DNA of 64,000 nt from Methanomicrobiales archaeon (GTDB taxonomy: Archaea; Halobacteriota; Methanomicrobia; Methanomicrobiales; JACTUA01): positions 1 to 64,000 of the forward strand of contig JACTUA010000005.1 of assembly GCA_015660865.1 (NCBI GenBank). Reading direction: 5' to 3'. Both the position numbers and the translations under genes were made by a program. The notes under the pieces are model-generated. The model did not search any database and was not told the DNA's origin. It saw only the letters and a list, made by a program, of their open reading frames with translations. Positions 1 to 64,000 of the stretch are shown here, piece by piece. Positions within the stretch are counted from its first letter, which is position 1. Each line of letters starts with the position of its first letter.

Positions 1-375
1 CTGAAGGATGACGCCATAAAAAGGTTCCAGGAACAGGTCAAGATCGTTGACATCATGGAGACCGAGGACAACGGCGCCATCAAGGCCAAGATCGCTGAAC
101 TCAAGGCCCAGGACCCCGGTGCGTTTCCCGCCGACCCCATGGTCATCCAGGTCAAGGAGGCCGGCGGTGCTCAGGAGGTCGCGGCAGCAGGGGTGAACCC
201 GCAGTTCCTCGAGATCGAGAAAAGGCTCAACGCCATCGAGAAGAAGATCGAGTTCACCGATGCAGAGGTTGCGCAGCGCGTTGGCAGGAAGATCGGTCGA
301 GACATTGGGATACTCTATGGACTTGTGGCAGGATTGGTAATATTCTACCTACTGAACATCCTGCGGTTCATCTGA
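1..375 (+). CDS. MtrA-like end fused in frame to MtrG-like end (5' truncated by window)
   Basis: The frame is open from the first base, so the start lies upstream. The first ~50 residues (RFQEQVKIVDIM, later DPGAFPADPMVIQ) resemble the end of the soluble corrinoid domain of MtrA, part of the membrane methyl-H4MPT:coenzyme M methyltransferase, which exports sodium ions. After a short Ala/Gly linker the remaining ~60 residues resemble MtrG: a short coiled segment, AEVAQRVGRKIGRDIGILYG, then one C-terminal membrane helix. There is no stop and no SD between the halves, and the Met at 55 lies inside the MtrA-like motif. mtrH follows after 21 bases. I read this as an MtrA-MtrG fusion, or an MtrA whose anchor has been replaced by an MtrG-type one. 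The family motifs are from memory and were not aligned. Confidence 0.75.
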   Translation: MKDDAIKRFQEQVKIVDIMETEDNGAIKAKIAELKAQDPGAFPADPMVIQVKEAGGAQEVAAAGVNPQFLEIEKRLNAIEKKIEFTDAEVAQRVGRKIGRDIGILYGLVAGLVIFYLLNILRFI

Positions 376-396
376 GCGTACGGAGGTGAAAGAAAA

Positions 397-1437
397 ATGT
401 TCAAGTTTGAGAAAGAACAGCAGGTGTGGGACTTCAACGGAACCAAGCTCGGTGGACAGCCCGGCGAGTACCCGACGGTGCTCGCGGCCTCCATCTTCTA
501 CAACAAGCACGAGATCGTGCTCGACGACAAGAAGGGAACTATCGACAAGCCGAAGACCGAGGCACTCTGGGCACGGTGCCAGGAGCTCTCCGATGCGGTG
601 AACATCCCGCACTTCATCCAGATCATGGCAGAGAGCGGTGAGGCATTCGAGAAGTACATTGACTGGTTCGCAAGCGTGGACGACAAGACGGCGTTCCTGC
701 TTGACTCGTCGGCACCCGCAGCGCGGATGCACGTGGCCAAGTACGTCACCGACATCGGGCTTGCTCACCGTGCCATCTACAACTCCATCAACGGGTCCAT
801 CCAGCAGGCCGAGATCGATGTCCTCGCAAAGAGCGACATCGATTCTGCCATCGTGCTCGCCTTCAACCCGGCCGACCCGTCGGTATGGGGCAGGCAGAAG
901 GTGCTCGCCGAAGGCGGTGTTGCAGGGCAGACCAAGGGCATGCTCCAGATCGCCGAGGAGTGCGGCATCAAGCGCCCCATCCTGGACACTGCGGCAACTC
1001 CGCTGGGCCTGGGTTCCGGGAGCGCATACCGCGAGATCCTGGCCTGCAAGGCCATCTTCGGGTACCCAACCGGCGGTGCCTACCACAACATGACCGTGGC
1101 CTGGACCTGGCTCAAGCGTTGGAAGGGGACGAGCAAAACCCCCTCACAACTCGAAGCAGGCTACAAGGGTAAACCCCTCCTCCTCGAGCAGATGTCGCAC
1201 CACTACCTCGGTGGCATGGAGGGAATCAAACAGGCAGCATGGTCCGCACCCGATATCGGGTGCAACCTGATCGCAAGCACCCTGGGTGCCAACCTGATCA
1301 TGTACGGGCCCATCGAGAACGTGGAACCCATGATCACCGCGCAGGCGTACATGGATATCGTGACCCTCGAGGCGGTCCGTTCCCTGGGCATTGACATAAA
1401 GGAGGGTGTGAAGCACCCCATCCAGAAACTCATCTAA
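397..1437 (+). CDS. mtrH: Tetrahydromethanopterin S-methyltransferase subunit H
   Basis: MtrH moves the methyl group from methyl-tetrahydromethanopterin to the corrinoid carried by MtrA. It is a soluble TIM-barrel subunit at the cytoplasmic face of the Mtr complex. At 346 aa it is slightly longer than many homologues. The N-terminus (MFKFEKEQQVWDFNG, then GGQPGEYPTVLAASIFY) and the block DTAATPLGLGSGSAYREI are characteristic. An SD GGAGGTGA at 382-389 lies seven bases before the ATG, which fixes the start. It is the last gene of the mtr operon: it follows the MtrA/MtrG-like frame closely, and a seven-T run lies immediately after the stop. Confidence 0.97.
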   Translation: MFKFEKEQQVWDFNGTKLGGQPGEYPTVLAASIFYNKHEIVLDDKKGTIDKPKTEALWARCQELSDAVNIPHFIQIMAESGEAFEKYIDWFASVDDKTAFLLDSSAPAARMHVAKYVTDIGLAHRAIYNSINGSIQQAEIDVLAKSDIDSAIVLAFNPADPSVWGRQKVLAEGGVAGQTKGMLQIAEECGIKRPILDTAATPLGLGSGSAYREILACKAIFGYPTGGAYHNMTVAWTWLKRWKGTSKTPSQLEAGYKGKPLLLEQMSHHYLGGMEGIKQAAWSAPDIGCNLIASTLGANLIMYGPIENVEPMITAQAYMDIVTLEAVRSLGIDIKEGVKHPIQKLI

Positions 1438-1448
1438 ACTTTTTTTAT
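1438..1448 (+). terminator. Poly-T terminator of the mtr operon
   Basis: Seven consecutive T (1440-1446) start three bases after the mtrH stop, as expected for archaeal intrinsic termination. The gap to 1577 also holds an imperfect GC-rich inverted sequence (about 1521-1567) that weakly resembles the arms of the dispersed repeat family described elsewhere in the window. Confidence 0.7.
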
Positions 1449-1577
1449 TATAGGAGCGTTTATCAATCGGAAATTCGGTGAAAATCGCAATTTTAATGTT
1501 TTCAGGATATTCTCCTGTTGGGCTAGTGGGGGCTCCCCGTAGAAGCATGATGGGGAGCTCTTGCCCCGTTAACTGGT

Positions 1578-2159
1578 CTATTCCTTCGCGTACAGCTTCT
1601 TCATCACCCAGGCCATGTTCTCTCCGAGGATTCTCATCGTGCGGATCCCCTCCTCGTCCTTCTCGACGTCCCCCCTCTCAAGCCCGATGCCAACGTTCCA
1701 GTAGCTCGAGCCGGGAACGACCATCTGGCTGATGAAGAAGAAGTGGTTTAAGGTGTCGAAGGCATGGATGGCCCCGCCCCTCCGGACCGCAACCACCGCC
1801 GCCCCGACCTTCCTTCTGAACATGGAGTCATTGAAGATGCCGACGAAACCGGCCCTGTCCATGAGGGCCTTTATCTCGGGCGAGACATCCGCAAAATAGG
1901 TCGGGGACGCGAGGATGATCCCGTCGGCCTCGTCCATCTTCCCGATGCACTCGTTCACGATATCGTCATCGATGGCACACCGCCTGTTCCGTTCCTTCAT
2001 GCATCCATAGCACGCATTGCACCCGTGCACCGGCTTCCCCGCGAGCTGGACGAGCTCGGTCTCTATCCCCTCCTCCTCAAGCGCCGAGAAGACATGCCGC
2101 ACGAGGATGGCGGTATTCCCGTCCTTCCGTGCGCTCCCGTTGATTGCTATAACCTTCAT
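1578..2159 (-). CDS. Iron-sulfur flavoprotein / NADPH-dependent FMN reductase family
   Basis: A 193-aa flavodoxin-fold protein. The N-terminal MKVIAINGSARKDGNT is the FMN phosphate-binding loop of the family. Cysteines 47, 50, 53 and 61 form CX2CX2CX7C, the compact [4Fe-4S] motif of methanogen iron-sulfur flavoproteins (Isf), which pass electrons between ferredoxin and FMN. ASPTYFADVSPEIKALMDR is the usual central block. The frame extends 13 codons upstream, but the conserved domain begins at the Met at 2159, so that start is preferred although its SD is weak. It is convergent with mtrH and is not part of that operon. Physiological partner and substrate are unknown. Confidence 0.85.
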   Translation of the reverse strand: MKVIAINGSARKDGNTAILVRHVFSALEEEGIETELVQLAGKPVHGCNACYGCMKERNRRCAIDDDIVNECIGKMDEADGIILASPTYFADVSPEIKALMDRAGFVGIFNDSMFRRKVGAAVVAVRRGGAIHAFDTLNHFFFISQMVVPGSSYWNVGIGLERGDVEKDEEGIRTMRILGENMAWVMKKLYAKE

Positions 2160-2629
2160 GATCGGTATCCTTCTCTCACCACGCCGCACCATGGCCATCG
2201 CTCCCCTCCCTTCCGGGCGAAGAGATCATCTTCCACGGCGAAGAGCATGCTGCGTTCCCTCCGGCTCGCGGCGAGGATCGGTTTACCCCCTGATTGGTCG
2301 TGTATCCCTTTAACCGCTTCTCTATCGGGACTTCCCTTCAGGAAAGCACGGATACTCCCAGCTGGATATACCCGATTCTTTCGGAAATGAACAGGATCGG
2401 GTGAATCCGGCGCCCTCAACCGGATTGCTACCCGGCAGGCTATCCCCCGTTCCGAGGAGATCTTGCATACCCTTCCCGGGGGGGAGGAAAGAGGATATCA
2501 CATGAAATTATGTTCATTTAATTTTAAGGATTGAATATTTTCATATTTTCGAATAAGAAAAGTTAAATATAATTTAGATAAAATATTTAATTGAGGTGCG
2601 CGCCCGGGGGAGAAGGCACGATATCCTTC
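2160..2629. other. Intergenic region with promoter for the sensor kinase
   Basis: The first ~330 bases are GC-rich and I see no supported gene in them. From about 2500 to 2590 the DNA turns strongly AT-rich, with several TATA-like runs (for example AAATATTTAA at 2581-2590). That box is well placed for a transcript start near 2610, just before the kinase start chosen at 2630. Confidence 0.55.
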
Positions 2630-4474
2630 ATGAACATGAGACAGGATCGCCACGAGTGGACTTTCTGGGACTTCGTCCTCATCGGACTTGTACTCCTTTC
2701 GGTCTTCATCGCGAACGTCTTCATCTATTACCTGTACCAGGGGACCGTCTTTGTCCTCACCAACTTCTTCTACATCCCTGTGATCTTCGCCGCGTTCCAG
2801 TACCCGAAGAGGGGGATCTTCGTCTCATCATCCCTCGCCCTCCTCTACTTCGGCGTGATCTACACCTTCCTCTCCCAGGACCCCACCGCTATCACCTCGG
2901 GGACCATGCAGTTTTACGTCTTCGTTGCAGTCGGTACCATGGTCTCCCACCTCTCCAACGAGCTCCGCGAGCAGGAGCTCCGGTACCGGGGCATCTTCGA
3001 CCACTCCGAGGCCGGTGTCTTTTTGATAGACCGCAAGGACCACCATATCGTCGAGGTAAATGAGCAGTCAGCCGCCCTCGTCGGGTATCCCAGGAGCGAG
3101 CTCTCGGGCAGGGATATCTCGTCGATCTGGCACGAAGTCTCGGACATGGAGGACTTCTTCGAGCGACTGAAGAAGGAGTATGCCATCTCGGGCTACGAGA
3201 CCCGGTTCCAGACGAAGGACGGCCGGGTCAGGTGGGTACTCATCTCCGCTGCAGTACTCGAGGACTGGGAGATCGTCTGTACCATCGTTGACATCTCAGA
3301 GCGGAAGCAGACCGAGCGGGAGATCATCAGGAGGAACAAGGAACTCGCCATCATCAACCAGATGGGGACCGCCATCTCCACTGCCGCCACCCTCGAGGAA
3401 CTCCAGAAGGTCGCCCTCGAGAAGACCCTCGGGTTCATGGACTTTGACGTGGGAGCCATCTACCTCGTCCAGAACGGGGTGAAGACAGCCGAGCTCGCCC
3501 ACCAGCAGGGAATTCCGGAGTCGATGCTCCAGAGGATCAGGGAGATACCGGCTGACACCTCCCCCTTTGGCCGTACCTTCGTCGAGGGGGTCCCCCTTTT
3601 CTACAAGGACGTGGAGGCGGGCGGGATCGACTGGGTGAGGCCCCCCCTCATCTCCCTCGCGATCATCCCTCTCGTCACCAATGCAGGAGTTGTCGGGGCC
3701 ATGTTCCTCGGGAATACCGAGCCCTACTCATTCCACGAGGGTGATGCGGCCATCCTCGAGCATATCGGCAAGGAGGTGGGAAACGCCATCGCAAAGGCCC
3801 GCCTCCAGAGGCAGCTCCAGGAGAAGATCGATGAGGCGAACCTGTACATCGATATCATGACCCATGACATCCACAATGCCAACACCATCTCCATGGGTTA
3901 TGCCGAGATCCTCACCGAGATCCTCCAGGATGAGCCGAGGACGTTTGCGAACAAGCTCCTCTCGAGCGTGCTCCAGAGCTCCTCCATCATCGATAATGTC
4001 GCCACCATCCGCCGGATCCATGCCGAACGCCCCGTGCTCCGAATCAAGAGCCTGGACGAGATCATCAGGGAGGAGATCCTTCACTACCCGGGGACCGAGA
4101 TCAGCTACCAGCCGACGGGATTCACCATCCTCGCCGATGACCTTATCCCGGTCATCTTCAGGAACCTCATCAGCAATGCCCTCAAGTTCGGCGAGCAGCG
4201 GGCGAAGGTCGAGATCAGCGCACGGGCGATAGGGAAGGACGAGGTGGAGGTCGCCGTTGCCGATACGGGGCCGGGCATCTCGGACGATCTCAAGGGGGTC
4301 ATCTTCGCACGGTTCCAGCGCGGCAAGGGGAAGAAGAGCGGGAAAGGCCTCGGGCTCTACATCACCCGGATCATCGTCGAACGCTACGGGGGGCGTATCT
4401 GGGCCGAGGACCGGTTCCCCGGCCACCCGGAGAAGGGTGCAGTCATCAGGTTCCGGTTGAAGAGACCGGTGTAG
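2630..4474 (+). CDS. Membrane sensor histidine kinase (4 TM, PAS, GAF, kinase core)
   Basis: A 614-aa two-component sensor. Order of parts: three to four membrane helices (about residues 10-95), a PAS domain (~110-230, starting RYRGIFDHSEAGVFLI), a GAF domain (~255-405), a dimerisation helix with the likely phosphorylated His412 in MTHDIHNANTISMGYAEIL, and an HATPase domain with N box NLISNALKF, G1 DTGPGIS and G2 GKGLGLYI. No receiver domain or response regulator lies nearby, so its partner is unknown. The frame opens at a TTG at 2591, but ATG 2630 fits better with the TATA-like box at 2581-2590; ATG 2636 is also possible. The signal sensed cannot be read from sequence. Confidence 0.9.
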   Translation: MNMRQDRHEWTFWDFVLIGLVLLSVFIANVFIYYLYQGTVFVLTNFFYIPVIFAAFQYPKRGIFVSSSLALLYFGVIYTFLSQDPTAITSGTMQFYVFVAVGTMVSHLSNELREQELRYRGIFDHSEAGVFLIDRKDHHIVEVNEQSAALVGYPRSELSGRDISSIWHEVSDMEDFFERLKKEYAISGYETRFQTKDGRVRWVLISAAVLEDWEIVCTIVDISERKQTEREIIRRNKELAIINQMGTAISTAATLEELQKVALEKTLGFMDFDVGAIYLVQNGVKTAELAHQQGIPESMLQRIREIPADTSPFGRTFVEGVPLFYKDVEAGGIDWVRPPLISLAIIPLVTNAGVVGAMFLGNTEPYSFHEGDAAILEHIGKEVGNAIAKARLQRQLQEKIDEANLYIDIMTHDIHNANTISMGYAEILTEILQDEPRTFANKLLSSVLQSSSIIDNVATIRRIHAERPVLRIKSLDEIIREEILHYPGTEISYQPTGFTILADDLIPVIFRNLISNALKFGEQRAKVEISARAIGKDEVEVAVADTGPGISDDLKGVIFARFQRGKGKKSGKGLGLYITRIIVERYGGRIWAEDRFPGHPEKGAVIRFRLKRPV

Positions 4475-4699
4475 TTCCTTTTTACGGAGAAAGGGCGGAC
4501 CGGAAAAGAGAGGATTTTCGTTATGCGGTATAGTTCCTTTTTCCGGAGAAAGGGCGGACCGGAAAAGAGAGGATTTTGTTATGCGGTGTAGTTCCTTTTT
4601 CCGGAGAAAGGGCGGCCCGGAAAAGAGAGGATTTTCGTTATGCGGTGTAGTTCCTTTTTCCGGAGAAAGGGCGGCCCGGAAAAGAGAGGATTTTCGTTA
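4472..4699. repeat. Four tandem ~59-bp repeats filling a convergent junction
   Basis: Units start at 4472, 4531, 4589 and 4648 (59, 58, 59 and about 53 bases). They are near identical, differing at a few bases and by one missing C in unit 2. Each unit has an imperfect inverted repeat: CCTTTTTCCGG, a spacer AGAAAGGGCGG, then CCGGAAAAGAGAGG. It can therefore fold on either strand and offers T-rich stretches in both directions. The first unit begins at the TAG stop of the kinase gene and the last ends over the TAA stop of cmk. A duplicated bidirectional terminator is the simplest reading. Confidence 0.9.
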
Positions 4700-5224
4700 T
4701 TTCTTCAGGTAGTCCATCGCGAGATCCACGATGGCTGCCAGGGCCTCGCCTGACCAGAGCTCGGAGTTCATTGTCATGTGATATGGCGAGAGGTCGTCGA
4801 TCTCGATCTTGTAGTAGTTCCGGTACCTCGTCCGCTCGCTCTCCTCTCTCTGGAGGGTCAGCTCACGGGCCGTGTACTCGTCCATCCCGTCCCGGGTCGC
4901 GATCCTCTTCGCCCTGCACCCGATGGGCGCCGTGAGCCAGATCCGGAGGTCTGCATCCTCAACCATCCAGCCTGAGAGCCTCCCCTCGACCACGATATTG
5001 TCCCTTGCTTTTGCCGTCTCCTTCTGCCGGACATCGATGAGGGCATCGATGGTGATATCCTTCTCGGCAACCTCCCCGAACTCCCCGACCGAGAGCCCTC
5101 TCTCATTCGCGAGGTCCCGGAACATCTCTCCGGCTGATATCAGCTCGAATTTGTGTTTCTCTGCAATGGAGCGGGCAAGGGTCGTCGTGCCGCTCCCGGG
5201 TGGGCCGCTCACCGTGATCTTCAT
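4697..5224 (-). CDS. cmk: Cytidylate kinase
   Basis: A 175-aa archaeal cytidylate kinase that phosphorylates CMP/dCMP with ATP. It begins MKITVSGPPGSGTTTLA, the P-loop form typical of this family (GTTT rather than GKST). VEGRLSGWM and the RTRYRNYYKIEIDDLS block are the usual substrate-side motifs. The frame runs 23 codons further upstream, but those would overlap the previous gene; starting at 5224 gives a one-base stop/start overlap with the insertase gene. It closes the ribosomal-secY-adk series, a common position for cmk in archaea. Confidence 0.93.
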   Translation of the reverse strand: MKITVSGPPGSGTTTLARSIAEKHKFELISAGEMFRDLANERGLSVGEFGEVAEKDITIDALIDVRQKETAKARDNIVVEGRLSGWMVEDADLRIWLTAPIGCRAKRIATRDGMDEYTARELTLQREESERTRYRNYYKIEIDDLSPYHMTMNSELWSGEALAAIVDLAMDYLKK

Positions 5225-5844
5225 CAGATACCCCCGATATTCAAGGATTTCCGGATCACCTGGCTGATGCAGATGGAGCAGATCATGTACCACAGGATCC
5301 AGGCAGGCGCGATCCAGATTGCCCCGGTCCAGATTAGCCGGAAACCGAAATAGGGAAAGATGATGTTCGCGAGGTACGGCTTCAGTTCCGTGATGAGCGG
5401 AAGCTTATAGATCAGCCAGAGGAAGATAGGGATGGAGACGAGGAGGATATACGCCATCGGCTTGAACTGCTCCTGCGAGACCTCCAGCTGCTCCTTCATC
5501 ATCTTATCTCTCTTTGACTCGAGCTTTTTAATCCTTCTCTCGTCTTTGGAGAGCTGGGCGTCCCTGTACTCCTTCTGGAACTCCTTCATCCCCTGCTGGA
5601 CCTCCTGGAGCCGCTCATAGTCGATCGTGTACTTCTGGAGGAGAGAGGAGTAGAGGCCGGTGAGGGCGGAGAGGATGAGGATGATCACGTAGAAGGGCAG
5701 ATTGACGGGATCTGCGAGGAGAGGGCCGAGGATGAGGTCCATGGCCAACCCTACGACGTGGCGTATCTGGGGGATGGTCGAGAGGAAGATGATCCCCATC
5801 GCTAGGACGAGGGAGATCTGGTTGCCATATTTCTTCATGTCCAT
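5224..5844 (-). CDS. DUF106 / EMC3-type Oxa1-superfamily membrane insertase
   Basis: A 206-aa membrane protein with a hydrophobic N-terminal helix, a second helix near residues 50-70, a charged central coiled coil (EVQQGMKEFQKEYRDAQLSK through SKRDKMMKEQ) and further helices after it. This is the layout of archaeal DUF106 proteins, related to YidC/Oxa1/Get1/EMC3 and thought to help insert membrane proteins. An SD AGGTGAG six bases ahead selects ATG 5844. It lies between adkA and cmk, in the same transcript as secY in many archaea, which supports a translocon-associated role. Confidence 0.88.
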   Translation of the reverse strand: MDMKKYGNQISLVLAMGIIFLSTIPQIRHVVGLAMDLILGPLLADPVNLPFYVIILILSALTGLYSSLLQKYTIDYERLQEVQQGMKEFQKEYRDAQLSKDERRIKKLESKRDKMMKEQLEVSQEQFKPMAYILLVSIPIFLWLIYKLPLITELKPYLANIIFPYFGFRLIWTGAIWIAPAWILWYMICSICISQVIRKSLNIGGI

Positions 5845-5851
5845 ACCGGTC

Positions 5852-6421
5852 TCACCTGAGTGCTTCGGCCATATCCTCAACGGCCCGCTCGAGGAGGAAG
5901 TCCTGGTTCTTCACGATCTTCACCGTGCAACCGGTCATCATCCCGTACGCTGCGGCCATGGCCCGGTTGTACTCCTGGTGAAGTGCGATCTCCTTTCCAG
6001 AATCCATGTCCCTCGTCCTGGTGGTATCCGTGAGCCTGCGTGAGAGGATCTGGTCCTCGTCCGTCTCGACGAGGATCACCATGTCAGGCTTGAGCTCCCG
6101 AAGCACCCATTCCGGGAGTCCTGCGAGGAACCCCTTCGGGGTCTTGACCGTGCAGTGGGTGTCGATGATGACGTTCCCCTCGATCTTCGCGATGGCCTGG
6201 GCCGCCTCCCTCTGGATATCCTTCTGGACAGGTCCCGGGAGCTTCCTCATCCCGTCCCTGTCGCTCACGATCTTCTGGCTCGAGGCGACCTCGAACATGA
6301 AGCTCCCGAAGTTGATCGACTGGTAGGAGATCCCTTCCTTCCCGAGCACCTCAAGGGCACCGTTCACGACGGTGGTCTTCCCGACGCCCGGAACACCGGT
6401 GATGACAACACGCTTCCCCAT
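5852..6421 (-). CDS. adkA: Archaeal-type adenylate kinase
   Basis: A 189-aa protein of the archaeal adenylate kinase family (AMP + ATP to 2 ADP), distinct from bacterial Adk. It begins MGKRVVITGVPGVGKTT with a P-loop. VIIDTHCTVKTPKGFLAGLP and DQILSRRLTDTTRTRD are family blocks around the substrate and lid sites. It stops seven bases before the insertase gene. Normally it would follow secY directly; here about 1.5 kb of other DNA lies between them, so adkA-DUF106-cmk probably needs its own promoter. Confidence 0.95.
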   Translation of the reverse strand: MGKRVVITGVPGVGKTTVVNGALEVLGKEGISYQSINFGSFMFEVASSQKIVSDRDGMRKLPGPVQKDIQREAAQAIAKIEGNVIIDTHCTVKTPKGFLAGLPEWVLRELKPDMVILVETDEDQILSRRLTDTTRTRDMDSGKEIALHQEYNRAMAAAYGMMTGCTVKIVKNQDFLLERAVEDMAEALR

Positions 6422-6534
6422 CCCGCATCACACCTCTCTATAGTATATGCACTCCTGATTTAATATCCCTCATTTGATGCGGGGGTGATCTAAGAAAATC
6501 CCCTCGGGCATCCGTCATAATCCGATATCGCAAT

Positions 6535-6675
6535 GGACGCTCCTGGGGGATTCGCTCCGCTCACCCCCGCCGCGGCGGCGTCCCTCTGAATGTTAAGAAT
6601 CGTAGGATCGGAAGATTCCGGAAACGGGGGGCTGCCCGTGCGGCGGGGGGCGGGTGAGCCCCCCGAGAGCACCCC
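6535..6675. repeat. Dispersed inverted-repeat element, copy 1 (complete)
   Basis: A ~140-bp element with two GC-rich arms that are imperfect inverted repeats of each other: left GACGCTCCTGGGGG... and right ...GAGCCCCCCGAGAGCACC. A ~45-bp spacer holds AGGATCGGAAGATTCCGGAA. Near-identical arms and spacer occur at 50261-50415, and related copies at 22709-22880. No transposase is encoded, so it looks like a non-autonomous, MITE-like or REP-like element. The open frames across it are by-products of GC richness. Confidence 0.8.
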
Positions 6676-6770
6676 AGAAGTACAAAGATTAGATATCCCG
6701 TTGAAAAGCTCTTGATCCGTAGTGGACATTCTCAGGGCTTTTCCCGCGTTTCTCTGGGAATCTTCCTATT

Positions 6771-6845
6771 GGGCTCTTGGGGGACTTCCGCCCCCGCCGC
6801 GGGCATCCCCCGTCGTGCACTGGAACTCGCGAAGGACGGTTTCAG
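6771..6845. repeat. Dispersed inverted-repeat element, single arm (copy 2)
   Basis: One arm plus flank: GGGCTCTTGGGGGACTTCC, then a run of CCGCCGCGGG and CATCCCCCGTCGTGC. It continues to GGACGGTTTCAGGA. The reverse complement of this whole stretch recurs with few changes at about 22812-22880, so the homology extends beyond the hairpin arm itself. Confidence 0.75.
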
Positions 6846-6936
6846 GAATCACCGGATTCTCCCGGAAATTATTAGAGATTAGTTTCGACCTGCACTCAAT
6901 ACCCATATTTTATAAGGAAACAAAAAAACGAACAGA

Positions 6937-7296
6937 ATGAGAAGGCAGGCGCATCTTGTGATCGGGGCAATTGTGTTTCTTGCCTATACCTATCCGCTGT
7001 ATCTTCTCCTGAGATTCCCGACGAATACGATGCTCATTGGGTTCTTCGCCGTCCTCTTCGGGTCGGTAATGCCCGACGTGCTGGAGCCCGCGAGGACCTG
7101 GACCCACAGGGGGCTGGGGCACAGCAGGAGAGCACTGAAAATCTCTGCGGAGATATTCGGCATCTCGGCCCTACTTGGGTTATTCTCGTTTTTCAACCCC
7201 GAGCTCTCGCTCTCTTACGTGGTTTCGGGCTTCTTCCTCGGGTACGCGGTGCATCTCCTCGCTGATTCGACGACACGAGCGGGGCTGCCGAGGTAG
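6937..7296 (+). CDS. YdjM/DUF457-type membrane protein
   Basis: A 119-aa membrane protein with about three to four hydrophobic helices. It has the family signature of membrane-bound putative metal-dependent hydrolases: GSVMPDVLEP, then HRGLGHSRR, then HLLADSTTRAGLP, where the His and Asp residues are the likely metal ligands. Its reaction is not established. A TATA-like ATTTTATAAGG lies at about 6907-6917 and the ATG follows about 20 bases later without an SD, so translation is probably leaderless. It stands alone, opposite in strand to the ribosomal operon it interrupts. Confidence 0.72.
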   Translation: MRRQAHLVIGAIVFLAYTYPLYLLLRFPTNTMLIGFFAVLFGSVMPDVLEPARTWTHRGLGHSRRALKISAEIFGISALLGLFSFFNPELSLSYVVSGFFLGYAVHLLADSTTRAGLPR

Positions 7297-7321
7297 GAAA
7301 CGCCATTACCACGTCGGATTA

Positions 7322-7624
7322 TTAAGGGATAAAATATGGGTATATTATGGGAAATATTTTATAATAGAGGATAAGTAATAAACCAATCCAAACGAGAATG
7401 AGAATTATTGTCGCAATACCAACCTGTTCATTACTCCAATTACTTCGCCTAACCTCTCTATCTAGCTCGTTGAAAATCCCAAGAATTATTCCTGTTATTA
7501 TTAAGAACCAAGAAAACATTAATAAATATTTATTCTGTTGAGGAACGAAAAAAACACCCAACCATCCCATAAAAAAGAGAAACATATCCCAGCTTCTCGG
7601 CAAATTCGTGATGGATACGCTCAT
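7322..7624 (-). CDS. Small AT-rich membrane protein, unknown function
   Basis: A 100-aa protein I do not recognise. Three hydrophobic segments are visible (about residues 13-27, 33-51 and 68-90), with a charged stretch DREVRRSNWSNEQ between the second and third. Base composition is clearly lower in GC than all surrounding genes, as is the DNA to 7750, which suggests DNA acquired by transfer. An imperfect SD (GAGAGAGGT) precedes the ATG at 7624. Hypothetical, but the hydrophobic pattern and start signals make real coding likely. Confidence 0.5.
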   Translation of the reverse strand: MSVSITNLPRSWDMFLFFMGWLGVFFVPQQNKYLLMFSWFLIITGIILGIFNELDREVRRSNWSNEQVGIATIILILVWIGLLLILYYKIFPIIYPYFIP

Positions 7625-7795
7625 AATATTACCTCTCTCTTGACGCTCTTTTTTCCAATTGGTTTAATATGATTCTCACTCTGTTCAATTGTATATTTAT
7701 TTTTAATTCGATATTGCCACACAGCTGGAGTATATCCTATTAAATCCGCCTTTATTAGCGGTCGCTAGGAAATATGTTGGGCATCATGTCGGAAT

Positions 7796-7830
7796 GCTCT
7801 TAAGGGCTCCGCTCCCGCCGCTCGGCATCC
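7796..7830. repeat. Degenerate arm of the dispersed inverted-repeat element
   Basis: GCTCTTAAGGGCTCCGC followed by CCGCCGCTCGGCATCC follows the arm pattern of the other copies, with an internal deletion in the G run. The next bases (AATTGCGATAG) match the spacer start of the copy at 50261 (ATTGCGATA). This makes three remnants of the family within the secY-adkA gap. Confidence 0.5.
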
Positions 7831-7916
7831 ACAGAATTGCGATAGAGTCCTTGCATAATGTAAGCTGGATGGGCGGAGCTGGAGACGAACAGAACAATTG
7901 ATATAAAAAATGGGTT

Positions 7917-9350
7917 TTATTCTTTCCCGAAGAACTGGCGCATCATCGGGTACATCTCCATGAGCTGCCCGCTCGCGATCTCTTCATAGAGCCGGTAGGT
8001 GATGGAGACCGTGAGGAGAAGGCCGGTCCCGCTCTCACGGCCGATGACCCCGAAGAGGTTCGCGACAACCGAGATCACCCCGATGAAGACCCCGCCGATG
8101 ATGGTAATCCTGGGGATGTACCGGTCAAGGTAGCGCTCGAGGACCTGCGGGTTCTTCCGATAGCCGGGGATGTGCATCCCCGAGAGCTGGATCTGCTTCG
8201 CGACGTCCTTGGAGTCGAGGCCGGATGTCTTGATCCAGAAGAGGGCGAAGATTGCACCTCCGACCACCATCACAACAGTGTCAATGGAGAGCCGGAGGAG
8301 GACCTGCCAGATGGGGTGCCCGAGGTCGGTCGTCCACCACATCCAGTCCGTCGGGCCAGAGATGGGTGCGAGGAAGTACATGAGCCCGCTCTGGGCGGTC
8401 TGACCCGAGAAGGTCCCGAGGATGGTGATCCCCACGTTCGAGAGGAAGAGCCCTATCATCTGGATGTTCGCCTGGAGCACCCGGACGAGGATCATCGGGA
8501 GCACGCTTGCATAGATGAGCTTCACCGGAAACCGGGCCCGGATCCCCCGCACGTTCGTGTGGGCGAGGGGGATCTCGACACGGGTGGACTCCACGTACAC
8601 GATGATCAGGAAGATGGCAACGGTGGTGATGAACGCGATGACGTTGGGCGTGAAGTACTGGAGGTAGCTCCCCCCCGAGAGCCCGATGGCAAAGAGCCTG
8701 GGGAAGAACCCGACGGGATACGGGTCCTGGACAGCCTGCCAGGCGAGGAACCCGTTCACGATGGACTGGGAGATCCCTGCGACGATGAAGAGCCCCACGC
8801 CCGAGCCGATCCCGTACTTGGTGACCACCTCGTCGAGGAGGAAGATGAGGACCCCGCCGATGCAGAGCTGGAGGAAGATGAAGAACGCGAGGAGGCCGGT
8901 GTTCCCGCCGAGGAGGTTCGCCGCGATGGTGGCATCCGGCCGCATGAACCCCCCGATCAGGTTCGGGATGGCCTCGACCACGATCATGACGAAGATGAGG
9001 AGCTTCTGGAGCCCCATGTAGATGACCTGTCCCCGGGCCTCGCTCGTGTCAATATCGAGGAGGTCGGCACCCTTCAGGAGCTGGAGGACGATGGAGGCCG
9101 TGACGATGGGCCCGATACCGAGGTGAATGATGGTCCCGCTCTGCCCCGCGAGGAGCGCCCGCCAGTAGAGGAAGATGTCCTGGGACGACCGGTCGAGACC
9201 GAAGATCAGGATGTTCGAGAGGATGAAGTAGAGGATGAGGACCCCGACGGTCCAGAAGAGCTTCGTCTTGAAGTGGACGTGCCCTTCAGGGCTCTTCACC
9301 GAGGGCATGGCCGCAAGAAGCGGTTCCATGCGGTCCAGGATGGCTCCCAT
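7917..9350 (-). CDS. secY: Preprotein translocase subunit SecY
   Basis: A 477-aa SecY (Sec61 alpha), the channel for export and membrane insertion of proteins. About ten membrane helices are visible. The plug-side block GPIVTASIVLQLLKGADLL and the loop between later helices (SRVEIPLAHTNVRGIRARFP region) are characteristic of archaeal SecY. An SD GGAGAG lies ahead of ATG 9350; Met8 is an alternative start. It is the last gene of the contiguous ribosomal series, 16 bases after L15. The next genes of the usual archaeal order are displaced by the 6422-7916 insertion. Confidence 0.97.
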   Translation of the reverse strand: MGAILDRMEPLLAAMPSVKSPEGHVHFKTKLFWTVGVLILYFILSNILIFGLDRSSQDIFLYWRALLAGQSGTIIHLGIGPIVTASIVLQLLKGADLLDIDTSEARGQVIYMGLQKLLIFVMIVVEAIPNLIGGFMRPDATIAANLLGGNTGLLAFFIFLQLCIGGVLIFLLDEVVTKYGIGSGVGLFIVAGISQSIVNGFLAWQAVQDPYPVGFFPRLFAIGLSGGSYLQYFTPNVIAFITTVAIFLIIVYVESTRVEIPLAHTNVRGIRARFPVKLIYASVLPMILVRVLQANIQMIGLFLSNVGITILGTFSGQTAQSGLMYFLAPISGPTDWMWWTTDLGHPIWQVLLRLSIDTVVMVVGGAIFALFWIKTSGLDSKDVAKQIQLSGMHIPGYRKNPQVLERYLDRYIPRITIIGGVFIGVISVVANLFGVIGRESGTGLLLTVSITYRLYEEIASGQLMEMYPMMRQFFGKE

Positions 9351-9366
9351 GCACTCTCCGAAGTGA

Positions 9367-9789
9367 TCAGACGACGAGCGCCTGACCGCCCAAAGCCTCG
9401 AGCTTCTTCTTTGCCGCTTCCGAGAAGGCCTCTGCAGATACCTTCATCCTGCGGGTCACCCTGCCGCTCCCGAGGATCTTTCCGATCCCGATGGCGGCTG
9501 CGTCGACCGTGAGGGTATCTCCCTCGACCTTGGCAAGCCCGCGTGCGAGGAGGCTCTCGGCCAGTATCTCGAGGGTCCCGACATCGATGGTTTCGGGGTC
9601 TACCTTCTGGTCATGCGAGAACCCGTCCTTCCCGAAGGTTCTTCCCATCAGGTAGTAGCGGACGAAGTGGTGCTTGCACCCGCCCGCGAAGCCCCGCCCG
9701 CCGCGGGAGCCGCCGCCCCGGCGGTTCTTGTGGGTGCCGCCACCGCAGGTGCGGGACCCGCGATACTTGGATCGTTTGTTCACCGGCAT
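9367..9789 (-). CDS. rpl15: Large-subunit ribosomal protein L15 (uL15)
   Basis: A 140-aa uL15, a late-assembling protein of the large subunit. The Gly/Arg-rich N-terminal extension (GGGTHKNRRGGGSRGG) penetrates the rRNA, and the C-terminal globular domain ends LEALGGQALVV. A GTG three codons upstream also opens the frame, but an SD GAGGTGA spaced for ATG 9789 settles the start. It follows L30 after a few bases and precedes secY, the normal order of the spc operon. Confidence 0.95.
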   Translation of the reverse strand: MPVNKRSKYRGSRTCGGGTHKNRRGGGSRGGRGFAGGCKHHFVRYYLMGRTFGKDGFSHDQKVDPETIDVGTLEILAESLLARGLAKVEGDTLTVDAAAIGIGKILGSGRVTRRMKVSAEAFSEAAKKKLEALGGQALVV

Positions 9790-9794
9790 CGTGG

Positions 9795-10256
9795 TCACCT
9801 CATCTTGTACAGGAGAGTATTGATCTCCCTGCCATAATACCCGAGCGCTCCGCCCTGCTGGTAGGTCCGCTTGAGGGTGCGGTGCCCCTTCCGGGGCGGG
9901 TGGAGCCGCATCACGGGCTTCAGCCCGGGGAGGTCCCTGAGGGCCGCCTTTCCGCCCGCCACCGCATTCGCGAACTCGGTGATGGTTGCAAACGGTGAGT
10001 TGGCCTTCACGTATTCATCGGTGAGCGGCCGGTTCCCGACGAGCCGGCCCCGTGTGGAGAGGACCGTCGAGAGGATCTCCGCGTCCACCTCTCCGTAGGC
10101 GACAAAGTCCTTCACCTTCCGGATCATGCCGAGGTACTCCGGCGTGTCCGGGACCACGACGCAGTGATTGATGTGGTGAAGCCGGAGCATGGAGAGGGTG
10201 TCCTTGATCTCCCGGCGGGTCTTCACAACGCCCCTGACTTGGACGATCGCGTACAT
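9795..10256 (-). CDS. rpl30: Large-subunit ribosomal protein L30 (uL30)
   Basis: A 153-aa archaeal-length uL30 (bacterial L30 is about 60 aa). It starts MYAIVQVRGVVKTRREIKDT, the standard N-terminal beta strand and helix, and MLRLHHINHCVVVPDTPEY is the next conserved segment. The longer C-terminal half (MRLHPPRKGHRTLKRTYQ) is archaeal/eukaryotic. It abuts S5, whose stop codon is followed at once by the L30 start. Confidence 0.96.
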   Translation of the reverse strand: MYAIVQVRGVVKTRREIKDTLSMLRLHHINHCVVVPDTPEYLGMIRKVKDFVAYGEVDAEILSTVLSTRGRLVGNRPLTDEYVKANSPFATITEFANAVAGGKAALRDLPGLKPVMRLHPPRKGHRTLKRTYQQGGALGYYGREINTLLYKMR

Positions 10257-10874
10257 CTAGCGCACCCCCGGGGCCCGGCGAACCATGTTCGTCTGGATGA
10301 GGGCGTTGAACGTGGCCTTCGCGAAGTTGATGGTGGTCCGGGTCTCCCCCGAGGAGAAGGCCCAGATATCCCGGATCCCGGCAAGGGCGAGGACCTTCTT
10401 CGCGATGTCGCCGGTGACAAGGCCAATCCCCTGGGGGGCCGGTTTCAGCGTCACCCGGACGGACCCTGCCTTTCCCGTCACCTGTACGGGTATGGAGTGG
10501 TCGAGGTTGCACCCGCACTCCCAGGACCCGCAACCCCGGTTCACCTTGATGATGTTCAGCTTCGCGTCCTTGATGGCCTTCGTGATGGCATTCCCCACCT
10601 GGGAGTCTTTCCCCTGGCCAAAGCCGATGTAGCCGTTCCTGTTCCCGACCACAACGACCGTGCGGAACTTCACCCGCCGGCCCGAGTCCGTCATCCGCTG
10701 GACCATGGTGATGTCCAGCACCTCGTCCGCGAGATCCGGGAGGAAGGCCTCCACGATCTGGATCTCCTTGATGGGTTTCCCGCTCTCGAGGACCTGGTCG
10801 ATGGAGGTGATCTTGCCGCTCGCGACCATCTTCCCCAGGCCGGTGAGGGGGATCCACCCCTCGATCTCTGCCAT
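10257..10874 (-). CDS. rps5: Small-subunit ribosomal protein S5 (uS5)
   Basis: A 205-aa uS5. The double-stranded RNA-binding-like N domain carries [19 protein letters not shown]. The C domain shows [17 protein letters not shown] and the usual [21 protein letters not shown]5 sits near the mRNA entry channel and influences decoding accuracy. It lies between L18 and L30 with essentially no spacing. Confidence 0.96.
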
Positions 10875-10875
10875 G

Positions 10876-11403
10876 TTACCTCACCTCCTTCATGATGGCC
10901 TCTGCCACCTGATCCACGTTCTTTGCCAGGTCTCCGACCCGTTGGGGGGCAAATGCCGCGATATGCTCGCCCCTGACCCTGCCGTCATCCGGGAGCACCT
11001 CGGTCCCGTGCGGGACATCGAGGCCTCCCTTCACCGCGCCCTTGAGGGCGGCAAAGACCCGGGCCCCCGGGGAGGCACGGGCGAGGCCGATGTCGAGGAT
11101 TGCGCTCGAGTAGCCTGCCTTCCTGCACCGTGCAGCAAAGAGGATGCCTGTCAGGTAGGCCGCGGGCGTGTTCGATCTCGAGCCCGTGTAGCCATAGCCC
11201 GCAAGGTCCCGCGAGTATGCCGCGACGAGTGTCCTGTCCCCCTCAGGTTCGGGCACCGAGAGCTGAATGATGATCTCCCGGTTTGTCTTTCGTACAACCA
11301 TCCTCGGGTTCTGCGAGAGGAGGAGTTTTCCCCGTGCATAATAGTCGGTCCGCCCCTCCCGGCGCCGCCGGAAGGGGATGAAGTAGCGTGGTCCTGTGCT
11401 CAT
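10876..11403 (-). CDS. rpl18: Large-subunit ribosomal protein L18 (uL18)
   Basis: A 175-aa archaeal uL18 that binds 5S rRNA with L5. The segment [19 protein letters not shown], then [15 protein letters not shown] is the family start, and [20 protein letters not shown] is the central helix. The C-terminal extension ([17 protein letters not shown]) is present. One base separates it from L19e and one from S5. Confidence 0.95.
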
Positions 11404-11404
11404 G

Positions 11405-11857
11405 TCACTTCCCCTTCCCCTGGAGGATCTCGACCTGCGACTTCATGTGGGCCACGCTCCGGAACTGACCGCCGGCAGCCTTCCGGTAGAGGATCCGGTA
11501 GAGGTGCGGGTCGATCTTTCCCTCCTCCCGGAGGGCACGCATCGTCTTCCTGATGGCACGGATCCGCTGGATCCACTGGGTCTTGCTGGGCCTCCGGGCG
11601 CCTGCCGCCCCCCTTCTCTTCCCCGGGCCCCTGCGGTGGCCATAGGAACGCTTTGCATCCCGCTCCCGTGCCCTGCCCCGGGATACCCCGGTCTTCGGCC
11701 TGGCGCGGATCACCCCCTCCTTGATGAGGGTACGGAGGTCATCCCGGGAGATGGCACCCTCGACGTCCGTTGCCCGCTCGGGATCGAACCAGACCCGGTT
11801 CACCCCGCACGAGAGCACGCTCGCCGCGAGCCTCTTCTGGTTGGAGAGGTTACTCAT
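11405..11857 (-). CDS. rpl19e: Large-subunit ribosomal protein L19e (eL19)
   Basis: A 150-aa eL19, found only in archaea and eukaryotes. The start MSNLSNQKRLAASVLSCG and the block NRVWFDPERATDVEGAISR are diagnostic. A basic Arg/Gly-rich middle (RRGAAGARRPSKTQWIQRIR) binds rRNA. The first codons overlap the end of L32e by eight bases, and its SD (GGAGGTGG) lies inside L32e, so the two are translationally linked. Confidence 0.95.
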   Translation of the reverse strand: MSNLSNQKRLAASVLSCGVNRVWFDPERATDVEGAISRDDLRTLIKEGVIRARPKTGVSRGRARERDAKRSYGHRRGPGKRRGAAGARRPSKTQWIQRIRAIRKTMRALREEGKIDPHLYRILYRKAAGGQFRSVAHMKSQVEILQGKGK

Positions 11858-12281
11858 CGCCGCCCACCTCCTCGGTCTCTTCGGCAGGTTCCTCCTCGAT
11901 CTCGGGGGCCTGCCGCGGGTTCAGGACCCTCAGGCCGGCCTCCATGGCCTTCTTCTGGATCGCGAGCTTCTTCTTCATCCCGACGCCCGCCGCTATCCGG
12001 ACCGCGTGCAATGCTGGATCGAGGGGTGCAAGCATCCTCTCGTTGTGCACGAGGATGTCCGAGAGGCCGCACGGGTGGAGACCCCTGACCGCCGCCGGGC
12101 TCCCGTAGCCCGGCCGGGGGAGGGGGCCCTTGGCCTTGATCTGCCTCCGGAGTTTGTTGTGCCGGCCCTTCGGCTTGCGCCACACGTCGGCGAGGCGCTT
12201 CTTCTCATGGATGCCCCGCCTCTGGAACCTTGCCCGGTTTTCGGCACGCATCCGGATGAGCCTCATCTTCTCGTCTGCCAT
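11850..12281 (-). CDS. rpl32e: Large-subunit ribosomal protein L32e (eL32)
   Basis: A 143-aa eL32. RARFQRRGIHEKKRLADVWR and GLHPCGLSDILVHN are the family blocks around the rRNA-binding core. The C-terminus is an acidic tail (EIEEEPAEETEEVGGDE), unusual for a ribosomal protein but seen in haloarchaeal and some methanogen members. A GTG opens the frame at 12290; ATG 12281 is the better start because it clears the L6 stop and matches the usual N-terminus. Confidence 0.93.
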   Translation of the reverse strand: MADEKMRLIRMRAENRARFQRRGIHEKKRLADVWRKPKGRHNKLRRQIKAKGPLPRPGYGSPAAVRGLHPCGLSDILVHNERMLAPLDPALHAVRIAAGVGMKKKLAIQKKAMEAGLRVLNPRQAPEIEEEPAEETEEVGGDE

Positions 12282-12286
12282 ACGCC

Positions 12287-12811
12287 TCACACCCTCTCGA
12301 CGGTATAGACCCCGTCCTGGAAGACGCGGGGATCGCGCTCCCGGATCCGGGTCGCATGCTCGATGTTCGCTGCGGTCTTCCCGACGGATTCCTTGTCGAT
12401 ACCGGTGATCGTGACCTCGTCCGCCCCGAGGGCAACCTTCACGTCCTTCTCGATCCGGGCGAACCGGGACCGCTTCTCACCGAGGAAGTTGCCGACCTCG
12501 ATCCGGTCTCCGGCGATCTTCAGCTGGATCGGGAAGTGGCTGTACACCACCTTCATCCGGTACTGGTAGCCCTTCGTGACCCCTGTGCACATATTCTGCA
12601 GGTGAGCCGCGAAGGTCCCGCAGACCGCGAGGATCTTCTTTCTTCGGGACTCTGTGGTGATGGTCATCTCCTTGTCGGCGATGGCGAGGGAGACGTTCGG
12701 GTAGTACATATCCCGCATGAGCATCCCCTTCGGGCCCTGGACCTTGACGAGGTTCCCCTCTATCCGCACGGTCACGCCCTCGGGGATCTTCACCTTTCGT
12801 GTTGCTGCCAT
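12287..12811 (-). CDS. rpl6: Large-subunit ribosomal protein L6 (uL6)
   Basis: A 174-aa uL6 near the factor-binding region of the large subunit. Two homologous domains are visible; the second ends with AANIEHATRIRERDPRVFQDG. The frame has two nearby Mets. The SD AGAGGAG directly abuts the first (12817), leaving no spacing, but is six bases from the second, so ATG 12811 (protein MAATRKVKIPEG) is the likely start. Confidence 0.95.
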   Translation of the reverse strand: MAATRKVKIPEGVTVRIEGNLVKVQGPKGMLMRDMYYPNVSLAIADKEMTITTESRRKKILAVCGTFAAHLQNMCTGVTKGYQYRMKVVYSHFPIQLKIAGDRIEVGNFLGEKRSRFARIEKDVKVALGADEVTITGIDKESVGKTAANIEHATRIRERDPRVFQDGVYTVERV

Positions 12812-12822
12812 TGCCATCTCCT

Positions 12823-13215
12823 CTAGAACACGTACCCCAGGAGTTCCCCGCCGATCCTGAGCTTCCGGGCGTTCTCGTGGGCCATCACGCCCTTGGGGGT
12901 GGAGATGATGAGCATCCCGAAGTTCTTCCCGGGGAGGAACTGGCTCTCCCAGCGCTCCATCTCATCGACCTTGATGTTGAACCTCGGGTTGATGGCGCCG
13001 CAGCGGTTGATCCTCCCGTTGAGCTGGACCCTGAACTGGCCGCCCCGGTTGTCGTCGATGAACTCGAACCCGGCGATGTAGCCGGTCTCCTGCATGATGC
13101 GGAGCATCGAACCGAGCAGCTTCCCGGCAGGCTCGACGATACAGTCGGCTTTGCCGGTATCGGAGGCGTTCTTGATCGCGGTCATTGCATCTGAGATGGG
13201 ATTCGATCGGACCAT
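12823..13215 (-). CDS. rps8: Small-subunit ribosomal protein S8 (uS8)
   Basis: A 130-aa uS8, an early binder of the central domain of 16S rRNA. It starts PISDAMTAIKNASDTGKADC. The C-terminal segment GMLIISTPKGVMAHENARK is the strongly conserved rRNA-binding motif of archaeal S8. The archaeal insert (FIDDNRGGQFRVQLNGRINR) is present. It follows S14 after 13 bases. Confidence 0.96.
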   Translation of the reverse strand: MVRSNPISDAMTAIKNASDTGKADCIVEPAGKLLGSMLRIMQETGYIAGFEFIDDNRGGQFRVQLNGRINRCGAINPRFNIKVDEMERWESQFLPGKNFGMLIISTPKGVMAHENARKLRIGGELLGYVF

Positions 13216-13228
13216 AGTCTCTTCACCC

Positions 13229-13399
13229 CTAGTTCAACTTCTTGAAACCCATCTTCTGGGCCCATTCCCGGAAGCACTGCCGGCAGAACATGATATGGTA
13301 CCTGCGCACCAGTCCCTGCTGCCGCCCGCAGAGGAGGCACTGGTATGCCCCCCTCCCGAACTTCTTCATCGGTTTCTGTTGTTTCTGTTCACCGGCCAT
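13229..13399 (-). CDS. rps14: Small-subunit ribosomal protein S14 (uS14), zinc form
   Basis: A 56-aa protein translated directly from the gap between S8 and L5. Cys21, Cys24, Cys39 and Cys42 form a CX2C...CX2C zinc ribbon ([10 protein letters not shown] ... [11 protein letters not shown]), the C+ type of S14 in the head of the small subunit. It ends MGFKKLN, as archaeal S14 does. Its start is one base after the L5 stop. Length and position between L5 and S8 match the conserved archaeal order, so it is certain despite its size. Confidence 0.95.
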
Positions 13400-13400
13400 A

Positions 13401-13907
13401 TCAGCGCACCTCCACCTTGTAGCGTTCCTGGAGGAACCTGATGGCCTCCTCGCGCTTCACCCGCTGCTTCTGCGGGAGCTTCCGCATGTCGACCTTTCTC
13501 CGCGCGATCCGGGCGCCCCTCTTCTCGAGGACCACGTTCACGTCCATCCCGAAGATCCCGATGGCGGGATCGTAGCTCATCCCCGGGAAGTCGGTGTGCT
13601 CCTCGATCCCGAAGGAGAAGTTGCCCTGGTTATCGAACTGGGATGCATCGAGCTGCCGCTCGATGATGTTGATCGAGGTCTCGAAGAAGGCCTCCGCGGC
13701 AGTGCTCCTGAGCGTCACCTTGCAGCCGATGGGGGAGCCCTTCCGGGTCCCGAAGGCCGGCTGGGTCTTCTTCGCGATCGCCTTCACCGTCTTCTGGTCG
13801 GTGATCTTCGTGAGCACCTCCTCGGCCTTGGAGAGCTTCTCCCCGCTCTCCCCGACCCCCATGTGGACCACGATCTTCTGGATCCGGAGGTCCTGCATCG
13901 GGTTCAT
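13401..13907 (-). CDS. rpl5: Large-subunit ribosomal protein L5 (uL5)
   Basis: A 168-aa uL5 that binds 5S rRNA and contacts tRNA at the P site. [20 protein letters not shown] opens the domain and [20 protein letters not shown] is the second block. Two Mets (13907 and 13898) could start it. GAGG is close to the first and ten bases from the second, so the start is uncertain by three codons. It overlaps the S4e stop by four bases. Confidence 0.95.
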
Positions 13908-14635
13908 TCCTCAATCCCCCATGACTTCACCGCGGACTCGGCCTTCCCAACCATGAAGACATAGTCCTCGATGGTGGTGAATTTCCCCTTCGTGGCCGGG
14001 TCCTCGAGGATGACCCTGTTCGGGACGGCGCCGACCTCTTTTTTGATCTCGACAATCCGGCCGACGCTCCCCGAGTGCCTCCCGCCGATGACCATCGCCA
14101 TGTTCCCGACAGCAAATGGGAAGTGATCCAGGATCGCAAAGCGCTTCTTCCCTTCCGCCTCGGTAAGGGTGAGAACCACGGAGTCCTTGGGCCTGTAGCT
14201 GTTGTCGGCGATGATGTTCGCGCCGAAGAGGAGGTTGAGCTGGACCCTGCCGCCTGAGATCACGGTCTTGTCCCGGATCTTGGCGAGCCGGGTCTTTGCA
14301 TCCTCGGGGGAGATCTCGATGGACCGGAACCTGCCCCGCTTGTCCATGAGGATGCGGTAGTGCTTCCCGATGGTAGGAACACTGATGATGTCAAAGACCC
14401 CGATGCCCCGCTTCGGGTCCTTGCAGGCCTTGCCGTTGATGATGACCGATCCGGAGTTCAGGATCTGCCGGGCCTCCCGCATGGTCATGGCAAGGGACAT
14501 GTGGTCCCTGAGCCAGACGGCGACCGGCATCGCGGAGTCGTTGTGCGGCCCGGGTGCCGTCTTCACCACGTAGGTGGTCGTCTTCTTGCTGACATGCCAG
14601 GAGTCCGGGGCCGCGTAGCGCTTCAGGTGTGCCAT
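13904..14635 (-). CDS. rps4e: Small-subunit ribosomal protein S4e (eS4)
   Basis: A 243-aa eS4, archaeal/eukaryotic only. Parts in order: basic N-terminus (HLKRYAAPDSWHVSKKTTTY), an S4 RNA-binding motif (MREARQILNSGSVIINGK, residues ~55-75), a central domain, and a KOW motif (GGRHSGSVGRIVEI). The SD GGAGGTG sits at the end of L24 and selects ATG 14635 over a GTG one codon upstream. That start overlaps the L24 stop. Confidence 0.95.
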   Translation of the reverse strand: MAHLKRYAAPDSWHVSKKTTTYVVKTAPGPHNDSAMPVAVWLRDHMSLAMTMREARQILNSGSVIINGKACKDPKRGIGVFDIISVPTIGKHYRILMDKRGRFRSIEISPEDAKTRLAKIRDKTVISGGRVQLNLLFGANIIADNSYRPKDSVVLTLTEAEGKKRFAILDHFPFAVGNMAMVIGGRHSGSVGRIVEIKKEVGAVPNRVILEDPATKGKFTTIEDYVFMVGKAESAVKSWGIEE

Positions 14636-14997
14636 CACTCCACCTCCCCGATCTTCTCTGCCCTGAGCTTATCCTTCAGGTTGAGCTTCGTGATCTGGAC
14701 ATTGGAGGGATGCACGGGCCTCGGGACCTCGGTGTTGTCCGCCTTGGTGCTCGAGACGCCGTGGACGAGGAGGCGAGAGCGCTTCACATCGACCTCGTCC
14801 ACCACGCCCTCCTCACCCCGGTGATCGCCCCTGAGGACCTTCACCGTGTCGCCCTTCACGACCCGTATGTGCCTTCGCTTGTACTGCTCCCTGAGCGCGG
14901 GTGCGAGGGGTGCCCCGAGGGTCCGTCCCCGTTCGTGCAGGGGCGCGTTTGCCTGGGCCTTCCTCTGCTTCCTCGGTTGAGAACTTGTCGTTGCCAT
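14635..14997 (-). CDS. rpl24: Large-subunit ribosomal protein L24 (uL24)
   Basis: A 120-aa uL24, an assembly initiator of the large subunit. The KOW motif is VVKGDTVKVLRGDHRGEEG; EQYKRRHIRV precedes it, and HPSNVQITKLNLKD is the conserved C-terminal block. The frame opens four codons earlier, but MATTSSQPRKQRKA at 14997 fits the family start and has GAGGCGGG upstream. Confidence 0.94.
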   Translation of the reverse strand: MATTSSQPRKQRKAQANAPLHERGRTLGAPLAPALREQYKRRHIRVVKGDTVKVLRGDHRGEEGVVDEVDVKRSRLLVHGVSSTKADNTEVPRPVHPSNVQITKLNLKDKLRAEKIGEVE

Positions 14998-15005
14998 TTC
15001 CCGCC

Positions 15006-15404
15006 TCACACGATGATGGTGGCCATGGACCCGATCTTCGGGAACCGCTCCGCGACCTCGCGGGCGACCGGGCCCTTGATCTCGGTCCCCTTCGGCTCGT
15101 TGTTCTCGTTCACGATGACCATCGCGTTGTCCTCGAAGGAGACCCTGAGGCCGTCCGGCCGCCGGAACTCCTTCTTCTGCCGGATCACGACGGCCTTCTC
15201 CATCTTCTTCCTCATGTCCGGCGTCCCCTTCTTCACCGAGATGGTCGCGATGTCCCCGAGGCCGAGCTTCGGCTGCCTCCTCCGCACGCCGTGATAGCCG
15301 TCGACCGAGATGACCTGGACCATCCGGGCACCGGTGTTGTCGGCGCAGACGAGCCTCGTCCCCGTGTTCAACGCACGCGGGATATAGGATTGCTTCGCCT
15401 TCAT
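15006..15404 (-). CDS. rpl14: Large-subunit ribosomal protein L14 (uL14)
   Basis: A 132-aa uL14 at the subunit interface. [18 protein letters not shown] is the signature segment, and [20 protein letters not shown] follows. The open frame extends 18 codons into S17, but ATG 15404 has an SD (GGAGGTA) at good distance and overlaps the S17 stop by four bases. Confidence 0.96.
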
Positions 15405-15727
15405 GCCTTCTCTACCTCCACGACCACGAAGGACTTGGTCTTCGAGAGGGGCCTGCACTCGGCGATCGTCACGAGATCCCCCGCCTTTGCCTGGAGGCAG
15501 GGCGGGTTATGGGCATGGATCCTCGAGCTGCGCTTCTCGTATCGGTTGTATTTCCGGATGTAGTGGAGGTACTCCTTCTCCACCACCACCGTTCCCTTCA
15601 TCCGGTCGCTCACGACCTTGCCGGTGATCACCTGGCCGCGCACCGGCAAGCTGCCGTGAAACGGGCAGTTGACATCCTCGCACTCCGTTTTCGGGGCCGG
15701 GACATCCAGTCCTACACTCTTTGCCAT
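15401..15727 (-). CDS. rps17: Small-subunit ribosomal protein S17 (uS17)
   Basis: A 108-aa archaeal uS17. The OB-fold core shows [20 protein letters not shown] and ends [15 protein letters not shown], the classic S17 C-terminus. The N-terminal extension has [16 protein letters not shown] with two Cys and a His, as in many archaeal S17 proteins. It lies directly after Rnp1. Confidence 0.96.
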
Positions 15728-15736
15728 GGTATTCCT

Positions 15737-16048
15737 CTAGAACCTCTTCTTCGTCTGCGACGCTGTCTTTGACACTGTCTTCGACACTTTCGAAAGTCTC
15801 TTCTCGGGCTGCGAAACAAGGGCTGATCCGGAGACATCCACCACCGTCCCGTCGGGGACCGTGAGCCGGAAGGTCGCGTGGGCCTTCTCTATCTTCTTTG
15901 TCCCCCGGGAGGTCTCGATGACGACCATGTTCCTGGTCTCGTCGATGAGGCGGCCTGCGATCCCCTGCTGTGCGGGGTTGCTCGCCTGTACCACCTCCAC
16001 GGGGAGGCCGATCAGCTCGTGGCGGAGGATGTTTCCAGCCGTGATCAT
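15737..16048 (-). CDS. rnp1: RNase P protein component 1 (Rpp29/POP4 family)
   Basis: A 103-aa protein component of RNase P, which with the catalytic RNA trims the 5' leader of tRNAs. The Sm-like barrel is seen as LIGLPVEVVQASNPAQQGIA, then GRLIDETRNMVVIE and KKIEKAHATFRLTVPDG. The Lys/Ser/Thr-rich tail (SKVSKTVSKTASQTKKRF) is basic and likely disordered. Its place between L29 and S17 is the usual archaeal one. Many archaea also carry a SUI1/eIF1 gene here; none is present. Confidence 0.93.
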   Translation of the reverse strand: MITAGNILRHELIGLPVEVVQASNPAQQGIAGRLIDETRNMVVIETSRGTKKIEKAHATFRLTVPDGTVVDVSGSALVSQPEKRLSKVSKTVSKTASQTKKRF

Positions 16049-16248
16049 GCCCTCTTCCTCATCCCCTGCTCGGTGAGTATCCGCGCGATGGTCCGCCGGA
16101 CCTCCCGGATGCGCCCGGGATTCTCGGATGCGCCGCCGGCGCTCACCTTGCCGTACTTCTGGAGAAGCTCCATCCTGAGCTTCTCCATGTTCTCCTGGAG
16201 CTCAACATCGGAGAGCTGGTGGACCTCCCGGGCCCGGAAGATCGCCAT
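16045..16248 (-). CDS. rpl29: Large-subunit ribosomal protein L29 (uL29)
   Basis: A 67-aa two-helix uL29 near the peptide exit tunnel, where it helps form the docking site for signal recognition particle and the translocon. LSDVELQENMEKLRMELLQ is helix 1 and NPGRIREVRRTIARILTEQ is helix 2 with the family motif. It overlaps the S3 stop by one base and the Rnp1 start by four. Confidence 0.95.
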   Translation of the reverse strand: MAIFRAREVHQLSDVELQENMEKLRMELLQKYGKVSAGGASENPGRIREVRRTIARILTEQGMRKRA

Positions 16249-16952
16249 CAGGACTCCTCCCCGGGAATGTCGGGAATCTCAGGGGCCTCGGACATTTCGG
16301 GCTCCATCTCCTCGCCGACCTCGGTGACCACGACCTTCGGGGGGGCGGGCTCCACCTTCCTCTTTATGACGAGGAAGGTGTCGGGGAGCTTCGCATCGGG
16401 GGGCACGATCTTCACCTGCACCCCAATGACCCCGAGCTTCTTCACCGCGATGGCGTAGCCCCGCTCGACCACGGTCTTGCTCGGTTCCCCGGCGTGCTTG
16501 ATGTACCCTTCCATGAACTTCTGGACCCTGGCCCTCGGCCCGGTCAGCTTCCCGGCGATGATGACCTCGCAGCCCAGGGCGCCGGCATCCATCACCCTCC
16601 GGAGGATGCTCGATCCCGCCTTCCTGAAGTACCAGCCGCGCTCGATGGCGCTCGCCAGTCGCTCGGCCATGATCTGGGCGTTGAAGTTGGGGTTCGGGAC
16701 CTGCTGGACATCCACCTGAGGAGTATCGACCCCGTAGTTGGTGGCAAGGTCCTGGGTGAGCTGCCGGATCACCTTGCCGCCCTTTCCGATGACGATCCCC
16801 GGCTTCTCGGCAAAGACCGTCACCTGGGTCCCGAGCGGGGTCCGCGCGATATCCATACCCCCGAAGCCGGCCCTCTTCAGTTCCTTGGTCAGGTACTTCT
16901 CGACCCGGACCCTGCGGACGCCCTCGGAGATGAACTTCCTCTCCACTGCCAT
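16248..16952 (-). CDS. rps3: Small-subunit ribosomal protein S3 (uS3)
   Basis: A 234-aa uS3 at the mRNA entry site. The KH domain has the GXXG loop in KPGIVIGKGGKVIRQLTQDL. The C-terminal domain shows AGSSILRRVMDAGALGCEVI and AGKLTGPRARVQKF. The acidic/Pro-rich tail (EEMEPEMSEAPEIPDIPG) is long and likely flexible. A TTG two codons upstream opens the frame, but SD GGAGGTC eight bases away favours ATG 16952. Confidence 0.95.
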   Translation of the reverse strand: MAVERKFISEGVRRVRVEKYLTKELKRAGFGGMDIARTPLGTQVTVFAEKPGIVIGKGGKVIRQLTQDLATNYGVDTPQVDVQQVPNPNFNAQIMAERLASAIERGWYFRKAGSSILRRVMDAGALGCEVIIAGKLTGPRARVQKFMEGYIKHAGEPSKTVVERGYAIAVKKLGVIGVQVKIVPPDAKLPDTFLVIKRKVEPAPPKVVVTEVGEEMEPEMSEAPEIPDIPGEES

Positions 16953-16954
16953 GT

Positions 16955-17416
16955 TCAAGCGACCTCCTTCACGATGACCTCGATGTTCACGGTCTCCCTG
17001 TTCTTGGGTGTCGCCCTCCCCATGGCCCTCGGGAAGAATGCCTCATGGCACCTCCCCCGGTTGGCCATCACGTGGACGATCTTCAGGTTCGCCGCATCCA
17101 GCCCGATGTACTCCGCGTTCTTCTGCGCCGCATTGAGGAGCCGGATGTAGACCTTCGCGGCCTTCTGGGGGTACCTCCCTGAATGCCACCCGGCGAGGCC
17201 GTGGCGGTGGGCGACCTTCTTGTGGTAGGTTCGCATGGGGATGGCCTTCTCGAGCGCCACGACCCTGTTGAGGTACTCGATCGCATCGTCCGTGCGCATC
17301 CTCTTGATGAACCGGGCGATCTCGATGGCATGCTTCGGGGAGATATCCACCTCGTTCGCCTTCGCCCGGGCGATATCCTCACCCTCGATCTGCATACAAT
17401 AACCTGTCCTTGCCAT
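16955..17416 (-). CDS. rpl22: Large-subunit ribosomal protein L22 (uL22)
   Basis: A 153-aa archaeal uL22 lining the exit tunnel. [20 protein letters not shown], then the tunnel loop ([18 protein letters not shown]) and the C-terminal block [20 protein letters not shown] are clear. Two ATGs compete: 17422 overlaps the S19 stop as ATGA, and 17416 gives the more typical MARTGYC start. The difference is two residues. Confidence 0.94.
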
Positions 17417-17421
17417 AGCCA

Positions 17422-17835
17422 TCACTTCAGGGGAACGTACTTGCTCGATCTCGTGGCACCGATACCCGCGGCGCCGTGGGCGACCTTGTGTCTCGTCAGG
17501 GCGAACTCACCGAGGTAGTGGTAAACCGCCTCCGGCTGGATATCCACCCTCTGGAACTCCCTCCCGTTGTGGATCTCGATCGCCTTCCCCACCATCTCGG
17601 GCGTCACGATCATGGACCTGAGATGGGTGCGGATCTTCGGGTCGCCGGACCGGACCCGGGAGAGGAGATCCTCCTCGTCCCGGGTGAGGCCCCGCAGGAA
17701 CTTCCTCCGGACCCGTGCGGGCATGATCTTGACCTGGTCCGTGGGCGCCATCTGGACGAGCTCGCCAATGGTGAACCCACGGTACGTGAACTCCTCCCGC
17801 CTCCGGGGCAATCGTCTCTGTGTCTTCTTCACCAT
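17422..17835 (-). CDS. rps19: Small-subunit ribosomal protein S19 (uS19)
   Basis: A 137-aa archaeal uS19 in the head of the small subunit. It starts [20 protein letters not shown]. The C-terminal [20 protein letters not shown], then [20 protein letters not shown] is the strongly conserved S19 signature. It precedes L22 with a four-base overlap. Confidence 0.96.
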
Positions 17836-17846
17836 CCGATCTCACC

Positions 17847-18566
17847 TCACTTCTTCTTGATCCCGGTCCGCCTCGCGGCTACGGAGCCGACCGTCCTTCC
17901 GGGCGATGTTCCCCTCGCGATCGTCTTCGGGCGTCCTGCGTGCTGGTGCGAGCCACCGCCGAAGGGGTGATCGATGACATTCATCGCGACCCCCCGGACG
18001 ATGGGCCACTTGGTGGCCCCCGTCTGCATCTTGTGGTACTTCTTCCCGGCCTTCACGAAGGGCTTCTCGCCCCTTCCGCCGCCGGAGACGATCCCGACCG
18101 TGGCCATGCATCCGGGGTTGAACCACTTGAGTTTCCCGGAGGGCATCCGCACGCCGACCTTGTCGTCGTCGGACCGGCCCATCACGAGGGCCTGGGTGCC
18201 GCCCGAGCGGACGAACTTCCCGCCGTCGTTGGGCTTTGCCTCGATGTTGCTGATCATCGCCCCGACGGGGATATCCGAGAGGGGGAGGGTATTCCCGCTC
18301 TTCACCTCGGCGCCCTTGCCCCAGGCGATGCTGTCCCCCACGCCCGTTCCCTCGGTGGCAAGGACGTAGGTCTTCCGCCCGTCCTCGAGGGAGATGAGGG
18401 CGACGGGGCCGTGCCTCGCCGGGTCATGCTCGATATCGACGACCTTCCCCCGGGTGATGCTGTCGTTCCTCCCCGCATGATGCACCTCGGCGCGGTAGAG
18501 GTGGGAGGGGGCGCGATAGGTCGGCCCGCCCCGGCCCCGGTTCTGTGTCTGGATTCTGTGTCCCAT
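17847..18566 (-). CDS. rpl2: Large-subunit ribosomal protein L2 (uL2)
   Basis: A 239-aa uL2, needed for peptidyl transfer and subunit association. RGVAMNVIDHPFGGGSHQ, then HAGRPKTIARGTSPGRTVG is the catalytic-centre loop with its conserved His. The basic N-terminus (GHRIQTQNRGRGGPTYRAPS) is archaeal type. SD AGGTGGG picks ATG 18566 rather than the GTG three codons earlier. Confidence 0.96.
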   Translation of the reverse strand: MGHRIQTQNRGRGGPTYRAPSHLYRAEVHHAGRNDSITRGKVVDIEHDPARHGPVALISLEDGRKTYVLATEGTGVGDSIAWGKGAEVKSGNTLPLSDIPVGAMISNIEAKPNDGGKFVRSGGTQALVMGRSDDDKVGVRMPSGKLKWFNPGCMATVGIVSGGGRGEKPFVKAGKKYHKMQTGATKWPIVRGVAMNVIDHPFGGGSHQHAGRPKTIARGTSPGRTVGSVAARRTGIKKK

Positions 18567-18575
18567 CGTTCCCAC

Positions 18576-18824
18576 CTACATAATGCCGAGCCGGGAGAGT
18601 ATCTCCTCGGCTGCTTTCTCGTCGACGAAGGTGATGATGGCCTTCTTCTCCCCTTTCGGGTTCATCAGGGTGCGGACCGAGGCGACCTCCTTCTCGAAGG
18701 TCTTCTCAATCTCGCGCTTGATCTGGGGTTTCGTCGCCTCGTTCACCACGAGGAACTGGAGCTTGTTGTCCCGCTCCAGGGTCATCATCGCCTTCTCTGT
18801 CACAAAGGGGTACTTCAGGATCAT
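18576..18824 (-). CDS. rpl23: Large-subunit ribosomal protein L23 (uL23)
   Basis: An 82-aa uL23, a docking site at the exit tunnel for [23 protein letters not shown] is the family start. [20 protein letters not shown] and [20 protein letters not shown] are the remaining core. It overlaps the L4 stop by four bases. Confidence 0.96.
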
Positions 18825-19570
18825 GAGAGATCCCCCAGCTTCTTCACCGCTCCCGCGGTCCAGACGGTGAGCCTCCCCGCGTGGGTCCCGGGAGCCAGGT
18901 GCTCTGCGTTCAGCTCGTTCACGCTCACGGCGTCGACGCCGGCAAGGTTCCTCGCCGCCCGGAGGGGCTCGCCCTTCGTGACGATGAGGAGGCTCTTCCT
19001 CTGCTTGTAGTGGCGTCCCCGTATCTTTCCCCGGCCGGGCCGGACCTTCCGGCTCGCCCGTGAACGCTCCACGTCAGGGTAGACCCCGGCTGCCTGGAGT
19101 GCGGCGATGACATCGCTCGTCCGCTCGAGCTTCTCGAAGGCCTCCTCGATGACGATCGGGAGCTTTGCCTCGAACCTGTGCCCCCTCGCCCTCACGAGCT
19201 CCTCGTTCGTGGTCGCCGCGATCGCCGAGAGGAGTGCCTTCCTCTTCTCCTTCTTGTTCACCTTCTCGATGAGGACCTTCTCGACCTTCGGGGGGTGGGC
19301 CTCGCGCCCTCCCCGCGCCTGGGGGACCCGTGCCGCCCGGGATCCGTTCTTGATCCTCGGGACATGGGAGACCCCGCGGCCGCTCCCCCACGAGTGGGCG
19401 GAGGTTCGGATGCCTGCATAGGGGTAGGCCCCGTGGGGCTGGTACCGGGTGCTCTGGATGGCGAGGACCGCCTTCTTGATGAGATCGGGCCGGAAATCCT
19501 CGTCAAAAGCCGCCGGAAGCCGGACCTTCTTCTTCACCTCACCCTTGAGATCCTTGAGTTCAGCTAACAC
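18821..19570 (-). CDS. rpl4: Large-subunit ribosomal protein L4 (uL4)
   Basis: A 249-aa archaeal uL4. The long basic loop that reaches the exit tunnel is visible as [20 protein letters not shown] and [16 protein letters not shown]. The C-terminal [18 protein letters not shown] block is family-specific. In bacteria L4 represses its own operon; whether it acts on the structured leader upstream of L3 here is untested. Confidence 0.95.
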
Positions 19571-19576
19571 CGTTCC

Positions 19577-20587
19577 TCACCCCTGCTTGCTCTGGGTGCT
19601 TACGTGCGAGATCTCGGGCACCCTGAACTTGTGCTCACCCTGGCGAACCGCCGGCCGGATACGGATAAGCCGTTTCGCCGGCCCGGGGATGGAACCCTTC
19701 ACCAGGATATACGGGTTCCTGACCTCGCCGTAGTGGAGGAAGCCGCCCTTCGGGGTGACCTCCCCGCCGTCCTCTCCGATCCTGAGCACGCGCTTGTTCG
19801 GCTCCGTCCTCTGCTGGTAGCCCATCTGACCGAGGGCGGGGACCTGCCACCGGATGTGGTGGGGGTGCCATGGGCCGAGGGTCCCGACGTGCCGGGCCCT
19901 GCCGACGCGGTGCTTCCGCTTCCGGAGCTTCACGCCCCAGCGCTTCACCGGCCCCTGGGTCCCCTTCCCCTTGGTGACGGCCGTCACGTCCACGTACTGG
20001 CCGACCTTCACCACATCGATCGCCCTCACCTCTTTCCCAAGGACCGACTTCGCGAACTCGAACCTTTTCGCGAGGTTGTCCCCGCCGATCCTGATCTCCA
20101 GGAGCTCAGGGGTCTTCTTGGGGATCCCCGTGACCATGCCCGGCTGGGTCTGCATCACGGCCCGGAGGTCGATGACATCCCCGGATGCGATCCCCTTCTC
20201 GATCTCCGCGAGGATGGCGGTCCGGTCATGCTCCTTGGGCACGGTGATCCGGCGCGAGAGCGAGGGGTCCAGGGTCTCTGACCATACCTCGGTCAGGGGC
20301 CTCGGCCCAAAGGTATCTCCGGTATACGCGCGGATCGCCGTTACCCGGAGCGCCGGGACCTCCACGACGGTCACCGGGATCACGATATCCTTCCCCTCGG
20401 TGGGGCTGCTCTTGTGGTCATCGACCATGACCACGTGGGTCATGCCCACCTTGTAGCCCGCGAATGCCTGGAGGAAGGGCGCCCCCTCGAAGTCCTGCCA
20501 TGACTTGTAGCGCGGAACCTGGCTCTTGGCACGTTTCCTGGGGCTGTAGGCCAGGGAGCCTTTCCTCGGGTTTTTTGTCTTCGCCAT
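19577..20587 (-). CDS. rpl3: Large-subunit ribosomal protein L3 (uL3)
   Basis: A 336-aa archaeal uL3, first gene of the operon. It begins [20 protein letters not shown]. The central finger near the peptidyl transferase centre is [20 protein letters not shown], then [18 protein letters not shown]. The frame continues 43 codons upstream in sequence with no L3 similarity, so ATG 20587 is preferred although its SD is poor (AAGGATGG). Its long, hairpin-rich leader is listed separately. Confidence 0.94.
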
Positions 20588-21136
20588 ATCTAAGATCCAT
20601 CCTTGTCCGAACGCAACACGTGCGCGAACGCCACTCTTCTCTCTCTCACTTCCATCGCTGAGGAACCCCGTCACCGTCCGTGAGGGGATGGTGCCGGCCG
20701 TCAGAGGGTCCGGCACGAGAAGCGGCTCTGGTATGGGGCGGTTCGCACGGGCGGATGCCCGGTCTCGCGAAGACTTTCGCGGGGTTGTCGCGAAGTTTCG
20801 CGAAGATATTCGCGAAGAGCGCCTGATCGTTCACCGCGTTCCCGTTTGGCCTGAAAAGGCCGGGTACCGGGCGCGTTCACAGGACGTTGGCCCATGCGGT
20901 GACATCAGATCCAACTTCTGTCAGCCCGTTGTGCTCTCCTTGCACAACTCTGTTCCCTGTCCCTGATAAGGGACGCATGATTCTCGAACCGCCCGCGCGG
21001 GCAGGGTATCCTGCACCAACAGGCGGAGATAGCATTCCGGATGGGTGGATGGTGAGATCATCCATTTTCCGATGCCGGGTGCACCTTCCGTCTGTCAGGC
21101 GGCTTCCTATAAAATTGACTGGATGTGGATATAAAC
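20588..21136 (-). promoter_or_regulatory. Promoter and long structured leader of the ribosomal operon
   Basis: On the minus strand the only good TATA-like boxes lie far from L3: TTTATATC (21128-21136) and TTTTATAG (21108-21115). A transcript from them would have a leader of about 500 bases. Within it are four perfect hairpins: 21045-21064 (six pairs), 21001-21014 (GCAGG/CCTGC, loop of four), 20959-20974 (GTCCCT/AGGGAC, loop of four) and 20928-20948 (GTTGTGC/GCACAAC, loop of seven). CCGCCTG and CGGGCGG enclose the second. Further down, TCGCGA occurs at 20764, 20788, 20798 and 20810. No protein frame in this stretch is convincing. Confidence 0.6.
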
Positions 21137-21192
21137 CTTATTGACGAATGGTCCCCGGCAAAAAAGAGAGCCGGGTCCTCTCTTCCTTGTTC

Positions 21193-21597
21193 TCAGCCGA
21201 AGTAGAGGTCCCCGTCATCGTTGATATAGACCTCGACATCCTCCCGGATATACCGGGCCTTGAAGCGTTCCGGGTTGGAGTCCCTCATCTGGTTGATAAG
21301 GGAGATGGTATCGAACTTTACCTTGATCCCGAGATTCTCGGCCTCGGTATAGATGGCCTTCGCGGCGTCCAGGACGTCGGTCCCGGATTTTACCGTCGTC
21401 AGGTGGGTGGCATCCAGAGTGTAGAGGAACTCCAGGGTCTCCTTGGACCGCCGGATGTTCTCGAGGGCGGCCTTCTCGATAGTGCAGACGTTCGCCTTCG
21501 ATGTCCCGATGATATCTGCTATCTGCTGCTGGGTCAGCCCCTTCTTCCGGTACCGGAGGACTTCTTTCTGCCGCTCGGTGAGGAGACTGTCTTTCAT
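21193..21597 (-). CDS. tfx: Tfx-family DNA-binding protein
   Basis: A 134-aa homologue of Tfx, a methanogen DNA-binding protein originally linked to the molybdenum formylmethanofuran dehydrogenase operon. The N-terminal helix-turn-helix is LLTERQKEVLRYRKKGLTQQ, then QIADIIGTSKANVCTIEKAA, of the sigma-70 region 4/LuxR type. The C-terminal half is the Tfx-specific domain (LDATHLTTVKSGTDVLDAAK). It is read divergently from mtd with about 180 bases between them, a position from which it could control mtd and itself. Targets here are not known. Confidence 0.9.
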   Translation of the reverse strand: MKDSLLTERQKEVLRYRKKGLTQQQIADIIGTSKANVCTIEKAALENIRRSKETLEFLYTLDATHLTTVKSGTDVLDAAKAIYTEAENLGIKVKFDTISLINQMRDSNPERFKARYIREDVEVYINDDGDLYFG

Positions 21598-21723
21598 TAT
21601 TAAATAATTCTATCTTCTTAATTTAACACTTTTGCTTAACATGCCCCCGGACCTGATCCAAACACCTCCCCCGGAGCCCGATCTGGACCCCCCCTAGGCC
21701 CCAAATCTGCAGAGGTTTCACAA

Positions 21724-21735
21724 TCTTTATATTGA
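21724..21735 (+). promoter_or_regulatory. TATA box of mtd
   Basis: TTTATATT at 21726-21733 lies about 50 bases ahead of the mtd ATG in an AT-richer gap and predicts a transcript start near 21755. The gap to tfx (21598-21720) is a plausible shared control region. Confidence 0.65.
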
Positions 21736-21780
21736 ATTTGACCGATACTACGATGTTATTCAACGTCAGAGGTGGAAAAA

Positions 21781-22623
21781 ATGGTTGTAAAAGTCGGAGT
21801 TGCCAAACTGGGCAACATTGCAAGCGGTGTGATGGCAGAGCTGCTCCTTGATGAGCGAGCCGACCGCGAGGACATGCAGACCTTCATGGCCACGAGCGGG
21901 ACGAAGCTCCAGCCCGAGGATATCGAACGCGTCGTCTCCAACATGAAGGCCTGGAAGCCGGACTTCGCCATCGTGGTATCCCCGAACGGGGTCCTCCCCG
22001 GCCCGACGGGTGCCCGCGAGTCCCTCCTTGCAGCAGGGATCCCCTGCATCATCATCACGGATGACATCACGACGAAGAAGGAGGAGTTCGAGAAGATCAA
22101 GGCCTCCAAGTTCGGCTACATCATCGTGAAGGCCGACGCCATGATCGGGGCCCGCCGAGAGTTCCTCGACCCCATCGAGATGGCCGATTACAACGGGAAC
22201 CTCATCAAGGTCCTCGCAGGCACCGGCGCCTTCCGGAAGCTCCAGGTGGAGCTCGACAAGGTCATCGACCAGGTGAAGGCCGGGAAGAAGGGCGACGCAC
22301 TCGTCCTCCCCAAGGTCGCCATCTCCTCGGACTCCGCCGTGAAGGGCGAGTTCACGAACCCCTATGCCCTCGCGAAGGCCCGTGCGGCCTACGAGATCGC
22401 CCAGGCGGTCGCCGGCGTGAACGTCAAGGGCTGCTTCATGACGAAGGAGTACGTGGACTATGTCCCCATCGTCACCTCGGCCCACGAGATGATGCGCATG
22501 GCGGCGAACCTCTGCGACCAGGCCCGGGAGCTCGAGAAGGGAATGGACGCGGTCATCCGGAAGCCCCACAAGAAAGACGGCATGATCGTCTCCAAGACGA
22601 AGCTCATCAGCAAGCCTGAGTAA
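21781..22623 (+). CDS. mtd: F420-dependent methylene-tetrahydromethanopterin dehydrogenase
   Basis: A 280-aa Mtd, which reversibly oxidises methylene-H4MPT to methenyl-H4MPT with coenzyme F420. It starts [36 protein letters not shown] and [20 protein letters not shown] are Mtd-specific blocks. The frame opens at a GTG at 21772, but SD GAGGTGG with five-base spacing selects ATG 21781. It is a single-gene unit: its own TATA box upstream and a T-rich terminator downstream. With mer (24030-25019) and mtr it supplies neighbouring steps of the CO2-reduction pathway. Confidence 0.97.
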
Positions 22624-22628
22624 AATCA

Positions 22629-22647
22629 TATTTTCCTATTTTTTTAT
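22629..22647 (+). terminator. T-rich terminator of mtd
   Basis: TTTTCC followed by a seven-T run (22639-22645) lies within 25 bases of the mtd stop. Confidence 0.65.
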
Positions 22648-22708
22648 TCTGTCACGAAGAATTTCCAAAGGGGATACTCTGTACTTCTGAAGAGAATTGT
22701 TTCACCCG

Positions 22709-22880
22709 TGACGCTCCTGGGGGCTGCGCCTTTCGGCTTGCCCCCGCCGCTGTGGCGTCCCCCAGTCAGGATAGGCCTTTCCGGGATGCACCTGTTCCTC
22801 CTCCGGAAAACCGTCCTTTACGAGCTCCCGTACACGACGGGGGATGCCCGCGGCGGGGGCGGAAGTCCCCCAAGAGCCCG
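22709..22880. repeat. Dispersed inverted-repeat element, copy 3 (complete)
   Basis: The left arm (GACGCTCCTGGGGGCTGCGC) matches copies 1 and 4. The right arm (GGAAGTCCCCCAAGAGCCCG) plus ~50 bases inside it is the reverse complement of the single arm at 6771-6845. Spacer and arms together are about 170 bp. It lies between the mtd terminator and the end of the GalT-like gene. The frames spanning it have no recognisable product. Confidence 0.78.
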
Positions 22881-23008
22881 ACAGAAAGATGAATTCTCCT
22901 ACGGCCTCCCCTCGTCTGATGCAATCTGGTATAATCTCATGTGGACATTCCACGCGAAGGGCTCGCCTTCGACCTGCCACTGTAAGGTCAATGAAAAGGC
23001 CGTGAACT

Positions 23009-23950
23009 TCAGGTCGATTCTGTTCCTTTCCACTGCCGGTACATCCTCGCCAGATCCTCGGGCATTGTCAGAATGACGGGTTCGAGGTGGAGCCGTTCCA
23101 TGAAGGCTGAATCAGAGAGAGAGAGCTGGTTGGGGTTGATCCTCGCGATGATGGAGCAGAACGCCGAGAAACCGTGGTCGCACCCCTCCTTGTCGAAGAA
23201 GAGCGAGAGGTTGAAGGCATGGGTGCCAAGCTCCTTATAAAAGGAAATGATCTGGAGGAGATCGCGGACCAGGTCTTTTATCAGAGGGCTGAACTGGGAG
23301 AGACGGGAGATGGGGAGGATGCCCCGGATCTCCTTCTCTCCCAGGGGTACCGGATTGGCGAGCCAGAGGATCCCGCCATCCATGAGGACCCGGCCGGCCC
23401 TGCGCTCGGTCTTCCTGAGGTCATCCCAGTAATTTCGGCCATGCTCCTTCCTGTACTCCTCGCTCCCCGCGAGATATCGGGCTGCAAGGGGTGACGGGAT
23501 GGAATCCACCAGCCCCTGGAGATGGGGATGGGCGAGGCTTGCCCCGGCCGACGGGAGGAAGTTCCAGTTGATGGAGGGATAGCCGTCATGGCCTTCGAGG
23601 GACTCCAGCTGGCCTGTGAAGGCGTCGGCGACCTGTTCCATGCTGAATGTGGAGACCGTGTGTTCGCGGGAGATCACCGTCACCGTGTGCCATTCGGCGA
23701 AGGGGTAGAGGTTCGGGAACGTAACGCTCTCCCCGACAAGGATCCTCCGGCCGTCAGCAAAGACCGGGGTGTCCGAGGTGAGGTTCCCGCCGCAGAACGG
23801 GCATCCCTCCGGGGAATACTCGATCGAGCAGGCCTGGTCGATGCCCCTCTTGATCCGCTCAGAGCTGATCCTGCAGCTGAGGCCGGTGAGCGTCTCACGA
23901 CGGAAGTGGAGCCTGCCCTTTCCTGTCTCCACTATCCGCTCGGTGAACAT
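23009..23950 (-). CDS. GalT-like (HIT superfamily) nucleotidyltransferase
   Basis: A 313-aa protein of the galactose-1-phosphate uridylyltransferase branch of the HIT superfamily. A zinc-type CPFCGG motif lies near residue 50 and the active-site pattern LAHPHLQG near residue 160, where the second His would carry the nucleotidyl group. FPNLYPFAEWHTVTVISREH is the conserved strand before it. Archaeal members of this group are often annotated GalT, but several differ in substrate, so UDP-galactose specificity is only a guess. It stands alone between mtd and mer, with no sugar genes nearby. Confidence 0.8.
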   Translation of the reverse strand: MFTERIVETGKGRLHFRRETLTGLSCRISSERIKRGIDQACSIEYSPEGCPFCGGNLTSDTPVFADGRRILVGESVTFPNLYPFAEWHTVTVISREHTVSTFSMEQVADAFTGQLESLEGHDGYPSINWNFLPSAGASLAHPHLQGLVDSIPSPLAARYLAGSEEYRKEHGRNYWDDLRKTERRAGRVLMDGGILWLANPVPLGEKEIRGILPISRLSQFSPLIKDLVRDLLQIISFYKELGTHAFNLSLFFDKEGCDHGFSAFCSIIARINPNQLSLSDSAFMERLHLEPVILTMPEDLARMYRQWKGTEST

Positions 23951-24029
23951 AGCTCAATGAACGGTGGTCGGGGGCATATAAGAAACCAGCTGAACAGCGG
24001 AGGAAAAAAGGGGGTGATGCTCTTCCGGC

Positions 24030-25019
24030 TCAGACGATGTACTTGCCGAGGAGCCGGATGGAGTTCGTCATGTCGGGTCCGAGTGGGGAGCCGAAGATGA
24101 TCTGGGTGACGCCGGCCTTTTTGAGGTCCTCGCACTTCGCCTTGACCATCTCGGGGGTACCGGCGATGGTGAAGGCATCGATCTCCTTGTCGCTGACAAG
24201 CTCGCCGACGGTCTTGAAGTCGAACTTGCCGAGGGCTTCCTTGATCTTGGCGACCTTGGCTAAGTCGAGACCATGGCGGGTGAGGAGCTCGGGCGGTGAA
24301 CCGGCTGCGATGAATGCCGCGACGATCTTCGCCGCATTGCGGGCCTTCTTCACATCCCCATCGATGGACATGGCGGTGTAGGCACCGACGTCAAAGCCCT
24401 TCTTGCCTACCGCATCGGAGGCCTTCTTGATGATCGGGATGGCGATCTGGAAGTCCTTCGGGTTGGACGCGTTGATGAGTGCCCCGTCGCCGACCCTGCC
24501 GGCGAGCTCGAGGACCTTCGGGCCCTGGGCACCGATGTAGATCTTGACTCCCTTCTTCTTGTCCGGGAGGTTGACACCGGTGAGCTTGGCACCCGCGTAC
24601 TTGAAGAACTGCATCTCGGGGCTCTTGACCTCCTCGCCTGCGCAGAGCTTCCGGATGATCTTGACCGCTTCCTCGAGGCGGGCGACTGGCTTCTCGCCCT
24701 GGATACCGATCTTCGGAAGGGTCGAGAGGTCACCGGGGCCGATGCCGAGGACGGCACGCCCGTCGGACATCTCCTCGAGGGTGCAGATGAAGGACGCGAT
24801 GGCCGCCGGGGTGTCGGTGAAGGAGTTCATAATGCCTGGCCCCATTTGCAGGGTCGTGGTCTCCTTCGCGATTGCTGCGAGCGTGGGATAGCAGTGGCGG
24901 TTGTTGTAGTGGTTGGTGATCCATGCATAGTCAATGTCCTTGTTCTCAGCAAGTTTGCAGAACTTGACAACATTCTTGACATTGACGTTACCGGGGACGA
25001 ATTCTATTCCGTAAGACAA
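24030..25019 (-). CDS. mer: F420-dependent methylene-tetrahydromethanopterin reductase
   Basis: A 329-aa Mer, a luciferase-like TIM barrel that reduces methylene-H4MPT to methyl-H4MPT with reduced F420. It starts SYGIEFVPGNVNVKNVVK. Other family blocks are LQMGPGIMNSFTDTPAAIAS, GRAVLGIGPGDLSTLPKIGI and GVTQIIFGSPLGPD. The start codon is TTG: an SD GAGGTG lies six bases before it and no ATG or GTG in range fits. The product is the substrate of Mtr, whose genes open this window. Confidence 0.97.
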   Translation of the reverse strand: MSYGIEFVPGNVNVKNVVKFCKLAENKDIDYAWITNHYNNRHCYPTLAAIAKETTTLQMGPGIMNSFTDTPAAIASFICTLEEMSDGRAVLGIGPGDLSTLPKIGIQGEKPVARLEEAVKIIRKLCAGEEVKSPEMQFFKYAGAKLTGVNLPDKKKGVKIYIGAQGPKVLELAGRVGDGALINASNPKDFQIAIPIIKKASDAVGKKGFDVGAYTAMSIDGDVKKARNAAKIVAAFIAAGSPPELLTRHGLDLAKVAKIKEALGKFDFKTVGELVSDKEIDAFTIAGTPEMVKAKCEDLKKAGVTQIIFGSPLGPDMTNSIRLLGKYIV

Positions 25020-25054
25020 GGTTTACACCTCAGCACATTATACCGCCAGCAGAG

Positions 25055-25068
25055 GAGATATATATTAT
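25055..25068 (-). promoter_or_regulatory. TATA box of mer
   Basis: On the minus strand TAATATATATC (25057-25067) lies about 40 bases ahead of the mer start and gives a short leader carrying the GAGGTG SD. Confidence 0.65.
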
Positions 25069-25378
25069 CATTTTAAGTTGTGTCCGGAAACGACCGCCGG
25101 TGGGATACTGGATGGGGGGCGATTCCCGGTGCAACCATTCCTTTCGGATGACTGCTCTTCCACGGGTTGCTCTCTCCATGAGGGCAGATGAGGTGCTTTC
25201 AGGAGGGGTTTTCCAGAGATGGTGAGGACCCGGCCAAGCGACTGCTCGCCGGAAGAGAGGCGCCAGCCCTCCACAAACCTAATGCCCCGGGAGGTCAGAT
25301 CTATGGAAGGAGGAACTATTTAGCCCGTTATCTCCTAAATTGGAGCGTGCGGGTCGATACCTCCTGATGGTCTGAAGC
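25069..25378. other. Gap between mer and the FtsZ-like gene
   Basis: About 310 bases without a supported gene. CTCCTAAATTGGAG (25338-25351) is a small hairpin and ACTATTTAGCC nearby is a weak TATA candidate for the FtsZ-like gene. No clear SD precedes ATG 25379. I see nothing else. Confidence 0.4.
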
Positions 25379-27244
25379 ATGCGGGTACTTGCCATCGGAC
25401 TGGGTGGGGCAGGGGCGAGAATGGTGGATACCCTCTACGGTCAGGACATGCAGGGAAGTATCCACTGCATGTCAGCCCTTGCCGTGGATTTCGATATTGA
25501 CACCCTCATGCGCCTGAAGCACCTCCCGTCGATCGGCAGGATTCACTTCCCGCCCATCGACCCCACCACCCCCTACGATGTAGAGACCACGATCGATATC
25601 GAGCAGGTGATGACCCAGGTCCAGCAGGTCGACACCATCGAGATCGATTCGATCCTTATCTTCGCAGGCCTGGGGGGGAGCATGGTGGATGCGGCCCCCC
25701 TCATCATCCCGGAACTCCGCAAATCGTTCATCGAACCCATCTTTGCCGTGGTCACCCTCCCGTGCGGCGGCGAGGGGAAGAAGCGCTCGGCAAAAGCCGC
25801 GGATGACATCGAGAAGCTCAAACCCCTCGTCGATGCCGTGATCCTCTTTGACAACGATACCTGGTACAGGAGGATCAAGGACGAACTCGCGATCACCGAC
25901 GAGAAAGTTGCCAAGCGGGAGATCCCGAAGAGGCTTGCAAAGAAGATCCTCCACCAGCCCCTGAACAGGCGGGAGTACATCCACACCCTCCTCAATACCC
26001 GCATCGCCCGCCAGATGGGGCTCATCCTCCATGCCGGCGAGTTCAGCGAGGCCGGGGTCGAGGTCGGGGAGGTCGTCCTCGACGCGGGGGAGGTACTCAA
26101 CACCCTGGTCGGGATGGGCTTCGTGGCCATCGGGTATGCCGCCGAGAGCCTCCCCAGCGGCTATCTGAAGGTCCTCGATCGCTGGCGGCCGGCGAGCTAC
26201 TTCATCCAGAACTCGCAGAACAAGGCCTCCAGGATCGTTTCTCTCGCAAAAAAGGCGATTTATGAAGAGGTTTCCATCCCCTGCGACCTCACGAGCGCAG
26301 ATAAGGCCCTCGTTCTCATCGCGGGACCCTCCCAGGAGCTCTCGATGCGGGGGTTCCAGACCGTGAGGAAATGGATCGACCGCTCCATCGCCGGCCTCGA
26401 GATGCGTTCCGGCGATTACCCGATCCAGAACACCGGGCATGTCGGCATCATCATCATGCTCTCGGGGATGCATAATATCCCGCGCCTCGACGAACTCGCC
26501 CAGCTCCGCGAGGAGTACAGGGTCGAACTGGAGCAGGAGGGGCAGCGGTCCGAGGAGGAGCTCCCCGGTTCCCCCTCCAGACCTGAGACTCCCCCCGTAG
26601 AGGAGATCGGATCGGGAGGGGTCCCTTCCCCGGCCGTCGCGGCGAGGGAGATAAAAGACCGGATGATCACCGTCCCGGGCGCAAGGAAGACCCCGAAGGC
26701 CGGGAGATCGGCACCCCTCTTCGAGGGCCTCAACATGTCTACAGGGAAGGTCCGGGGGGGTGGGGAGACCCAGGGACGGGAGGGTGGGGTGCCCACCGAG
26801 ATCACGAGGAAGACCATCGTAAGGGGAGCCCAGGCCCCGAAGGACACCGTCTTTGGCCTCAAGGATATCCGGATGGATCGGGGTCCCGGAAAGGTTTCTG
26901 AAGCTGGCTCCGGGGTCGGGGTACCCCGTGCAACCCGGCCGAAGGAGGATGCTCTTGGTGCCGGCGATATCCGGTTCAGTAAGGTGGATAGGGCGAAGGA
27001 TGCCCTCTTCACCTCCAGGGATCTCCAGGTGAAGAACAAGGGGGTCCGGCCAACGGATACCTCCCTTCTCTCACCCGGGAAGGGGAAAGTCCCGGCAGCG
27101 GGGCAACCCAAGGAGCTCGACCCGGGTCGGAGGAGGATCGAGATGATCGATCCTTCCGCGGCCGATAAACAGGCGGGGAAGCCCGAGAGGAGACCGAGGG
27201 GCCGGGAAAAGAAAGACGACGAAGAAATCGGCTGGATCCGGTAG
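25379..27244 (+). CDS. Divergent FtsZ/tubulin-superfamily protein with long repeated tail
   Basis: A 621-aa protein. Residues 1-380 follow the FtsZ plan: first nucleotide loop GLGGAGARMVD (7-17), a degenerate version of the GGGTGTG signature (AGLGGSMVDAAP, 96-107), AVVTLPCGGEGKKR (123-136; in FtsZ typically VVTRPFxFEG), and a T7-like region GEVVLDAGEVLNTLVGMG (230-247). In the T7 region only the second of the two usual acidic residues seems kept, so GTP hydrolysis may be weak. Residues ~385-621 are a Gly/Pro/Lys-rich, probably disordered tail with a short motif repeated four times (447-458, 491-506, 525-536, 543-555). It resembles the FtsZ-like families linked to membrane remodelling rather than division FtsZ. 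Flanking genes give no operon partner. Confidence 0.7.
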   Translation: MRVLAIGLGGAGARMVDTLYGQDMQGSIHCMSALAVDFDIDTLMRLKHLPSIGRIHFPPIDPTTPYDVETTIDIEQVMTQVQQVDTIEIDSILIFAGLGGSMVDAAPLIIPELRKSFIEPIFAVVTLPCGGEGKKRSAKAADDIEKLKPLVDAVILFDNDTWYRRIKDELAITDEKVAKREIPKRLAKKILHQPLNRREYIHTLLNTRIARQMGLILHAGEFSEAGVEVGEVVLDAGEVLNTLVGMGFVAIGYAAESLPSGYLKVLDRWRPASYFIQNSQNKASRIVSLAKKAIYEEVSIPCDLTSADKALVLIAGPSQELSMRGFQTVRKWIDRSIAGLEMRSGDYPIQNTGHVGIIIMLSGMHNIPRLDELAQLREEYRVELEQEGQRSEEELPGSPSRPETPPVEEIGSGGVPSPAVAAREIKDRMITVPGARKTPKAGRSAPLFEGLNMSTGKVRGGGETQGREGGVPTEITRKTIVRGAQAPKDTVFGLKDIRMDRGPGKVSEAGSGVGVPRATRPKEDALGAGDIRFSKVDRAKDALFTSRDLQVKNKGVRPTDTSLLSPGKGKVPAAGQPKELDPGRRRIEMIDPSAADKQAGKPERRPRGREKKDDEEIGWIR

Positions 27245-27395
27245 GTATCCTCCTCCACCTCCGCAGGATTCACTCTGTTTCCCTTCGATTCTGAAATGCC
27301 GGCCCGGATCGTCTGACGTGCCCTTTATTCTCCCCATTCCCGTGATATCCGCGGTTCGGGTCCCTGAACAGGTACCTGAAGAATGGAAGAAGGAT

Positions 27396-30300
27396 TTACC
27401 GGATCAGAATCACCGGATTCTTCTCGGTCCCCGTGAGGGTCATCAGGTTCTGGGCTGACGAGCTGCCGGCGTCATCGACGTAACCGGTCACCCTCACCTT
27501 GTAGACACCTGGCATGAGGGAGCTCGTACTCATGACGTACGTATCGAATGTATCGGTCGCTACCGCTGTTGTACTCCCTGCATAGGAGTAGGCTTCCGAG
27601 TTCAGGGGTGCCACATCGATCTGCTCCCGGATTTCCGTGTCCTTCCCATTCTCATAATCAATGTGCCATACCAGGCTGGCGCTGTTCATGTCGGTTTTCG
27701 AGGTCGTTACTCCCAGATCCGAGATGGTGAGCTCCGGGGTTGAGAGGCCCTTATCCGACCCCTCCGGGATGGCGGTGATATAGGTGTCCGGCAGGGAGGC
27801 TTGGCCTATGTTGCCATTGACGTCCTGGAAATAGACATTGGAGTTGGAGCCAAGAAGCTTGAGGTTCCCAGCCATGGTCACATTCAGGGTAAAGTTCACC
27901 ACCCACTGCTGGTTCACCTTGATGGTCCCCATGGTGACATTGATCTTGCCCTTGTTCCAGTCCGCCGTGGAGTCTACCGTCTCCGAGGATCCGTCCGGAT
28001 GCGTGACCTTGGTGGATTTGCCATTGATGTACATGTACTGGAGGGCACTGGACCCGGGTTTTGAAACTCCGTTCACATCCACGCCCGTGAAGTCCAGGGC
28101 TAGGGTGGTATTTACCCCTGCCGTGTCCTTGAGGGCGCCTGCGATCTGTCCGTAGAAGTTGACCAGATCGGCGTTCGTCAGGGCGTAGTAGTACTTCCCG
28201 TTGGTGGTGTTCGCGAGGGCCCTGAGGGTTGCCTGCCCGTCGCTTGTTATGACGTTCGAATACCCGATGGCGTAGATCCTGATGTTGTTCGCCCTTGCGT
28301 ACTCGGACATGTTCTGGTCCTGGCTGGAAAGGTCCGAGAAGGAGTAATACGATTGTGTCCCGGTGTCATATGAATCTGGCGAGCATGGCACCGTGTGACC
28401 CGGGGAACAGGTCCCATCTTTCTTATACTTATCGCACGACCAGCAAGCGCCACCCCGGGCAAGAGGGTCGCCGTACCAGTTGTAGTCCCCGTCAGAGAGG
28501 ACGACGAGAGCCTTCACTGAACCGGAGTTCCCGTTGTTTTTCAGATCGGTGATGGCCTTGTAGAAGGCATAGCGGAGGGGGGTGCCGCCCGACGCGGTGA
28601 GAGCTTTAATCGCGCCATTGATCTGGTCCGGTTTGGTGGTCAGCGCCTGATCGAGGGTTACATAATCGCTGTAGTATGTAGTATCCCCGAACGAGAACTG
28701 CCCGAGGCGATCCACCGAGTAGTCGAAGAGGTCCTTGAAACCACTTGATGCGTTCTTCACCAGGTCCATGCGGGAAAAGGTGCTGCTGGAATCTATGGTC
28801 GACATCGATCCTGATCGGTCGGTGACCAGGTAGGCGTCAACAGGCTTCGGCTTCAGGGCATAGCCGTCACCCTTCACGACGATGGAGACCTCAACGGTGC
28901 TGTTCGTCACCACGGTCATGGGGTTCACGGAGGTGTACACGCTCAGGTAAGGGTAGTTCTTGTAGCTGAGAATCAGATCCTTGCTGACGCTCGTCCACCG
29001 TACCCGTACATCGGCAACCCCCATGGCCATGAGGCTGAAAAGGGGATTCTGGGTATCGGTGATGAAGGCGCCGGGAGTGAAGGTCGCCGTGGCATACCCA
29101 TTGTTATCGCTGACCGCGCTTACCTCCACCCCCATGTCAGCCGTTTTCTTGCTATCCCCCCTGATGGATGGCCCCTGGGTCTGGACATAGGTCCCTGTGT
29201 TCACCGACTGGATGCTGAAGTAAACGGTCTCTCCCGGGACCGGGTTTCCCATGCTGTCAATGACCTTTGCCATGACCGTCGCGGTCGCGGCACTATTCAC
29301 GTCCAGGCTCGCCATGCTCTGCGGGTTTGCCATGGCGACAATACCGGTGGGGTTTCCGCTCACGAACTGGAGGATCTGGGTCGCGGTAACCGCCGGGTTG
29401 TTCAGGGCCGTTGCGGTGAGGGTGTACCTCCCTGCATCTTTCTTGGGGCCGTAGGTGATGGTCACGTTCCCGTCAGAGTTCGACGCGATCACCATCTTCT
29501 CTCCGGTATTTACGGAAATGGAGAGGTTCTGGTTGGCTGATGGGTTCCCCCACTGGTCGTAGAGCACATAATTAATGGTGAACTTCGACGTCCCGTCTGT
29601 GGTGAGGGTGGGGGGATCGCCTCCCGGCGTGACGCTCATCCTGATGGAGGCGGGTTTCAGATTGGCAATACCCGCTATGCTGATGAGGGTCGCCGAGAGG
29701 GGGGCGGGGGGGGTGATGATCACGAAGTTGTCACCGGGGTGGGTACTCAGGACGAAATTCGCGTCTGCGTAGCCACTGTCGTTGAGGGCGACCGAGAGGC
29801 CCTTCACCTTGTTCTTCGCGATCCCGGCCAGGGTGGTACTCGCAACCGGGGACGGGGTCTGGACGAGGAAGCCATTGTCCCCGGTCGAGGTCGTGGCGAA
29901 GGACACCAGGTTCTTCTTCTTCTTGCTGCTGACCGGGTTCCCATTCTTGTCCGTGACACGGATCGTGATATCGGTGATGGATCCCACGGATGCACTGCTT
30001 TGATAGGAATTCGTTCCGCTCGTCGGAATATCAGCCGTTATATTCTGGGAATAGGTCTGGACCACGGGTGCAGTTGTAATTCCCGTAACGGCCGGAATGG
30101 TCACGGTAGCCGTGATGGTGGCGGTGCCCGTTGTCGCGGTAGGGAGGAAGCTGGTCACGAACTGCCCGCCGGCTGTCGTCGTGCCCGTAGTATCCTTGAG
30201 GCTCCAGGGCGAAGAGACACTCAACTGGATGTTTGCGCCCCCGATGGCTTTATTCGTACCGTCGGTCACGATGACCGTGATGATTGCAGAATCGGTATTG

Positions 30301-30452
30301 TCTCCGGTGACCCACAAATTGGAGCTCGTCACGGCCACGTTCACGGGGTTGAGGGCTGCGGCAGGTCCAACTAAGAGGAGAATACAGATACATAGGATGT
30401 AGAGCCGCCTCGTAATCTCTCCCCCCCATTGTTTCAACCTGATATCTGTCAT
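27396..30452 (-). CDS. Secreted VWA-domain surface protein 1 with Ig-like repeats
   Basis: A ~1018-aa exported protein. A signal peptide ends LLLVGPAAA. Several Ig-like domains of the invasin/Big_1 type follow (for example VTDGTNKAIGGANIQLSVSS, VIDSMGNPVPGETVYFSIQS). A von Willebrand factor A domain lies at ~540-750 with a metal-binding DRSGSMS, GGTPLRYA and VVLSDGD. Within it a Cys-rich insertion (CWSCDKYKKDGTCSPGHTVPC, with four Cys within 21 residues) is not seen in the two paralogues. After a beta-rich stretch the protein ends PVILIR, with no membrane helix or PGF-CTERM. The start is uncertain: 30452 gives a normal signal peptide, but an AT-rich TATATAAA at about 30580 would also suit the upstream ATG at 30551. 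An adhesive or matrix role is inferred. Confidence 0.82.
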   Translation of the reverse strand: MTDIRLKQWGGEITRRLYILCICILLLVGPAAALNPVNVAVTSSNLWVTGDNTDSAIITVIVTDGTNKAIGGANIQLSVSSPWSLKDTTGTTTAGGQFVTSFLPTATTGTATITATVTIPAVTGITTAPVVQTYSQNITADIPTSGTNSYQSSASVGSITDITIRVTDKNGNPVSSKKKKNLVSFATTSTGDNGFLVQTPSPVASTTLAGIAKNKVKGLSVALNDSGYADANFVLSTHPGDNFVIITPPAPLSATLISIAGIANLKPASIRMSVTPGGDPPTLTTDGTSKFTINYVLYDQWGNPSANQNLSISVNTGEKMVIASNSDGNVTITYGPKKDAGRYTLTATALNNPAVTATQILQFVSGNPTGIVAMANPQSMASLDVNSAATATVMAKVIDSMGNPVPGETVYFSIQSVNTGTYVQTQGPSIRGDSKKTADMGVEVSAVSDNNGYATATFTPGAFITDTQNPLFSLMAMGVADVRVRWTSVSKDLILSYKNYPYLSVYTSVNPMTVVTNSTVEVSIVVKGDGYALKPKPVDAYLVTDRSGSMSTIDSSSTFSRMDLVKNASSGFKDLFDYSVDRLGQFSFGDTTYYSDYVTLDQALTTKPDQINGAIKALTASGGTPLRYAFYKAITDLKNNGNSGSVKALVVLSDGDYNWYGDPLARGGACWSCDKYKKDGTCSPGHTVPCSPDSYDTGTQSYYSFSDLSSQDQNMSEYARANNIRIYAIGYSNVITSDGQATLRALANTTNGKYYYALTNADLVNFYGQIAGALKDTAGVNTTLALDFTGVDVNGVSKPGSSALQYMYINGKSTKVTHPDGSSETVDSTADWNKGKINVTMGTIKVNQQWVVNFTLNVTMAGNLKLLGSNSNVYFQDVNGNIGQASLPDTYITAIPEGSDKGLSTPELTISDLGVTTSKTDMNSASLVWHIDYENGKDTEIREQIDVAPLNSEAYSYAGSTTAVATDTFDTYVMSTSSLMPGVYKVRVTGYVDDAGSSSAQNLMTLTGTEKNPVILIR

Positions 30453-31062
30453 TAATAATATATATAGATATCCTATATGTAATATGCACTTATTGTATTC
30501 TGATTTACATACTAATACTAATAAAACCACTAATAATGGATCCGACCTCATTTATTAATCATATTGCTAATACAAACATTTATATATCAATATCGTTCTA
30601 TCCAATCTCTTTCACCATTGCATCAGGAGGCTCAATATACTGGCAGTTCTTGCTGAAATTCCCTATCCTTTCCCGGTTGGCCGAAGGATCCAAACCATGG
30701 TGAAGCCGGTTAATTTTACCGGTCGATATATAAGCATTTGCATCCCTGTTCAGAGGGAGAAGATTGATTCCCAATCTCTATCCAGTGATGAGAGATACAA
30801 CCGGGGCCGATCCCATGGAATATGAAAAATAGAGCGGGTACGGATAAGAATCATCTTGCCGTTGGAAGGGGCATCCCCGTTGCGGTGGGGCGATTGCATT
30901 ACGCCTTACCGGCGTAAGAAACTGCTGTGGAGATGGGTCCGCGGGAAGCGGCCCTGCCACCGACAGGGTCGATCTAGCCAGGGGGTGTTCAGGACACATT
31001 CTCCATCAGCCGGATCCGTAATCATGGAATGGTCATGGAAACAAAATAGGGGAGGGTGAGTC
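30453..31062. other. 610-base gap with promoter and possible structured RNA
   Basis: The left part (30453-30600) is AT-rich and holds TATA boxes for the minus-strand gene. The right part is GC-richer, and a plus-strand TATATAAG (30727-30734) is followed by several hairpins: 30761-30777 (AGATTG/CAATCT), 30899-30917 (TTACGCC/GGCGTAA) and 30952-30968 (CCCTG/CAGGG). No protein frame here is convincing. An unannotated small RNA read rightward is possible; by eye alone it cannot be separated from chance folding. Confidence 0.35.
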
Positions 31063-34000
31063 CTACTGGATAAGGATCTGGGGGGCCATTGATGGCTCTG
31101 GTATTGTTAGTGAGAGAGTCGCCTCGGGATCCTTATCCTCATCCCTTACGTGACCCGTGACCTTAATCGTATACGTACCCGGTTTAAGATCCCTGACCAA
31201 GAGGGAGTAAACCGGATTCTTGTCCTTGTCCATAGTGAAGGTAGTTATGGGCGAGAATGAGGTCGAATAGGGGGGGGCGAGCCAGATCGTCCAGGTTATC
31301 GGGTTATCAGACCCGTCATAGATGTGGTCCCATGTCAGCGAGGCGACCTGAGTATTGGTTCCATCGTCCGCCCTCCTGAGGTTCTCGATTTTGAATATTA
31401 TGCCTTCGGGCCCTTTCTCTGTCCCGTTCGGGACAGCAGTGACGTAGGTGTCCGGGATATCGACCCCTCCTTCTGTCCCCACAAAGGTGATCTTCGAGCT
31501 CTTGGAACTGAGTACCTTGATGTTTCCCTCGGTGAGAGCCATCAGGGTGAAATTCATCATCCACACCTGGTTCACGTTGATGGTGCCAGCTGAGAAATTA
31601 AACCGCTGGCCGTTATTCCAATCAGTCGTGTTGTCGACGGTATACGGGGTGGCGGGCTGAGGTGGCACGATGTAGGTGGATCGGTCGTTGTGTTCATACT
31701 GAAATACCGTATTTCCGGGGAGGGTATACGTCTTATTGACCTCCATATTCGTGAAGTCCAGCGCCACCTGGGTGTTGATGGAGGCCGCCTCCCTGAGCTT
31801 TCCGGCGATATCGATGTATATATTCTTGAGATCCGAGCCTGAGTTCGCCACGTACGCCTTTCCCCCGGTCTCGTCAGCATACGCCTGGAGCTCGGCTGTG
31901 TTGGGCCGGTCACTGGGATCGCTTCCCACGAGGGCAACGGTGAAGATCTTGATGTTGCTGCTGTTCGCCCAGGTGATGACGCTGCCTGTCCCCATGGTCC
32001 CGAGCTCGGGATACGATTCGATAGGGAAGGGGGAGGTGACGATGCCCCTGGGATCGCCGCCGGTGTTCCATTTCCCGTCGGTGAGGAGGACGATGGCCCT
32101 CACCGACCCGGCCCGGTTGCCGTTGATGACCTCAGGGTCATTGATGATCTGCTTCACCGATTCGTAGATGGCGCGGCGCATCGGCGTGCCTCCCGCCGGA
32201 ACGATGGAGTTGATGGCCTTTGTGATCTGGGTTTTATCGAACGTCAGCGGGGACTCCACATAGGCCCCCGTCATGACCCCGTTCACGCGGTAATCCTTCC
32301 CTGTGGTTCCATGCCCGGGGTACTGTGCAGTGATATAGGCGATATCGTCCGTAGAGTCCCGGTTGCTGGGATCCTGGCAGGCCTGCCCTACCTTACAGGC
32401 ATAGTCCCTCCCCGCCCGGAACGCCCATGGGGAGATATACTTCTTCGTTGCCGGATTTCCGGTGTCATAGAGGATGGCGAGCCCTCCCGCTGGATCCCCG
32501 AAGGTGACAAGGCCGATCCTGTCCTGGCCGGACGTCTGGCCCACGAAGGTGTTTGAAGCATTCATGGCATCCACCATGCGATCGTTCAGGGACTCCTCAA
32601 CGAGTTTGCCGGAAACGATACTCTCGTTGTTGAGCATGGTGGCAGATCGATCGGTGCAGAGAACCACATCGATGGGTTTGGGCCACAGGGCCCAGCCGTC
32701 TCCTACAAGCCGGACCGAGACATTCACGTATCCCCCTACCTGAACGGTCTTCGGACTGACTTCCGTGTACACGGAAAGGAATGGATAGTTCTTATAGCTC
32801 AGGTCTATGAAACGGACCACGGTTACGGTGCCAGTAAGGGAATCCACCCACGTTGCATTGACGGTTGTCGTACCCTCGGCTGTGGCGCTCCAGCCCGGGT
32901 TTTTCTCATCGGTGGTGAAGCCCCCTGGATAGTAATCGAGGATAGCCTGCCCGTCTTCATCGGTTATGACGGAGATGGGGTCATTAATATTCGACGTTTT
33001 TACCCCGCCGCTCCCGATCGCAGTGGCATTGGTCTGGATATAGGGGCTGCTGACATTCTTCTCGATCCTGAAGGTGACGGTCTGCCCCTTCACCGGGTTC
33101 CCCCTCGCATCGATGACCTTCGCGATGACATCGCCGACCATATTCGGGTTCACGTCAGAGCTTGCCATGGTCTGGGGGCTCGCGGTCAGGAGCATGTCCG
33201 TCGGGTCCATGCTTCCGAACTGCACGGTCTGGGAGATCTTGACAGTGCTGTTCTCGGCTGCGGTGGCGGTGATGGTATAGAATCCGGCATTGAGCTTTGG
33301 TCCGTAAAGGACGGTCACGCGCCCGTCTCCGTTCGTGATAAAGGTTTTCTGCTCGCCGGCGCTCGTCGTGATCTGGATAGCCTGGTCGATCGAGGGGTTC
33401 CCCCATTGATCAAAGAGATAATAATCGATGGTTGCCAGGGAGCTGCCGTCAGCCAGGATGAAGGGGGGATTCCCGGCGGGGTTGACGGACTGGGTGACGG
33501 AGAAGGGCTCGCTGTCCCCGATTCCCGCGATATCGATGAGCGACGCCGAGAGGGGGGCTGGCGGGGTTATATAAATGAAGTTGTCCCCCTGCAGGGTGCT
33601 CACCATGAATGTGACCTCTGCCCACCCCGTCTCATTGAGGGGAACTGAGATCGCTTTCAGCCGGTTTCCCGTCCCGTCCAGGAATGCGCCTGTCCCGCTG
33701 GAAACGGTGAAGAAACTTACATTCGTCGCTGCCCTCCTGCCTGTCACCGGATTGCCATACCGGTCCCTGATTAGGACTGAGATCTCTGACGGGGTCCCAA
33801 CCGTCGCGGTACCCGGGTAGAGAGAGTTCACAGAATACGGCGTACCCGCGTCAATGTTCTGAATGCGGGTAGTCGTCACCGGTGCGGTGGTCACGCCCTG
33901 GACAGACGCACTCGCGGCGATGACTGCGGCTCCGCTCCGTATGGTGGGGAGGAAGAGGGTCTGGACCTTCCCGCTGCCATCCGTCTTCAGGACAGAATCG

Positions 34001-34539
34001 CGGAGTCCCCAGGGAGCACTGGCGGAAAGAACGAGATCGGCCCCCGGGATAGGGTTGTTCCCCCCATCGGTGACGGTGACGGTGAGGAGCGCGGAGTCAA
34101 TACCGTCGGCACTCACCCAGTCCTTGCTGCTCGTTATGACCACTTTCTGCGGGTACAGGGGAATAGCCGGCTGGATCTGGATGGGGTAGGCTCTCAGGAC
34201 CTTGCCACTGGCAACCGGATAGTAGATGCCATAATACGTGACTGATCCCACGTTAAAATCGGTGGTTTGCGGTACGGGGATTGAGGTGATCTGTGCACCA
34301 TCAGGGTTATCATTGGCATACTTCCGGAGCTCCTGAACGACCCCATTCGCATAGGGTGTGAGGGGGGTCAGGTTCAGCCCCGTCTCTCCCACGAAGATGG
34401 TGTCACCGACACAGACATCCTTCACAGTCCCGGGATAGATTCCGGAGGTAGTGTTCCCCCTCGCTGCTGCAGGGTTTGCGAGCAGGAGAGCGAGGACGAA
34501 GAGAAGGGATAATTCGATGAATATGCAATCCCACCTCAT
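31063..34539 (-). CDS. Secreted VWA-domain surface protein 2 with S-layer-type N-terminus
   Basis: A 1158-aa exported protein, the largest in the window. A signal peptide (LLFVLALLLANPAAA) is followed by a ~110-residue domain (VKDVCVGDTIFVGETGLNL through GIYYPVASGK) clearly related to the N-terminus of the S-layer protein at 41814-44447 (DUF3821-like). Then come Ig-like repeats and a VWA domain at ~625-880, with DRSATM (the usual DxSxS is DxSxT here), GGTPMRRA and VLLTDGKWN. It ends APQILIQ without a membrane anchor. TATA-like TTTTATATAC at about 34576-34586 lies 35-45 bases upstream. The shared N-domain suggests attachment to, or packing with, the S-layer. Function is inferred. Confidence 0.85.
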   Translation of the reverse strand: MRWDCIFIELSLLFVLALLLANPAAARGNTTSGIYPGTVKDVCVGDTIFVGETGLNLTPLTPYANGVVQELRKYANDNPDGAQITSIPVPQTTDFNVGSVTYYGIYYPVASGKVLRAYPIQIQPAIPLYPQKVVITSSKDWVSADGIDSALLTVTVTDGGNNPIPGADLVLSASAPWGLRDSVLKTDGSGKVQTLFLPTIRSGAAVIAASASVQGVTTAPVTTTRIQNIDAGTPYSVNSLYPGTATVGTPSEISVLIRDRYGNPVTGRRAATNVSFFTVSSGTGAFLDGTGNRLKAISVPLNETGWAEVTFMVSTLQGDNFIYITPPAPLSASLIDIAGIGDSEPFSVTQSVNPAGNPPFILADGSSLATIDYYLFDQWGNPSIDQAIQITTSAGEQKTFITNGDGRVTVLYGPKLNAGFYTITATAAENSTVKISQTVQFGSMDPTDMLLTASPQTMASSDVNPNMVGDVIAKVIDARGNPVKGQTVTFRIEKNVSSPYIQTNATAIGSGGVKTSNINDPISVITDEDGQAILDYYPGGFTTDEKNPGWSATAEGTTTVNATWVDSLTGTVTVVRFIDLSYKNYPFLSVYTEVSPKTVQVGGYVNVSVRLVGDGWALWPKPIDVVLCTDRSATMLNNESIVSGKLVEESLNDRMVDAMNASNTFVGQTSGQDRIGLVTFGDPAGGLAILYDTGNPATKKYISPWAFRAGRDYACKVGQACQDPSNRDSTDDIAYITAQYPGHGTTGKDYRVNGVMTGAYVESPLTFDKTQITKAINSIVPAGGTPMRRAIYESVKQIINDPEVINGNRAGSVRAIVLLTDGKWNTGGDPRGIVTSPFPIESYPELGTMGTGSVITWANSSNIKIFTVALVGSDPSDRPNTAELQAYADETGGKAYVANSGSDLKNIYIDIAGKLREAASINTQVALDFTNMEVNKTYTLPGNTVFQYEHNDRSTYIVPPQPATPYTVDNTTDWNNGQRFNFSAGTINVNQVWMMNFTLMALTEGNIKVLSSKSSKITFVGTEGGVDIPDTYVTAVPNGTEKGPEGIIFKIENLRRADDGTNTQVASLTWDHIYDGSDNPITWTIWLAPPYSTSFSPITTFTMDKDKNPVYSLLVRDLKPGTYTIKVTGHVRDEDKDPEATLSLTIPEPSMAPQILIQ

Positions 34540-34963
34540 TGCACGCTACACCACACAATGCTATTATGTTTGTGTATTTGTATATAAAACTATCGACATA
34601 TCGCTGACATAAAATATGATTAAAAAAATAATAATGGATGATATAAGCCTCTAAATGGAAATTGATAAGCATATATGTTTAATTTAAAAAAGCATACTAA
34701 TTTAAACCATATATGCATATTAAGGCCACCCCTCTCTCTTCCCGGGCGTATCATCCGGCCGCTTTTTTCGACCGGAGAACCCATCATCTCGTCGGGGAGG
34801 AGCATAAAGTGGTATGAAGAAGGTAAGAGATAATAATTTCCATTGCCTCCTGGTACATGAAAGAAGATCTGTCATGCCGGCTGCACCGGCCTCGTGCTTT
34901 TATCTCTGGATTCCGGCCCTGGAAAGGTGAGGGGGGGGCAGGTTTGATGGGCAGGAACAGGTT
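34540..34963. other. AT-rich gap upstream of surface protein 2
   Basis: The first ~180 bases are AT-rich and contain the minus-strand TATA box at 34576-34586 plus further TATA-like runs. The rest, up to the nrpR stop, holds nothing I can support as a gene or RNA. Confidence 0.4.
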
Positions 34964-35923
34964 TTAGCCCGCTGAATTCTGCATCCTCGAGAACTGGATG
35001 TTCCCTGCGCCAATCTCGGTTCTGATATGGTATCCATCTTCAACCCCGTGGCCGACCATATTCATCCCGCTGAAGGAGATGATGGAGATGTGGTGCGGGG
35101 AATGCGGGGTGTTGAAGACCTGCGTCCCCATGCCAACCGGGGGGGTGAACCCCCACTGGCCCATCTGCGCGAGGAGCTCCCTGACGCGATCCAGCGCCGG
35201 GACGGGGACCTCGCGGACATTTGCGAGCGCAACACCGCTTCCGGATGCCACGACCTCCCGGATGGAGGTCAGGCCCGCAGAGATGAAGAGCTGGAGGGGA
35301 TCGACGGTTGTCCCGCGATAGCCGATGAGGTCAAGGAAACCCTTCACCACCTTACCCTCGAAGGCAAGCCTGCCACCATAGGCCATGGTCACGGGAATCC
35401 CGGATCGCTGGAGCACGCCATCGATGGTGATGCTGCAGAGCGAGAGGATCCCAACCTGTCCTTCGGGGATCCGGGGGTCCCTGTCCAGGATCTTGTAGGA
35501 TGAGAAGAAACCATACCCGGCCCTTGATACCTTCTCGAATGACCGGGCAACACCGGGAGCTTCATCCTCGGGAACAATGGAGAGGTTGTAGGCCACCTCG
35601 CCGGTTCCATTCACCGGATCGAAGGTACTCCTGAAGGCGAGCCTCTCCAGTTTTGAGATGATGAACCCGATCCGCTCCCCGACGAGGGCACTCTCGGTCT
35701 CGGTGATTCCCTCTCTGGTCAGTACGCGACCGGTGTTCCCGACCTTCCGGGTGAACCCCATCTCATCAAGATAGCGCAGGTAATACTGTACCGCCCGGTC
35801 GGTGAGGACGAAGCCCCGTTCTCCCAGGATCTCCGAGATCCTCTTCGCTCCCATGGGTTCCCGGTGCTCTTTCAGGATTCTCAGGATCTCCAGGTACTTC
35901 CGTTCAGTCGGTATGAGCCTCAT
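34964..35923 (-). CDS. nrpR: NrpR-type nitrogen-responsive repressor (one regulatory domain)
   Basis: A 319-aa protein. An N-terminal winged helix (residues ~5-70: ILRILKEHREPMGAKRISEI, then LTDRAVQYYLRYLDEMGF) is followed by one DUF128/NrpR regulatory domain (~75-319) with PVTMAYGGRLAFEGKVVKGF, TTVDPLQLFISAGLTSIREV and HHISIISFSGMNMVG. In methanogens NrpR represses nitrogen-fixation and glutamine synthetase genes and is released by 2-oxoglutarate. Some members carry two regulatory domains; this one has a single domain, so a separate NrpRII partner is likely elsewhere. The frame is open 95 codons further, but ATG 35923 overlaps the preceding gene as ATGA and starts the conserved part. Confidence 0.9.
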   Translation of the reverse strand: MRLIPTERKYLEILRILKEHREPMGAKRISEILGERGFVLTDRAVQYYLRYLDEMGFTRKVGNTGRVLTREGITETESALVGERIGFIISKLERLAFRSTFDPVNGTGEVAYNLSIVPEDEAPGVARSFEKVSRAGYGFFSSYKILDRDPRIPEGQVGILSLCSITIDGVLQRSGIPVTMAYGGRLAFEGKVVKGFLDLIGYRGTTVDPLQLFISAGLTSIREVVASGSGVALANVREVPVPALDRVRELLAQMGQWGFTPPVGMGTQVFNTPHSPHHISIISFSGMNMVGHGVEDGYHIRTEIGAGNIQFSRMQNSAG

Positions 35924-36348
35924 CGCGCCTTCACAACCCCCTGGCTGTCCTGATACCGGCCCTCGTAGAGCTCGGTCCCGCCATGTACCTGGTGGAGGAT
36001 CATCTGGACCACCCGTTCCGAAGGGGAGAGCACGATATCCCCGGCGCCCAGATTCCCGAGGCAGAGGGTGAGCTGCCCCCGGAATCCCGGGTCCACGAAC
36101 CCGCCCCCGAGGATGAGACCCCTTCGTGCATATGAGGAACGGCACCTGAGGGTCGCCGCAAGGTCGGCGGGCAGTTCCACCCACTCGAGGCTGGGGACAA
36201 GGGTACACATCCCCCTTGCAAGGATCTGGTGACCGGTCACCCGGAGATCATAGGATGCCGGCTGCTGGCAGGCGTCGCTGTACGGACGTATGACTAGACC
36301 GCCTGTCTCGCCAAGTCTTCGGCGTATCTCGGTTGCTGAGAGGATCAT
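35920..36348 (-). CDS. dCTP deaminase/dUTPase-family protein, short and atypical
   Basis: A 142-aa trimeric-dUTPase-fold protein. RCRSSYARRGLILGGGFVDP, then GFRGQLTLCLGN is the family core. The Ser and Arg of the RSS..R motif and the DPGF stretch are kept, but the Glu that activates water in dCTP deaminases (TLE or VLE in relatives) aligns with Cys here (TLCLGN). Relatives are usually 170-200 aa. It may therefore act on dUTP rather than dCTP, or bind nucleotides without deamination. It is first in a two-gene unit with nrpR (four-base overlap). Confidence 0.75.
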   Translation of the reverse strand: MILSATEIRRRLGETGGLVIRPYSDACQQPASYDLRVTGHQILARGMCTLVPSLEWVELPADLAATLRCRSSYARRGLILGGGFVDPGFRGQLTLCLGNLGAGDIVLSPSERVVQMILHQVHGGTELYEGRYQDSQGVVKAR

Positions 36349-36464
36349 CCTACCACGTACTTGGGGGTTGTCTCCTTTTAACGTTTGGATGATCCGTCGG
36401 CACGGGTGACAAGGATGGATCCTGGGGGAATGGTTAATACGGGTCAGAAAGAAACAAGGGAACT

Positions 36465-36556
36465 GGACCCATGGGGTAGAGGATATCCTCTTGGGCTTCG
36501 ATTTCCGGTCCGGAAGAAGAGACCCAAGGACGCGGGTTCGATTCCCGCTGGGTCCG
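36465..36556 (+). tRNA. tRNA-Arg (anticodon TCG) with a 20-base intron
   Basis: Acceptor stem GGACCCA (36465-36471) pairs with TGGGTCC (36549-36555), discriminator G at 36556, no encoded CCA. T8, A14, G18-G19, A21 and T33 are in place. The anticodon stem is TTGGG/CCCAA and the anticodon TCG lies at 36498-36500. The T arm is GCGGG-TTCGATT-CCCGC. Bases 36502-36521 do not fit and form an intron after position 37, the canonical archaeal site. The intron contains the hairpin TTCCG-GTC-CGGAA. Removing it gives a normal 72-nt tRNA with a four-base variable loop. Confidence 0.9.
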
Positions 36557-36641
36557 TCCTTTCCCCGGAATCAGTACCCCGGTCCAGCATTCCCTGACTG
36601 GAGAACGATCTCTTCCTGCCCGCCTTCAATCGAAAAAAGGA

Positions 36642-39600
36642 TCAGGCGATCTTGATCTTCGGCGTCCCCTCTGCCTTCGCGATGACAAACTGGGTGACTC
36701 CGGCATCGTCCCCGGCGTCGTCAGCATGGGCGGTAATCCTGACATCCCAGGTGCCCGAGGGAAGGCTGGAAATGTCCAGGGTCGTCGCATCGCTCGTAGT
36801 GCTCCAATCAACCACCTTTGTGAGACGGTGGCTCCAGTCGGTCGTGCCCTCCTGCAGGAGGTCGACGTCTTCCCGGATTGAGGGCTCGAGACCCGTATAG
36901 GTAAGGTTCCAGGCAATATCTACATAGTCCGGATTTGTCCCTGTATCTGTCCTGCGCACGTCCTTGACCCATATACTGATAGCCCCATAGCCGGATCCGG
37001 AATCTGGACGCGCAGTGATGTACGTGTCCGGCAGCGGAAGCTCAGATCCATCGTTGAACTTGATGGTGGAGTTCGAGTCGAGGATCTTGATGTTCCCGTC
37101 TCTGAGGACCTTCATGGAGAAGTTGGCCTCCCAGACCCCGCCGATGAATATGGTCCCGACATCGAAGTGGAGGTTCTGGTCAGCCCAGTCTGCGCTCTGG
37201 TCATAGAACCGGTTGACGATGACCGGCATACTCAGGTTGTAGCTGAATTCGTGGGTCGAGATGAATGAGGGGGTCGGGACAGGTGGATAACAGACATATT
37301 GCAGAGCATCTATGCCGGGGATGAGTGCCCCGTTCACCTCGATGTCATGGAAGGCGAGATCCATGGTGGTACCAACCCCTGCCTGGGTGTGGAGCTCACC
37401 GGCGATAGCGGTATAAATACCATTGAGATCCAGGCCTGAGGTCGCCACATATGCCTTTCCCCCGGTCTCGTTTGCATAGGCCTGGAGCTGATCTTTATAA
37501 GGTTCAGACCCGAGGGCGATGGTGTAGATCTTGATCTTGTTGTTCTTCGCCCAGGTGATGACACTGCCGGTCCCGATACCCGGGAGTGAAACTGCACCGG
37601 ACCCCCCCCGCGGGTCCCCACCCGTGTTCCAGGCACCATCGGTCAGGAGGACGATGGCCCGTACCGCGTCATCCCGCTTGTGGGCGAGGATATCCGGATC
37701 ATTGATGATCTGCTTCACCGCCTCATAGAGACCATAGCGCATGGGTGTGCCCCCGTTCGGAACCATCTGGGAGATAATATTCTTCACCGTCGACTTATCG
37801 TAGGTGAGCCCCAGGTCATCCGTTGCCATCGCCGATCCGTAATATTTCCCGGAAGCCCCATGGCCCGGATAGTGTGCGTTGACATAGCTCGCATCATCCG
37901 TAGAATACTCGACACCGTTTCCATAGTGGTCGATGGAGTAGTCACGGCCGGCACGCCAGTGATACCCGTAGAGGTTGGGGCTCCCGGTATTGAAGAGGAT
38001 CGCCCAGCCATTGGTCCCGCTCAGGTCTGCGAAGGAGGTCAGCCCGATCCGGTCCGAGCTGTTCATCTGGTCCACGAAGAGCTTTGCCGCATTCATTGCC
38101 ATGACCATGCGGTCGTCCGGAGATTCGGAGATGATCCTGTCCGGATTATGCGACGTATCGAGCGTCTCGTTGTAGAGCATGGAGCCCGACCGGTCCGTCA
38201 GGAGCATCGCATCAATGGGTGCCTGCTGGAGGGCCCAGCCATCCCCCTTGAGCCGGATGGTGATGTTCACCGAGTCGTTCACGACGAGAGTCTTTGGATC
38301 TGCGAAAGTGTCTACAGAGAGGAACGGGTAGTTCTTGTACTGGAGGTCGATGGTGTGGGTGACAGATCTCCAGGTGGCTTCGATGAGAGCACTCCCCTGG
38401 GCGGTGTAGCTGTACTTCAGGTCATTCCGGTCTCTCGTGAATGCGCCGGGCCTGAATGTTACCTGCGCCAACCCATCAGCGTCGGTGGTTGCTGTGAGTA
38501 TGGTGCGGGGAACATCTGTTACGGTGCTCTCGTTCTCGATTGAAGGGTTGCTGGTCTGGTTGTAGGCCCCGATGTTGTAGGACCAGATGGTGAACATCAC
38601 CACCTCGCCGTCCACCGGGTTCCCTTTGGCATCGATGACCTTGGCAAAGAGGGTGGAGGTCATGGAGCTCTTTACGTCAAGGGAGGGCATCGTCTGAGGG
38701 CTCGCCGTGAGAAGCATGGTGGTTGGATCCGCGGCGATGAACTCCACGGTCTGGGAGACCGTGACGCTCGTGTTATCCACTGCGGTGGCTGAGAGAGTAT
38801 AGAGACCGGCTGCATCCTTCTGGTAATAGAACGCGATAATCCCGTTGCTGTTCGTTGTGAGGGTGGTCTCTTCGCCGGGGATGCTCGTTGTAATATGGAC
38901 GTCGCGGTTCCCTGCAGGGTTCCCGTACTGGTCAAGGAGGGTGTACACGATCCGGAACTTGCTCCCATCTGTCCTGGTATAAGGGTATGGATATCCACCG
39001 GGTGAGACCGACTGGGTGATGGCGTAAGGGGAGCCATCATTGACCCCGTTAATGGAGATCAGCCTGTGGGAGATGGGTGCGGGTGGCAGGATGTCCACGA
39101 AGTTGACACCTGCCTTGGTAACAAGAAAGGTTACACGGGCAATCCCATCGGAGTCAACGGGAACGGAGAGCATCGTCACAAAGGAACTGCCATCCCAGAA
39201 GCCGGAATCGGTGGATCCGGAGGCTGTGAACTGGACCGTCTCGGCCACATTCCGGTTGTCCACCGGGTTCCCGTACGCATCCGTCACCTTGGCCTGAATG
39301 AAGGTAGTTCCTCCTATCGATACATTGAGGTCATAGGTGGGTACTGCCGTCTGGGGAGTGCTGTGGTCAATATTTTGCGTGTAGGTCTGCTCGATGGAAT
39401 AAAATATACCGGCATCAACAACCGATGCATTCACGGTGATAACTGCTGACCCGCTCCGGGTGGTGGGCTGGAGGACGGTGGTTATCCTGCCAAAACCATC
39501 TGTTACCCCATTCGTTTTCGAGAGGGTCCAGGGTGGGATCCCTGTGAAGGTTACTGTGGTGACGGGGAGAGGATTTCCGGCTACATCATAGACTGTCACC

Positions 39601-39746
39601 GTGATGGCTGACGTGTCCATGCCGTTCGCGACCATCCAGTCCTTGGCCGATATGGTCATGTGGTCCGGGGCTGCTGCCTGAGCATCGGCCACGGCTGAGA
39701 ACGTGCATATGAGGATGATCAGGAGTGACGCGATGAATAACCTCAT
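36642..39746 (-). CDS. Secreted VWA-domain surface protein 3 with Ig-like repeats
   Basis: A 1034-aa exported protein. A signal peptide (FIASLLIILICTFSAVADAQA) leads directly into Ig-like domains (ISAKDWMVANGMDTSAITVT, KVTDAYGNPVDNRNVAETVQ, KVIDAKGNPVDGEVVMFTIW). The VWA domain lies at ~510-760 with DRSGSM, GGTPMRYG and VLLTDGAWN, so the metal site looks intact. It ends TPKIKIA and again has no membrane helix or sorting tail. SD GAGGTGG fixes ATG 39746 rather than the GTG three codons upstream. It shares domain order with the two other surface proteins but differs enough in sequence to be an old duplicate. Confidence 0.85.
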   Translation of the reverse strand: MRLFIASLLIILICTFSAVADAQAAAPDHMTISAKDWMVANGMDTSAITVTVYDVAGNPLPVTTVTFTGIPPWTLSKTNGVTDGFGRITTVLQPTTRSGSAVITVNASVVDAGIFYSIEQTYTQNIDHSTPQTAVPTYDLNVSIGGTTFIQAKVTDAYGNPVDNRNVAETVQFTASGSTDSGFWDGSSFVTMLSVPVDSDGIARVTFLVTKAGVNFVDILPPAPISHRLISINGVNDGSPYAITQSVSPGGYPYPYTRTDGSKFRIVYTLLDQYGNPAGNRDVHITTSIPGEETTLTTNSNGIIAFYYQKDAAGLYTLSATAVDNTSVTVSQTVEFIAADPTTMLLTASPQTMPSLDVKSSMTSTLFAKVIDAKGNPVDGEVVMFTIWSYNIGAYNQTSNPSIENESTVTDVPRTILTATTDADGLAQVTFRPGAFTRDRNDLKYSYTAQGSALIEATWRSVTHTIDLQYKNYPFLSVDTFADPKTLVVNDSVNITIRLKGDGWALQQAPIDAMLLTDRSGSMLYNETLDTSHNPDRIISESPDDRMVMAMNAAKLFVDQMNSSDRIGLTSFADLSGTNGWAILFNTGSPNLYGYHWRAGRDYSIDHYGNGVEYSTDDASYVNAHYPGHGASGKYYGSAMATDDLGLTYDKSTVKNIISQMVPNGGTPMRYGLYEAVKQIINDPDILAHKRDDAVRAIVLLTDGAWNTGGDPRGGSGAVSLPGIGTGSVITWAKNNKIKIYTIALGSEPYKDQLQAYANETGGKAYVATSGLDLNGIYTAIAGELHTQAGVGTTMDLAFHDIEVNGALIPGIDALQYVCYPPVPTPSFISTHEFSYNLSMPVIVNRFYDQSADWADQNLHFDVGTIFIGGVWEANFSMKVLRDGNIKILDSNSTIKFNDGSELPLPDTYITARPDSGSGYGAISIWVKDVRRTDTGTNPDYVDIAWNLTYTGLEPSIREDVDLLQEGTTDWSHRLTKVVDWSTTSDATTLDISSLPSGTWDVRITAHADDAGDDAGVTQFVIAKAEGTPKIKIA

Positions 39747-40052
39747 TTCAACCACCTCACAGATGCATAGTATTAAATGTCATGTTACTTAATTGTTTCT
39801 AATATTATAATCACATTTTAAATTGTTATTTCATTAAATTACTGGGTAAACAAATGTATTACAACATTTTTAAGCAAAAATATCACCTTTGGGGATATTA
39901 TATATTTAAATATTATGAACTCTTATAAAAGGGGGACCGCCGGAGCTCATCCCCTCAATCCGGCCCGCTCTAGCCGCAATGAACGTTCGTGCCCTGCACC
40001 GGGAGCGAAAAGGGATCTTCCGCACCTCGGGCAGATCCGGAGAGGCTGGGAA
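39747..40052. other. AT-rich promoter gap upstream of surface protein 3
   Basis: 39770-39930 is very AT-rich, with minus-strand TATA-like runs such as TTATAATATTA for surface protein 3. The part next to the AMP phosphorylase stop is ordinary GC-rich DNA without a supported gene. Confidence 0.45.
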
Positions 40053-41576
40053 TTATACCCAGTGGACAGGTGAGATATGGCCGAGGAGCATCCCTTCAAC
40101 GAGCACCGGCATCAGCTGCCTGCCGATCTCCACAGCCTTCTGGAGCCGCCAGCTCCGTTCTGCATAGATGGTCATGATGGGCTCCCCCTGTTTCACCTTC
40201 GTCCCCTTCTTCGCATGGATGATGATACCGGCGCCGCGGTCATGGGGCGCCCCGGCTGCCCTCGCGATGGTGATGAGTGAACGGTTGTTCAGCCCCACGA
40301 CGTAACCATCGAGGGGTGCGTTCACCACGAAGTGGTGCTCCCCGGGAAGGATATCCGGGGATCGCACATCCGGTTTCCCGCCCTGGATCTCTATGATCTG
40401 GCGGAGCTTCTCGAGCGCCTTCCCGCTGGTGAGGATCCCTTCCGCCATCGCGTACCCCTGGCCGCGGGCAGCCTTCCCTGCCATCTCGAGGACTATCCCC
40501 GAGAGAGAGAGGCTCTTCTGGATGAGGGATCCCGGGGCCCGCGCCCCCTCGAGTACCGAGAGAGCCTCGTAGACCTCCAGGTTCGGGCCGATGGAATGAC
40601 CGACGAGCGACTCGCCATAGGTGAGGGCGCACTCGACATGGATGTTCAGCCTCTCGCCGAGCTCCATGAACTGGCTGGCAAGCCGTCTCCCTTCCTGAAC
40701 CGTGGCGACCTTGGTCCCGTTCCCCACCGGAATGTCGATGACCGCGAGGTCGGCCCCAACAGCCGACTTCTTCGCCATCACGCTTGCAAGCATCTGGCCG
40801 GTGGCATCGATCCGGAAGGGATACTCCACCATGATGAACCGGTCGTCGGCGGGGGCGATGTTTGTCGCTCCCCCCCAGACGATGCTCCCTCCCACCTTCT
40901 CGGTCATCCTCTTCACCTCGGCTGAGCTGAACTCGACAGGCGCAAGGACCTCCATGAGGTCCGCCGTCCCGCCGGCTCCCGTGATGGCACGGGAACTGGT
41001 CTTCGGGATCTTGAGGCCGCTTGCCGCGATGATCGGGACCACAAGGAGCGAGATCTTGTTCCCCGGGACCCCGCCGATGGAGTGCTTGTCGACGATGGGG
41101 TGGGTCGCAAACTGGATCCGGTCACCCGTCTCCACCATGGAACGCGTGAGGTGCTCCACCTCGTCCATGTCCAGGCCATGGATATACGAGGCGGTGACAA
41201 AGGCGGCCATCTCAACGGGCGAGAGGTTCTCGGCCACGGTATCCTTCACGATGGCGAGCATCTCCTCCTTGGAGAGGTGCTGGCCATCCATCTTCTTCTT
41301 GATGTAATCGATGGACGCAAGCCTCTCCGTCTCCCGGACCTCGGCGATCGCCCCTTCCTTGAAGCCCACCCGCCCGTTCGTCTTCTGGTACACGCCGATG
41401 CTTCCCTGCGTAAGGAAGGACGAGGTGATATTCACGATAGCGGAGACCGATTCGCTGGTCGCCTCGTTCAGGACCCTGACCCGGTCCCCTTCGAGAACGC
41501 CGATCGTCCAGGCATCGGTGATGTGGAGAAGTACCCCCTGGGCCGCTATATCCATGACCTTGACGGTGAGCTTCAT
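40053..41576 (-). CDS. deoA: AMP phosphorylase (archaeal nucleotide salvage)
   Basis: A 507-aa archaeal AMP phosphorylase, which releases adenine and forms ribose-1,5-bisphosphate. That product can feed type III Rubisco through a ribose-bisphosphate isomerase. An ~85-residue N-terminal domain specific to the archaeal enzyme precedes the thymidine-phosphorylase-like core: [38 protein letters not shown] and [17 protein letters not shown]. The C-terminal domain includes [19 protein letters not shown]. Neither Rubisco nor the isomerase lies in the window. Confidence 0.95.
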
Positions 41577-41813
41577 CGGTGACAGATCCCTCCCTTCACG
41601 TAACCTTTGGTCCTCATCTCATAGAAACTTGGCGGCCGGTCTTCCTGTCACCACTGGCCCGGGGTTGTCATTGAGGCGGTACGCTAGAGGTTCAACGGCC
41701 GGCAAGATCCAGGGATGATCGGCGGGATGTGAATCAGGACACGGTAGGTACTGAAGAACCGTGCGTTGAGGCAGGAGATCGGATAACTGCAGAAAAAAAG
41801 GTGTAGGATTGAG

Positions 41814-44447
41814 TTAGCGCCTGCGCAGGACGAGCAGAGCAACCGCTCCGAGGCCAACGAGGGCAACCAGTGCGCCGAACCCGGGCTGCGGCTTGGCAGT
41901 GGTAACGGGCACGGCGGTGGTCACTTCGGTAACGACGGGGGTCTGCACTGCGGTCACGACAGGTGTTGCAGGTACGGTGGTTGCAACCGTGGTGGGCTTG
42001 CCTTCAAGGACGTTGAAGGTCGCTGTGGTGGTCTGGCTCGGCTCGACTGCCTCTGCCTTGACGAGATATTCGTCGGGCTTGTATGTGGAGGCGTCAACGT
42101 CGAACGAGAACGTGTTGTAGGTATCGCCCGCCTGTACGGTCACCGATCCCGATGAACCGCTGAACTCGCCGGTCTGGGTCTTCTCAGTCGGCTGGAAGGA
42201 CGAGGATGTCACGGTCATGAGGATCGTGTCGCCCTCGGCGAGGTTCGTGGTGCCGGTGATCGTGAATGTGTCGCCAACGTACTTGTCACCGATGGTGTCG
42301 ATCCGGATCCAAGGCTCCTCGATCATGAAGGAGAGCTTGGTGTAGGTATCGTCAACATTCGGTGAGTTGAGCAGATCAACGAGTGCGGTCGCGGCATCGG
42401 AGGCCTGGAGGCCGGAAATTTGAACAGTCGGTGCGCCACCAGTCCACGTGGTGGACGGGTTTCCAGATGCTGCCGCACAAGAAGTACCTGTTGCGGAAGT
42501 AGTGCCTGCAGCATCGGTACCGATAACGTCAGCCACACCGTTCATCATCGGGTGCTGGACCACGACGAAGTACTGGCCTGCATAGAGGGGCTCTGTATCG
42601 GCCCGGTCAAGCTTGTACTCGTAGGTCGCATCGGAATTGACAGACTGGGAGTTGCTGCAGCTCCGGTAGTTCTTGCCAAATATCCAGACGTAGACGTTGT
42701 TCGGCTTACCCTCTGCCGTTCCGCGGACATAGAGGATGTCACCCTTTGCAAGGGTGCCTGTGCTCGCGGCTGCGGTGACAAAGGGCTTCTTCAGGACTAC
42801 AGATGCGGTCTGATAGATCTTCTCAGCTGGTTTCGACAGTCCATCCGTTGTTCCATCGGCGGGCTCGGCAACAGCATAGATGGTGTATGTGCCCGCGTCC
42901 AGGCTGAAGGCCCCGGAGGGAACAAGGCGTGAGGTGTCCCACTTATAGGACCATGTGTTGTCGGTGTTGACGTCGACCTGCTTCCAGCATTCATTCGCAT
43001 TGGGTGCAGCACCAGACGCCGCCGCTCCTGCACAGTCAGTGTAGGTGGTCTGGCTCAGGTTCGAGAGAGACCTGCCATTGTCTCCAAGGTTCGGACCCTT
43101 CACGAAGAGGTACACCTTGGTGCTGTCGGTATCTGTCCCGCTCAGCTTGATGGTCTCACCGAGGTAGTAGCTGCCGGTCCCTTCGTAGGTAATGGTCACC
43201 GCACCCTTCTGGACGCTGACATCCACTGTATCGTACTTGGAGGTGTCAGACGGGTCAAGGGCCTTGAGGGTGAATTTCTTGTCGTCCGTCGCGCCCGAGG
43301 TGTTGAACAGAACGCTCCGGGTTCCATCCGCCTGGGTTGTGACGAGTGCGTAAGTACCGTTGTTGGGAGCCCTGTAACCCGTAATGGCATTAACCGAATT
43401 GCTCATGCAACCGTCAACATCGTTTGCCACGAGGTTACAGAGGTAGCCAATCCCGCTCGATCCACCCAGGAAGTCACCAAAGGTGCCGTTTGCGGTATTG
43501 TTGACTCCAGGCTGCGCGTTGACCTCCCAACCCTGGACCATGGGCATCTTCACTGTAGCGACGCTCGCCGATTTGATATACAGGAAGTAAGCCTTGTTGC
43601 TCTCCCCGGTGATGGTTACGGAGAATGCATTCCCGCGCACCACCGTTTCCTTGTTTGTCGTCAGGGTGATGGGCTTGGAGAGGACCGTGAAGGTTACCGC
43701 GTTCGAATCGGTGCCTGCCTGCTTATAGAAGTCCTGGCCGGATGAGAACTTCATGACGGCCGTATAAGTCCCAGCAGTTACACCGGTAAGATCGATGGCA
43801 GCTGCAGGACCGCCAGTGTCAGTGAAGAACGACGACCCGGAGATGTTCATCTTCCCAAGGTTGACGTTGTTGTGCCCGAAGACGGTAACCTGGCCTCCAT
43901 CGGGTGTAGTGATCCGAATATCAGCCTGGCCCACATATAAGGCACCAACCTTGTAATAGGTCCCGAAGTCGGGCGCGAGGACCTTGAAGGCGATGGCGGT
44001 GGCACGGGTGATGCTCTTCCCATCGATGGAGTCGATGTGGTTCGTCAGGTAGAGCCCGAGAGAGAGGTCGGTCGCCTCGAGGGTGATGGACATACCGGCG
44101 TTCGCCTTACCGGCTCCACCAGAAGTGAACGGGTAGTATACGCCGTAGACTCCTCCGACAACGGCGGTGTCGACGTTGAAGTTATTCGGGTCGCTGACCG
44201 GGATATCCTTGATGATGGCCTTGGTGACATCATCATCAACGAACTTCCTCAGGGATGTCGGGGCTTGGACACCACCCGTACCGGAGTCTCCGTCCAGTGC
44301 GGCAACGTTCAACCCCGTCTCGTAAACAAAGACGTGATCGCCGCTCACGATATTCTTGATCGACGCACCTCTCGCAGATGCGGGGGTGCCCATCGCTACA
44401 AGAAATACCACGAGGGCGACGATAAGTAATTTCGTCGTACTCTTCAT
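41814..44447 (-). CDS. S-layer protein (DUF3821-like N-terminus, PGF-CTERM tail)
   Basis: An 877-aa major cell-surface protein. A signal peptide (KLLIVALVVFLVAMGTPASA) is followed by the Methanomicrobiales S-layer N-domain (IKNIVSGDHVFVYETGLNVA, GVYGVYYPFTSG). A series of beta-rich domains follows, several ending with phrases like GDTFTITGTTNLAEGDTI. Near the end is a Thr/Val/Pro-rich linker suited to glycosylation. The tail QPGFGALVALVGLG plus a hydrophobic stretch and RRR is the PGF-CTERM signal, normally cut by archaeosortase and replaced by a lipid. A strong SD (AAGGAGG) precedes ATG 44447, which suggests heavy expression. Confidence 0.93.
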   Translation of the reverse strand: MKSTTKLLIVALVVFLVAMGTPASARGASIKNIVSGDHVFVYETGLNVAALDGDSGTGGVQAPTSLRKFVDDDVTKAIIKDIPVSDPNNFNVDTAVVGGVYGVYYPFTSGGAGKANAGMSITLEATDLSLGLYLTNHIDSIDGKSITRATAIAFKVLAPDFGTYYKVGALYVGQADIRITTPDGGQVTVFGHNNVNLGKMNISGSSFFTDTGGPAAAIDLTGVTAGTYTAVMKFSSGQDFYKQAGTDSNAVTFTVLSKPITLTTNKETVVRGNAFSVTITGESNKAYFLYIKSASVATVKMPMVQGWEVNAQPGVNNTANGTFGDFLGGSSGIGYLCNLVANDVDGCMSNSVNAITGYRAPNNGTYALVTTQADGTRSVLFNTSGATDDKKFTLKALDPSDTSKYDTVDVSVQKGAVTITYEGTGSYYLGETIKLSGTDTDSTKVYLFVKGPNLGDNGRSLSNLSQTTYTDCAGAAASGAAPNANECWKQVDVNTDNTWSYKWDTSRLVPSGAFSLDAGTYTIYAVAEPADGTTDGLSKPAEKIYQTASVVLKKPFVTAAASTGTLAKGDILYVRGTAEGKPNNVYVWIFGKNYRSCSNSQSVNSDATYEYKLDRADTEPLYAGQYFVVVQHPMMNGVADVIGTDAAGTTSATGTSCAAASGNPSTTWTGGAPTVQISGLQASDAATALVDLLNSPNVDDTYTKLSFMIEEPWIRIDTIGDKYVGDTFTITGTTNLAEGDTILMTVTSSSFQPTEKTQTGEFSGSSGSVTVQAGDTYNTFSFDVDASTYKPDEYLVKAEAVEPSQTTTATFNVLEGKPTTVATTVPATPVVTAVQTPVVTEVTTAVPVTTAKPQPGFGALVALVGLGAVALLVLRRR

Positions 44448-44874
44448 GCTTTTCCTCCTTACATACATTCACAGGCATGCTGTCAAAGCGTTTCGGCGAT
44501 TGCCGAAATCGTGTTCACAATGCCAGATACTCCGATTGAACGGAATATGTGGTAGTGTTTGTAGATTGCTTAATATATCTTTTGTGGTTGGTGTTTGTGG
44601 GAAAACCAGTTATAATAACCCCGATCCCTGCATCCTGCCCGTATACGGGGGCGGATACCTGAATTCCCGTAAAAAAATGAGATACAGGCGACAGGATACC
44701 CCCCAGTGCCTGCGAACTCCGTGGGGACTGGAGATACCAGGGTGCCCCCACGCCGGATGAACCGATCATCCCGCGAGAGGGGGGCTTCCTGTTCCGGGTT
44801 CCGCCTGCACATCGCATATTCTCCAGGAGGTTCATTCTCATACTTTAATGGCTTTCCAGGTCAACACCTCAGCC
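44448..44874. promoter_or_regulatory. S-layer promoter and leader with hairpin; upstream region of thyA
   Basis: On the minus strand AAAGATATATT (about 44572-44582) is a good TATA box; it predicts a leader of roughly 100 bases. The leader holds a perfect seven-pair hairpin, TTTCGGC/GCCGAAA with a four-base loop (44491-44508), and the SD AAGGAGG. For the plus-strand thyA, ATACTTTAAT (44840-44849) is spaced about 27-35 bases from ATG 44875, so that gene is probably leaderless. No gene is seen in 44590-44830. Confidence 0.6.
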
Positions 44875-45600
44875 ATGCGAATCATCCGTGCACCGAACCT
44901 TGCAAGGGCCCACGAGCTCGCGGTGAAGGCGGTGCTCGAGAAGGGGTGGGTGCTCGAGACCGAGGACGGGGAGGGGACGGTGGAGTGCGACGAGATCGGG
45001 ATCCGGGTGGACGAGCCCCTCGCCGAGCCGATGGCCTCCCCCCGCTCGCGGTTCCAGCAGCGGTTCCTCGAGAAGTATGCGCACGACCTGATCCACGGGA
45101 CCCATGCGGAGTTCGAGTACGACTACCATGGGAGGCTCTTTGACTGGGGGGAGGGGCTCTCCAGCGGGGGCCGGGAGGTCCACATCGACCAGGTGGACTA
45201 TATGGTGAGGAAACTTACAGCCCAGCAGGCATCCCGGAGGGCTATCGCCATCACCTGGATCCCGCCCATTGACGAGGGCCTGGATGACTGCCCCTGCCTC
45301 CAGCTCGTCCAGTGCCTGGCGAGGGGCGGGGCCCTGCAGATGAAGGTGGTCTTCAGGTCCAATGACATGCTCTCTGCGGCGGGCCCGAACATGTTCGCCC
45401 TCGTCCGTCTCCAGCGCCACATCGCAGACGCCCTCGGTCTCCCCTGCGGCCCCTATACCCACATCTCCCTGGTGCCACACATTTATTATAAGAGGGATAT
45501 GAACGACCTCCAGGCCTTCTGCAGGGACGGGGCCGATATCCAGCCCGTCGATGCCGTCTGCGATGCCTGCGGCAGGTGCAGGGACAGGGGAAACCGCTGA
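44875..45600 (+). CDS. thyA: Archaeal-type thymidylate synthase
   Basis: A 241-aa short thymidylate synthase of the methanogen type (dUMP to dTMP with a pterin methyl donor). The catalytic Cys is in DDCPCLQLVQC, followed by LQMKVVFRSNDMLSAAGPNM, the dUMP-binding block with the conserved Arg-Ser-Asn-Asp, and HISLVPHIYYKRDMNDL. The frame opens nine codons earlier, but the N-terminus MRIIRAPNLARAHELAV and the TATA spacing favour 44875. The last 15 residues contain CDACGRC, a CX2CX2C cluster that I do not expect in every homologue. Confidence 0.9.
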   Translation: MRIIRAPNLARAHELAVKAVLEKGWVLETEDGEGTVECDEIGIRVDEPLAEPMASPRSRFQQRFLEKYAHDLIHGTHAEFEYDYHGRLFDWGEGLSSGGREVHIDQVDYMVRKLTAQQASRRAIAITWIPPIDEGLDDCPCLQLVQCLARGGALQMKVVFRSNDMLSAAGPNMFALVRLQRHIADALGLPCGPYTHISLVPHIYYKRDMNDLQAFCRDGADIQPVDAVCDACGRCRDRGNR

Positions 45601-45665
45601 TACCCTGCCCGGCCTCGCCGGTTCCGTCACCTTAATGAATTGAGAGGATTTAAGCTGAAGGGAAC

Positions 45666-45738
45666 AGCCCGGTAGTGTAGCGGTCAATCATGCGGGACTC
45701 TGGATCCCGCGACAGCAGTTCGAATCTGCTCCGGGCTA
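45666..45738 (+). tRNA. tRNA-Gln (anticodon CTG)
   Basis: AGCCCGG (45666-45672) pairs with CCGGGCT (45731-45737); discriminator A at 45738; no encoded CCA. The anticodon arm is GCGGGA-CTCTGGA-TCCCGC with anticodon CTG. The T arm is AGCAG-TTCGAAT-CTGCT. No intron. ATTTAAG just upstream (45648-45654) is a possible promoter element. Confidence 0.93.
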
Positions 45739-45805
45739 CTTTCTTTTCTATGCGAAGAACGCGGCGATCACGCCCGCGGGGAAGATACCGTTACCGTTCA
45801 CCTTC

Positions 45806-46402
45806 TTATCTCTTGCAGATGAAGGCGACGTGGTCGCGGTGGTAAGGAAGGAGCCACGTGGAATCAAGGATGGTGTAATAGGGCCGGATAGCATCCCTGA
45901 CACCGCCTTCCACGTCCTCCGGCTTAGCCGCGGTGTCTATGGAACGCGTCTTGACAACGAGGATGAGATGCCCTCCCCGGGCGAGGAAGCTCCGGTTCCT
46001 GATCGCGATATCGGCCTGGACAGGGGAGGCAACGTCCTGAAAGATGAGGTCAACCTCTTCGACGATCGGGGCATATCCCTCCGGGTGCGCGGCATCGGCC
46101 ATGATGGGAATGATATTCCTTCTCCTCCCCGCGACCTCCACGAGGTCCTGCATCGGGCGGGGCGCCATCTCAACTGCGTAGACGACCTCGACGTAGTCAG
46201 AGACATGGGAGACCGTGGTCCCGTGGGCCGCCCCGAGGTACAGGACCCGCATGGAGCCCGAGAGCTCGACCCCCTTCCCGAGATGGTAGAGAGCAGAGAG
46301 CTTGCTCCGGTAGGGATCCCAGACCCGGTGGCCCGAGATCACCCGTTCCCCGTATACCCCGGCCTCCCCCGCCGAGGTGAGGGTGTCCCCGATCCAGATC
46401 AC
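45806..46402 (-). CDS. flpA: Fibrillarin-like rRNA/tRNA 2'-O-methyltransferase
   Basis: A 198-aa archaeal fibrillarin, the methyltransferase of C/D box RNA-guided 2'-O-methylation. SAM-binding motif I is MRVLYLGAAHGTTVSHVSD; YAVEMAPRPMQDLVEVAGRR and NIIPIMADAAHPEGY follow. DLIFQDVASPVQADIAIRN is the fibrillarin signature. The N-terminal beta domain is shorter than in many homologues. It overlaps the end of nop5 by four bases, matching their joint presence in the ribonucleoprotein. Confidence 0.95.
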   Translation of the reverse strand: MIWIGDTLTSAGEAGVYGERVISGHRVWDPYRSKLSALYHLGKGVELSGSMRVLYLGAAHGTTVSHVSDYVEVVYAVEMAPRPMQDLVEVAGRRRNIIPIMADAAHPEGYAPIVEEVDLIFQDVASPVQADIAIRNRSFLARGGHLILVVKTRSIDTAAKPEDVEGGVRDAIRPYYTILDSTWLLPYHRDHVAFICKR

Positions 46403-47259
46403 CGTCGGCCCCCTGCTGATTCGATCATCCTGTCCGCCTCCTCGATGAAGGCCGGATCGAGAACTCCCCGATGATGGTCTATCCGTGCCGCGATCGCGAG
46501 CCTCCCCGCAAGGACCCGCGCCACCTTTCCCCGGATATCCCTCGGGGCATTGTGCACCCTCATGTGCTGATAGATGATCCCGTGTTTCGGCGGGGGAGTC
46601 CCCTGGGTGAGGTGGGAGAAGAGGGCTCCGCGTGCCCCCAGGACCTGGATCGAGGATGAAGGGAGTTGCGCGAGGCGGAAGAGGCCCCCGGCCCTGGTCA
46701 TGATTCGGGCAGCGACGAGCCCGCCGACGATCCTGCTGCTGTTCGGGAGAATGATCGCGGCCCGTTCGCTGATCTCCCCCGCAAGGCGTGCCCGGGTCTC
46801 GCGGAGTTTCAGGATCCCTTCGAGGATCTCCCTCATGGACCCCTCGGAGTCCTCCTCCATCCTCGCGAGGACCTTCCGGGAGTCCCTGGGCCGGTACTTC
46901 CAGCCTTTATCCGGGTGCAGGATCCGGTACCAGTCCGCAAGCCGTTCCGCGAGCTGGTTCACAGCCTGGTCCAGTCCCTCAAGCGCCATGACCATCTGGA
47001 TGAGCTCCGTATCCTTCTCCTGGAAGCTCGCCGAGATCCTGCCCCTCGCGGCATGAATGCAGATCTCCCGGAGCTTCTCGAGATACTCGGCCCTGTCATT
47101 CACCGCGCCGCATTCCCGGGCCATCCTCCAGTCAGGAGGGATGATATCTTCGGGGCTGGTGCTGATGGAGTTCAGCCGGTCCGCAAGGACATCCGGATCG
47201 CCTTCTGCCCTTGTGCAGACTCCCGCCTCCACATCCCCGAACCAGTAGGAGCGCATCAT
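46399..47259 (-). CDS. nop5: Nop5 (Nop56/58 homologue), C/D box RNP scaffold
   Basis: A 286-aa scaffold that holds fibrillarin and L7Ae on C/D box guide RNAs. An N-terminal fibrillarin-binding domain is followed by a long helical region, then the Nop domain: AAIILPNSSRIVGGLVAARI, LAQLPSSSIQVLGARGALFS and PPPKHGIIYQHMRVHNAP. The usual Lys-rich tail is reduced to GGRR, so it is shorter than most relatives. Two adjacent ATGs (47259, 47256) could serve as start. Confidence 0.93.
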   Translation of the reverse strand: MMRSYWFGDVEAGVCTRAEGDPDVLADRLNSISTSPEDIIPPDWRMARECGAVNDRAEYLEKLREICIHAARGRISASFQEKDTELIQMVMALEGLDQAVNQLAERLADWYRILHPDKGWKYRPRDSRKVLARMEEDSEGSMREILEGILKLRETRARLAGEISERAAIILPNSSRIVGGLVAARIMTRAGGLFRLAQLPSSSIQVLGARGALFSHLTQGTPPPKHGIIYQHMRVHNAPRDIRGKVARVLAGRLAIAARIDHHRGVLDPAFIEEADRMIESAGGRR

Positions 47260-47322
47260 CCCGGAGATGGAGAGGAACTGTTCTTATACCTATGGCATCT
47301 GCCGCCAGGCATGAACACCACC

Positions 47323-48543
47323 CTAGATCGCAAGGATCCCGAGGGAGAAGCAGATGACGGGAAGCATCACCGCGCCCATCGCGAAGAGGCGGGGGACATT
47401 GACGAGCGGGGGTACGATACCCACCGCCGTTGCGAGGCAGAGGATGAGGAGCCCGAAGGGACCGGAGAAGAGGAATGTGAGGATGGTGACAAGGCCCATC
47501 ACGACCATATTCAGGCTCCGTATCCCGAGTCCCTGGAAGAAACCGGCCGACCGGGAGAGCCGGATGGTAAGAAGGTATCCGGCACAACCGGCGATGCAGC
47601 CGGCAAGGAGGAGGGAGCTCATAGGGGGGAGCTCCTGGGTTGCGAGGGCGACCATAACGCCGTTCCGGGTCCGGGCGAGGGCGTACAGGGCAGCAAGGCC
47701 GACGAAAGCGTTCACGGTGTTCGCGGCACTGGCACTGAGGATATACTGGCGTGGTTCCCGGTCATACCCGCCGGCTGACGCGACCAGTGCGTTGGCAGTC
47801 GCGTTGGAGAGGCCCGGGAGCCAGCCGACGATCGACCCGGCAACCGCACCGAGAATGACCCGGGATGCGATGCCTCTTCCCGGTATTCGGATCCCCTCGA
47901 ACCGCTGGGCCGGGAAGGGCGCGCTCGAGGCGAGAAGAAGGGTCGAGAAGCCGAAGAGCCCCGCGAGGAGGGGGAGGAGGACCGCGGTGCCCCCGAAGGG
48001 GTGCCACGCGAGGAAGGAGTAGCGGAACGAGAAGAGCCCGAGGAGCCCTGATACGAGAAAGACGGAGAACGCCCAGGAGGGTGCCTCGGCCGTAACGATG
48101 AGGAGCCCTGCGATGCCGGTGAGGATGATCCCCATCCCCCAGTCCAGGTAGGGCTGGAGGGGAGGGAGGAGGAGGAAGCAGAGGATGGAGAGGGGGATCC
48201 CCACGACCACGGCAAGGGCACTCCCGAGGGCGGCGATCCGCACCGCCTCCTCGCCGAGGCCCTCCAGGCAGAGGGAGTGGGCAGGGAGGACCGAGAGGGC
48301 AGTATCGGGATCGGGGATGCCCAGGTAGGTGCTCGGGATACTGTCAAGGAAGGTATGGGTGATGAGGGCCGCGAAGAGGGCCGACGCGAGCCCTTCGGGG
48401 CCGATGGAGGAGACGAGGAGCCCCTGGATGGAGAGGAGAATGGACGCCATGGTATTGGAGTGGACACCCGGGACAAGGCCACTCACGGTGCCCATGGAGA
48501 ATCCTATAACACATCCGATGAGAAGCCCGGCGACCACGTACAA
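47323..48543 (-). CDS. TctA/DUF112-family membrane permease
   Basis: A 406-aa multi-pass membrane protein with about ten helices. GTVSGLVPGVHSNTMASIL near the N-terminus, and the matching GSIVGWLPGLSNATANALVA in the second half, are the twin G-x-x-P-G motifs of the TctA-type permeases. No solute-binding protein or small TctB-like subunit is adjacent, so archaeal members of this kind may work alone; the substrate is unknown. The frame starts with TTG (48543). A GTG at 48537 is equally possible because a near-palindromic TATA lies about 24 bases ahead, and no SD is visible. Confidence 0.8.
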   Translation of the reverse strand: MYVVAGLLIGCVIGFSMGTVSGLVPGVHSNTMASILLSIQGLLVSSIGPEGLASALFAALITHTFLDSIPSTYLGIPDPDTALSVLPAHSLCLEGLGEEAVRIAALGSALAVVVGIPLSILCFLLLPPLQPYLDWGMGIILTGIAGLLIVTAEAPSWAFSVFLVSGLLGLFSFRYSFLAWHPFGGTAVLLPLLAGLFGFSTLLLASSAPFPAQRFEGIRIPGRGIASRVILGAVAGSIVGWLPGLSNATANALVASAGGYDREPRQYILSASAANTVNAFVGLAALYALARTRNGVMVALATQELPPMSSLLLAGCIAGCAGYLLTIRLSRSAGFFQGLGIRSLNMVVMGLVTILTFLFSGPFGLLILCLATAVGIVPPLVNVPRLFAMGAVMLPVICFSLGILAI

Positions 48544-48556
48544 CAGAGAGCAGGCA

Positions 48557-48570
48557 AAAGGTTATAAAAC
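48557..48570. promoter_or_regulatory. Palindromic TATA shared by two divergent genes
   Basis: GGTTATAAAACC (48560-48571) reads GGTTTTATAACC on the other strand, a usable TATA box both ways. It sits between the permease (minus) and hemD (plus), which start about 24 and 50 bases away. One site may thus direct both transcripts. Confidence 0.5.
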
Positions 48571-48616
48571 CCGTTGGATGGATACGGTGATATCAGGAGA
48601 GGTCGAAGGATCCACG

Positions 48617-49312
48617 ATGCGGATCGCGGTCACGAGGATTGCGGAGAAAGGGGTGCGGGACGCCCTCACCTGCCGGCGGCACGGGCACGAGTGCTCTACC
48701 GTCTCCCCGCTCAGGATCGAGATCTACCAGGACCGCGTCCTTTCCTTCGTCGAGGCAGCGAACAGGGGGGATCTCGACTGCATCTTCTTCGCGAGTGCAG
48801 TCCCTGCAGAGGTCATGGGGCCGCTCCTCAGATCGCCGCCGCGTATCATCGCCATCGGTCCCCAGACCGCCCGTACCCTCGAGAGATCTGGGATCCGGTG
48901 CGAGATTCTCCCGTCCTTCTACTCGCGGGCCCTTGTCCCGTACCTCGGGGACTGGATCCGGGGCAGGAGGATAGGGTTACCAAGAGCCGATGTCCCGAAC
49001 CCCGCGCTGCTCGCCGCAATCGAGGCGGCCGGCGGCATCCCCGTCGAGGTGCGCTGTTATGGGCTCGTCCCGACAGGCACGCCCCTCGCCACCGATGGTG
49101 CAGACGCCCTTCTCTTCACCAGCGGATCATCCTTCTCCCGGGCGGTATGGCAGCCCCGGCCCGGCCTCCTCCTCATCGCCATTGGGGAGATAACGGCTGA
49201 GGTCATGAAGGAAGGCGGGGCCACCCCCGCTGTCGTGGGGGACGGTTCCCTTGAGGGGACGCTCAAAGCTCTGAACGACTTTCTTGAGAAGAAAGGGCGT
49301 GGTCGTGTATGA
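48617..49312 (+). CDS. hemD: Uroporphyrinogen-III synthase
   Basis: A 231-aa HemD-family protein, which closes and inverts the fourth ring of hydroxymethylbilane. In methanogens this feeds coenzyme F430, sirohaem and corrinoids. Two alternating lobes are visible: MRIAVTRIAEKGVRDALTCR opens lobe 1, and IIAIGPQTARTLERSGIRCE and DALLFTSGSSFSRAVWQPRP are the usual motifs. HemD is poorly conserved, so the call rests on these and on length. The frame is open far upstream (48329), but that part overlaps the divergent permease gene; ATG 48617 is preferred. Confidence 0.85.
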   Translation: MRIAVTRIAEKGVRDALTCRRHGHECSTVSPLRIEIYQDRVLSFVEAANRGDLDCIFFASAVPAEVMGPLLRSPPRIIAIGPQTARTLERSGIRCEILPSFYSRALVPYLGDWIRGRRIGLPRADVPNPALLAAIEAAGGIPVEVRCYGLVPTGTPLATDGADALLFTSGSSFSRAVWQPRPGLLLIAIGEITAEVMKEGGATPAVVGDGSLEGTLKALNDFLEKKGRGRV

Positions 49313-50220
49313 TGGCCGGGAATATGCCGAAATCCGGCATTGTCGTGATCGACAAGCCCCGGGGGCCCTCCAGCCACCAGGTGACGGCCTGGGCCGGGAA
49401 GATCCTCGATGTGCCTGTCGGGCACGCAGGAACCCTGGACCCGGCCGTCTCGGGCGTCCTCGTTGTGATGCTCGGGGCAGCGGTAAGGCTTGCGCCGTAC
49501 CTCCAGAGGGGCGAGAAGGAATATGTCTGTCTCTGGAGGCTCCATGGTGATATCCCGGGGGCGCGGATCGGGGAAGTGGCAAAGGAGTTCGAGGGGCGTA
49601 TCTACCAGCGGCCGCCGCGGAAATCCGCGGTGAAGAGAGCGCTCAGGATCCGGACCGTGAACAAGCTCGAGATCCTGGAGGTGGAGGGGAGATCGGTGCT
49701 CCTCCGGGTGGCATGCGATGCAGGGACGTATATCCGCTCCCTCTGCCACCACATGGGGCTTGCCGCGGGACCCGGGGGATCCATGCGCGAACTTCGGAGG
49801 ACTAGGTCCGGATCCTTCACCGAGGCCGACGCCCATACCCTCCAGGAGCTGGAGGACGCGGTGTACGCGGCACATGAGGGGAATCCCGCCCCGCTCCAGG
49901 GGATGATCCTCCCCATGGAGAGGGGGGTCGCGGACCTGCCCCGCATCAGCATCCGCGATACCGCGGTGGATGCCCTCTGCCACGGAGCGTCCCTCGCTGG
50001 CGTCGGGGTGGTGAATGCCGAGGGTACCTTCTTAACAGGCGATCCGGTGGGAGTCTTCACGCAGAAATGCGAGCTGGTGGCCATCGCCGAAGCCCGCGTG
50101 GGCAGCGACGCCCTCCGCCCGGGGACGACCGGCCTCGTGGCCGCCCCCCGTGTGGTATTCATGGAATCGGCCACCTACCCGCGGGGATGGAAGAAAAAGA
50201 AGAAGGAATCGACGGGATGA
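49309..50220 (+). CDS. truB: Cbf5/TruB-type RNA pseudouridine synthase
   Basis: A 303-aa archaeal Cbf5, the catalytic subunit of H/ACA RNPs, which also forms pseudouridine 55 in tRNA. The catalytic Asp is in GHAGTLDPAVSGVLVV. GTYIRSLCHHMGLAAGPGGS is the RNA-contacting block. A PUA domain occupies ~210-290 (ISIRDTAVDALCHGASLAGV) and a Lys-rich tail (WKKKKKEST) ends the protein. It overlaps hemD by four bases. In many archaea it follows cmk in the ribosomal series; here it has moved away. The start could also be 49312 or 49324. Confidence 0.94.
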   Translation: MMAGNMPKSGIVVIDKPRGPSSHQVTAWAGKILDVPVGHAGTLDPAVSGVLVVMLGAAVRLAPYLQRGEKEYVCLWRLHGDIPGARIGEVAKEFEGRIYQRPPRKSAVKRALRIRTVNKLEILEVEGRSVLLRVACDAGTYIRSLCHHMGLAAGPGGSMRELRRTRSGSFTEADAHTLQELEDAVYAAHEGNPAPLQGMILPMERGVADLPRISIRDTAVDALCHGASLAGVGVVNAEGTFLTGDPVGVFTQKCELVAIAEARVGSDALRPGTTGLVAAPRVVFMESATYPRGWKKKKKESTG

Positions 50221-50260
50221 TCCGAAGGATTGGGGATATCAGGATCATAAACGCAATCTG

Positions 50261-50415
50261 AACGCTCCCGGGGGCTTCGCCTCCGGCTCGCCCCCGCTGC
50301 TCCGGCACCGTCCCGATTGCGATAACCCTATCAAGGACCGCAGGATCAGAAGATCCCGGAAGCGGGGGGGGCTGCCCGTGCGGCGGGGGGCGGGTGAGCC
50401 CCCCAAGAGCACCCC
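50261..50415. repeat. Dispersed inverted-repeat element, copy 4 (complete)
   Basis: Arms GCTCCCGGGGGCTTCGC and GGTGAGCCCCCCAAGAGCAC enclose a ~50-bp spacer (ATTGCGATAACC ... GAAGATCCCGGAA). The right arm is nearly base-for-base that of copy 1, more than 40 kb away. It lies just downstream of the Cbf5 gene. Confidence 0.8.
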
Positions 50416-50472
50416 CTGAAAGAATAATGCAGAAGCCCATAGATGCTCCTCATTCAGTCCTGCAATTCAAGG

Positions 50473-50515
50473 GACGGACGCTCCCGGGGGCTTCGCACCC
50501 GCCACTTCGGCGCCC
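50473..50515. repeat. Dispersed inverted-repeat element, single arm (copy 5)
   Basis: GGACGCTCCCGGGGGCTTCG repeats the left arm of copy 4, followed by GCCACTTCGGCGCCCCTGAA and then AATTGCG, as in the spacer of copy 4. The right arm is absent. Between here and the tRNA only a TATA-like TTTAAAAT (50584-50591) is seen. Confidence 0.65.
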
Positions 50516-50631
50516 CTGAATTGCGCTAGCTCTCTGTTAAAGGCCCTTCAATCCTGTGAGGATCTTCCATCCGGAGAGGATGGTTTAAAATGATCCCCGT
50601 CCAATGCTCTCGCGCAATCTCTCATATTCAT

Positions 50632-50716
50632 GCTGAGGTAGTCTAGCGGTAAGGCGCAAGCCTGGAGAGCTTGTGGGGCATCTCGCCCCTCGGGGGTTCA
50701 ATTCCCCTCCTCAGCG
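50632..50716 (+). tRNA. tRNA-Ser (anticodon GGA)
   Basis: GCTGAGG (50632-50638) pairs with CCTCAGC (50709-50715); discriminator G at 50716. The anticodon arm is CAAGC-CTGGAGA-GCTTG, anticodon GGA. A long variable arm (GGGGCATCTCGCCCC) marks a class II tRNA. The T arm is GGGGG-TTCAATT-CCCCT. Its last 19 bases overlap the 3' end of the DNA methyltransferase gene on the other strand. Confidence 0.93.
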
Positions 50717-51462
50717 CTCCCCCATTCTGTTTTTTCGAGACGTTCCCTGGCGAACTCGAAGTACTCCTCTACGATCTCGAACCCCAGGTAGTGCCTCCCC
50801 ATCTCCCTTGCGGCCACGGCCACCGTTCCCGAACCGATGAAGGGATCGAGGACAATGTCGCCCGGATTCGACGAGAACCTGAGTATCTTCTTCACGAGTT
50901 CGCGGGGGAGCTTGGTGGGGGTCTTCGGCTTCCCGGTCCAGTATTCCCGGTTCACCACCCAGACGTCCTCGGGGTAGTGCTCCACCTTGTTGAAGGTATA
51001 GTTCTTCGGGTCCTTTGCGGCGAAGAGGATATGGTAATGACTTGTTACGTACCGCTTCTTCGTGAAGACCCCGAACTGGTACTTCCATATCAGGTGGTTG
51101 ATAACCGAGAACCCCGTCTCGTCCAGGGCCTGGAGGACATCCCTGAGCCGGTTCCAGCCCGAGAAGACATAGAGGGACCCGGCAGGGCGCAGCACCCGGA
51201 AGGCCTGCCCCATCCATTCCGTTGTGAACGCCAGGTAGTCCTCTGGTGCGATCTCCCGGTAGCCCTGCATCACCCGGGAACCGGTGCGGTGGTAGTTGTT
51301 CCTCGTAGCCCGGAAGTCGATGGCAAAGGGGGGATCGGTAATGACGAGGTCCACCGTCCCATCAGGGAGGTCCGCCATGAGGGAGAGGGAGTCCCCCAGA
51401 TAGAGCTGGTCCATCGGGAACCGGCCGGTTCCTCCACCTGGCGTGGGAGGGGGAATCTTCAC
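50698..51462 (-). CDS. DNA methyltransferase (N4-cytosine/N6-adenine type)
   Basis: A 254-aa amino-methyltransferase. Motif IV is LVITDPPFAIDFRA (DPPF form) and motif I is LDPFIGSGTVAVAA near the C-terminus, so the target-binding part lies between them (beta-type order). No restriction endonuclease is near, so it looks like an orphan modifying enzyme. It overlaps iorB by four bases (ATGA), which suggests co-transcription with iorAB. ATG 51414 (MDQLYLGDSL) is an alternative start nearer the conserved domain. The stop codon lies inside the T loop of tRNA-Ser. Confidence 0.88.
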   Translation of the reverse strand: MKIPPPTPGGGTGRFPMDQLYLGDSLSLMADLPDGTVDLVITDPPFAIDFRATRNNYHRTGSRVMQGYREIAPEDYLAFTTEWMGQAFRVLRPAGSLYVFSGWNRLRDVLQALDETGFSVINHLIWKYQFGVFTKKRYVTSHYHILFAAKDPKNYTFNKVEHYPEDVWVVNREYWTGKPKTPTKLPRELVKKILRFSSNPGDIVLDPFIGSGTVAVAAREMGRHYLGFEIVEEYFEFARERLEKTEWGSAEEGN

Positions 51463-52046
51463 TTACATCCCCCTGCGGCCTCCCTCCCCAGCCGGAAGGC
51501 ACGCAGGTTTATCTCGATGGTCTTCTTCGGGACCGATCGGCGGATGGCTTCCTCGAGGGACTCCACCGCGAGCGGGATGTGCGGGGACCCCGCCCCCACC
51601 ATCACCATGTTCTGGGTGAGAGGGCTCCCTGCATTGACGGCCCTTTCGTCTGCATCGAGGATGCAGGGATCGAGATCGGCGAGCTGGGCGGTGATCTTCT
51701 CCTCCGTAGGGACCTCAAGCTTCTGCATGAACACCGATGTCGGGACCTGGATAAGACGGTTCGCGACAAGTATTCCACCGGGTTTCAGGTAGTGTCGGTA
51801 CCGCAGCGCCTCCAGGAGCTCGAAGGCCATGAGGATATCTGCCCCCCCGGGAGGGATGAGAGGCCCGTGGTGACCGTCGATCCGGACATGGCACTCCACC
51901 GACCCGCCGCGCTGTGCCATGCCGTGGGTCTCGGCGGCCTTGACCTCCCTTTCCTCGATGATGCACGCCTCGCCGATGACACTCGCGGCGAGGATCACCC
52001 CCTGCCCCCCTACCCCGACGATGAGGAGGTCGAAGGACCCGGTCAT
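51459..52046 (-). CDS. iorB: Indolepyruvate ferredoxin oxidoreductase, beta subunit
   Basis: A 195-aa IorB. The gamma-type domain of 2-oxoacid:ferredoxin oxidoreductases is seen as FDLLIVGVGGQGVILAASVI and VKAAETHGMAQRGGSVECHV. With IorA it converts aryl-pyruvates (indole-, phenyl-, hydroxyphenylpyruvate) to aryl-acetyl-CoA and reduced ferredoxin, or the reverse during aromatic amino-acid synthesis from aryl acids. Overlaps of four bases at both ends tie it to iorA and the methyltransferase. Confidence 0.93.
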   Translation of the reverse strand: MTGSFDLLIVGVGGQGVILAASVIGEACIIEEREVKAAETHGMAQRGGSVECHVRIDGHHGPLIPPGGADILMAFELLEALRYRHYLKPGGILVANRLIQVPTSVFMQKLEVPTEEKITAQLADLDPCILDADERAVNAGSPLTQNMVMVGAGSPHIPLAVESLEEAIRRSVPKKTIEINLRAFRLGREAAGGCK

Positions 52047-53812
52047 GGCTTCCCCTCCGGGCCGATGGCCCCCGACGGGCAGATCTGGGCGCAGACCCCG
52101 CAGCCGCTGCAGAGCTCGTTGATCGCTGCCCTGTCCTCAACCATCTCGATCGCCGGGCAGCCGAACCGGATGCAGGTCCCGCAGACGGTGCAGGCGTCAC
52201 GGTCCACGGCATAGGAGCCCCGCTTCACCCCGGCCCTTCGCGCGGTGATGACGCAGGGCTGCTTCGCGATGACCACCTTCACCCCTTTCTGCGCCTTGGC
52301 CGCCTTCATCACCTCGATGGTGGAGGGCAGGTCATAGGGCGAGACCGTCTCCACGAAGGAGACGCCGCAGGCCCGGCAGATCGCCTCCAGCGAGACCGGT
52401 GCCTTCACCTCTCCTCCGGCGGTCGTGCCGGAGACCGGGTTCGGCTGGTGGCCGGTCATGGCGGTGGTGCGGTTGTCCAGGATCACGAGCGTCATCTCCG
52501 CCCCGTTGTACACGGCATTCAGGAGCCCAGGGATCCCGGAGTGGAGGAAAGTGGAGTCACCGATGGTGCAAACGACTTCCCTCGGGTCACCGGCATGAAA
52601 GATACCGCTGCCCAGCGATGGGGCTGATCCCATGCAGATGGTGGTGTCCACGACCCCGAGCTGGAGGCCGAGGGTGTAGCACCCGATATCGCTCGGGTAG
52701 ACCGCGTCCCTCCAGACCTTCTTCATGGCAAAGAAGGTCGGCCGGTGCATGCACCCGGCACACATGATCGGCGGGCGCATCGGGACATTCTGGGCCGGAA
52801 CCGGAGGGGCTCCGGAAGGCTTCGGGATATAGCCTTTTGCTGCGAGGATCGCAGAGACGGATGCGAGGGAGAGCTCCCCTTCAGATGGAACGGTCCCGTC
52901 AATCTTCCCGGAGACCGGTATATCTCCCGATACCTGGCGCACAAGCTCCTCGATGATCGGCTCCCCTTCCTCCACGACGAGGATCTCCCGGTGGCCGGAG
53001 ACGAAACCGCGGAGCGCCTCCCAATCCACCGGGTACGCACCGATCTTCCCGAGCGAGACCCCGTCCGGCAGGAGTTCCTGCACATAGGTCGTCCCGATCC
53101 CTCCTGCGATGACGGCCCTCTCTCCTCTCCTGGTGAACCGGTTATAGCCCCGGTCGGCAAGGACCCGGGTGACCCGCGGCTGCTTCTCGTTGAGTGCCTT
53201 GTGGAGGGGGCGGGCGTGGCCGGGGATGAGGACGAACCTCTTCGGGTCCCTCGGGAACTCCCCCTTCCGGGTTTCAGTGCCGGCCTCCCCGATGGTCACG
53301 TCGCTTCGTGAATGGCAGATCCGCGTGGTGGGCCGGAAGATGACGGGGAGACCAAGCTCCTCCGAGAGAGCGAAGGCATCGATGACCATGTCGTGGGCCT
53401 CCTGGACGGTCGCCGGGTCCAGGCAGGGGAGATGGGCGAACCTGGCATAGAACCTGGTGTCCTGCTCGTTCTGGGAGCTGTGGGCGAAGGGATCGTCGGC
53501 GCACATGATGACAAACCCGCCGGTCACCCCCGTGTAGCCGCTCGTCATCAGGGGATCGGCGGCGACATTCATGCCCACATGTTTCATGGTCACGAGGGCC
53601 CGGAGGCCGCACCAGGCCGCCGCAAGGGCGTTCTCGAAGGCGACCTTCTCGTTCACGGACCACTCGACATAGAGGGGCCGCTCGTTCTGGACCCGCAGGA
53701 TATCGATCACCTCCGAGGAGGGGGTGCCGGGGTAGCCGCTCACGAAATCAGCGGACGCCTCGATGGCCGCGTGGGCGATAGCCTCGTTGCCCAGGAGATA
53801 TCGTTTCGTCAT
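52043..53812 (-). CDS. iorA: Indolepyruvate ferredoxin oxidoreductase, alpha subunit
   Basis: A 589-aa IorA. An N-terminal pyrimidine-binding domain (VSGYPGTPSSEVIDILR) is followed by the TPP domain with GDSTFLHSGIPGLLNAVYN and VILDNRTTAMTGHQPNP. The C-terminal ferredoxin domain has two clusters: CTVCGTCIRFGCP and CSGCGVCAQICPSGAI. The frame opens at 53872, but a TATA-like TTTTTATAGG at 53875-53884 would place the transcript start after that ATG. ATG 53812 with GGTGAT upstream fits both promoter and conserved N-terminus. Confidence 0.94.
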   Translation of the reverse strand: MTKRYLLGNEAIAHAAIEASADFVSGYPGTPSSEVIDILRVQNERPLYVEWSVNEKVAFENALAAAWCGLRALVTMKHVGMNVAADPLMTSGYTGVTGGFVIMCADDPFAHSSQNEQDTRFYARFAHLPCLDPATVQEAHDMVIDAFALSEELGLPVIFRPTTRICHSRSDVTIGEAGTETRKGEFPRDPKRFVLIPGHARPLHKALNEKQPRVTRVLADRGYNRFTRRGERAVIAGGIGTTYVQELLPDGVSLGKIGAYPVDWEALRGFVSGHREILVVEEGEPIIEELVRQVSGDIPVSGKIDGTVPSEGELSLASVSAILAAKGYIPKPSGAPPVPAQNVPMRPPIMCAGCMHRPTFFAMKKVWRDAVYPSDIGCYTLGLQLGVVDTTICMGSAPSLGSGIFHAGDPREVVCTIGDSTFLHSGIPGLLNAVYNGAEMTLVILDNRTTAMTGHQPNPVSGTTAGGEVKAPVSLEAICRACGVSFVETVSPYDLPSTIEVMKAAKAQKGVKVVIAKQPCVITARRAGVKRGSYAVDRDACTVCGTCIRFGCPAIEMVEDRAAINELCSGCGVCAQICPSGAIGPEGKP

Positions 53813-53921
53813 GAGAGAATCACCGGTCGCCTCGCCCCGCGGGAGGCTCTCTCCTTCTGATTCTTCATTCATAACCTATAAAAACCCGGGTGTTTTAGAG
53901 TATAGGGTATCATCTTCTTCC

Positions 53922-53995
53922 GGGCCCGTAGCATAGCCAGGTGGTGCGCCCGGCTGATAACCGGGAGGTCATGCGTTCGACTCGCATCGGGCCCA
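53922..53995 (+). tRNA. tRNA-Ile (anticodon GAT)
   Basis: GGGCCCG (53922-53928) pairs with CGGGCCC (53988-53994); discriminator A at 53995. The anticodon arm is CCCGG-CTGATAA-CCGGG with anticodon GAT. The T arm is ATGCG-TTCGACT-CGCAT. No intron, no CCA. The promoter is probably TTTTAGAGTATAGGG just upstream. The following membrane-protein frame runs into this tRNA. Confidence 0.94.
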
Positions 53996-54477
53996 TTCAA
54001 TCACGCAAGAAGGGGGAGATATCCACGGAAGGAAGGGAGATCGGAGTTCTTTCGGCCGGCCTGATCATCGCCGCTGCCCTCTTCTTCGTGGATCCCTACC
54101 TTGCAGGGATAGCCATTATCCTCGTCATCAGCCTCGCCATCGTCTTCTTCATCATGGGCGAGACGCACAATCTGCCCGACCTGACCTGCGTTCTCTCCGA
54201 GGATGCAAAAGGGATCCAGCTCGTAAACCGGGGGAACGACCTGGCAGTCCGGATCCACGTCACCCTCGTCCCGCTCGACAGGGAGTTCGATCTCCCCGAG
54301 CTTCCTGTAGACGGCAGGCACACCTTCTCCCTCCCGGCCATGATCGCCGAGGCAAAGGCCCTCGTCAGCTATGAGAACCGGGACGGGCGGAAGTTTTCCC
54401 GCAGCTGCAGCCTCTCGGCAACCCGGCAGGACGAGGATCCCCTAAAGCCCCTCTTTCCCACTTTCGGCTGGAAGTGA
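53971..54477 (+). CDS. Membrane protein of unknown function, start unclear
   Basis: Two adjacent hydrophobic helices (VLSAGLIIAAALFFVDPYLA and GIAIILVISLAIVFFIMG) are followed by a soluble beta-rich domain of ~110 residues (LPDLTCVLSEDAKGIQLVNR, VRIHVTLVPLDREFDLPELP). I do not recognise the family. Between the tRNA-Ile 3' end (53995) and the first helix there is no ATG, GTG or TTG in frame. The nearest are ATG 53971 and GTG 53941, both inside the tRNA gene. ATG 53971 is given provisionally (168 aa). A non-standard start such as ATC behind GGAAGGGAG (54035-54043) is an alternative. It overlaps the next gene tail to tail by 36 bases. Confidence 0.6.
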   Translation: MRSTRIGPIQSRKKGEISTEGREIGVLSAGLIIAAALFFVDPYLAGIAIILVISLAIVFFIMGETHNLPDLTCVLSEDAKGIQLVNRGNDLAVRIHVTLVPLDREFDLPELPVDGRHTFSLPAMIAEAKALVSYENRDGRKFSRSCSLSATRQDEDPLKPLFPTFGWK

Positions 54478-55026
54478 CGGCCCCGCGGTCTCCCCGCCCG
54501 CGGGTTCACCGAAGATGAAGACGATCGCCTTTCCCAGCGCCTCGACGAGATCCCTGTTCGCCTCCATGTAGTCCCTCATTGCACGGTAGAGCATGAACAT
54601 GATCTCGAGGCCGTAGATATCGAGGACCTGATCGGGGGTCAGGGGGTTCAGGTACGAATCCATGAAGATCGGGTCAGAGCTGTACATGAGTTCATAGAAC
54701 TTTCCGTCCTCGGAGATGATGCAGAACTGGTCGGCAACGGCCTTGTTCATGTTGTCGGGCCTGAACTTGGCGGGCTCGGTCTTCCCGAGGACGAGCATCT
54801 TCTTCTGGTAGTATTCCGCGTTGTAGGGCTCCCCCTTGCTGTCTATCTTCGCCCGGTTCACCATGTTCATGCCGACACGGGCAACGATGGGGGCGGACTT
54901 CTCGGCCATCTTCTCCAGGAGCTTCGCCTTCCCCTCCAGGATCTGCCTGGCTCTCTCCTCTTTCCCTGCCTCCAGTTCCTCGATCTGCTCGAAGATCAGG
55001 TCAAAACCCTTCTCGATCTCGTCCAT
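54442..55026 (-). CDS. Conserved-looking soluble protein of unknown function
   Basis: A 194-aa protein I do not recognise. Residues 1-45 form a charged helical stretch (EKGFDLIFEQIEELEAGKEE); the middle has YNAEYYQKKMLVLGKTEPAK and CIISEDGKFYELMYSSDPIF. The C-terminal part is helical with EIMFMLYRAMRDYMEANRDL, then a Gly/Pro/Glu tail. There is no signal peptide and no clear membrane helix. SD GGGGAGGAG just ahead of ATG 55026 supports real translation. Confidence 0.7.
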   Translation of the reverse strand: MDEIEKGFDLIFEQIEELEAGKEERARQILEGKAKLLEKMAEKSAPIVARVGMNMVNRAKIDSKGEPYNAEYYQKKMLVLGKTEPAKFRPDNMNKAVADQFCIISEDGKFYELMYSSDPIFMDSYLNPLTPDQVLDIYGLEIMFMLYRAMRDYMEANRDLVEALGKAIVFIFGEPAGGETAGPSLPAESGKEGL

Positions 55027-55279
55027 GGGACTCCTCCCCGCTGCAACCGACCCGGTGGGGGTCGCTCATGTCATATATGCGGTACATTGCTTAACGGGAT
55101 CGGTATGCAATCGCCCTGTTCCAGACCACCCCCTCGCCGGCATTCTGAGAGTTCATCAGGGTACTCGGCAGGAGGGAGACTTCAGGAGATCCTCGGGAAT
55201 GAGCGCCATATCCGCTTCCCCCTGTTGATCCGGGGGTGGAGCATAACGCTTAACCGCCACAAGTGCCATCCTGTTAGTA

Positions 55280-56038
55280 ATGATCAGGGTCGGCCTCTTG
55301 GGGTGCGGGAATGTCGGGCGCATCATCGCAAAGGAGCATGTCGGGGTGGAGATAACCGCCCTCCATGACAGGATCCCTGAGAGGACCGAGGAGGCCGCAA
55401 AACTCTGCGATGCAGTGGTATACAGGGACTTCTCCTCCTTTGTAAAGGCAGATATCGATATCGTGGTAGAGGCTGCCTCCGTTGCTGCAGTGAGGGACCA
55501 TGCCGAGGAGATCCTCCTTTCCGGGAAGGACCTGGTCATCCTCTCGGTGGGGGCTCTCGCGGACGGGGAATTCAGGGAACGGATCACCGCTCTTGCCGGG
55601 GCGAACGGAAGGAAGATCCATATCCCCAGCGGTGCGATCATCGGCCTCGACAACCTCAAGGTCGGCCAGATCGCGCCCTTCACGAGGCTCCTCCTCCGCA
55701 CCACGAAGAGCCCGGAGTCCCTGAACATCCGCGCCGGTAAGAGGATGATGATCTTCTCGGGGAAGGCAAACGACTGCATCCGCGAGTTCCCGAAGAACAT
55801 CAACGTGGCGGTGGCCCTCGGGCTCGCGGCCGGGCGGGAAGCCGACGTTGAGATCTGGATCGACCCTGATGTGGACCGGAACATCCACGAGATCATCGCA
55901 GAGGGGGCCTTTGGTGAGATCTTCATCCGGGTCTCCAATGTCCCGAGCACCGACAACCCATCCACGAGCTACCTCGCCGCCCTCTCGATCCTCACGCTCC
56001 TCAAGAACCTGAACGAACCCCTCGTGGTGGGCACCTGA
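55280..56038 (+). CDS. nadX: L-aspartate dehydrogenase
   Basis: A 252-aa NAD(P)-dependent enzyme that oxidises L-aspartate to iminoaspartate, the first step of NAD synthesis when L-aspartate oxidase is absent. The Rossmann motif is IRVGLLGCGNVGRIIAKE. IVVEAASVAAVRDHAEEIL and HIPSGAIIGLDNLK are family blocks, and NPSTSYLAALSILTLLKNL is the C-terminal helix. nadC follows one base after the stop, which supports the pathway assignment. Quinolinate synthase (nadA) is not in the window. Confidence 0.95.
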   Translation: MIRVGLLGCGNVGRIIAKEHVGVEITALHDRIPERTEEAAKLCDAVVYRDFSSFVKADIDIVVEAASVAAVRDHAEEILLSGKDLVILSVGALADGEFRERITALAGANGRKIHIPSGAIIGLDNLKVGQIAPFTRLLLRTTKSPESLNIRAGKRMMIFSGKANDCIREFPKNINVAVALGLAAGREADVEIWIDPDVDRNIHEIIAEGAFGEIFIRVSNVPSTDNPSTSYLAALSILTLLKNLNEPLVVGT

Positions 56039-56039
56039 T

Positions 56040-56900
56040 ATGGACCGGGAGGATTCCCCCGCGCTTCCTATCGAAGAACTCCTCCGGTTCATCGAGGAGG
56101 ATGCCCCGTCCGGGGATCTCACCTCCTCGGCCCTCGCCCCCCTTGGACGGTGCCGGGCGGAGATCCGGGCGAAGGAGGCCGGGGTCTTGGCGGGGATCGC
56201 GGAGGTATCTCTCCTCTTCACCCACTTCGGCATCTCCATCCAGCCGGCGCTCTCGGACGGTGATGCCTGCGCCGCAGGGTCCCTTGTCCTTGCCCTGGAA
56301 GGGGATGCCGAACGGATCCTCCTCGTGGAGCGGACCGCCCTGAACATCCTCTCGCGGATGAGCGGGATCGCGACAGGTACCCGCGCCATGGTGGAAGAGT
56401 CCTGGAGAGTGAAACCATCCCTCCGGATCGCAGCGACACGGAAAACATGTCCGGGGATGCGGGCGCTCGACAAGAAGGCCGTGGTCCTGGGTGGAGGCGA
56501 AGCGCACCGGGCAACCCTCTCGGACATGATCCTCATCAAGGACAATCACCTGAAGCTCGTCCCCCTTGGAGAGGCGGTGAAGAGGGCGAGGACAAGGGTG
56601 CCATCGGTACAGATCGAGGTCGAGGTCACGAGCGGGGAGGAGGCGGTCCTGGCTGCCGAGGCGGGTGCAGGGGTCGTGATGTTCGACAACATGGATCCCG
56701 CTTCTCTCAGGGAGGCCATCCGGAACCTCGAGGTACGGGGCCTCCGGAGACGGGTTCTCCTCGAGGCATCGGGGGGGATAGGACCGGGGAACCTGAAAGA
56801 ATACGCCTCCCTTGACCTCGATCGGATCTCCGTCGGCGCCCTTACCCATTCCGTCCGGGGCCTGGACCTGAGCCTCGAGGTCGTCTCACGGATTGATTAA
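56040..56900 (+). CDS. nadC: Nicotinate-nucleotide pyrophosphorylase (quinolinate PRTase)
   Basis: A 286-aa enzyme that makes nicotinate mononucleotide from quinolinate and PRPP. EDAPSGDLTSSALAP is the N-terminal signature. ERTALNILSRMSGIATGTRA and ATRKTCPGMRALDKKAVVLG hold the phosphate-binding residues. IEVEVTSGEEAVLAAEAGAG and VMFDNM complete the barrel. It is in an operon with nadX and convergent with the next gene, whose stop it overlaps by four bases. Confidence 0.96.
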   Translation: MDREDSPALPIEELLRFIEEDAPSGDLTSSALAPLGRCRAEIRAKEAGVLAGIAEVSLLFTHFGISIQPALSDGDACAAGSLVLALEGDAERILLVERTALNILSRMSGIATGTRAMVEESWRVKPSLRIAATRKTCPGMRALDKKAVVLGGGEAHRATLSDMILIKDNHLKLVPLGEAVKRARTRVPSVQIEVEVTSGEEAVLAAEAGAGVVMFDNMDPASLREAIRNLEVRGLRRRVLLEASGGIGPGNLKEYASLDLDRISVGALTHSVRGLDLSLEVVSRID

Positions 56901-57367
56901 CCCTGTGGGCCTTTCAGGGTTCTCCACCCCTGGACCGAGACATACGCAGAGAGGGCCGCGAGGAGGAGCATTCCCGGGCCGACGATCAGATCGGTGGAGG
57001 TGGCGAGCCCTGCCAGGAAACCCATGGCTACGGCGATGATACCGGCGGGACCTCCTATGGCATAGGCCTTTTTGACCGAGAGGGCCAGAAGGAGGAGGAG
57101 AAAAAGGGCGAGGGTGGTGCGGATGTATATGTCGGGAAGGGAGGCCTGAATATACTCCTCGAGAGGCGTGAAGAAGCCCCCCTGGGGATTGAATCCCGCC
57201 TGGAGAAAGAGGCCAATGAAATAACCAAGGAGGACAATGAGCTCCTCCTTCAACCGTGCAACTCCCCGTCTCATGAAAGCGTCCTTTGCCAGATCCCCTA
57301 TATCCAGCTCAGAGGTTTGCTCATAAAGCCTTTCGGTCCCGGGGACTTTTGTGAATTCTCGCGGCAA
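56897..57367 (-). CDS. Four-helix membrane protein of unknown function
   Basis: A 156-aa protein. A soluble N-terminus of ~38 residues (KVPGTERLYEQTSELDIGDL) is followed by four hydrophobic segments at about 40-57, 82-97, 101-120 and 128-146, with a polar loop between the first two. No catalytic motif is visible and I do not recognise the family. It is divergent from the HEAT-repeat gene, with 61 bases between them. Confidence 0.65.
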   Translation of the reverse strand: MPREFTKVPGTERLYEQTSELDIGDLAKDAFMRRGVARLKEELIVLLGYFIGLFLQAGFNPQGGFFTPLEEYIQASLPDIYIRTTLALFLLLLLALSVKKAYAIGGPAGIIAVAMGFLAGLATSTDLIVGPGMLLLAALSAYVSVQGWRTLKGPQG

Positions 57368-57428
57368 GCGAGAAAACCGTAAACCATTAGAGGGATGAGA
57401 CCCTACTGCGAATATCCGAGGATTAGAT

Positions 57429-57983
57429 ATGGCCGACCCCGAATCGCCCGGTGGGCAACCCGAAGCCGCAAAGCCCGAGGAGCCGAAGGAGGAGAAGCCC
57501 GATGAGATCCCCTACCTCATCGATCTTCTGATGCACCCGGAACTGAATATCCGCTGGAGGGCGGCCGAGGCCTTGGGCGAGGCACGCGATGCACGGGCGG
57601 TCGAGGCCCTCATCGCGGCCCTCAAGGACCCCTTCCAGGACGTCTCCTGGATCGCGGCTGAAGCCCTCGGAAAAATCCGCGATGCACGGGCGGTCGAGCC
57701 CCTCATCGCGGCCCTCAAGGGAGGGGAGAAGTGGCTGCGCCAGGGGGCCGCATGGGCGCTCGGGAAGATCGGTGACCCCCGTGCCATCGGGCCCCTCATC
57801 GCGGCCCTCAAGGATACGAAGGCGGATGTACGCAAGAATGCGGCATGGGCCCTCGGCCAGTTCACCGGCGACCAGGTCCTCGCCGCCCTCTCCGAAGCGG
57901 TGAAAGACCCAAATCCCGGGGTGCAGAGAGCGGCGCAGCAATCTGTCGACGCCGTGAAGAAGAAAGGCGCAGGTACGTCCTGA
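57429..57983 (+). CDS. HEAT-repeat (PBS-lyase type) protein
   Basis: A 184-aa protein. A Pro/Glu/Lys-rich N-terminus (~30 residues) is followed by five ~31-residue HEAT-like repeats, for example WRAAEALGEARDARAVEALI and WIAAEALGKIRDARAVEPLI. The repeats are so alike that the DNA also repeats (GATGCACGGGCGGTCGAG occurs twice, with a third divergent version), which points to recent duplication or gene conversion. Such proteins act as binding scaffolds; the partner is unknown. Confidence 0.85.
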   Translation: MADPESPGGQPEAAKPEEPKEEKPDEIPYLIDLLMHPELNIRWRAAEALGEARDARAVEALIAALKDPFQDVSWIAAEALGKIRDARAVEPLIAALKGGEKWLRQGAAWALGKIGDPRAIGPLIAALKDTKADVRKNAAWALGQFTGDQVLAALSEAVKDPNPGVQRAAQQSVDAVKKKGAGTS

Positions 57984-58067
57984 GGATCCCTTCCCTCCTA
58001 TCGGGAATCCCTATCTTCTTATATCGAAAAAAGACGAGTAAAATAAGGACCCCCGGGTCTGGTTCTC

Positions 58068-58664
58068 ATGCTCGCCTTCTTTACTTCAGGTCTCTTCACC
58101 TGGATCCTTCTCCCGATCCTCATCTTCATCGCCAGGATCTGCGATGTCTCCCTCGGAACCATCCGGGTCATCTTCGTCTCCCGGGGCTACCGGCACCTCG
58201 CCCCCATCCTCGGGTTCTTCGAGATCTCCATCTGGCTCTTCGCCATCGGCCAGATCATGCGGGACATCAACGACATCTCCATCTACCTCGCCTATGCAGC
58301 CGGGTTCGCCACAGGGACCTTCGTGGGGATCACCCTTGAGGAGAAGCTCTCCCTGGGCACGGTCCTCGTCCGGGTCATCACGAGGCCTGACTGCACCGGC
58401 CTTGTCGAGGCCCTGAAGGGGGCGGGGTACGGTCTCACGACCCATTCCGCCGATGGCGCCCAGGGACCGGTGACCATCGTCTTCACCGTGTTAAAGCGCC
58501 AGGATCTCCCCCATGTGGTGGGGATCATCAGGCAGTTCAACTCCCATGCCTTCTACTCGGTGGAGGATGTCCGGCATGCAAGCGAGGGGGTTTTTCCCGC
58601 CCGCGAGGGCGGGGTCCTCAGGAGCTACCTGGATCCCAGGCGGTTCTTCTCCAAGAAGAAGTGA
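58068..58664 (+). CDS. UPF0316 membrane protein (DUF5698 + DUF2179)
   Basis: A 198-aa protein with three N-terminal membrane helices (WILLPILIFIARICDVSLGT, HLAPILGFFEISIWLFAIGQ, then ISIYLAYAAGFATGTFVGI) and a soluble C-terminal DUF2179 domain (TRPDCTGLVEALKGAGYGLT, IIRQFNSHAFYSVEDVRHAS). DUF2179 domains are thought to bind small ligands. The molecular role of UPF0316 proteins is unknown. It stands alone on its strand. Confidence 0.85.
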   Translation: MLAFFTSGLFTWILLPILIFIARICDVSLGTIRVIFVSRGYRHLAPILGFFEISIWLFAIGQIMRDINDISIYLAYAAGFATGTFVGITLEEKLSLGTVLVRVITRPDCTGLVEALKGAGYGLTTHSADGAQGPVTIVFTVLKRQDLPHVVGIIRQFNSHAFYSVEDVRHASEGVFPAREGGVLRSYLDPRRFFSKKK

Positions 58665-58678
58665 GGCAGACGGGGGCC

Positions 58679-58760
58679 GGGTGGTCCGGTGGGGATCCGG
58701 GGGTAAGGTGGTCCTGAGGGGATCCGGGGGCAAGGTGGTCCTGAGGGGATCCGGGGACCG
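58679..58760. repeat. Three tandem 27-bp repeats
   Basis: Units at about 58679-58705 (diverged), 58706-58732 and 58733-58759 share GGTGGTCCTGAGGGGATCCG followed by GGGG. The repeats fill the convergent gap between the UPF0316 gene and archaemetzincin and end just before the latter's stop codon (58763). Confidence 0.8.
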
Positions 58761-58762
58761 GG

Positions 58763-59308
58763 CTAGAGTGAGTCCACCCCTTCCCTCAGCCGGAACTTCT
58801 TCCCGCACGCCGTGCAGAAGGCGAGTTTCTTCCGGTCGAGTTCCCCCAGGGTACGGGGCGGGAACATGACGCACTCCACATCGGGGCAGTGCTCGAGGCC
58901 GAAGAGGTGGCCGATCTCATGGGCACCCTCCTTGGCGATGCGCCCGGCAAGGTCGGAGTCCTCCCGTGCCCGACCATAGTAGCCGTTGTCAAGGCGAGCG
59001 GTCGAGACGACGGCAGCGCCCACCGACTCCCGGGCGAGGCCGAAGACGAAGTCCTGCCCCCGGATGGAGAGGTCATCGGGGACGACGAGGAGGACCGGCT
59101 CTGTGGAGCCCCGCTGCCTCTTGAAGAGCTGGATGCGCGAGAGGATCTTCTGGGCATCGTACTGGTCCCGCTCCCGGTTGTAGCCCGAGAGGAGGATGCA
59201 GCTCTCCACGATCTCCAGGGGGATTCCGAGAATCGACCGTATCCTCTTCTCAACGGCCGTTTCAAGCCCCCTGGGCGCGTTCTGATCCCAAAAGATTTTG
59301 ACGCGCAT
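58763..59308 (-). CDS. amzA: Archaemetzincin (zinc metalloprotease)
   Basis: A 181-aa archaemetzincin. The active-site motif HEIGHLFGLEHC carries three zinc-binding His and the catalytic Glu. The structural cysteines follow: HCPDVECVM and FCTACGKKF, four Cys that bind a second zinc. Start MRVKIFWDQ at 59308; a TTG one codon earlier also opens the frame. Archaemetzincins cleave peptides slowly in vitro and their cellular substrate is unknown. It is divergent from the UPF0146 gene with only 18 bases between starts. Confidence 0.93.
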   Translation of the reverse strand: MRVKIFWDQNAPRGLETAVEKRIRSILGIPLEIVESCILLSGYNRERDQYDAQKILSRIQLFKRQRGSTEPVLLVVPDDLSIRGQDFVFGLARESVGAAVVSTARLDNGYYGRAREDSDLAGRIAKEGAHEIGHLFGLEHCPDVECVMFPPRTLGELDRKKLAFCTACGKKFRLREGVDSL

Positions 59309-59326
59309 CAATCAATAGCTGTGGTG

Positions 59327-59740
59327 ATGGGCCCGTATAAACGTATTGAGCGCCTCATCGGGGAGTATATCGGGAGGAACTACCGCTGCGCCGTGGAGAT
59401 AGGGGTCGGTGAGAACCTGGTGGCTGCACGGATCATCAGGGATGCCGGGGTCTCCATCCGCTGCACCGATATCAGGCCCTTGCCTTCAGAACCCGGGATA
59501 CCCATCGTGAAGGATGACATCTTTTCACCGACGGAGGGCCTCTACTCGGGGGCAGATCTCCTGTATGCCATCCGGCCGGGGGTCGAGATGGTGCCGCCCC
59601 TGATCGCCCTCGCAGAGAGGACGGGGGCGGATCTCCTCGTCTATCACCTGGGGAACGAGATCTATGGAACCGGTGGGGAGCTCATCGACTGCGGCGTGAT
59701 CCTCCACCGGTATCATTACCGGGAGAAGCTCGGGAAATAG
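59327..59740 (+). CDS. UPF0146 family protein
   Basis: A 137-aa small Rossmann-like protein of a family restricted to archaea. YRCAVEIGVGENLVAARIIR resembles a SAM/nucleotide-binding loop. SIRCTDIRPLPSEPGIPIVK, DDIFSPTEGLYSGADLLYAI and LVYHLGNEIYG are conserved blocks. Biochemical function is not known. Two GTG codons just ahead of ATG 59327 could also start it. The frame upstream of 59321 is an antisense shadow of archaemetzincin. Confidence 0.85.
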   Translation: MGPYKRIERLIGEYIGRNYRCAVEIGVGENLVAARIIRDAGVSIRCTDIRPLPSEPGIPIVKDDIFSPTEGLYSGADLLYAIRPGVEMVPPLIALAERTGADLLVYHLGNEIYGTGGELIDCGVILHRYHYREKLGK

Positions 59741-59882
59741 GATTTCCCTCTCCCTCGGGGGATTGAAATCCCCCTACGGGCCAAAAAGTAACCTTTTTTC
59801 TCCCTCGGGGTTCAGGAAATACATTTCCTTCTCCCTCGGGGATTTGATAATCCCCTCGAGGATTGAAATCCCCCTACGGGCC
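59741..59882. repeat. Hairpin-repeat array between convergent genes
   Basis: CTCCCTCGGGG occurs three times (about 59750, 59800 and 59831). GATTGAAATCCCCCTACGGG occurs twice (59761-59780 and 59861-59880); the second copy covers the rfcL stop codon. Three hairpins are perfect: GGGGGATT/AATCCCCC, GGAAAT/ATTTCC and GGGGATT/AATCCCC. A six-T run lies at 59794-59799. It probably terminates transcription from both sides. Confidence 0.8.
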
Positions 59883-61226
59883 CCCGAAGAGGGTGGACTG
59901 ACCGCCGGGCCCCTTCGCCCCGGGGCTCTTCGGCCGGGGCTTCTCCTCCCCCGCCTCCTTCTTCTCCCTCTCCACCTTCTGCTCTTCTTCCATCTTCTCC
60001 TGCCGTTCGGCCGCTTCAACGACCTCCTGGGCCCTCTCCCTGTCATGGATGAGCATGGTGAGTTCCTCCGCGTTCAGCGAGAGGTCCCTTTCGTGGGCGA
60101 CGGGGTTTGCTTCGACGAGAAGGGAGAGGAGGGTGAGGTGATCCTCCCGGAGGACCTCCTGGGGGATGTGAGCTCTCTCCCCGATCTTCCGGAGGAGGGA
60201 TTCCCGCACCGCCCTCTGCCGCCGGTGACCGGAGATCCTCCGCCACCGTGCAGGTGGCATGAGCCTGGCCCTGATCCCCCGGCCACCGGCTGCAAGCGAC
60301 GAACCGAGGAGCATAACCGCATTCGCGTACCTCCAGAGGGAGTAATATTGCCGCCTGAGCGTGAGGCCCAGGTACTCATCGGCCCGCGAGACCCACCGGT
60401 AGGCCAGTGCCAGGGATCCGGGATCCGGAAGGTGTATGAGGTTCCCCTCGATCCACTGGAGCACGGTATCCGGGGGTTCGTCCGCGGCCTGGGCCTCGGC
60501 GAGGAGGGCAGCATCCTCCCGCCCTTTGAAGAGGGAGAGGATCAGGTCGAAGATGGAGGCCCGGTCATCCTTTGGCGACGAGACGACATCCCCCTCGGCC
60601 ACACGGTCCCTCCCGCTGGACGCCCCGTGGAGCATGTTGATGGAGGCCCGGAGATCGCCCCCTCCACGTTCGGCGATACGGGCGAGGGCGGCCTCAGAGC
60701 AGGCGAGAGCCTCGTTTGCGCAGATGAACTTCAGCCTGGGGACGATGGACCTCGCCTGGATCGCCCTGAAGAGGACGGGTTCGCACTTTGCCCGGACTTC
60801 TGACGGTATGCCGTACAGGTCATTTGCGATCAGGATGATGGGCTGTAAGGAGATGCGGATCACCTCGAGGATCTCCCTCGCCCCGCCCCGGTCTGCGGTC
60901 CCGTGGAGGTTGTCCGCCTCGTCGAAGACTATGAGTTTCCTTCCTGCCCCGGAGAGGCTTTGCGTGACGCTCGCCACTCCCGCAACCCGCCCGATGGCAT
61001 CCTTGGTCCGCTGGTCGCTCGCGTTCAGCTCGATGATCTCCCAGCCCATATCAGAGGCGAGGGCATGGGCGGACGAGGTCTTCCCGATCCCGGGCTTCCC
61101 GTAGAGGAGGAGGGGCTTTCTTCCCGGGCTCCATGACCGGGCCCAGTCGTACATGGCCTTTACCGCGGGCCCGTTCCCGACGAGATCGGCGAGCCTCAGG
61201 GGCCGGTACTTCTCTGCCCAGTCCAT
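59874..61226 (-). CDS. rfcL: Replication factor C large subunit
   Basis: A 450-aa RfcL, which with RfcS loads the PCNA clamp. AAA+ motifs: Walker A LLLYGKPGIGKTSSAHALA, Walker B KLIVFDEADNLHG, sensor 1 PIILIANDLYG. The collar domain follows, then a Lys/Glu-rich segment and a C-terminal PCNA-interacting peptide QSTLFGG at the very end. The start MDWAEKYRPLRLADLVGN is the family start. Confidence 0.95.
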   Translation of the reverse strand: MDWAEKYRPLRLADLVGNGPAVKAMYDWARSWSPGRKPLLLYGKPGIGKTSSAHALASDMGWEIIELNASDQRTKDAIGRVAGVASVTQSLSGAGRKLIVFDEADNLHGTADRGGAREILEVIRISLQPIILIANDLYGIPSEVRAKCEPVLFRAIQARSIVPRLKFICANEALACSEAALARIAERGGGDLRASINMLHGASSGRDRVAEGDVVSSPKDDRASIFDLILSLFKGREDAALLAEAQAADEPPDTVLQWIEGNLIHLPDPGSLALAYRWVSRADEYLGLTLRRQYYSLWRYANAVMLLGSSLAAGGRGIRARLMPPARWRRISGHRRQRAVRESLLRKIGERAHIPQEVLREDHLTLLSLLVEANPVAHERDLSLNAEELTMLIHDRERAQEVVEAAERQEKMEEEQKVEREKKEAGEEKPRPKSPGAKGPGGQSTLFGGP

Positions 61227-61297
61227 ACCCCATCATCGGTCAGAAATGAAATAAATTATCTCTTATGAAGACCGAGATACCTTGACAGGAACGGGCG

Positions 61298-62311
61298 ATG
61301 GAAGAGAAGAGCTGCTCCATAGACTCGGTGAAAAAGGCGGTGCGCGAGTACGAGGGGGTGACCCGGAAGCACGGCATCGGGGAGATGATCAAGGCCCTTC
61401 GGATCGACGCCCCCGATGTCATCGCCTCCTTCGGCGAGGATGCCGCGGTGATCCGGCACAACGACCAGGCCCTCCTCCTTGCCGCCGACGGTATCTGGAG
61501 CAAGCTCATGGAGGCGGATCCCGAATGGGCAGGGTACTGCTCGGTCCTCGTGAACATCCATGACATCGCCGCGATGGGGGGGCGGCCCATCGCCCTCGTG
61601 GATGTCCTCTCCCTCTCCGACGAGAAGATCCGGGACCATGTGACGGCCGGCATGCTCTCGGCCTGCTCGCAGTTCAATGTCCCCATCGTCGGGGGCCACC
61701 TCCACCCGGACACCCCTTACAGCGTGATCGACGTGGCCATCCTCGGGATTGCCCGCCTTGACTCGGTCATCTTCTCCCATACGGCACAGAGCGGGGACGC
61801 GGTCATCGCTGCCATCGATCTGGACGGGAGAGTCCACCCATCATGCGCCCTCAACTGGGACTCGGTGACCATGAAGACACCCACCCAGGTCCGGGCCCAG
61901 ATCCAGATGCTCCAGACCCTCGGCGAGGCACACCTGGTCACCGCAGGAAAGGACATCAGCAACCCGGGGGTCATCGGGACCCTGGGAATGCTCCTCGAGA
62001 TGAGCGAGAAGGGGGCTGTCATCGAGCTGGATGCCATCCCGAAGCCGGACCTGAAAGCCCATGGCATCAGCTTCGAGCAGTGGGTCAGGATGTACCCCGG
62101 CATGGGCTTTGTCCTGACCGCGAACAAGAAACACGTGGACGAGATCTGCCGGAGGTTCGCATCGGTGGGGATGGCCGCACGCCCCATCGGCCACCTGAAC
62201 GGGGACCGGAACCTCTGCATCGAGTACGGAGGGGAGCAGGCCTCGGTCTTTGACCTGAAGAAGGAGAGCGTGATGGGGATCGTCACGAACCCCTGCGGGC
62301 TCGATCTATGA
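61298..62311 (+). CDS. Methanogenesis marker protein 2 (AIR synthase/PurM-like)
   Basis: A 337-aa PurM-fold protein found essentially in all methanogens (methanogenesis marker 2). FGEDAAVIRHNDQALLLAAD is the ATP-binding Gly/Asp loop of the AIR-synthase superfamily. VNIHDIAAMGGRPIALVDVL and GGHLHPDTPYSVIDVAIL are further family blocks. By fold it should bind ATP and perhaps activate a carbonyl or amide, but its substrate is unknown; a role in making or maturing a methanogenesis cofactor or enzyme is inferred. It overlaps mtxX by four bases. Confidence 0.9.
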   Translation: MEEKSCSIDSVKKAVREYEGVTRKHGIGEMIKALRIDAPDVIASFGEDAAVIRHNDQALLLAADGIWSKLMEADPEWAGYCSVLVNIHDIAAMGGRPIALVDVLSLSDEKIRDHVTAGMLSACSQFNVPIVGGHLHPDTPYSVIDVAILGIARLDSVIFSHTAQSGDAVIAAIDLDGRVHPSCALNWDSVTMKTPTQVRAQIQMLQTLGEAHLVTAGKDISNPGVIGTLGMLLEMSEKGAVIELDAIPKPDLKAHGISFEQWVRMYPGMGFVLTANKKHVDEICRRFASVGMAARPIGHLNGDRNLCIEYGGEQASVFDLKKESVMGIVTNPCGLDL

Positions 62312-63051
62312 GGATCGGGATAGGAGCCGGCCCTGATATCCGAAAGGTCCTCTCTTCCGCGGCCGGAGCAGGATCGGGCATCCAGGTTTTCTGTTATACG
62401 AGCAGGGAGTATTCCAAGGACATCCAGGATACCTGTCTCAGGCTGAGCGACCATCCCGGGGAATCCATGATCAGGGCACTCATGGATGGCGAGATCGATG
62501 CAGCGGTGCGCGGCTCCCTCCCCACGTCCTCCACTCTCAGGGCGCTGAAGGATGCTACCGGCGTAGACCATCTGCTTCGGATCGCCATCCTCTCGACCCC
62601 GAAAGGGAAAATGTTCCTCCTGGCCCCTGTAGGGGTGGACGAGGGGTGGACGGTTGCCGAGAAGGTGGAGCTCGTGGAGAGAGGAAGGGATCTCGCAGCC
62701 CGGTTCGGTCTTCCCGGGGATGTGGCAGTCCTCTCCGGCGGGCGTCTCGGGGACGTAGGACGGCACCCCGCGGTCGACCGCACCCTCGCCGACGCCGAGC
62801 TCGTCGCCCGCCTCTCGGGCGCCACCCATCGCGAGATCCTCATCGAGGACGCCATCCGGACGGCAGGAATGATCCTCGCCCCGGACGGGATCTCAGGGAA
62901 CCTCATCTTCCGCACCCTCGTCCACCTCGGGGAAGGGAGAGCCCACGGGGCCCCGGTCGTAAATATCGACAGAATCTTTGTTGATACCTCGCGCGCTTCC
63001 CCGGATTACTCAAATGCTCTTATTACCGCTTCCCGGCTCGTAAAAATGTAA
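62308..63051 (+). CDS. mtxX: Methanogenesis marker protein 4 / MtxX
   Basis: A 247-aa protein related to phosphotransacetylases, named MtxX because it often lies beside mtr genes. MDGEIDAAVRGSLPTSSTLR, SGGRLGDVGRHPAVDRTLAD and VNIDRIFVDTSRASPDYSNA are the visible conserved blocks. Catalytic activity has not been shown. The ATGA overlap with marker protein 2 indicates one transcript and likely a linked function. Confidence 0.9.
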   Translation: MRIGIGAGPDIRKVLSSAAGAGSGIQVFCYTSREYSKDIQDTCLRLSDHPGESMIRALMDGEIDAAVRGSLPTSSTLRALKDATGVDHLLRIAILSTPKGKMFLLAPVGVDEGWTVAEKVELVERGRDLAARFGLPGDVAVLSGGRLGDVGRHPAVDRTLADAELVARLSGATHREILIEDAIRTAGMILAPDGISGNLIFRTLVHLGEGRAHGAPVVNIDRIFVDTSRASPDYSNALITASRLVKM

Positions 63052-63241
63052 GAATCCTTTAAAATGAGTTATTTTGGGAAATGCCTGAATATATCCGTTT
63101 TTCAACCAACCCGTATTTCGTCTCCGTCCGTCGATAGAGGGGATTTGGTGGCTCCTTCGAGATAAGAAATCCTGATTTTTTGAGCAAATGGAAAGAAAAG
63201 TTTAAATATTGACTGATATAGTAATTTGTGGGTGAAATTGA

Positions 63242-63445
63242 ATGGCTGATTTACCAATTGCAGCAGTGGTTCGGATTGCCAAGAAGAACGGGGCCGAGCG
63301 GGTCGGAAGCGATGCAGCGGCAGCTCTTGTCGGCAAGGCCGAGGCCTATATCGCGAACCTGACGAAGGAGGCAAACCGCCTCGCCCAGCACGCAGGAAGG
63401 AAGACCATCAAGGAAGAGGATGTTGATCTCGCGGCAAAGTCCTGA
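63242..63445 (+). CDS. Archaeal histone
   Basis: A 67-aa single histone fold. ADLPIAAVVRIAKKNGAERV, then GSDAAAALVGKAEAYIANLT and HAGRKTIKEEDVDLAAK match archaeal histones such as HMf, including the helix 3 end. It dimerises and wraps DNA. TATA-like TTTAAATATT (63199-63208) and a GGGTGA SD about seven bases ahead of the ATG point to a single-gene unit. A five-T run follows the stop. Confidence 0.96.
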   Translation: MADLPIAAVVRIAKKNGAERVGSDAAAALVGKAEAYIANLTKEANRLAQHAGRKTIKEEDVDLAAKS

Positions 63446-63538
63446 ATCAACCCTTTTTCCATCCTGAATCCCGTCTTTCCTGTCTCTTCTATCAACAGAT
63501 CCTGATTTGATCCCGATCCCGATCCCGAAGGACTCCCT

Positions 63539-64000
63539 CTAGAACACGCCTTTTGTGCTCGGGACACCCCTCTCGCCCGGTACAACTGCCACGGCCTCGC
63601 CAAGGGCTCTCCCGAAGGCCTTGAAGACAGCCTCGCACCGGTGGTGATCGGACCTCCCTGAAAAGGTGATGTGGGCGGTGATGCCCCCGTTTGTGCAGAG
63701 GCTCGCGAAGAAGTGCTCGAAGAGATCGGTGGGGATGGTCCCGAGGACCGGCGACCCGAAGGATCCGGTGAAGACAAGGTACCCCCTCCCCCCGCAGTCG
63801 ATGGAGGCCTGGGCGAGGGATTCGTCCATGGGGACGGAGGCGAAGCCGAAACGGCCGATCCCCTCCCCCCCGCCGATGGCCTTCCTGATGGCCTGCCCGA
63901 GGACAATTCCCGTATCCTCCACCAGGTGGTGGGGATCCACGTCGAGATCCCCCGATGCGCTGCACGCAAGATCGAACCTCCCGTGGCGCGCGAATGCCCC
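63539..64000 (-). CDS. hisB: Imidazoleglycerol-phosphate dehydratase (5' part beyond window)
   Basis: At least 153 residues of HisB, the histidine-synthesis enzyme that dehydrates imidazoleglycerol phosphate. The frame continues past base 64000, so the N-terminal ~40 residues are missing. [20 protein letters not shown] and [16 protein letters not shown] are the two manganese-binding His clusters, and the protein ends in VPSTKGVF, the family's usual C-terminus. It is convergent with the histone gene. Confidence 0.95.

Follow-up and report, generated by a model that had tools for sequence, protein, structure and literature searches.

A probable leader RNA of an archaeal L3 operon, apparently kept after loss of the methyltransferase gene that contains it in other genomes

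The region ahead of the L3-L4-L23-L2 ribosomal protein operon was analyzed in a stretch of 64,000 nucleotides from a Methanomicrobiales archaeon (the window). We consider it likely, from comparison with related genomes, that this region carries a cis-acting and autogenous leader RNA of the operon, a form of the Rfam family RF03135 that would have been freed from a methyltransferase gene lost at least three times. It is highly probable that the element belongs to a class of archaeal ribosomal protein leaders written inside the methyltransferase reading frame, that Methanomicrobiales lost the protein several times and that the RNA stayed; the ancestral state would still be visible in sister genera, in four genomes of this order (G002, G050, G019 and G114). 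The fold family itself was already known. What appears to be new is its nesting in a coding gene, its outliving of that gene and its extended form in Methanomicrobiales: in the open PMC papers, the supplement of PMC7247131 excluded, we found no report of the nesting, of the gene loss or of the extended form.

The hairpin cluster ahead of L3

All features of the window described here are on the minus strand. The operon begins with the gene of ribosomal protein L3 (19580-20587; PF00297, 1e-87), followed by those of L4 (18824-19570; PF00573, 1.7e-39), L23 (18579-18824; PF00276, 1.3e-13) and L2 (17850-18575; PF03947, 1e-43). Upstream of the operon a promoter-like block is present at 21092-21138. 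It is composed of TTTATAT (21135-21129) followed by TATAGGAAGCCG, where the transcript would probably start. The sister species (G032) has this block with 98 % identity over 47 bases, and the following 118 bases or so are unconserved. The start motif A[AT]A[AG]GAAGCC, sought throughout the order, occurs in just 6 of 90 loci; we therefore claim conservation of the promoter block at the genus level alone. The position of this block, 5' of the hairpins, makes it unlikely that transcription starts downstream of 20928. Directly upstream of the leader promoter and on the same strand, a gene codes for a TFX-type DNA-binding regulator (PF14601; 21196-21597); a similar gene was seen by eye at this place in relatives that lack the methyltransferase gene (hereafter "gene-less"), such as L010, L012 and L014.

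The first-pass annotation had described four perfect hairpins between a TATA-like promoter and the first gene, and had read them as a structured leader. Their position is right, as the promoter-like block is found 5' and L3, L4, L23 and L2 are found 3'. The stems are real as well: 6 bp at 21064-21046 (hairpin A, TGGATG/CATCCA), 5 bp at 21014-21001 (hairpin B, GCAGG/CCTGC), 6 bp at 20974-20959 (hairpin H0, GTCCCT TATC AGGGAC) and 7 bp at 20948-20928 (hairpin H1, GTTGTGC/GCACAAC). Hairpin B, which spans 20989-21026 as a whole, is nested in a helix of CCGCCTG (21026-21020) with CGGGCGG (20995-20989), with one G-U pair as read from the sequence. Among 1000 dinucleotide shuffles (mean 0.86), 0.7 % contain at least four such hairpins (stem of at least 5, loop of 3 to 9), and the folding energy of the 137-base cluster corresponds to a z of -3.2 against 300 shuffles. 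Taken on its own, the conserved element of the window is no stabler than shuffles (z -0.83).

The four hairpins had been taken as one element, and only half of this can be retained: the two 3' hairpins are part of the conserved element and the two 5' hairpins are unconserved, even in the sister species, so the cluster as a single unit was rejected. In G032, 74 of the 118 bases of 21092-20975 are deleted; hairpin A is missing and hairpin B aligns at its 3' part only. Over the 131 bases of H1 and the RF03135 part described below, the window and G032 share 87 % identity, and across the order H1 and, often, H0 recur. H1 is conserved in the order as helix 1 of the covariance model R1 (see below). 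For H0, position and shape are conserved and sequence is not: after dereplication, 57 % of 56 gene-less leaders have a perfect stem of at least 6 at its place, versus 7 % of shuffles, and 37 different 5' arms occur among the 56. The conserved element also extends 3' to about 20803, further than first annotated. A further hairpin is present 3' of RF03135 in 48 % of leaders versus 8 % of shuffles. At this place the window contains four TCGCGAAG/CTTCGCGA units (20765-20817), where relatives have a single TTCGCGAGAC hairpin. The run is expanded in G032 as well, which suggests that the 3' tail hairpin is undergoing multiplication in the genus.

A search of Rfam, which the first-pass annotation had proposed, identified RF03135 at 20908-20823 (46.6 bits for a gathering score of 34.5). 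The match comprises P1 (CUGA/UCAG), P2 and two inner hairpins; it occupies the 86 bases directly 3' of the hairpin cluster and is the sole RF03135 match in the genome. The core of the leader is thus already known, and the earlier statement that no described archaeal leader of this form was known is not supported: the 86 bases next to the cluster are covered by RF03135, the "L4-Archaeoglobi" ribosomal protein leader of Eckert and Weinberg 2020 (PMC7247131). As described there, the motif is graded borderline and assigned to Archaeoglobi, and L4 is proposed as its ligand by analogy (the "Prior" principle of that paper), with the bacterial L4 leader named as precedent; the first-pass annotation had likewise suggested L4, or else L2. 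According to the description of Rfam 15, revision with R-scape increased the number of covarying pairs in a set of families, RF03135 among them (PMC11701678). The window's element has the properties that define a member of the family, i.e. a score above the gathering score, a location upstream of the L3-L4-L23-L2 operon and covarying helices. RF03135 is not confined to Archaeoglobi: it matches in about 102-112 of the 199 genomes of the order and in 166 of the 294 genomes of our phylum sample. The restriction to Archaeoglobi is a matter of the name of the family and not of its model, and a split or an extension of the family may be considered. A cobalamin riboswitch, also considered, was rejected (15 bits for a gathering score of 31.5).

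Spread and covariation of the extended element

To describe the whole element we used the model R1 (147 positions, 34 pairs), which includes H1, RF03135 and the 3' tail. It was built on 22 relatives without the methyltransferase gene, picked for aligning alike; P2 was shifted between families in the raw MAFFT alignment. In the window, R1 places the element at 20803-20959 (58.1 bits, E 9.6e-12), a single place in the genome. The gene-less set was made of 85 places matched by RF03135 plus the window, and four loci of the order were taken as gene-bearing. Removal of rows more than 88 % alike left 56 of the 85 gene-less rows. Alignment A1 contains 52 of these 56, the four rows without H1 being left out, and G128 was omitted from the first consensus-fold alignment for its short flank. 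All 100 loci of the order that were supplied are matched by R1, including 11 gene-less loci missed by RF03135. Gene-less genomes of the order often fall below the RF03135 cut-off; R1 finds the element in 170 of 199 genomes and 33 of 38 genera. It has no match in 29 genomes, 11 of which are among the 132 high-quality ones.

Covariance analysis in related genomes, a check that had been proposed along with the Rfam search, revealed strong covariation across the order and supports the reading as a structured RNA leader. In alignment A3 (99 distinct rows), 24 of 34 pairs are changed on both sides, a count which rests on an alignment fitted to the model and on first loci selected by RF03135 matches, so that the helices internal to RF03135 are somewhat favoured. 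H1 is outside RF03135, and it exhibits double-sided changes in 6 of its 7 pairs, with 95.6 % of cells paired. A3 as a whole has 92.1 % of its cells paired versus 75.9 % with shuffled partners, and none of 500 shuffles reaches any of the measures. Sliding the partners by 1-3 columns lowers the pairing to 30-40 %. In helix P2, double changes are found in 7 of 7 pairs. An alignment-free comparison of the P2 arms of 56 rows gave -8.7 kcal/mol with the arm's own partner versus -6.2 kcal/mol with those of other genomes, a difference obtained in none of 10000 permutations. The element also contains highly conserved single-stranded runs: GCUGACAG, GGAUCUGA and UCAGGAUCU.

In 129 of the 130 genomes compared, the R1 element and L3 share a strand and the element is 166-504 nt upstream; the count concerns 130 places among the R1 matches listed, and G190 has no L3 row. 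This location makes a separate small RNA, the other possibility raised initially, less likely. Within 180 nt after the element, a run of T5 or longer is missing in 81 of 86 gene-less leaders and present in 5, which gives no support to a U-tract terminator. With the element far from the L3 start and these 81 leaders devoid of T5, neither a masking of the start site nor a U-tract terminator is apparent. The compact fold of the element and the conservation of the promoter-like block in the genus are what a separate, processed small RNA acting in trans could display, yet such an RNA is very improbable: the terminator-like U tract is generally missing, the place before L3 is constant and, in other genomes, the element lies inside an open gene.

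The RNA within the methyltransferase gene and after its loss

In G050 and G002 the RNA is located inside an open reading frame between the promoter and L3. This frame corresponds to PF02598 (SPOUT, COG2106). PF02598 is present in 4 of the 199 genomes of the order (G002, G050, G019 and G114), each of which carries its RF03135 match within that gene. In the phylum sample of 294 genomes, PF02598 was found in 145 and RF03135 in 166. Outside the order, the 136 genomes positive for RF03135 are all positive for PF02598 too, so a single order offers examples of the RNA outliving the gene. In the sample as a whole, 128 of the 294 genomes are without RF03135. Of the controls, Methanosarcina acetivorans has a match to neither RF03135 nor PF02598, and Haloferax volcanii, a laboratory strain, has a match to both. 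The RF03135 match lies within the open PF02598 frame, in the same phase, in 38 of 38 loci (34 outside the order and 4 inside). The R1 element corresponds approximately to residues 109-160 of the 278-residue G002 protein, i.e. the middle of the protein, and the RNA is in the region of the OB-fold insert of COG2106/PF02598 genes. This insert of COG2106 enzymes has been described (PMC1829167), and COG2106 genes have been noted in ribosomal protein operons of several archaea (PMC2584109). A family named as a leader is thus found in a protein-coding gene in the gene-bearing genomes of the phylum sample.

For the gene-bearing loci, synonymous codons were permuted within each gene, which leaves the protein and the codon use unchanged. 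The RF03135 stretch obtained a mean z of -3.44 (32 of 38 genes below -2) versus -0.78 and -1.44 for the flanks, in genes that are related by descent. In a second run, in which the region was set by protein alignment, the 38 genes outside the order had a z of -3.52, with 34 of them below -2; for four control regions it was -0.4 to -1.55. The signal is weak in the four genes of the order (z -0.9 to -1.9, none below -2). Among 37 gene-bearing sequences, 23 of 34 pairs are changed on both sides, and 90.2 % are paired versus 76.5 % after shuffling. These values suggest that the RNA fold is under selection within the gene as well. As the fold is inside the reading frame, the same bases would carry a protein message and an RNA message.

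The genes outside the order also indicate with what the RNA is associated. We examined 40 of the 143 gene-bearing genes, most of them picked from RF03135 matches. Each of the 38 examined genes positive for RF03135 adjoins L3, with 6-108 bases between the gene match and L3, a proportion to be read as a case-control figure since the genes were mostly picked by these matches. Seven of the 143 PF02598-positive genomes are without RF03135. Two of them have only a fragment of the gene, at a contig end and beside L3. In five (G220, G269, G298, G321 and G327; loci L150-L154), which represent three families, no L3 is present in the 7.9-10 kb around the PF02598 gene. These five unlinked genes are matched by neither R1 nor RF03135, and their mean codon-shuffle z is -0.75; they look as if freed from the RNA constraint, or never under it. 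Since genes abutting L3 have the RNA and unlinked genes do not, the RNA appears to go with the downstream ribosomal genes and not with the enzyme.

This bears on the possibility that the RNA serves the methyltransferase, by resembling the rRNA target of the enzyme and controlling the enzyme's own synthesis. The RNA is within the enzyme's gene in gene-bearing genomes, and the enzyme is a member of an RNA methyltransferase superfamily (PMC1829167, PMC2584109). We nevertheless give little credence to such a control. The gene is absent from 195 of the 199 genomes of the order, 166 of which have the RNA, and methyltransferase genes away from L3 are without it. Applied with filters off to the genome's own 23S locus (L149), R1 returned fragments only (best E 0.098), and mimicry of 23S rRNA was set aside as unsupported by this search.

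The window's genome has neither a PF02598 match nor an intact methyltransferase coding sequence. It retains a 62-aa open frame at 20877-21065 (EHNGLTEVGSDVTAWANVL*; no Pfam match) with a frayed methyltransferase remnant: tblastn with the G002 methyltransferase aligns residues 116-140 (E 1.1e-7), through a stop. Between the window and G032, the 131 bases compared contain indels of 1, 1 and 2 bases at the 87 % identity given above; because such indels break the frame in the sister species, the 62-aa frame is probably not a peptide gene. The same decay is visible in the other leaders. Among the 86 gene-less leaders, 64 match the G002 protein, over residues 91-188 or so only (one stray, E 0.02). 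Stops and frame changes interrupt these matches, nothing of the N- or C-terminal parts is left, and the recognisable remnant is the middle third of the gene only. Of 38 gene-bearing loci, 37 have an RF03135 match whose length is 1 mod 3; this length is distributed 35/27/24 over the three mod-3 classes in the 86 gene-less loci. On a tree of L3 (79 rows) the gene state changes 3-4 times, at least 3 of them by well-supported branches, and gene-bearing genera are nested among gene-less ones. With the gene present across the phylum sample, several losses would be the simplest reading, their number being beyond what a single-gene tree can give.

One could then take RF03135 for no more than a by-product of conservation in a protein segment, and the leaders of Methanomicrobiales for decaying methyltransferase pseudogenes. 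The open PF02598 frame around RF03135 in every gene-bearing locus examined agrees with this, as do the methyltransferase remnants of the gene-less leaders and the borderline grade given to the motif in PMC7247131. It is highly improbable all the same: after loss of the frame most genera (those 33 of 38 with an R1 match) have preserved the middle third though not the ends, the fold exceeds synonymous shuffles in the genes, and a covariation of stems without a frame already disfavours it. As the fold is kept though the enzyme gene is gone, the RNA probably has a job of its own, the tuning of ribosome production.

Proposed function and known systems

Our preferred reading is that of an autogenous leader of the L3-L4-L23-L2 operon. 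In the ancestral state, the RNA fold would be inside the reading frame, in the OB-fold part, of a methyltransferase gene heading the operon. In Methanomicrobiales this protein gene would have been lost at least three times, and selection would have kept the RNA as a 5' untranslated leader. Genome comparison shows the fold, its covariation, its place upstream of L3, the broken frame and the absence of the gene; we infer that the element is transcribed and bound by a free ribosomal protein of the operon, one not taken up by rRNA. L4 and L3 would be the first candidates, the former as the published guess and the latter as the product of the nearest gene, and the data may fit one as well as the other. 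The bound protein would lower the expression of the operon and, in gene-bearing genomes, that of the neighbouring methyltransferase gene too, where the short gap between this gene and L3 would permit coupled translation. Conserved unpaired runs combined with freely changing stems, in an element fixed to the L3 operon, give it the look that a leader binding a ribosomal protein may be expected to have.

The leader could also be structured and non-autogenous, with a role in mRNA stability, processing or ribosome loading, or as the site of a general factor (RNase, L7Ae-like protein or chaperone). The conserved single-stranded runs may bind any protein, and the distance to L3 ranges from 166 to 504 nt. 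Such a role seems rather unlikely, given the strict tie of the RNA to the L3 operon (the RF03135-positive genes examined abut L3 and the five unlinked genes are without the RNA) and its presence in one place only in the window's genome.

To our knowledge few cis-regulatory RNAs have been found in archaea. The element would offer an uncommonly clear example of an RNA function first embedded in a protein-coding gene and then released from it, so that the two constraints can be set against each other at the level of single bases. If the leaders do form a class written inside the methyltransferase frame, Methanomicrobiales offer a natural experiment which separates the two messages, and an example of a coding gene turning into a noncoding regulator. 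It is also suggested that screens restricted to intergenic regions miss regulatory RNAs located in upstream genes of ribosomal protein operons. As for RF03135 itself, graded borderline by its discoverers (PMC7247131), strong covariation is now observed in two settings, inside the gene and after its loss.

Several known systems can be compared with this RNA. The COG2106/PF02598 genes carry it in their OB-fold insert, and the window's genome keeps the RNA segment only. In bacteria, the L4 leader of the S10 operon is a leader RNA ahead of L3, L4, L23 and L2; it belongs to another domain of life and the likeness is one of analogy alone. In Methanococcus, control by L1 involves a binding site inside a coding sequence. 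Among archaeal controls of the L1 or L7Ae type, we know of no case in which the RNA has outlasted the gene that carried it. The L7Ae leader (PMC5539422, PMC6298567) is a further example of ribosomal protein control in archaea. Both controls concern other proteins. The closest system remains RF03135. Neither the nesting in the PF02598 frame nor the persistence without this frame is mentioned in PMC7247131, its supplement aside. The form present in the window differs from the family as described by its extension, 5' by H1 and H0 and 3' by the tail hairpin, and, unlike what the name implies, the family is found far beyond Archaeoglobi. The window's form shares with RF03135 the core fold, the conserved CUGA...UCAG closing helix and the place ahead of rplC-rplD-rplW-rplB.

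Follow-up and report, generated by a model that had tools for sequence, protein, structure and literature searches.

The gene at positions 25379-27244 of the window (the whole stretch of 64,000 nucleotides of Methanomicrobiales DNA analysed here) raises the question of what a tubulin-superfamily protein does when its nucleotide pocket is degraded and a long tail follows its folded core. An earlier note placed the open reading frame exactly and described its product as an FtsZ-like protein with fold landmarks of FtsZ, degenerate GTPase motifs and a repeat-bearing tail, perhaps a scaffold in membrane shaping rather than in division. The data presented here indicate that the protein, named CetZ-L, is almost certainly a paralogue of CetZ.

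A Pfam scan of the 621-residue protein found the CetZ_C domain (144.9 bits against a cut-off of 21.6, E 2.3e-42) and the Tubulin GTPase domain (46.7 bits against a cut-off of 33, E 5.7e-12), and no match to the FtsZ C-domain. The nearest solved structures in a sequence search were H. volcanii CetZ1 (4b46) and CetZ2 (4b45). The full-length AlphaFold2 model is confident over the core (residues 1-399, blocks mostly 80-95) and has a tubulin fold. When this model was searched with Foldseek, 4b46 (TMt 0.85) and 4b45 (0.87) were followed by 3zid, and the top matches were CetZ1, CetZ2 and the M. thermophila CetZ. An FtsZ identity was rejected; the TIGR00065 equivalog scored 42.1 bits, far under its cut-off of 295.2, and in the tree CetZ-L groups with CetZ and its paralogues, not with FtsZ1 or FtsZ2. 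The FtsZ-like Tubulin_2 families (Makarova and Koonin 2010) gave no Tubulin_2 match in Pfam at E <= 1, and TubZ ranked behind both CetZ and FtsZ in the sequence comparison and behind CetZ in the fold comparison. The tubulin-superfamily core of the earlier description therefore stands, but the core is that of a CetZ paralogue. CetZ-L shares with FtsZ1 and FtsZ2 the superfamily fold and the order of parts, a core followed by a linker and then by a conserved C-terminal peptide, whereas its T7 loop and C-domain are of the CetZ type. The proposal of a role other than division is supported insofar as CetZ-L is not the FtsZ of the cell, which is encoded by a separate gene. That gene is of the FtsZ1 type and is the only one found in the source genome; FtsZ2 was not found there, though it is present in a same-genus genome and in other relatives. 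The missing FtsZ2 could be an assembly gap (the assembly is 98.98% complete, in 9 contigs). The features of the gene and its immediate neighbours are collected in Table 1.

Table 1. Positions in the window of CetZ-L, its loops and tail units, and the adjoining genes
Feature	Residues	Position	Strand	Basis or remark
mer-like gene, F420-dependent, luciferase-like fold, divergent neighbour		24030..25019	-	Pfam Bac_luciferase
Whole gene, divergent CetZ paralogue CetZ-L	621 aa plus stop	25379..27244	+	ATG start
T1 loop GLGGAGAR, kept	7-14	25397..25420	+	alignment
T2 VDFDIDTL, changed	36-43	25484..25507	+	alignment
Site of missing T3 loop		25565..25579	+	alignment; canonical KGHGVGTDN
T4 loop GLGGSM-VDA, degenerate tubulin signature	97-105	25667..25693	+	alignment
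T6 FDNDTW, guanine-contacting N kept	157-162	25847..25864	+	alignment
Insertion between T6 and H7, near nucleotide face		25865..25990	+	length comparison
CetZ_C domain, the activation domain, carries T7/H8		25988..26506	+	Pfam
T7/H8 VLDAGEVLNT, D235 and E238 kept	233-242	26075..26104	+	alignment
Predicted disordered tail, rich in G, P, K, R	400-621 (222 residues)	26576..27241	+	AlphaFold2 pLDDT
Tail unit 1, QAPKDTVFGLKDIRMDR	485-501	26831..26881	+	profile score 27.1
Tail unit 2, TRPKEDALGAGDIRFSK	519-535	26933..26983	+	profile score 21.3
Tail unit 3, DRAKDALFTSRDLQVKN	537-553	26987..27037	+	profile score 10.8
Tail unit 4, GQPKELDPGRRRIEMID	575-591	27101..27151	+	profile score 13.1
C-terminal peptide DDEEIGWIR	613-621	27215..27241	+	W position in orthologues
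Large Big_1/invasin/VWA surface-type protein, convergent neighbour		27396..30551	-	Pfam and locus comparison

The source genome (1.94 Mb, with Methanomicrobiales as its close relatives) also encodes a second, canonical CetZ of 396 residues (G000:C9), which the earlier note did not mention. In an order-wide search CetZ-L was found in all 54 of the 54 sufficiently complete genomes, the source genome included, and canonical CetZ accompanies it in the match list of that search. CetZ-L is single-copy and syntenic throughout Methanomicrobiales. The best 80 named records obtained with a divergent-core profile bear names from Methanomicrobiales (Methanoculleus, Methanofollis, Methanogenium, Methanoregula, Methanocalculus, Methanomicrobium), the exceptions being generic 'Euryarchaeota' titles and one record labelled Thermoplasmata. 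One orthologue (L082, G060:C13:69799-70997) is split across two reading frames, through a frameshift or a sequencing error.

Because 54 of 56 loci have mer next to CetZ-L, and most have mtd nearby, the protein could be read as a moonlighting or metabolic protein that retained the fold and now acts in F420/methanopterin metabolism. However, dcd (50 loci), a GalT-like gene (49), ribosomal protein L3 (44) and NrpR are also syntenic, so the arrangement reflects nothing more than a stable gene order, and the kept T7 acids and CetZ-like end peptide described below favour filament contact. A metabolic role is thus highly improbable. No partner gene was found in an operon with CetZ-L. Downstream, two tandem Big_1/invasin-D3/VWA surface-type proteins of about 1,050-1,160 residues lie on the minus strand (27396-30551 and 31063-34539), and relatives of these proteins occur downstream of CetZ-L in many loci of the order, sometimes in several copies.

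In tubulin and FtsZ, loops T2 to T4 bind phosphates and T7 acts on the GTP of the neighbouring subunit. These loops were compared between 18 Methanomicrobiales CetZ-L sequences together with 6 Archaeoglobi paralogues and 23 canonical CetZ sequences; the structure model of canonical CetZ was only moderate (pLDDT 61) and was left out of the pocket comparison. T1 (family form GxGGAGxR), T5 and T6 (DN) are kept in CetZ-L. The degenerate GGGTGTG loop that had been proposed was borne out, as T4 in the canonical CetZ of the source genome is GLGGGTGSGG and the GGGTG[ST]G signature is present in none of the 18 Methanomicrobiales CetZ-L rows, where the family form is GLGGxx-xxx and the TG[ST]G element is gone. 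Three further changes had gone unremarked in the earlier note. In T2 the canonical VNTARTDL has become xDxx...L/I, with N changed to D (D37, invariant in the family) and T lost; T3 is deleted; and the segment between T6 and H7 has 28-52 residues in CetZ-L orthologues, compared with 13 in 19 of 20 canonical CetZ sequences and 19 in the other one. Since the T4 signature and the T3 GHGVG are missing, CetZ-L is classed here among the divergent CetZ paralogues, not as a canonical CetZ GTPase. The loops that bind phosphates are altered or lost, and normal GTP handling has therefore very probably been lost as well, as judged from the alignment. GDP or another nucleotide might still bind because T1, T5 and T6 are kept. 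The identity of CetZ-L and the loss of its pocket motifs are well supported.

The T7 face gives a different picture from the one drawn in the earlier note, to which one catalytic acidic residue appeared changed. Both acids, D235 and E238, are present and are invariant in 29 aligned CetZ-L orthologues. The supposed change is an E in place of the second D of FtsZ, which is the normal state in CetZ (VVDSSE), and the loop as a whole looks like CetZ T7 (VVDSSEIINT) and unlike FtsZ T7 (NLDFADVKTV).

The two halves of the core also differ in their rate of change. When identities were compared between domains, the N-domain of CetZ-L stood at 0.451 and the C-domain at 0.601, a ratio of 0.75, and the N-domain value was the higher in only 1 of 153 pairs. 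In canonical CetZ groups the same ratio is 1.06-1.21, the N-domain being better conserved than the C-domain. A second CetZ paralogue of about 301-313 residues (L287-L292), found beside canonical CetZ in genomes assigned to Archaeoglobi (group f9) from their gene content, behaves like CetZ-L; its ratio is 0.70, with the N-domain above the C-domain in 0 of 15 pairs. In both paralogues, then, divergence is faster in the nucleotide domain than in the T7 domain. The Archaeoglobi protein is the more degenerate of the two, as T1-T6 are almost erased, and its T7 (VVDTSD) keeps both acids (D and D). The two share degenerate nucleotide loops with an intact T7, inverted conservation and a canonical CetZ in the same genome, but the Archaeoglobi protein is tail-less, with a shorter core and a deleted T6 region. 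Both split from canonical CetZ in the tree with support of 100/96, or 97 with an FtsZ outgroup. A common origin is likely on this phylogeny, in which the branches are long. The Archaeoglobi paralogues do not lie at the mer locus, and synteny therefore gives this common origin no independent support.

These data suggest a model, which we put slightly short of an even chance, in which CetZ-L is a pseudo-GTPase and a one-sided form of CetZ, docking through its T7 face on canonical CetZ filaments and reaching partners through a multivalent tail. A nucleotide face that lacks the gamma-phosphate loops (T2 altered, T3 gone, T4 disrupted) and bears an insertion would not bind or turn over GTP normally, and would not accept another subunit in the usual GTP-gated way. 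The T7 face would let CetZ-L dock onto the filament that canonical CetZ forms in the same cell, at its GTP-loaded end. Docking by this face is most likely, since stronger constraint acts on T7 and its two acidic residues, and the CetZ type of T7 makes CetZ the expected partner rather than FtsZ. CetZ-L would then be a cap, a staple or a non-cycling co-subunit of the CetZ filament, and once docked it could possibly trigger hydrolysis in the subunit beneath, while the tail units and C-terminal peptide would link the filament to partners or to the envelope. Whether by capping or by co-assembly, such docking is what we infer from the two unequal faces. On this view CetZ-L would serve normal CetZ filaments as a cap, staple or scaffold and would not be a self-sufficient division protein. 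The faster divergence of the N-domain could also mean a new ligand there and not a loss of contact.

Two other modes of association with filaments bear on the same evidence. CetZ-L could alternate with canonical CetZ as an obligate co-subunit, in the manner of alpha/beta-tubulin, with its own pocket fixed, non-exchanging or empty. Canonical CetZ does co-occur in the sufficiently complete genomes examined, and Brown and Duggin (PMC9856176) suggested the two CetZ groups as possible functional pairs. However, an alternating subunit would have to keep its CetZ contact on the degenerate face, which is the part that diverges fastest, and the T6 region is also deleted in the Archaeoglobi paralogue, so this arrangement is unlikely. 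ARC3, a chloroplast regulator derived from FtsZ that reportedly regulates FtsZ ring assembly negatively (PMC5877594), offers a comparison in general logic, namely a tubulin-type fold within a regulator, and CetZ-L could similarly restrain FtsZ or CetZ rings. The likeness is one of mode only, and neither a sequence relation nor homology beyond the superfamily is claimed; the CetZ-like T7 makes FtsZ an unlikely target, and we regard an ARC3-like role as quite improbable. Docking by the T7 face on CetZ filaments remains the preferred reading. It is possible, though doubtful, that in each of two archaeal lineages a deep family of pseudo-GTPase CetZ proteins, one-sided and able to dock only by T7, was kept beside ordinary CetZ as a built-in end cap or anchor, to which Methanomicrobiales joined a multivalent tail.

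The tail is predicted to be disordered, with pLDDT below 50 throughout residues 399-621 of the full-length model. The earlier note was right that a tail is present beyond the folded core; it has 222 residues. It also counted four copies of a motif (L/V)(F/G)xxxD(I/L)(R/Q); a strict count gives two (residues 491 and 543), with a third at residues 525-526 if the spacing is relaxed. Nonetheless, the observed count was reached by none of 2000 shuffled tails. The exact repeat was replaced by a longer unit of about 17 residues that starts upstream at P-K-[DE], xRPKDxxFxGxxIxx, with the profile x-R-P-K-[DE]-x-x-[FL]-x-G-x-x-[IV]. There are 298 such units in 49 orthologous tails, most of them spaced by 15-19 residues (17-residue profile). 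When the profile was rebuilt leaving one family out at a time, each tail of families f2, f3 and f4 still yielded 2-7 units and that of the window protein 3, with fewer in f5 and part of f6; shuffled tails used as a control scored 0.02-0.22 units per tail. The unit is thus kept in orthologues, apart from one CetZ-L branch of six copies (L076-L081) in which the tail is absent, and its number among relatives ranges from 0-2 up to 12. Because that branch is tail-less, the tail cannot be essential to the core function of CetZ-L. When the source genome was searched for other proteins sharing the tail, the gene itself was the sole match. A tie between the tail and the VWA/Big_1 neighbours was considered but is not claimed: VWA neighbours are absent from all six tail-less copies, and equally from the copies with the longest tails. 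A multivalent, disordered tail is supported by the pLDDT and the conserved units, and from these we infer that it is a multivalent binding site.

A static, GTP-independent scaffold, close to the idea in the earlier note, would have CetZ-L polymerise with itself without nucleotide switching, the tail holding surface or metabolic proteins. The full tubulin-type fold with T1, T5, T6 and T7 kept agrees with this, as do the repeated tail units and a Methanoculleus transcriptome that reports a motion-responsive operon in which VWA proteins are encoded together with mer, mtd and a CetZ (PMC12008871). Up-regulation is stated there for the operon and mtd, not specifically for CetZ, and from its gene neighbours that CetZ should be CetZ-L. 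Self-assembly, however, requires both faces, and the nucleotide face is less conserved and carries an insertion of variable length, which leaves a static scaffold rather unlikely.

The conserved C-terminal peptide is another feature absent from the earlier note. W lies within the last four residues in 44 of 49 tailed orthologues and makes up 0.22% of the remaining tail. The consensus, DDGI[TD]WI, is similar both to (D)DGIEPLFE, with which canonical CetZ ends, and to the C-termini of archaeal FtsZ from this order (FEIDFLK, LIDFL, FDWIM). The C-terminal peptide of M. smithii FtsZ binds SepF (PMC8178401), and one SepF is present in each of nine genomes checked. The GI[TD]WI of most CetZ-L orthologues resembles the GID-centred, SepF-binding FtsZ peptide, and equally the canonical CetZ end GIEPLFE. 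Nearly all canonical CetZ loci (L088-L107, L147-L176, L293-L301) have a conserved acidic end, x[IL][EDKRQ][PS]LF(E), which is likely a partner-binding end.

Compared with canonical CetZ (H. volcanii CetZ1 and CetZ2, and the copy in the same genome), CetZ-L has the same fold, CetZ_C domain, T1/T5/T6 loops, T7 acids and acidic end peptide with a hydrophobic terminus, but it has lost the T4 signature and T3, its T2 is altered, it carries a T6-H7 insertion and a 222-residue repeat tail, and its nucleotide domain evolves faster than its T7 domain. According to Brown and Duggin (2023, PMC9856176), each Methanomicrobiales genome has two CetZs, one Halobacteria-like and one deeper-branching, and a 'Non-Halobacteria-like' group spans Archaeoglobales, Methanomicrobiales and Methanosarcinales. 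CetZ-L is very probably their deeper-branching second CetZ; the portions of their main text covered here contain no description of the phosphate-loop loss, the tail, the repeats or the end peptide. Other CetZ-like groups have been described in a superfamily study (PMC9871819). A degenerate or long-tailed CetZ was not found described in the open-access literature searched.

The conserved branch of CetZ to which CetZ-L belongs is uncharacterised and probably consists of pseudo-GTPases. To our knowledge, answers to how CetZ filaments are capped, anchored and made polar are lacking outside Haloferax, and we know of no CetZ partners in methanogens. If the proposed model is true, CetZ, the third major archaeal line of the tubulin superfamily, has a dedicated pseudo-GTPase partner that is conserved across a methanogen order and paralleled in Archaeoglobi. 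It would then offer a direct handle on the capping, anchoring or polarity of CetZ filaments, and the tail units are concrete baits for CetZ partners.
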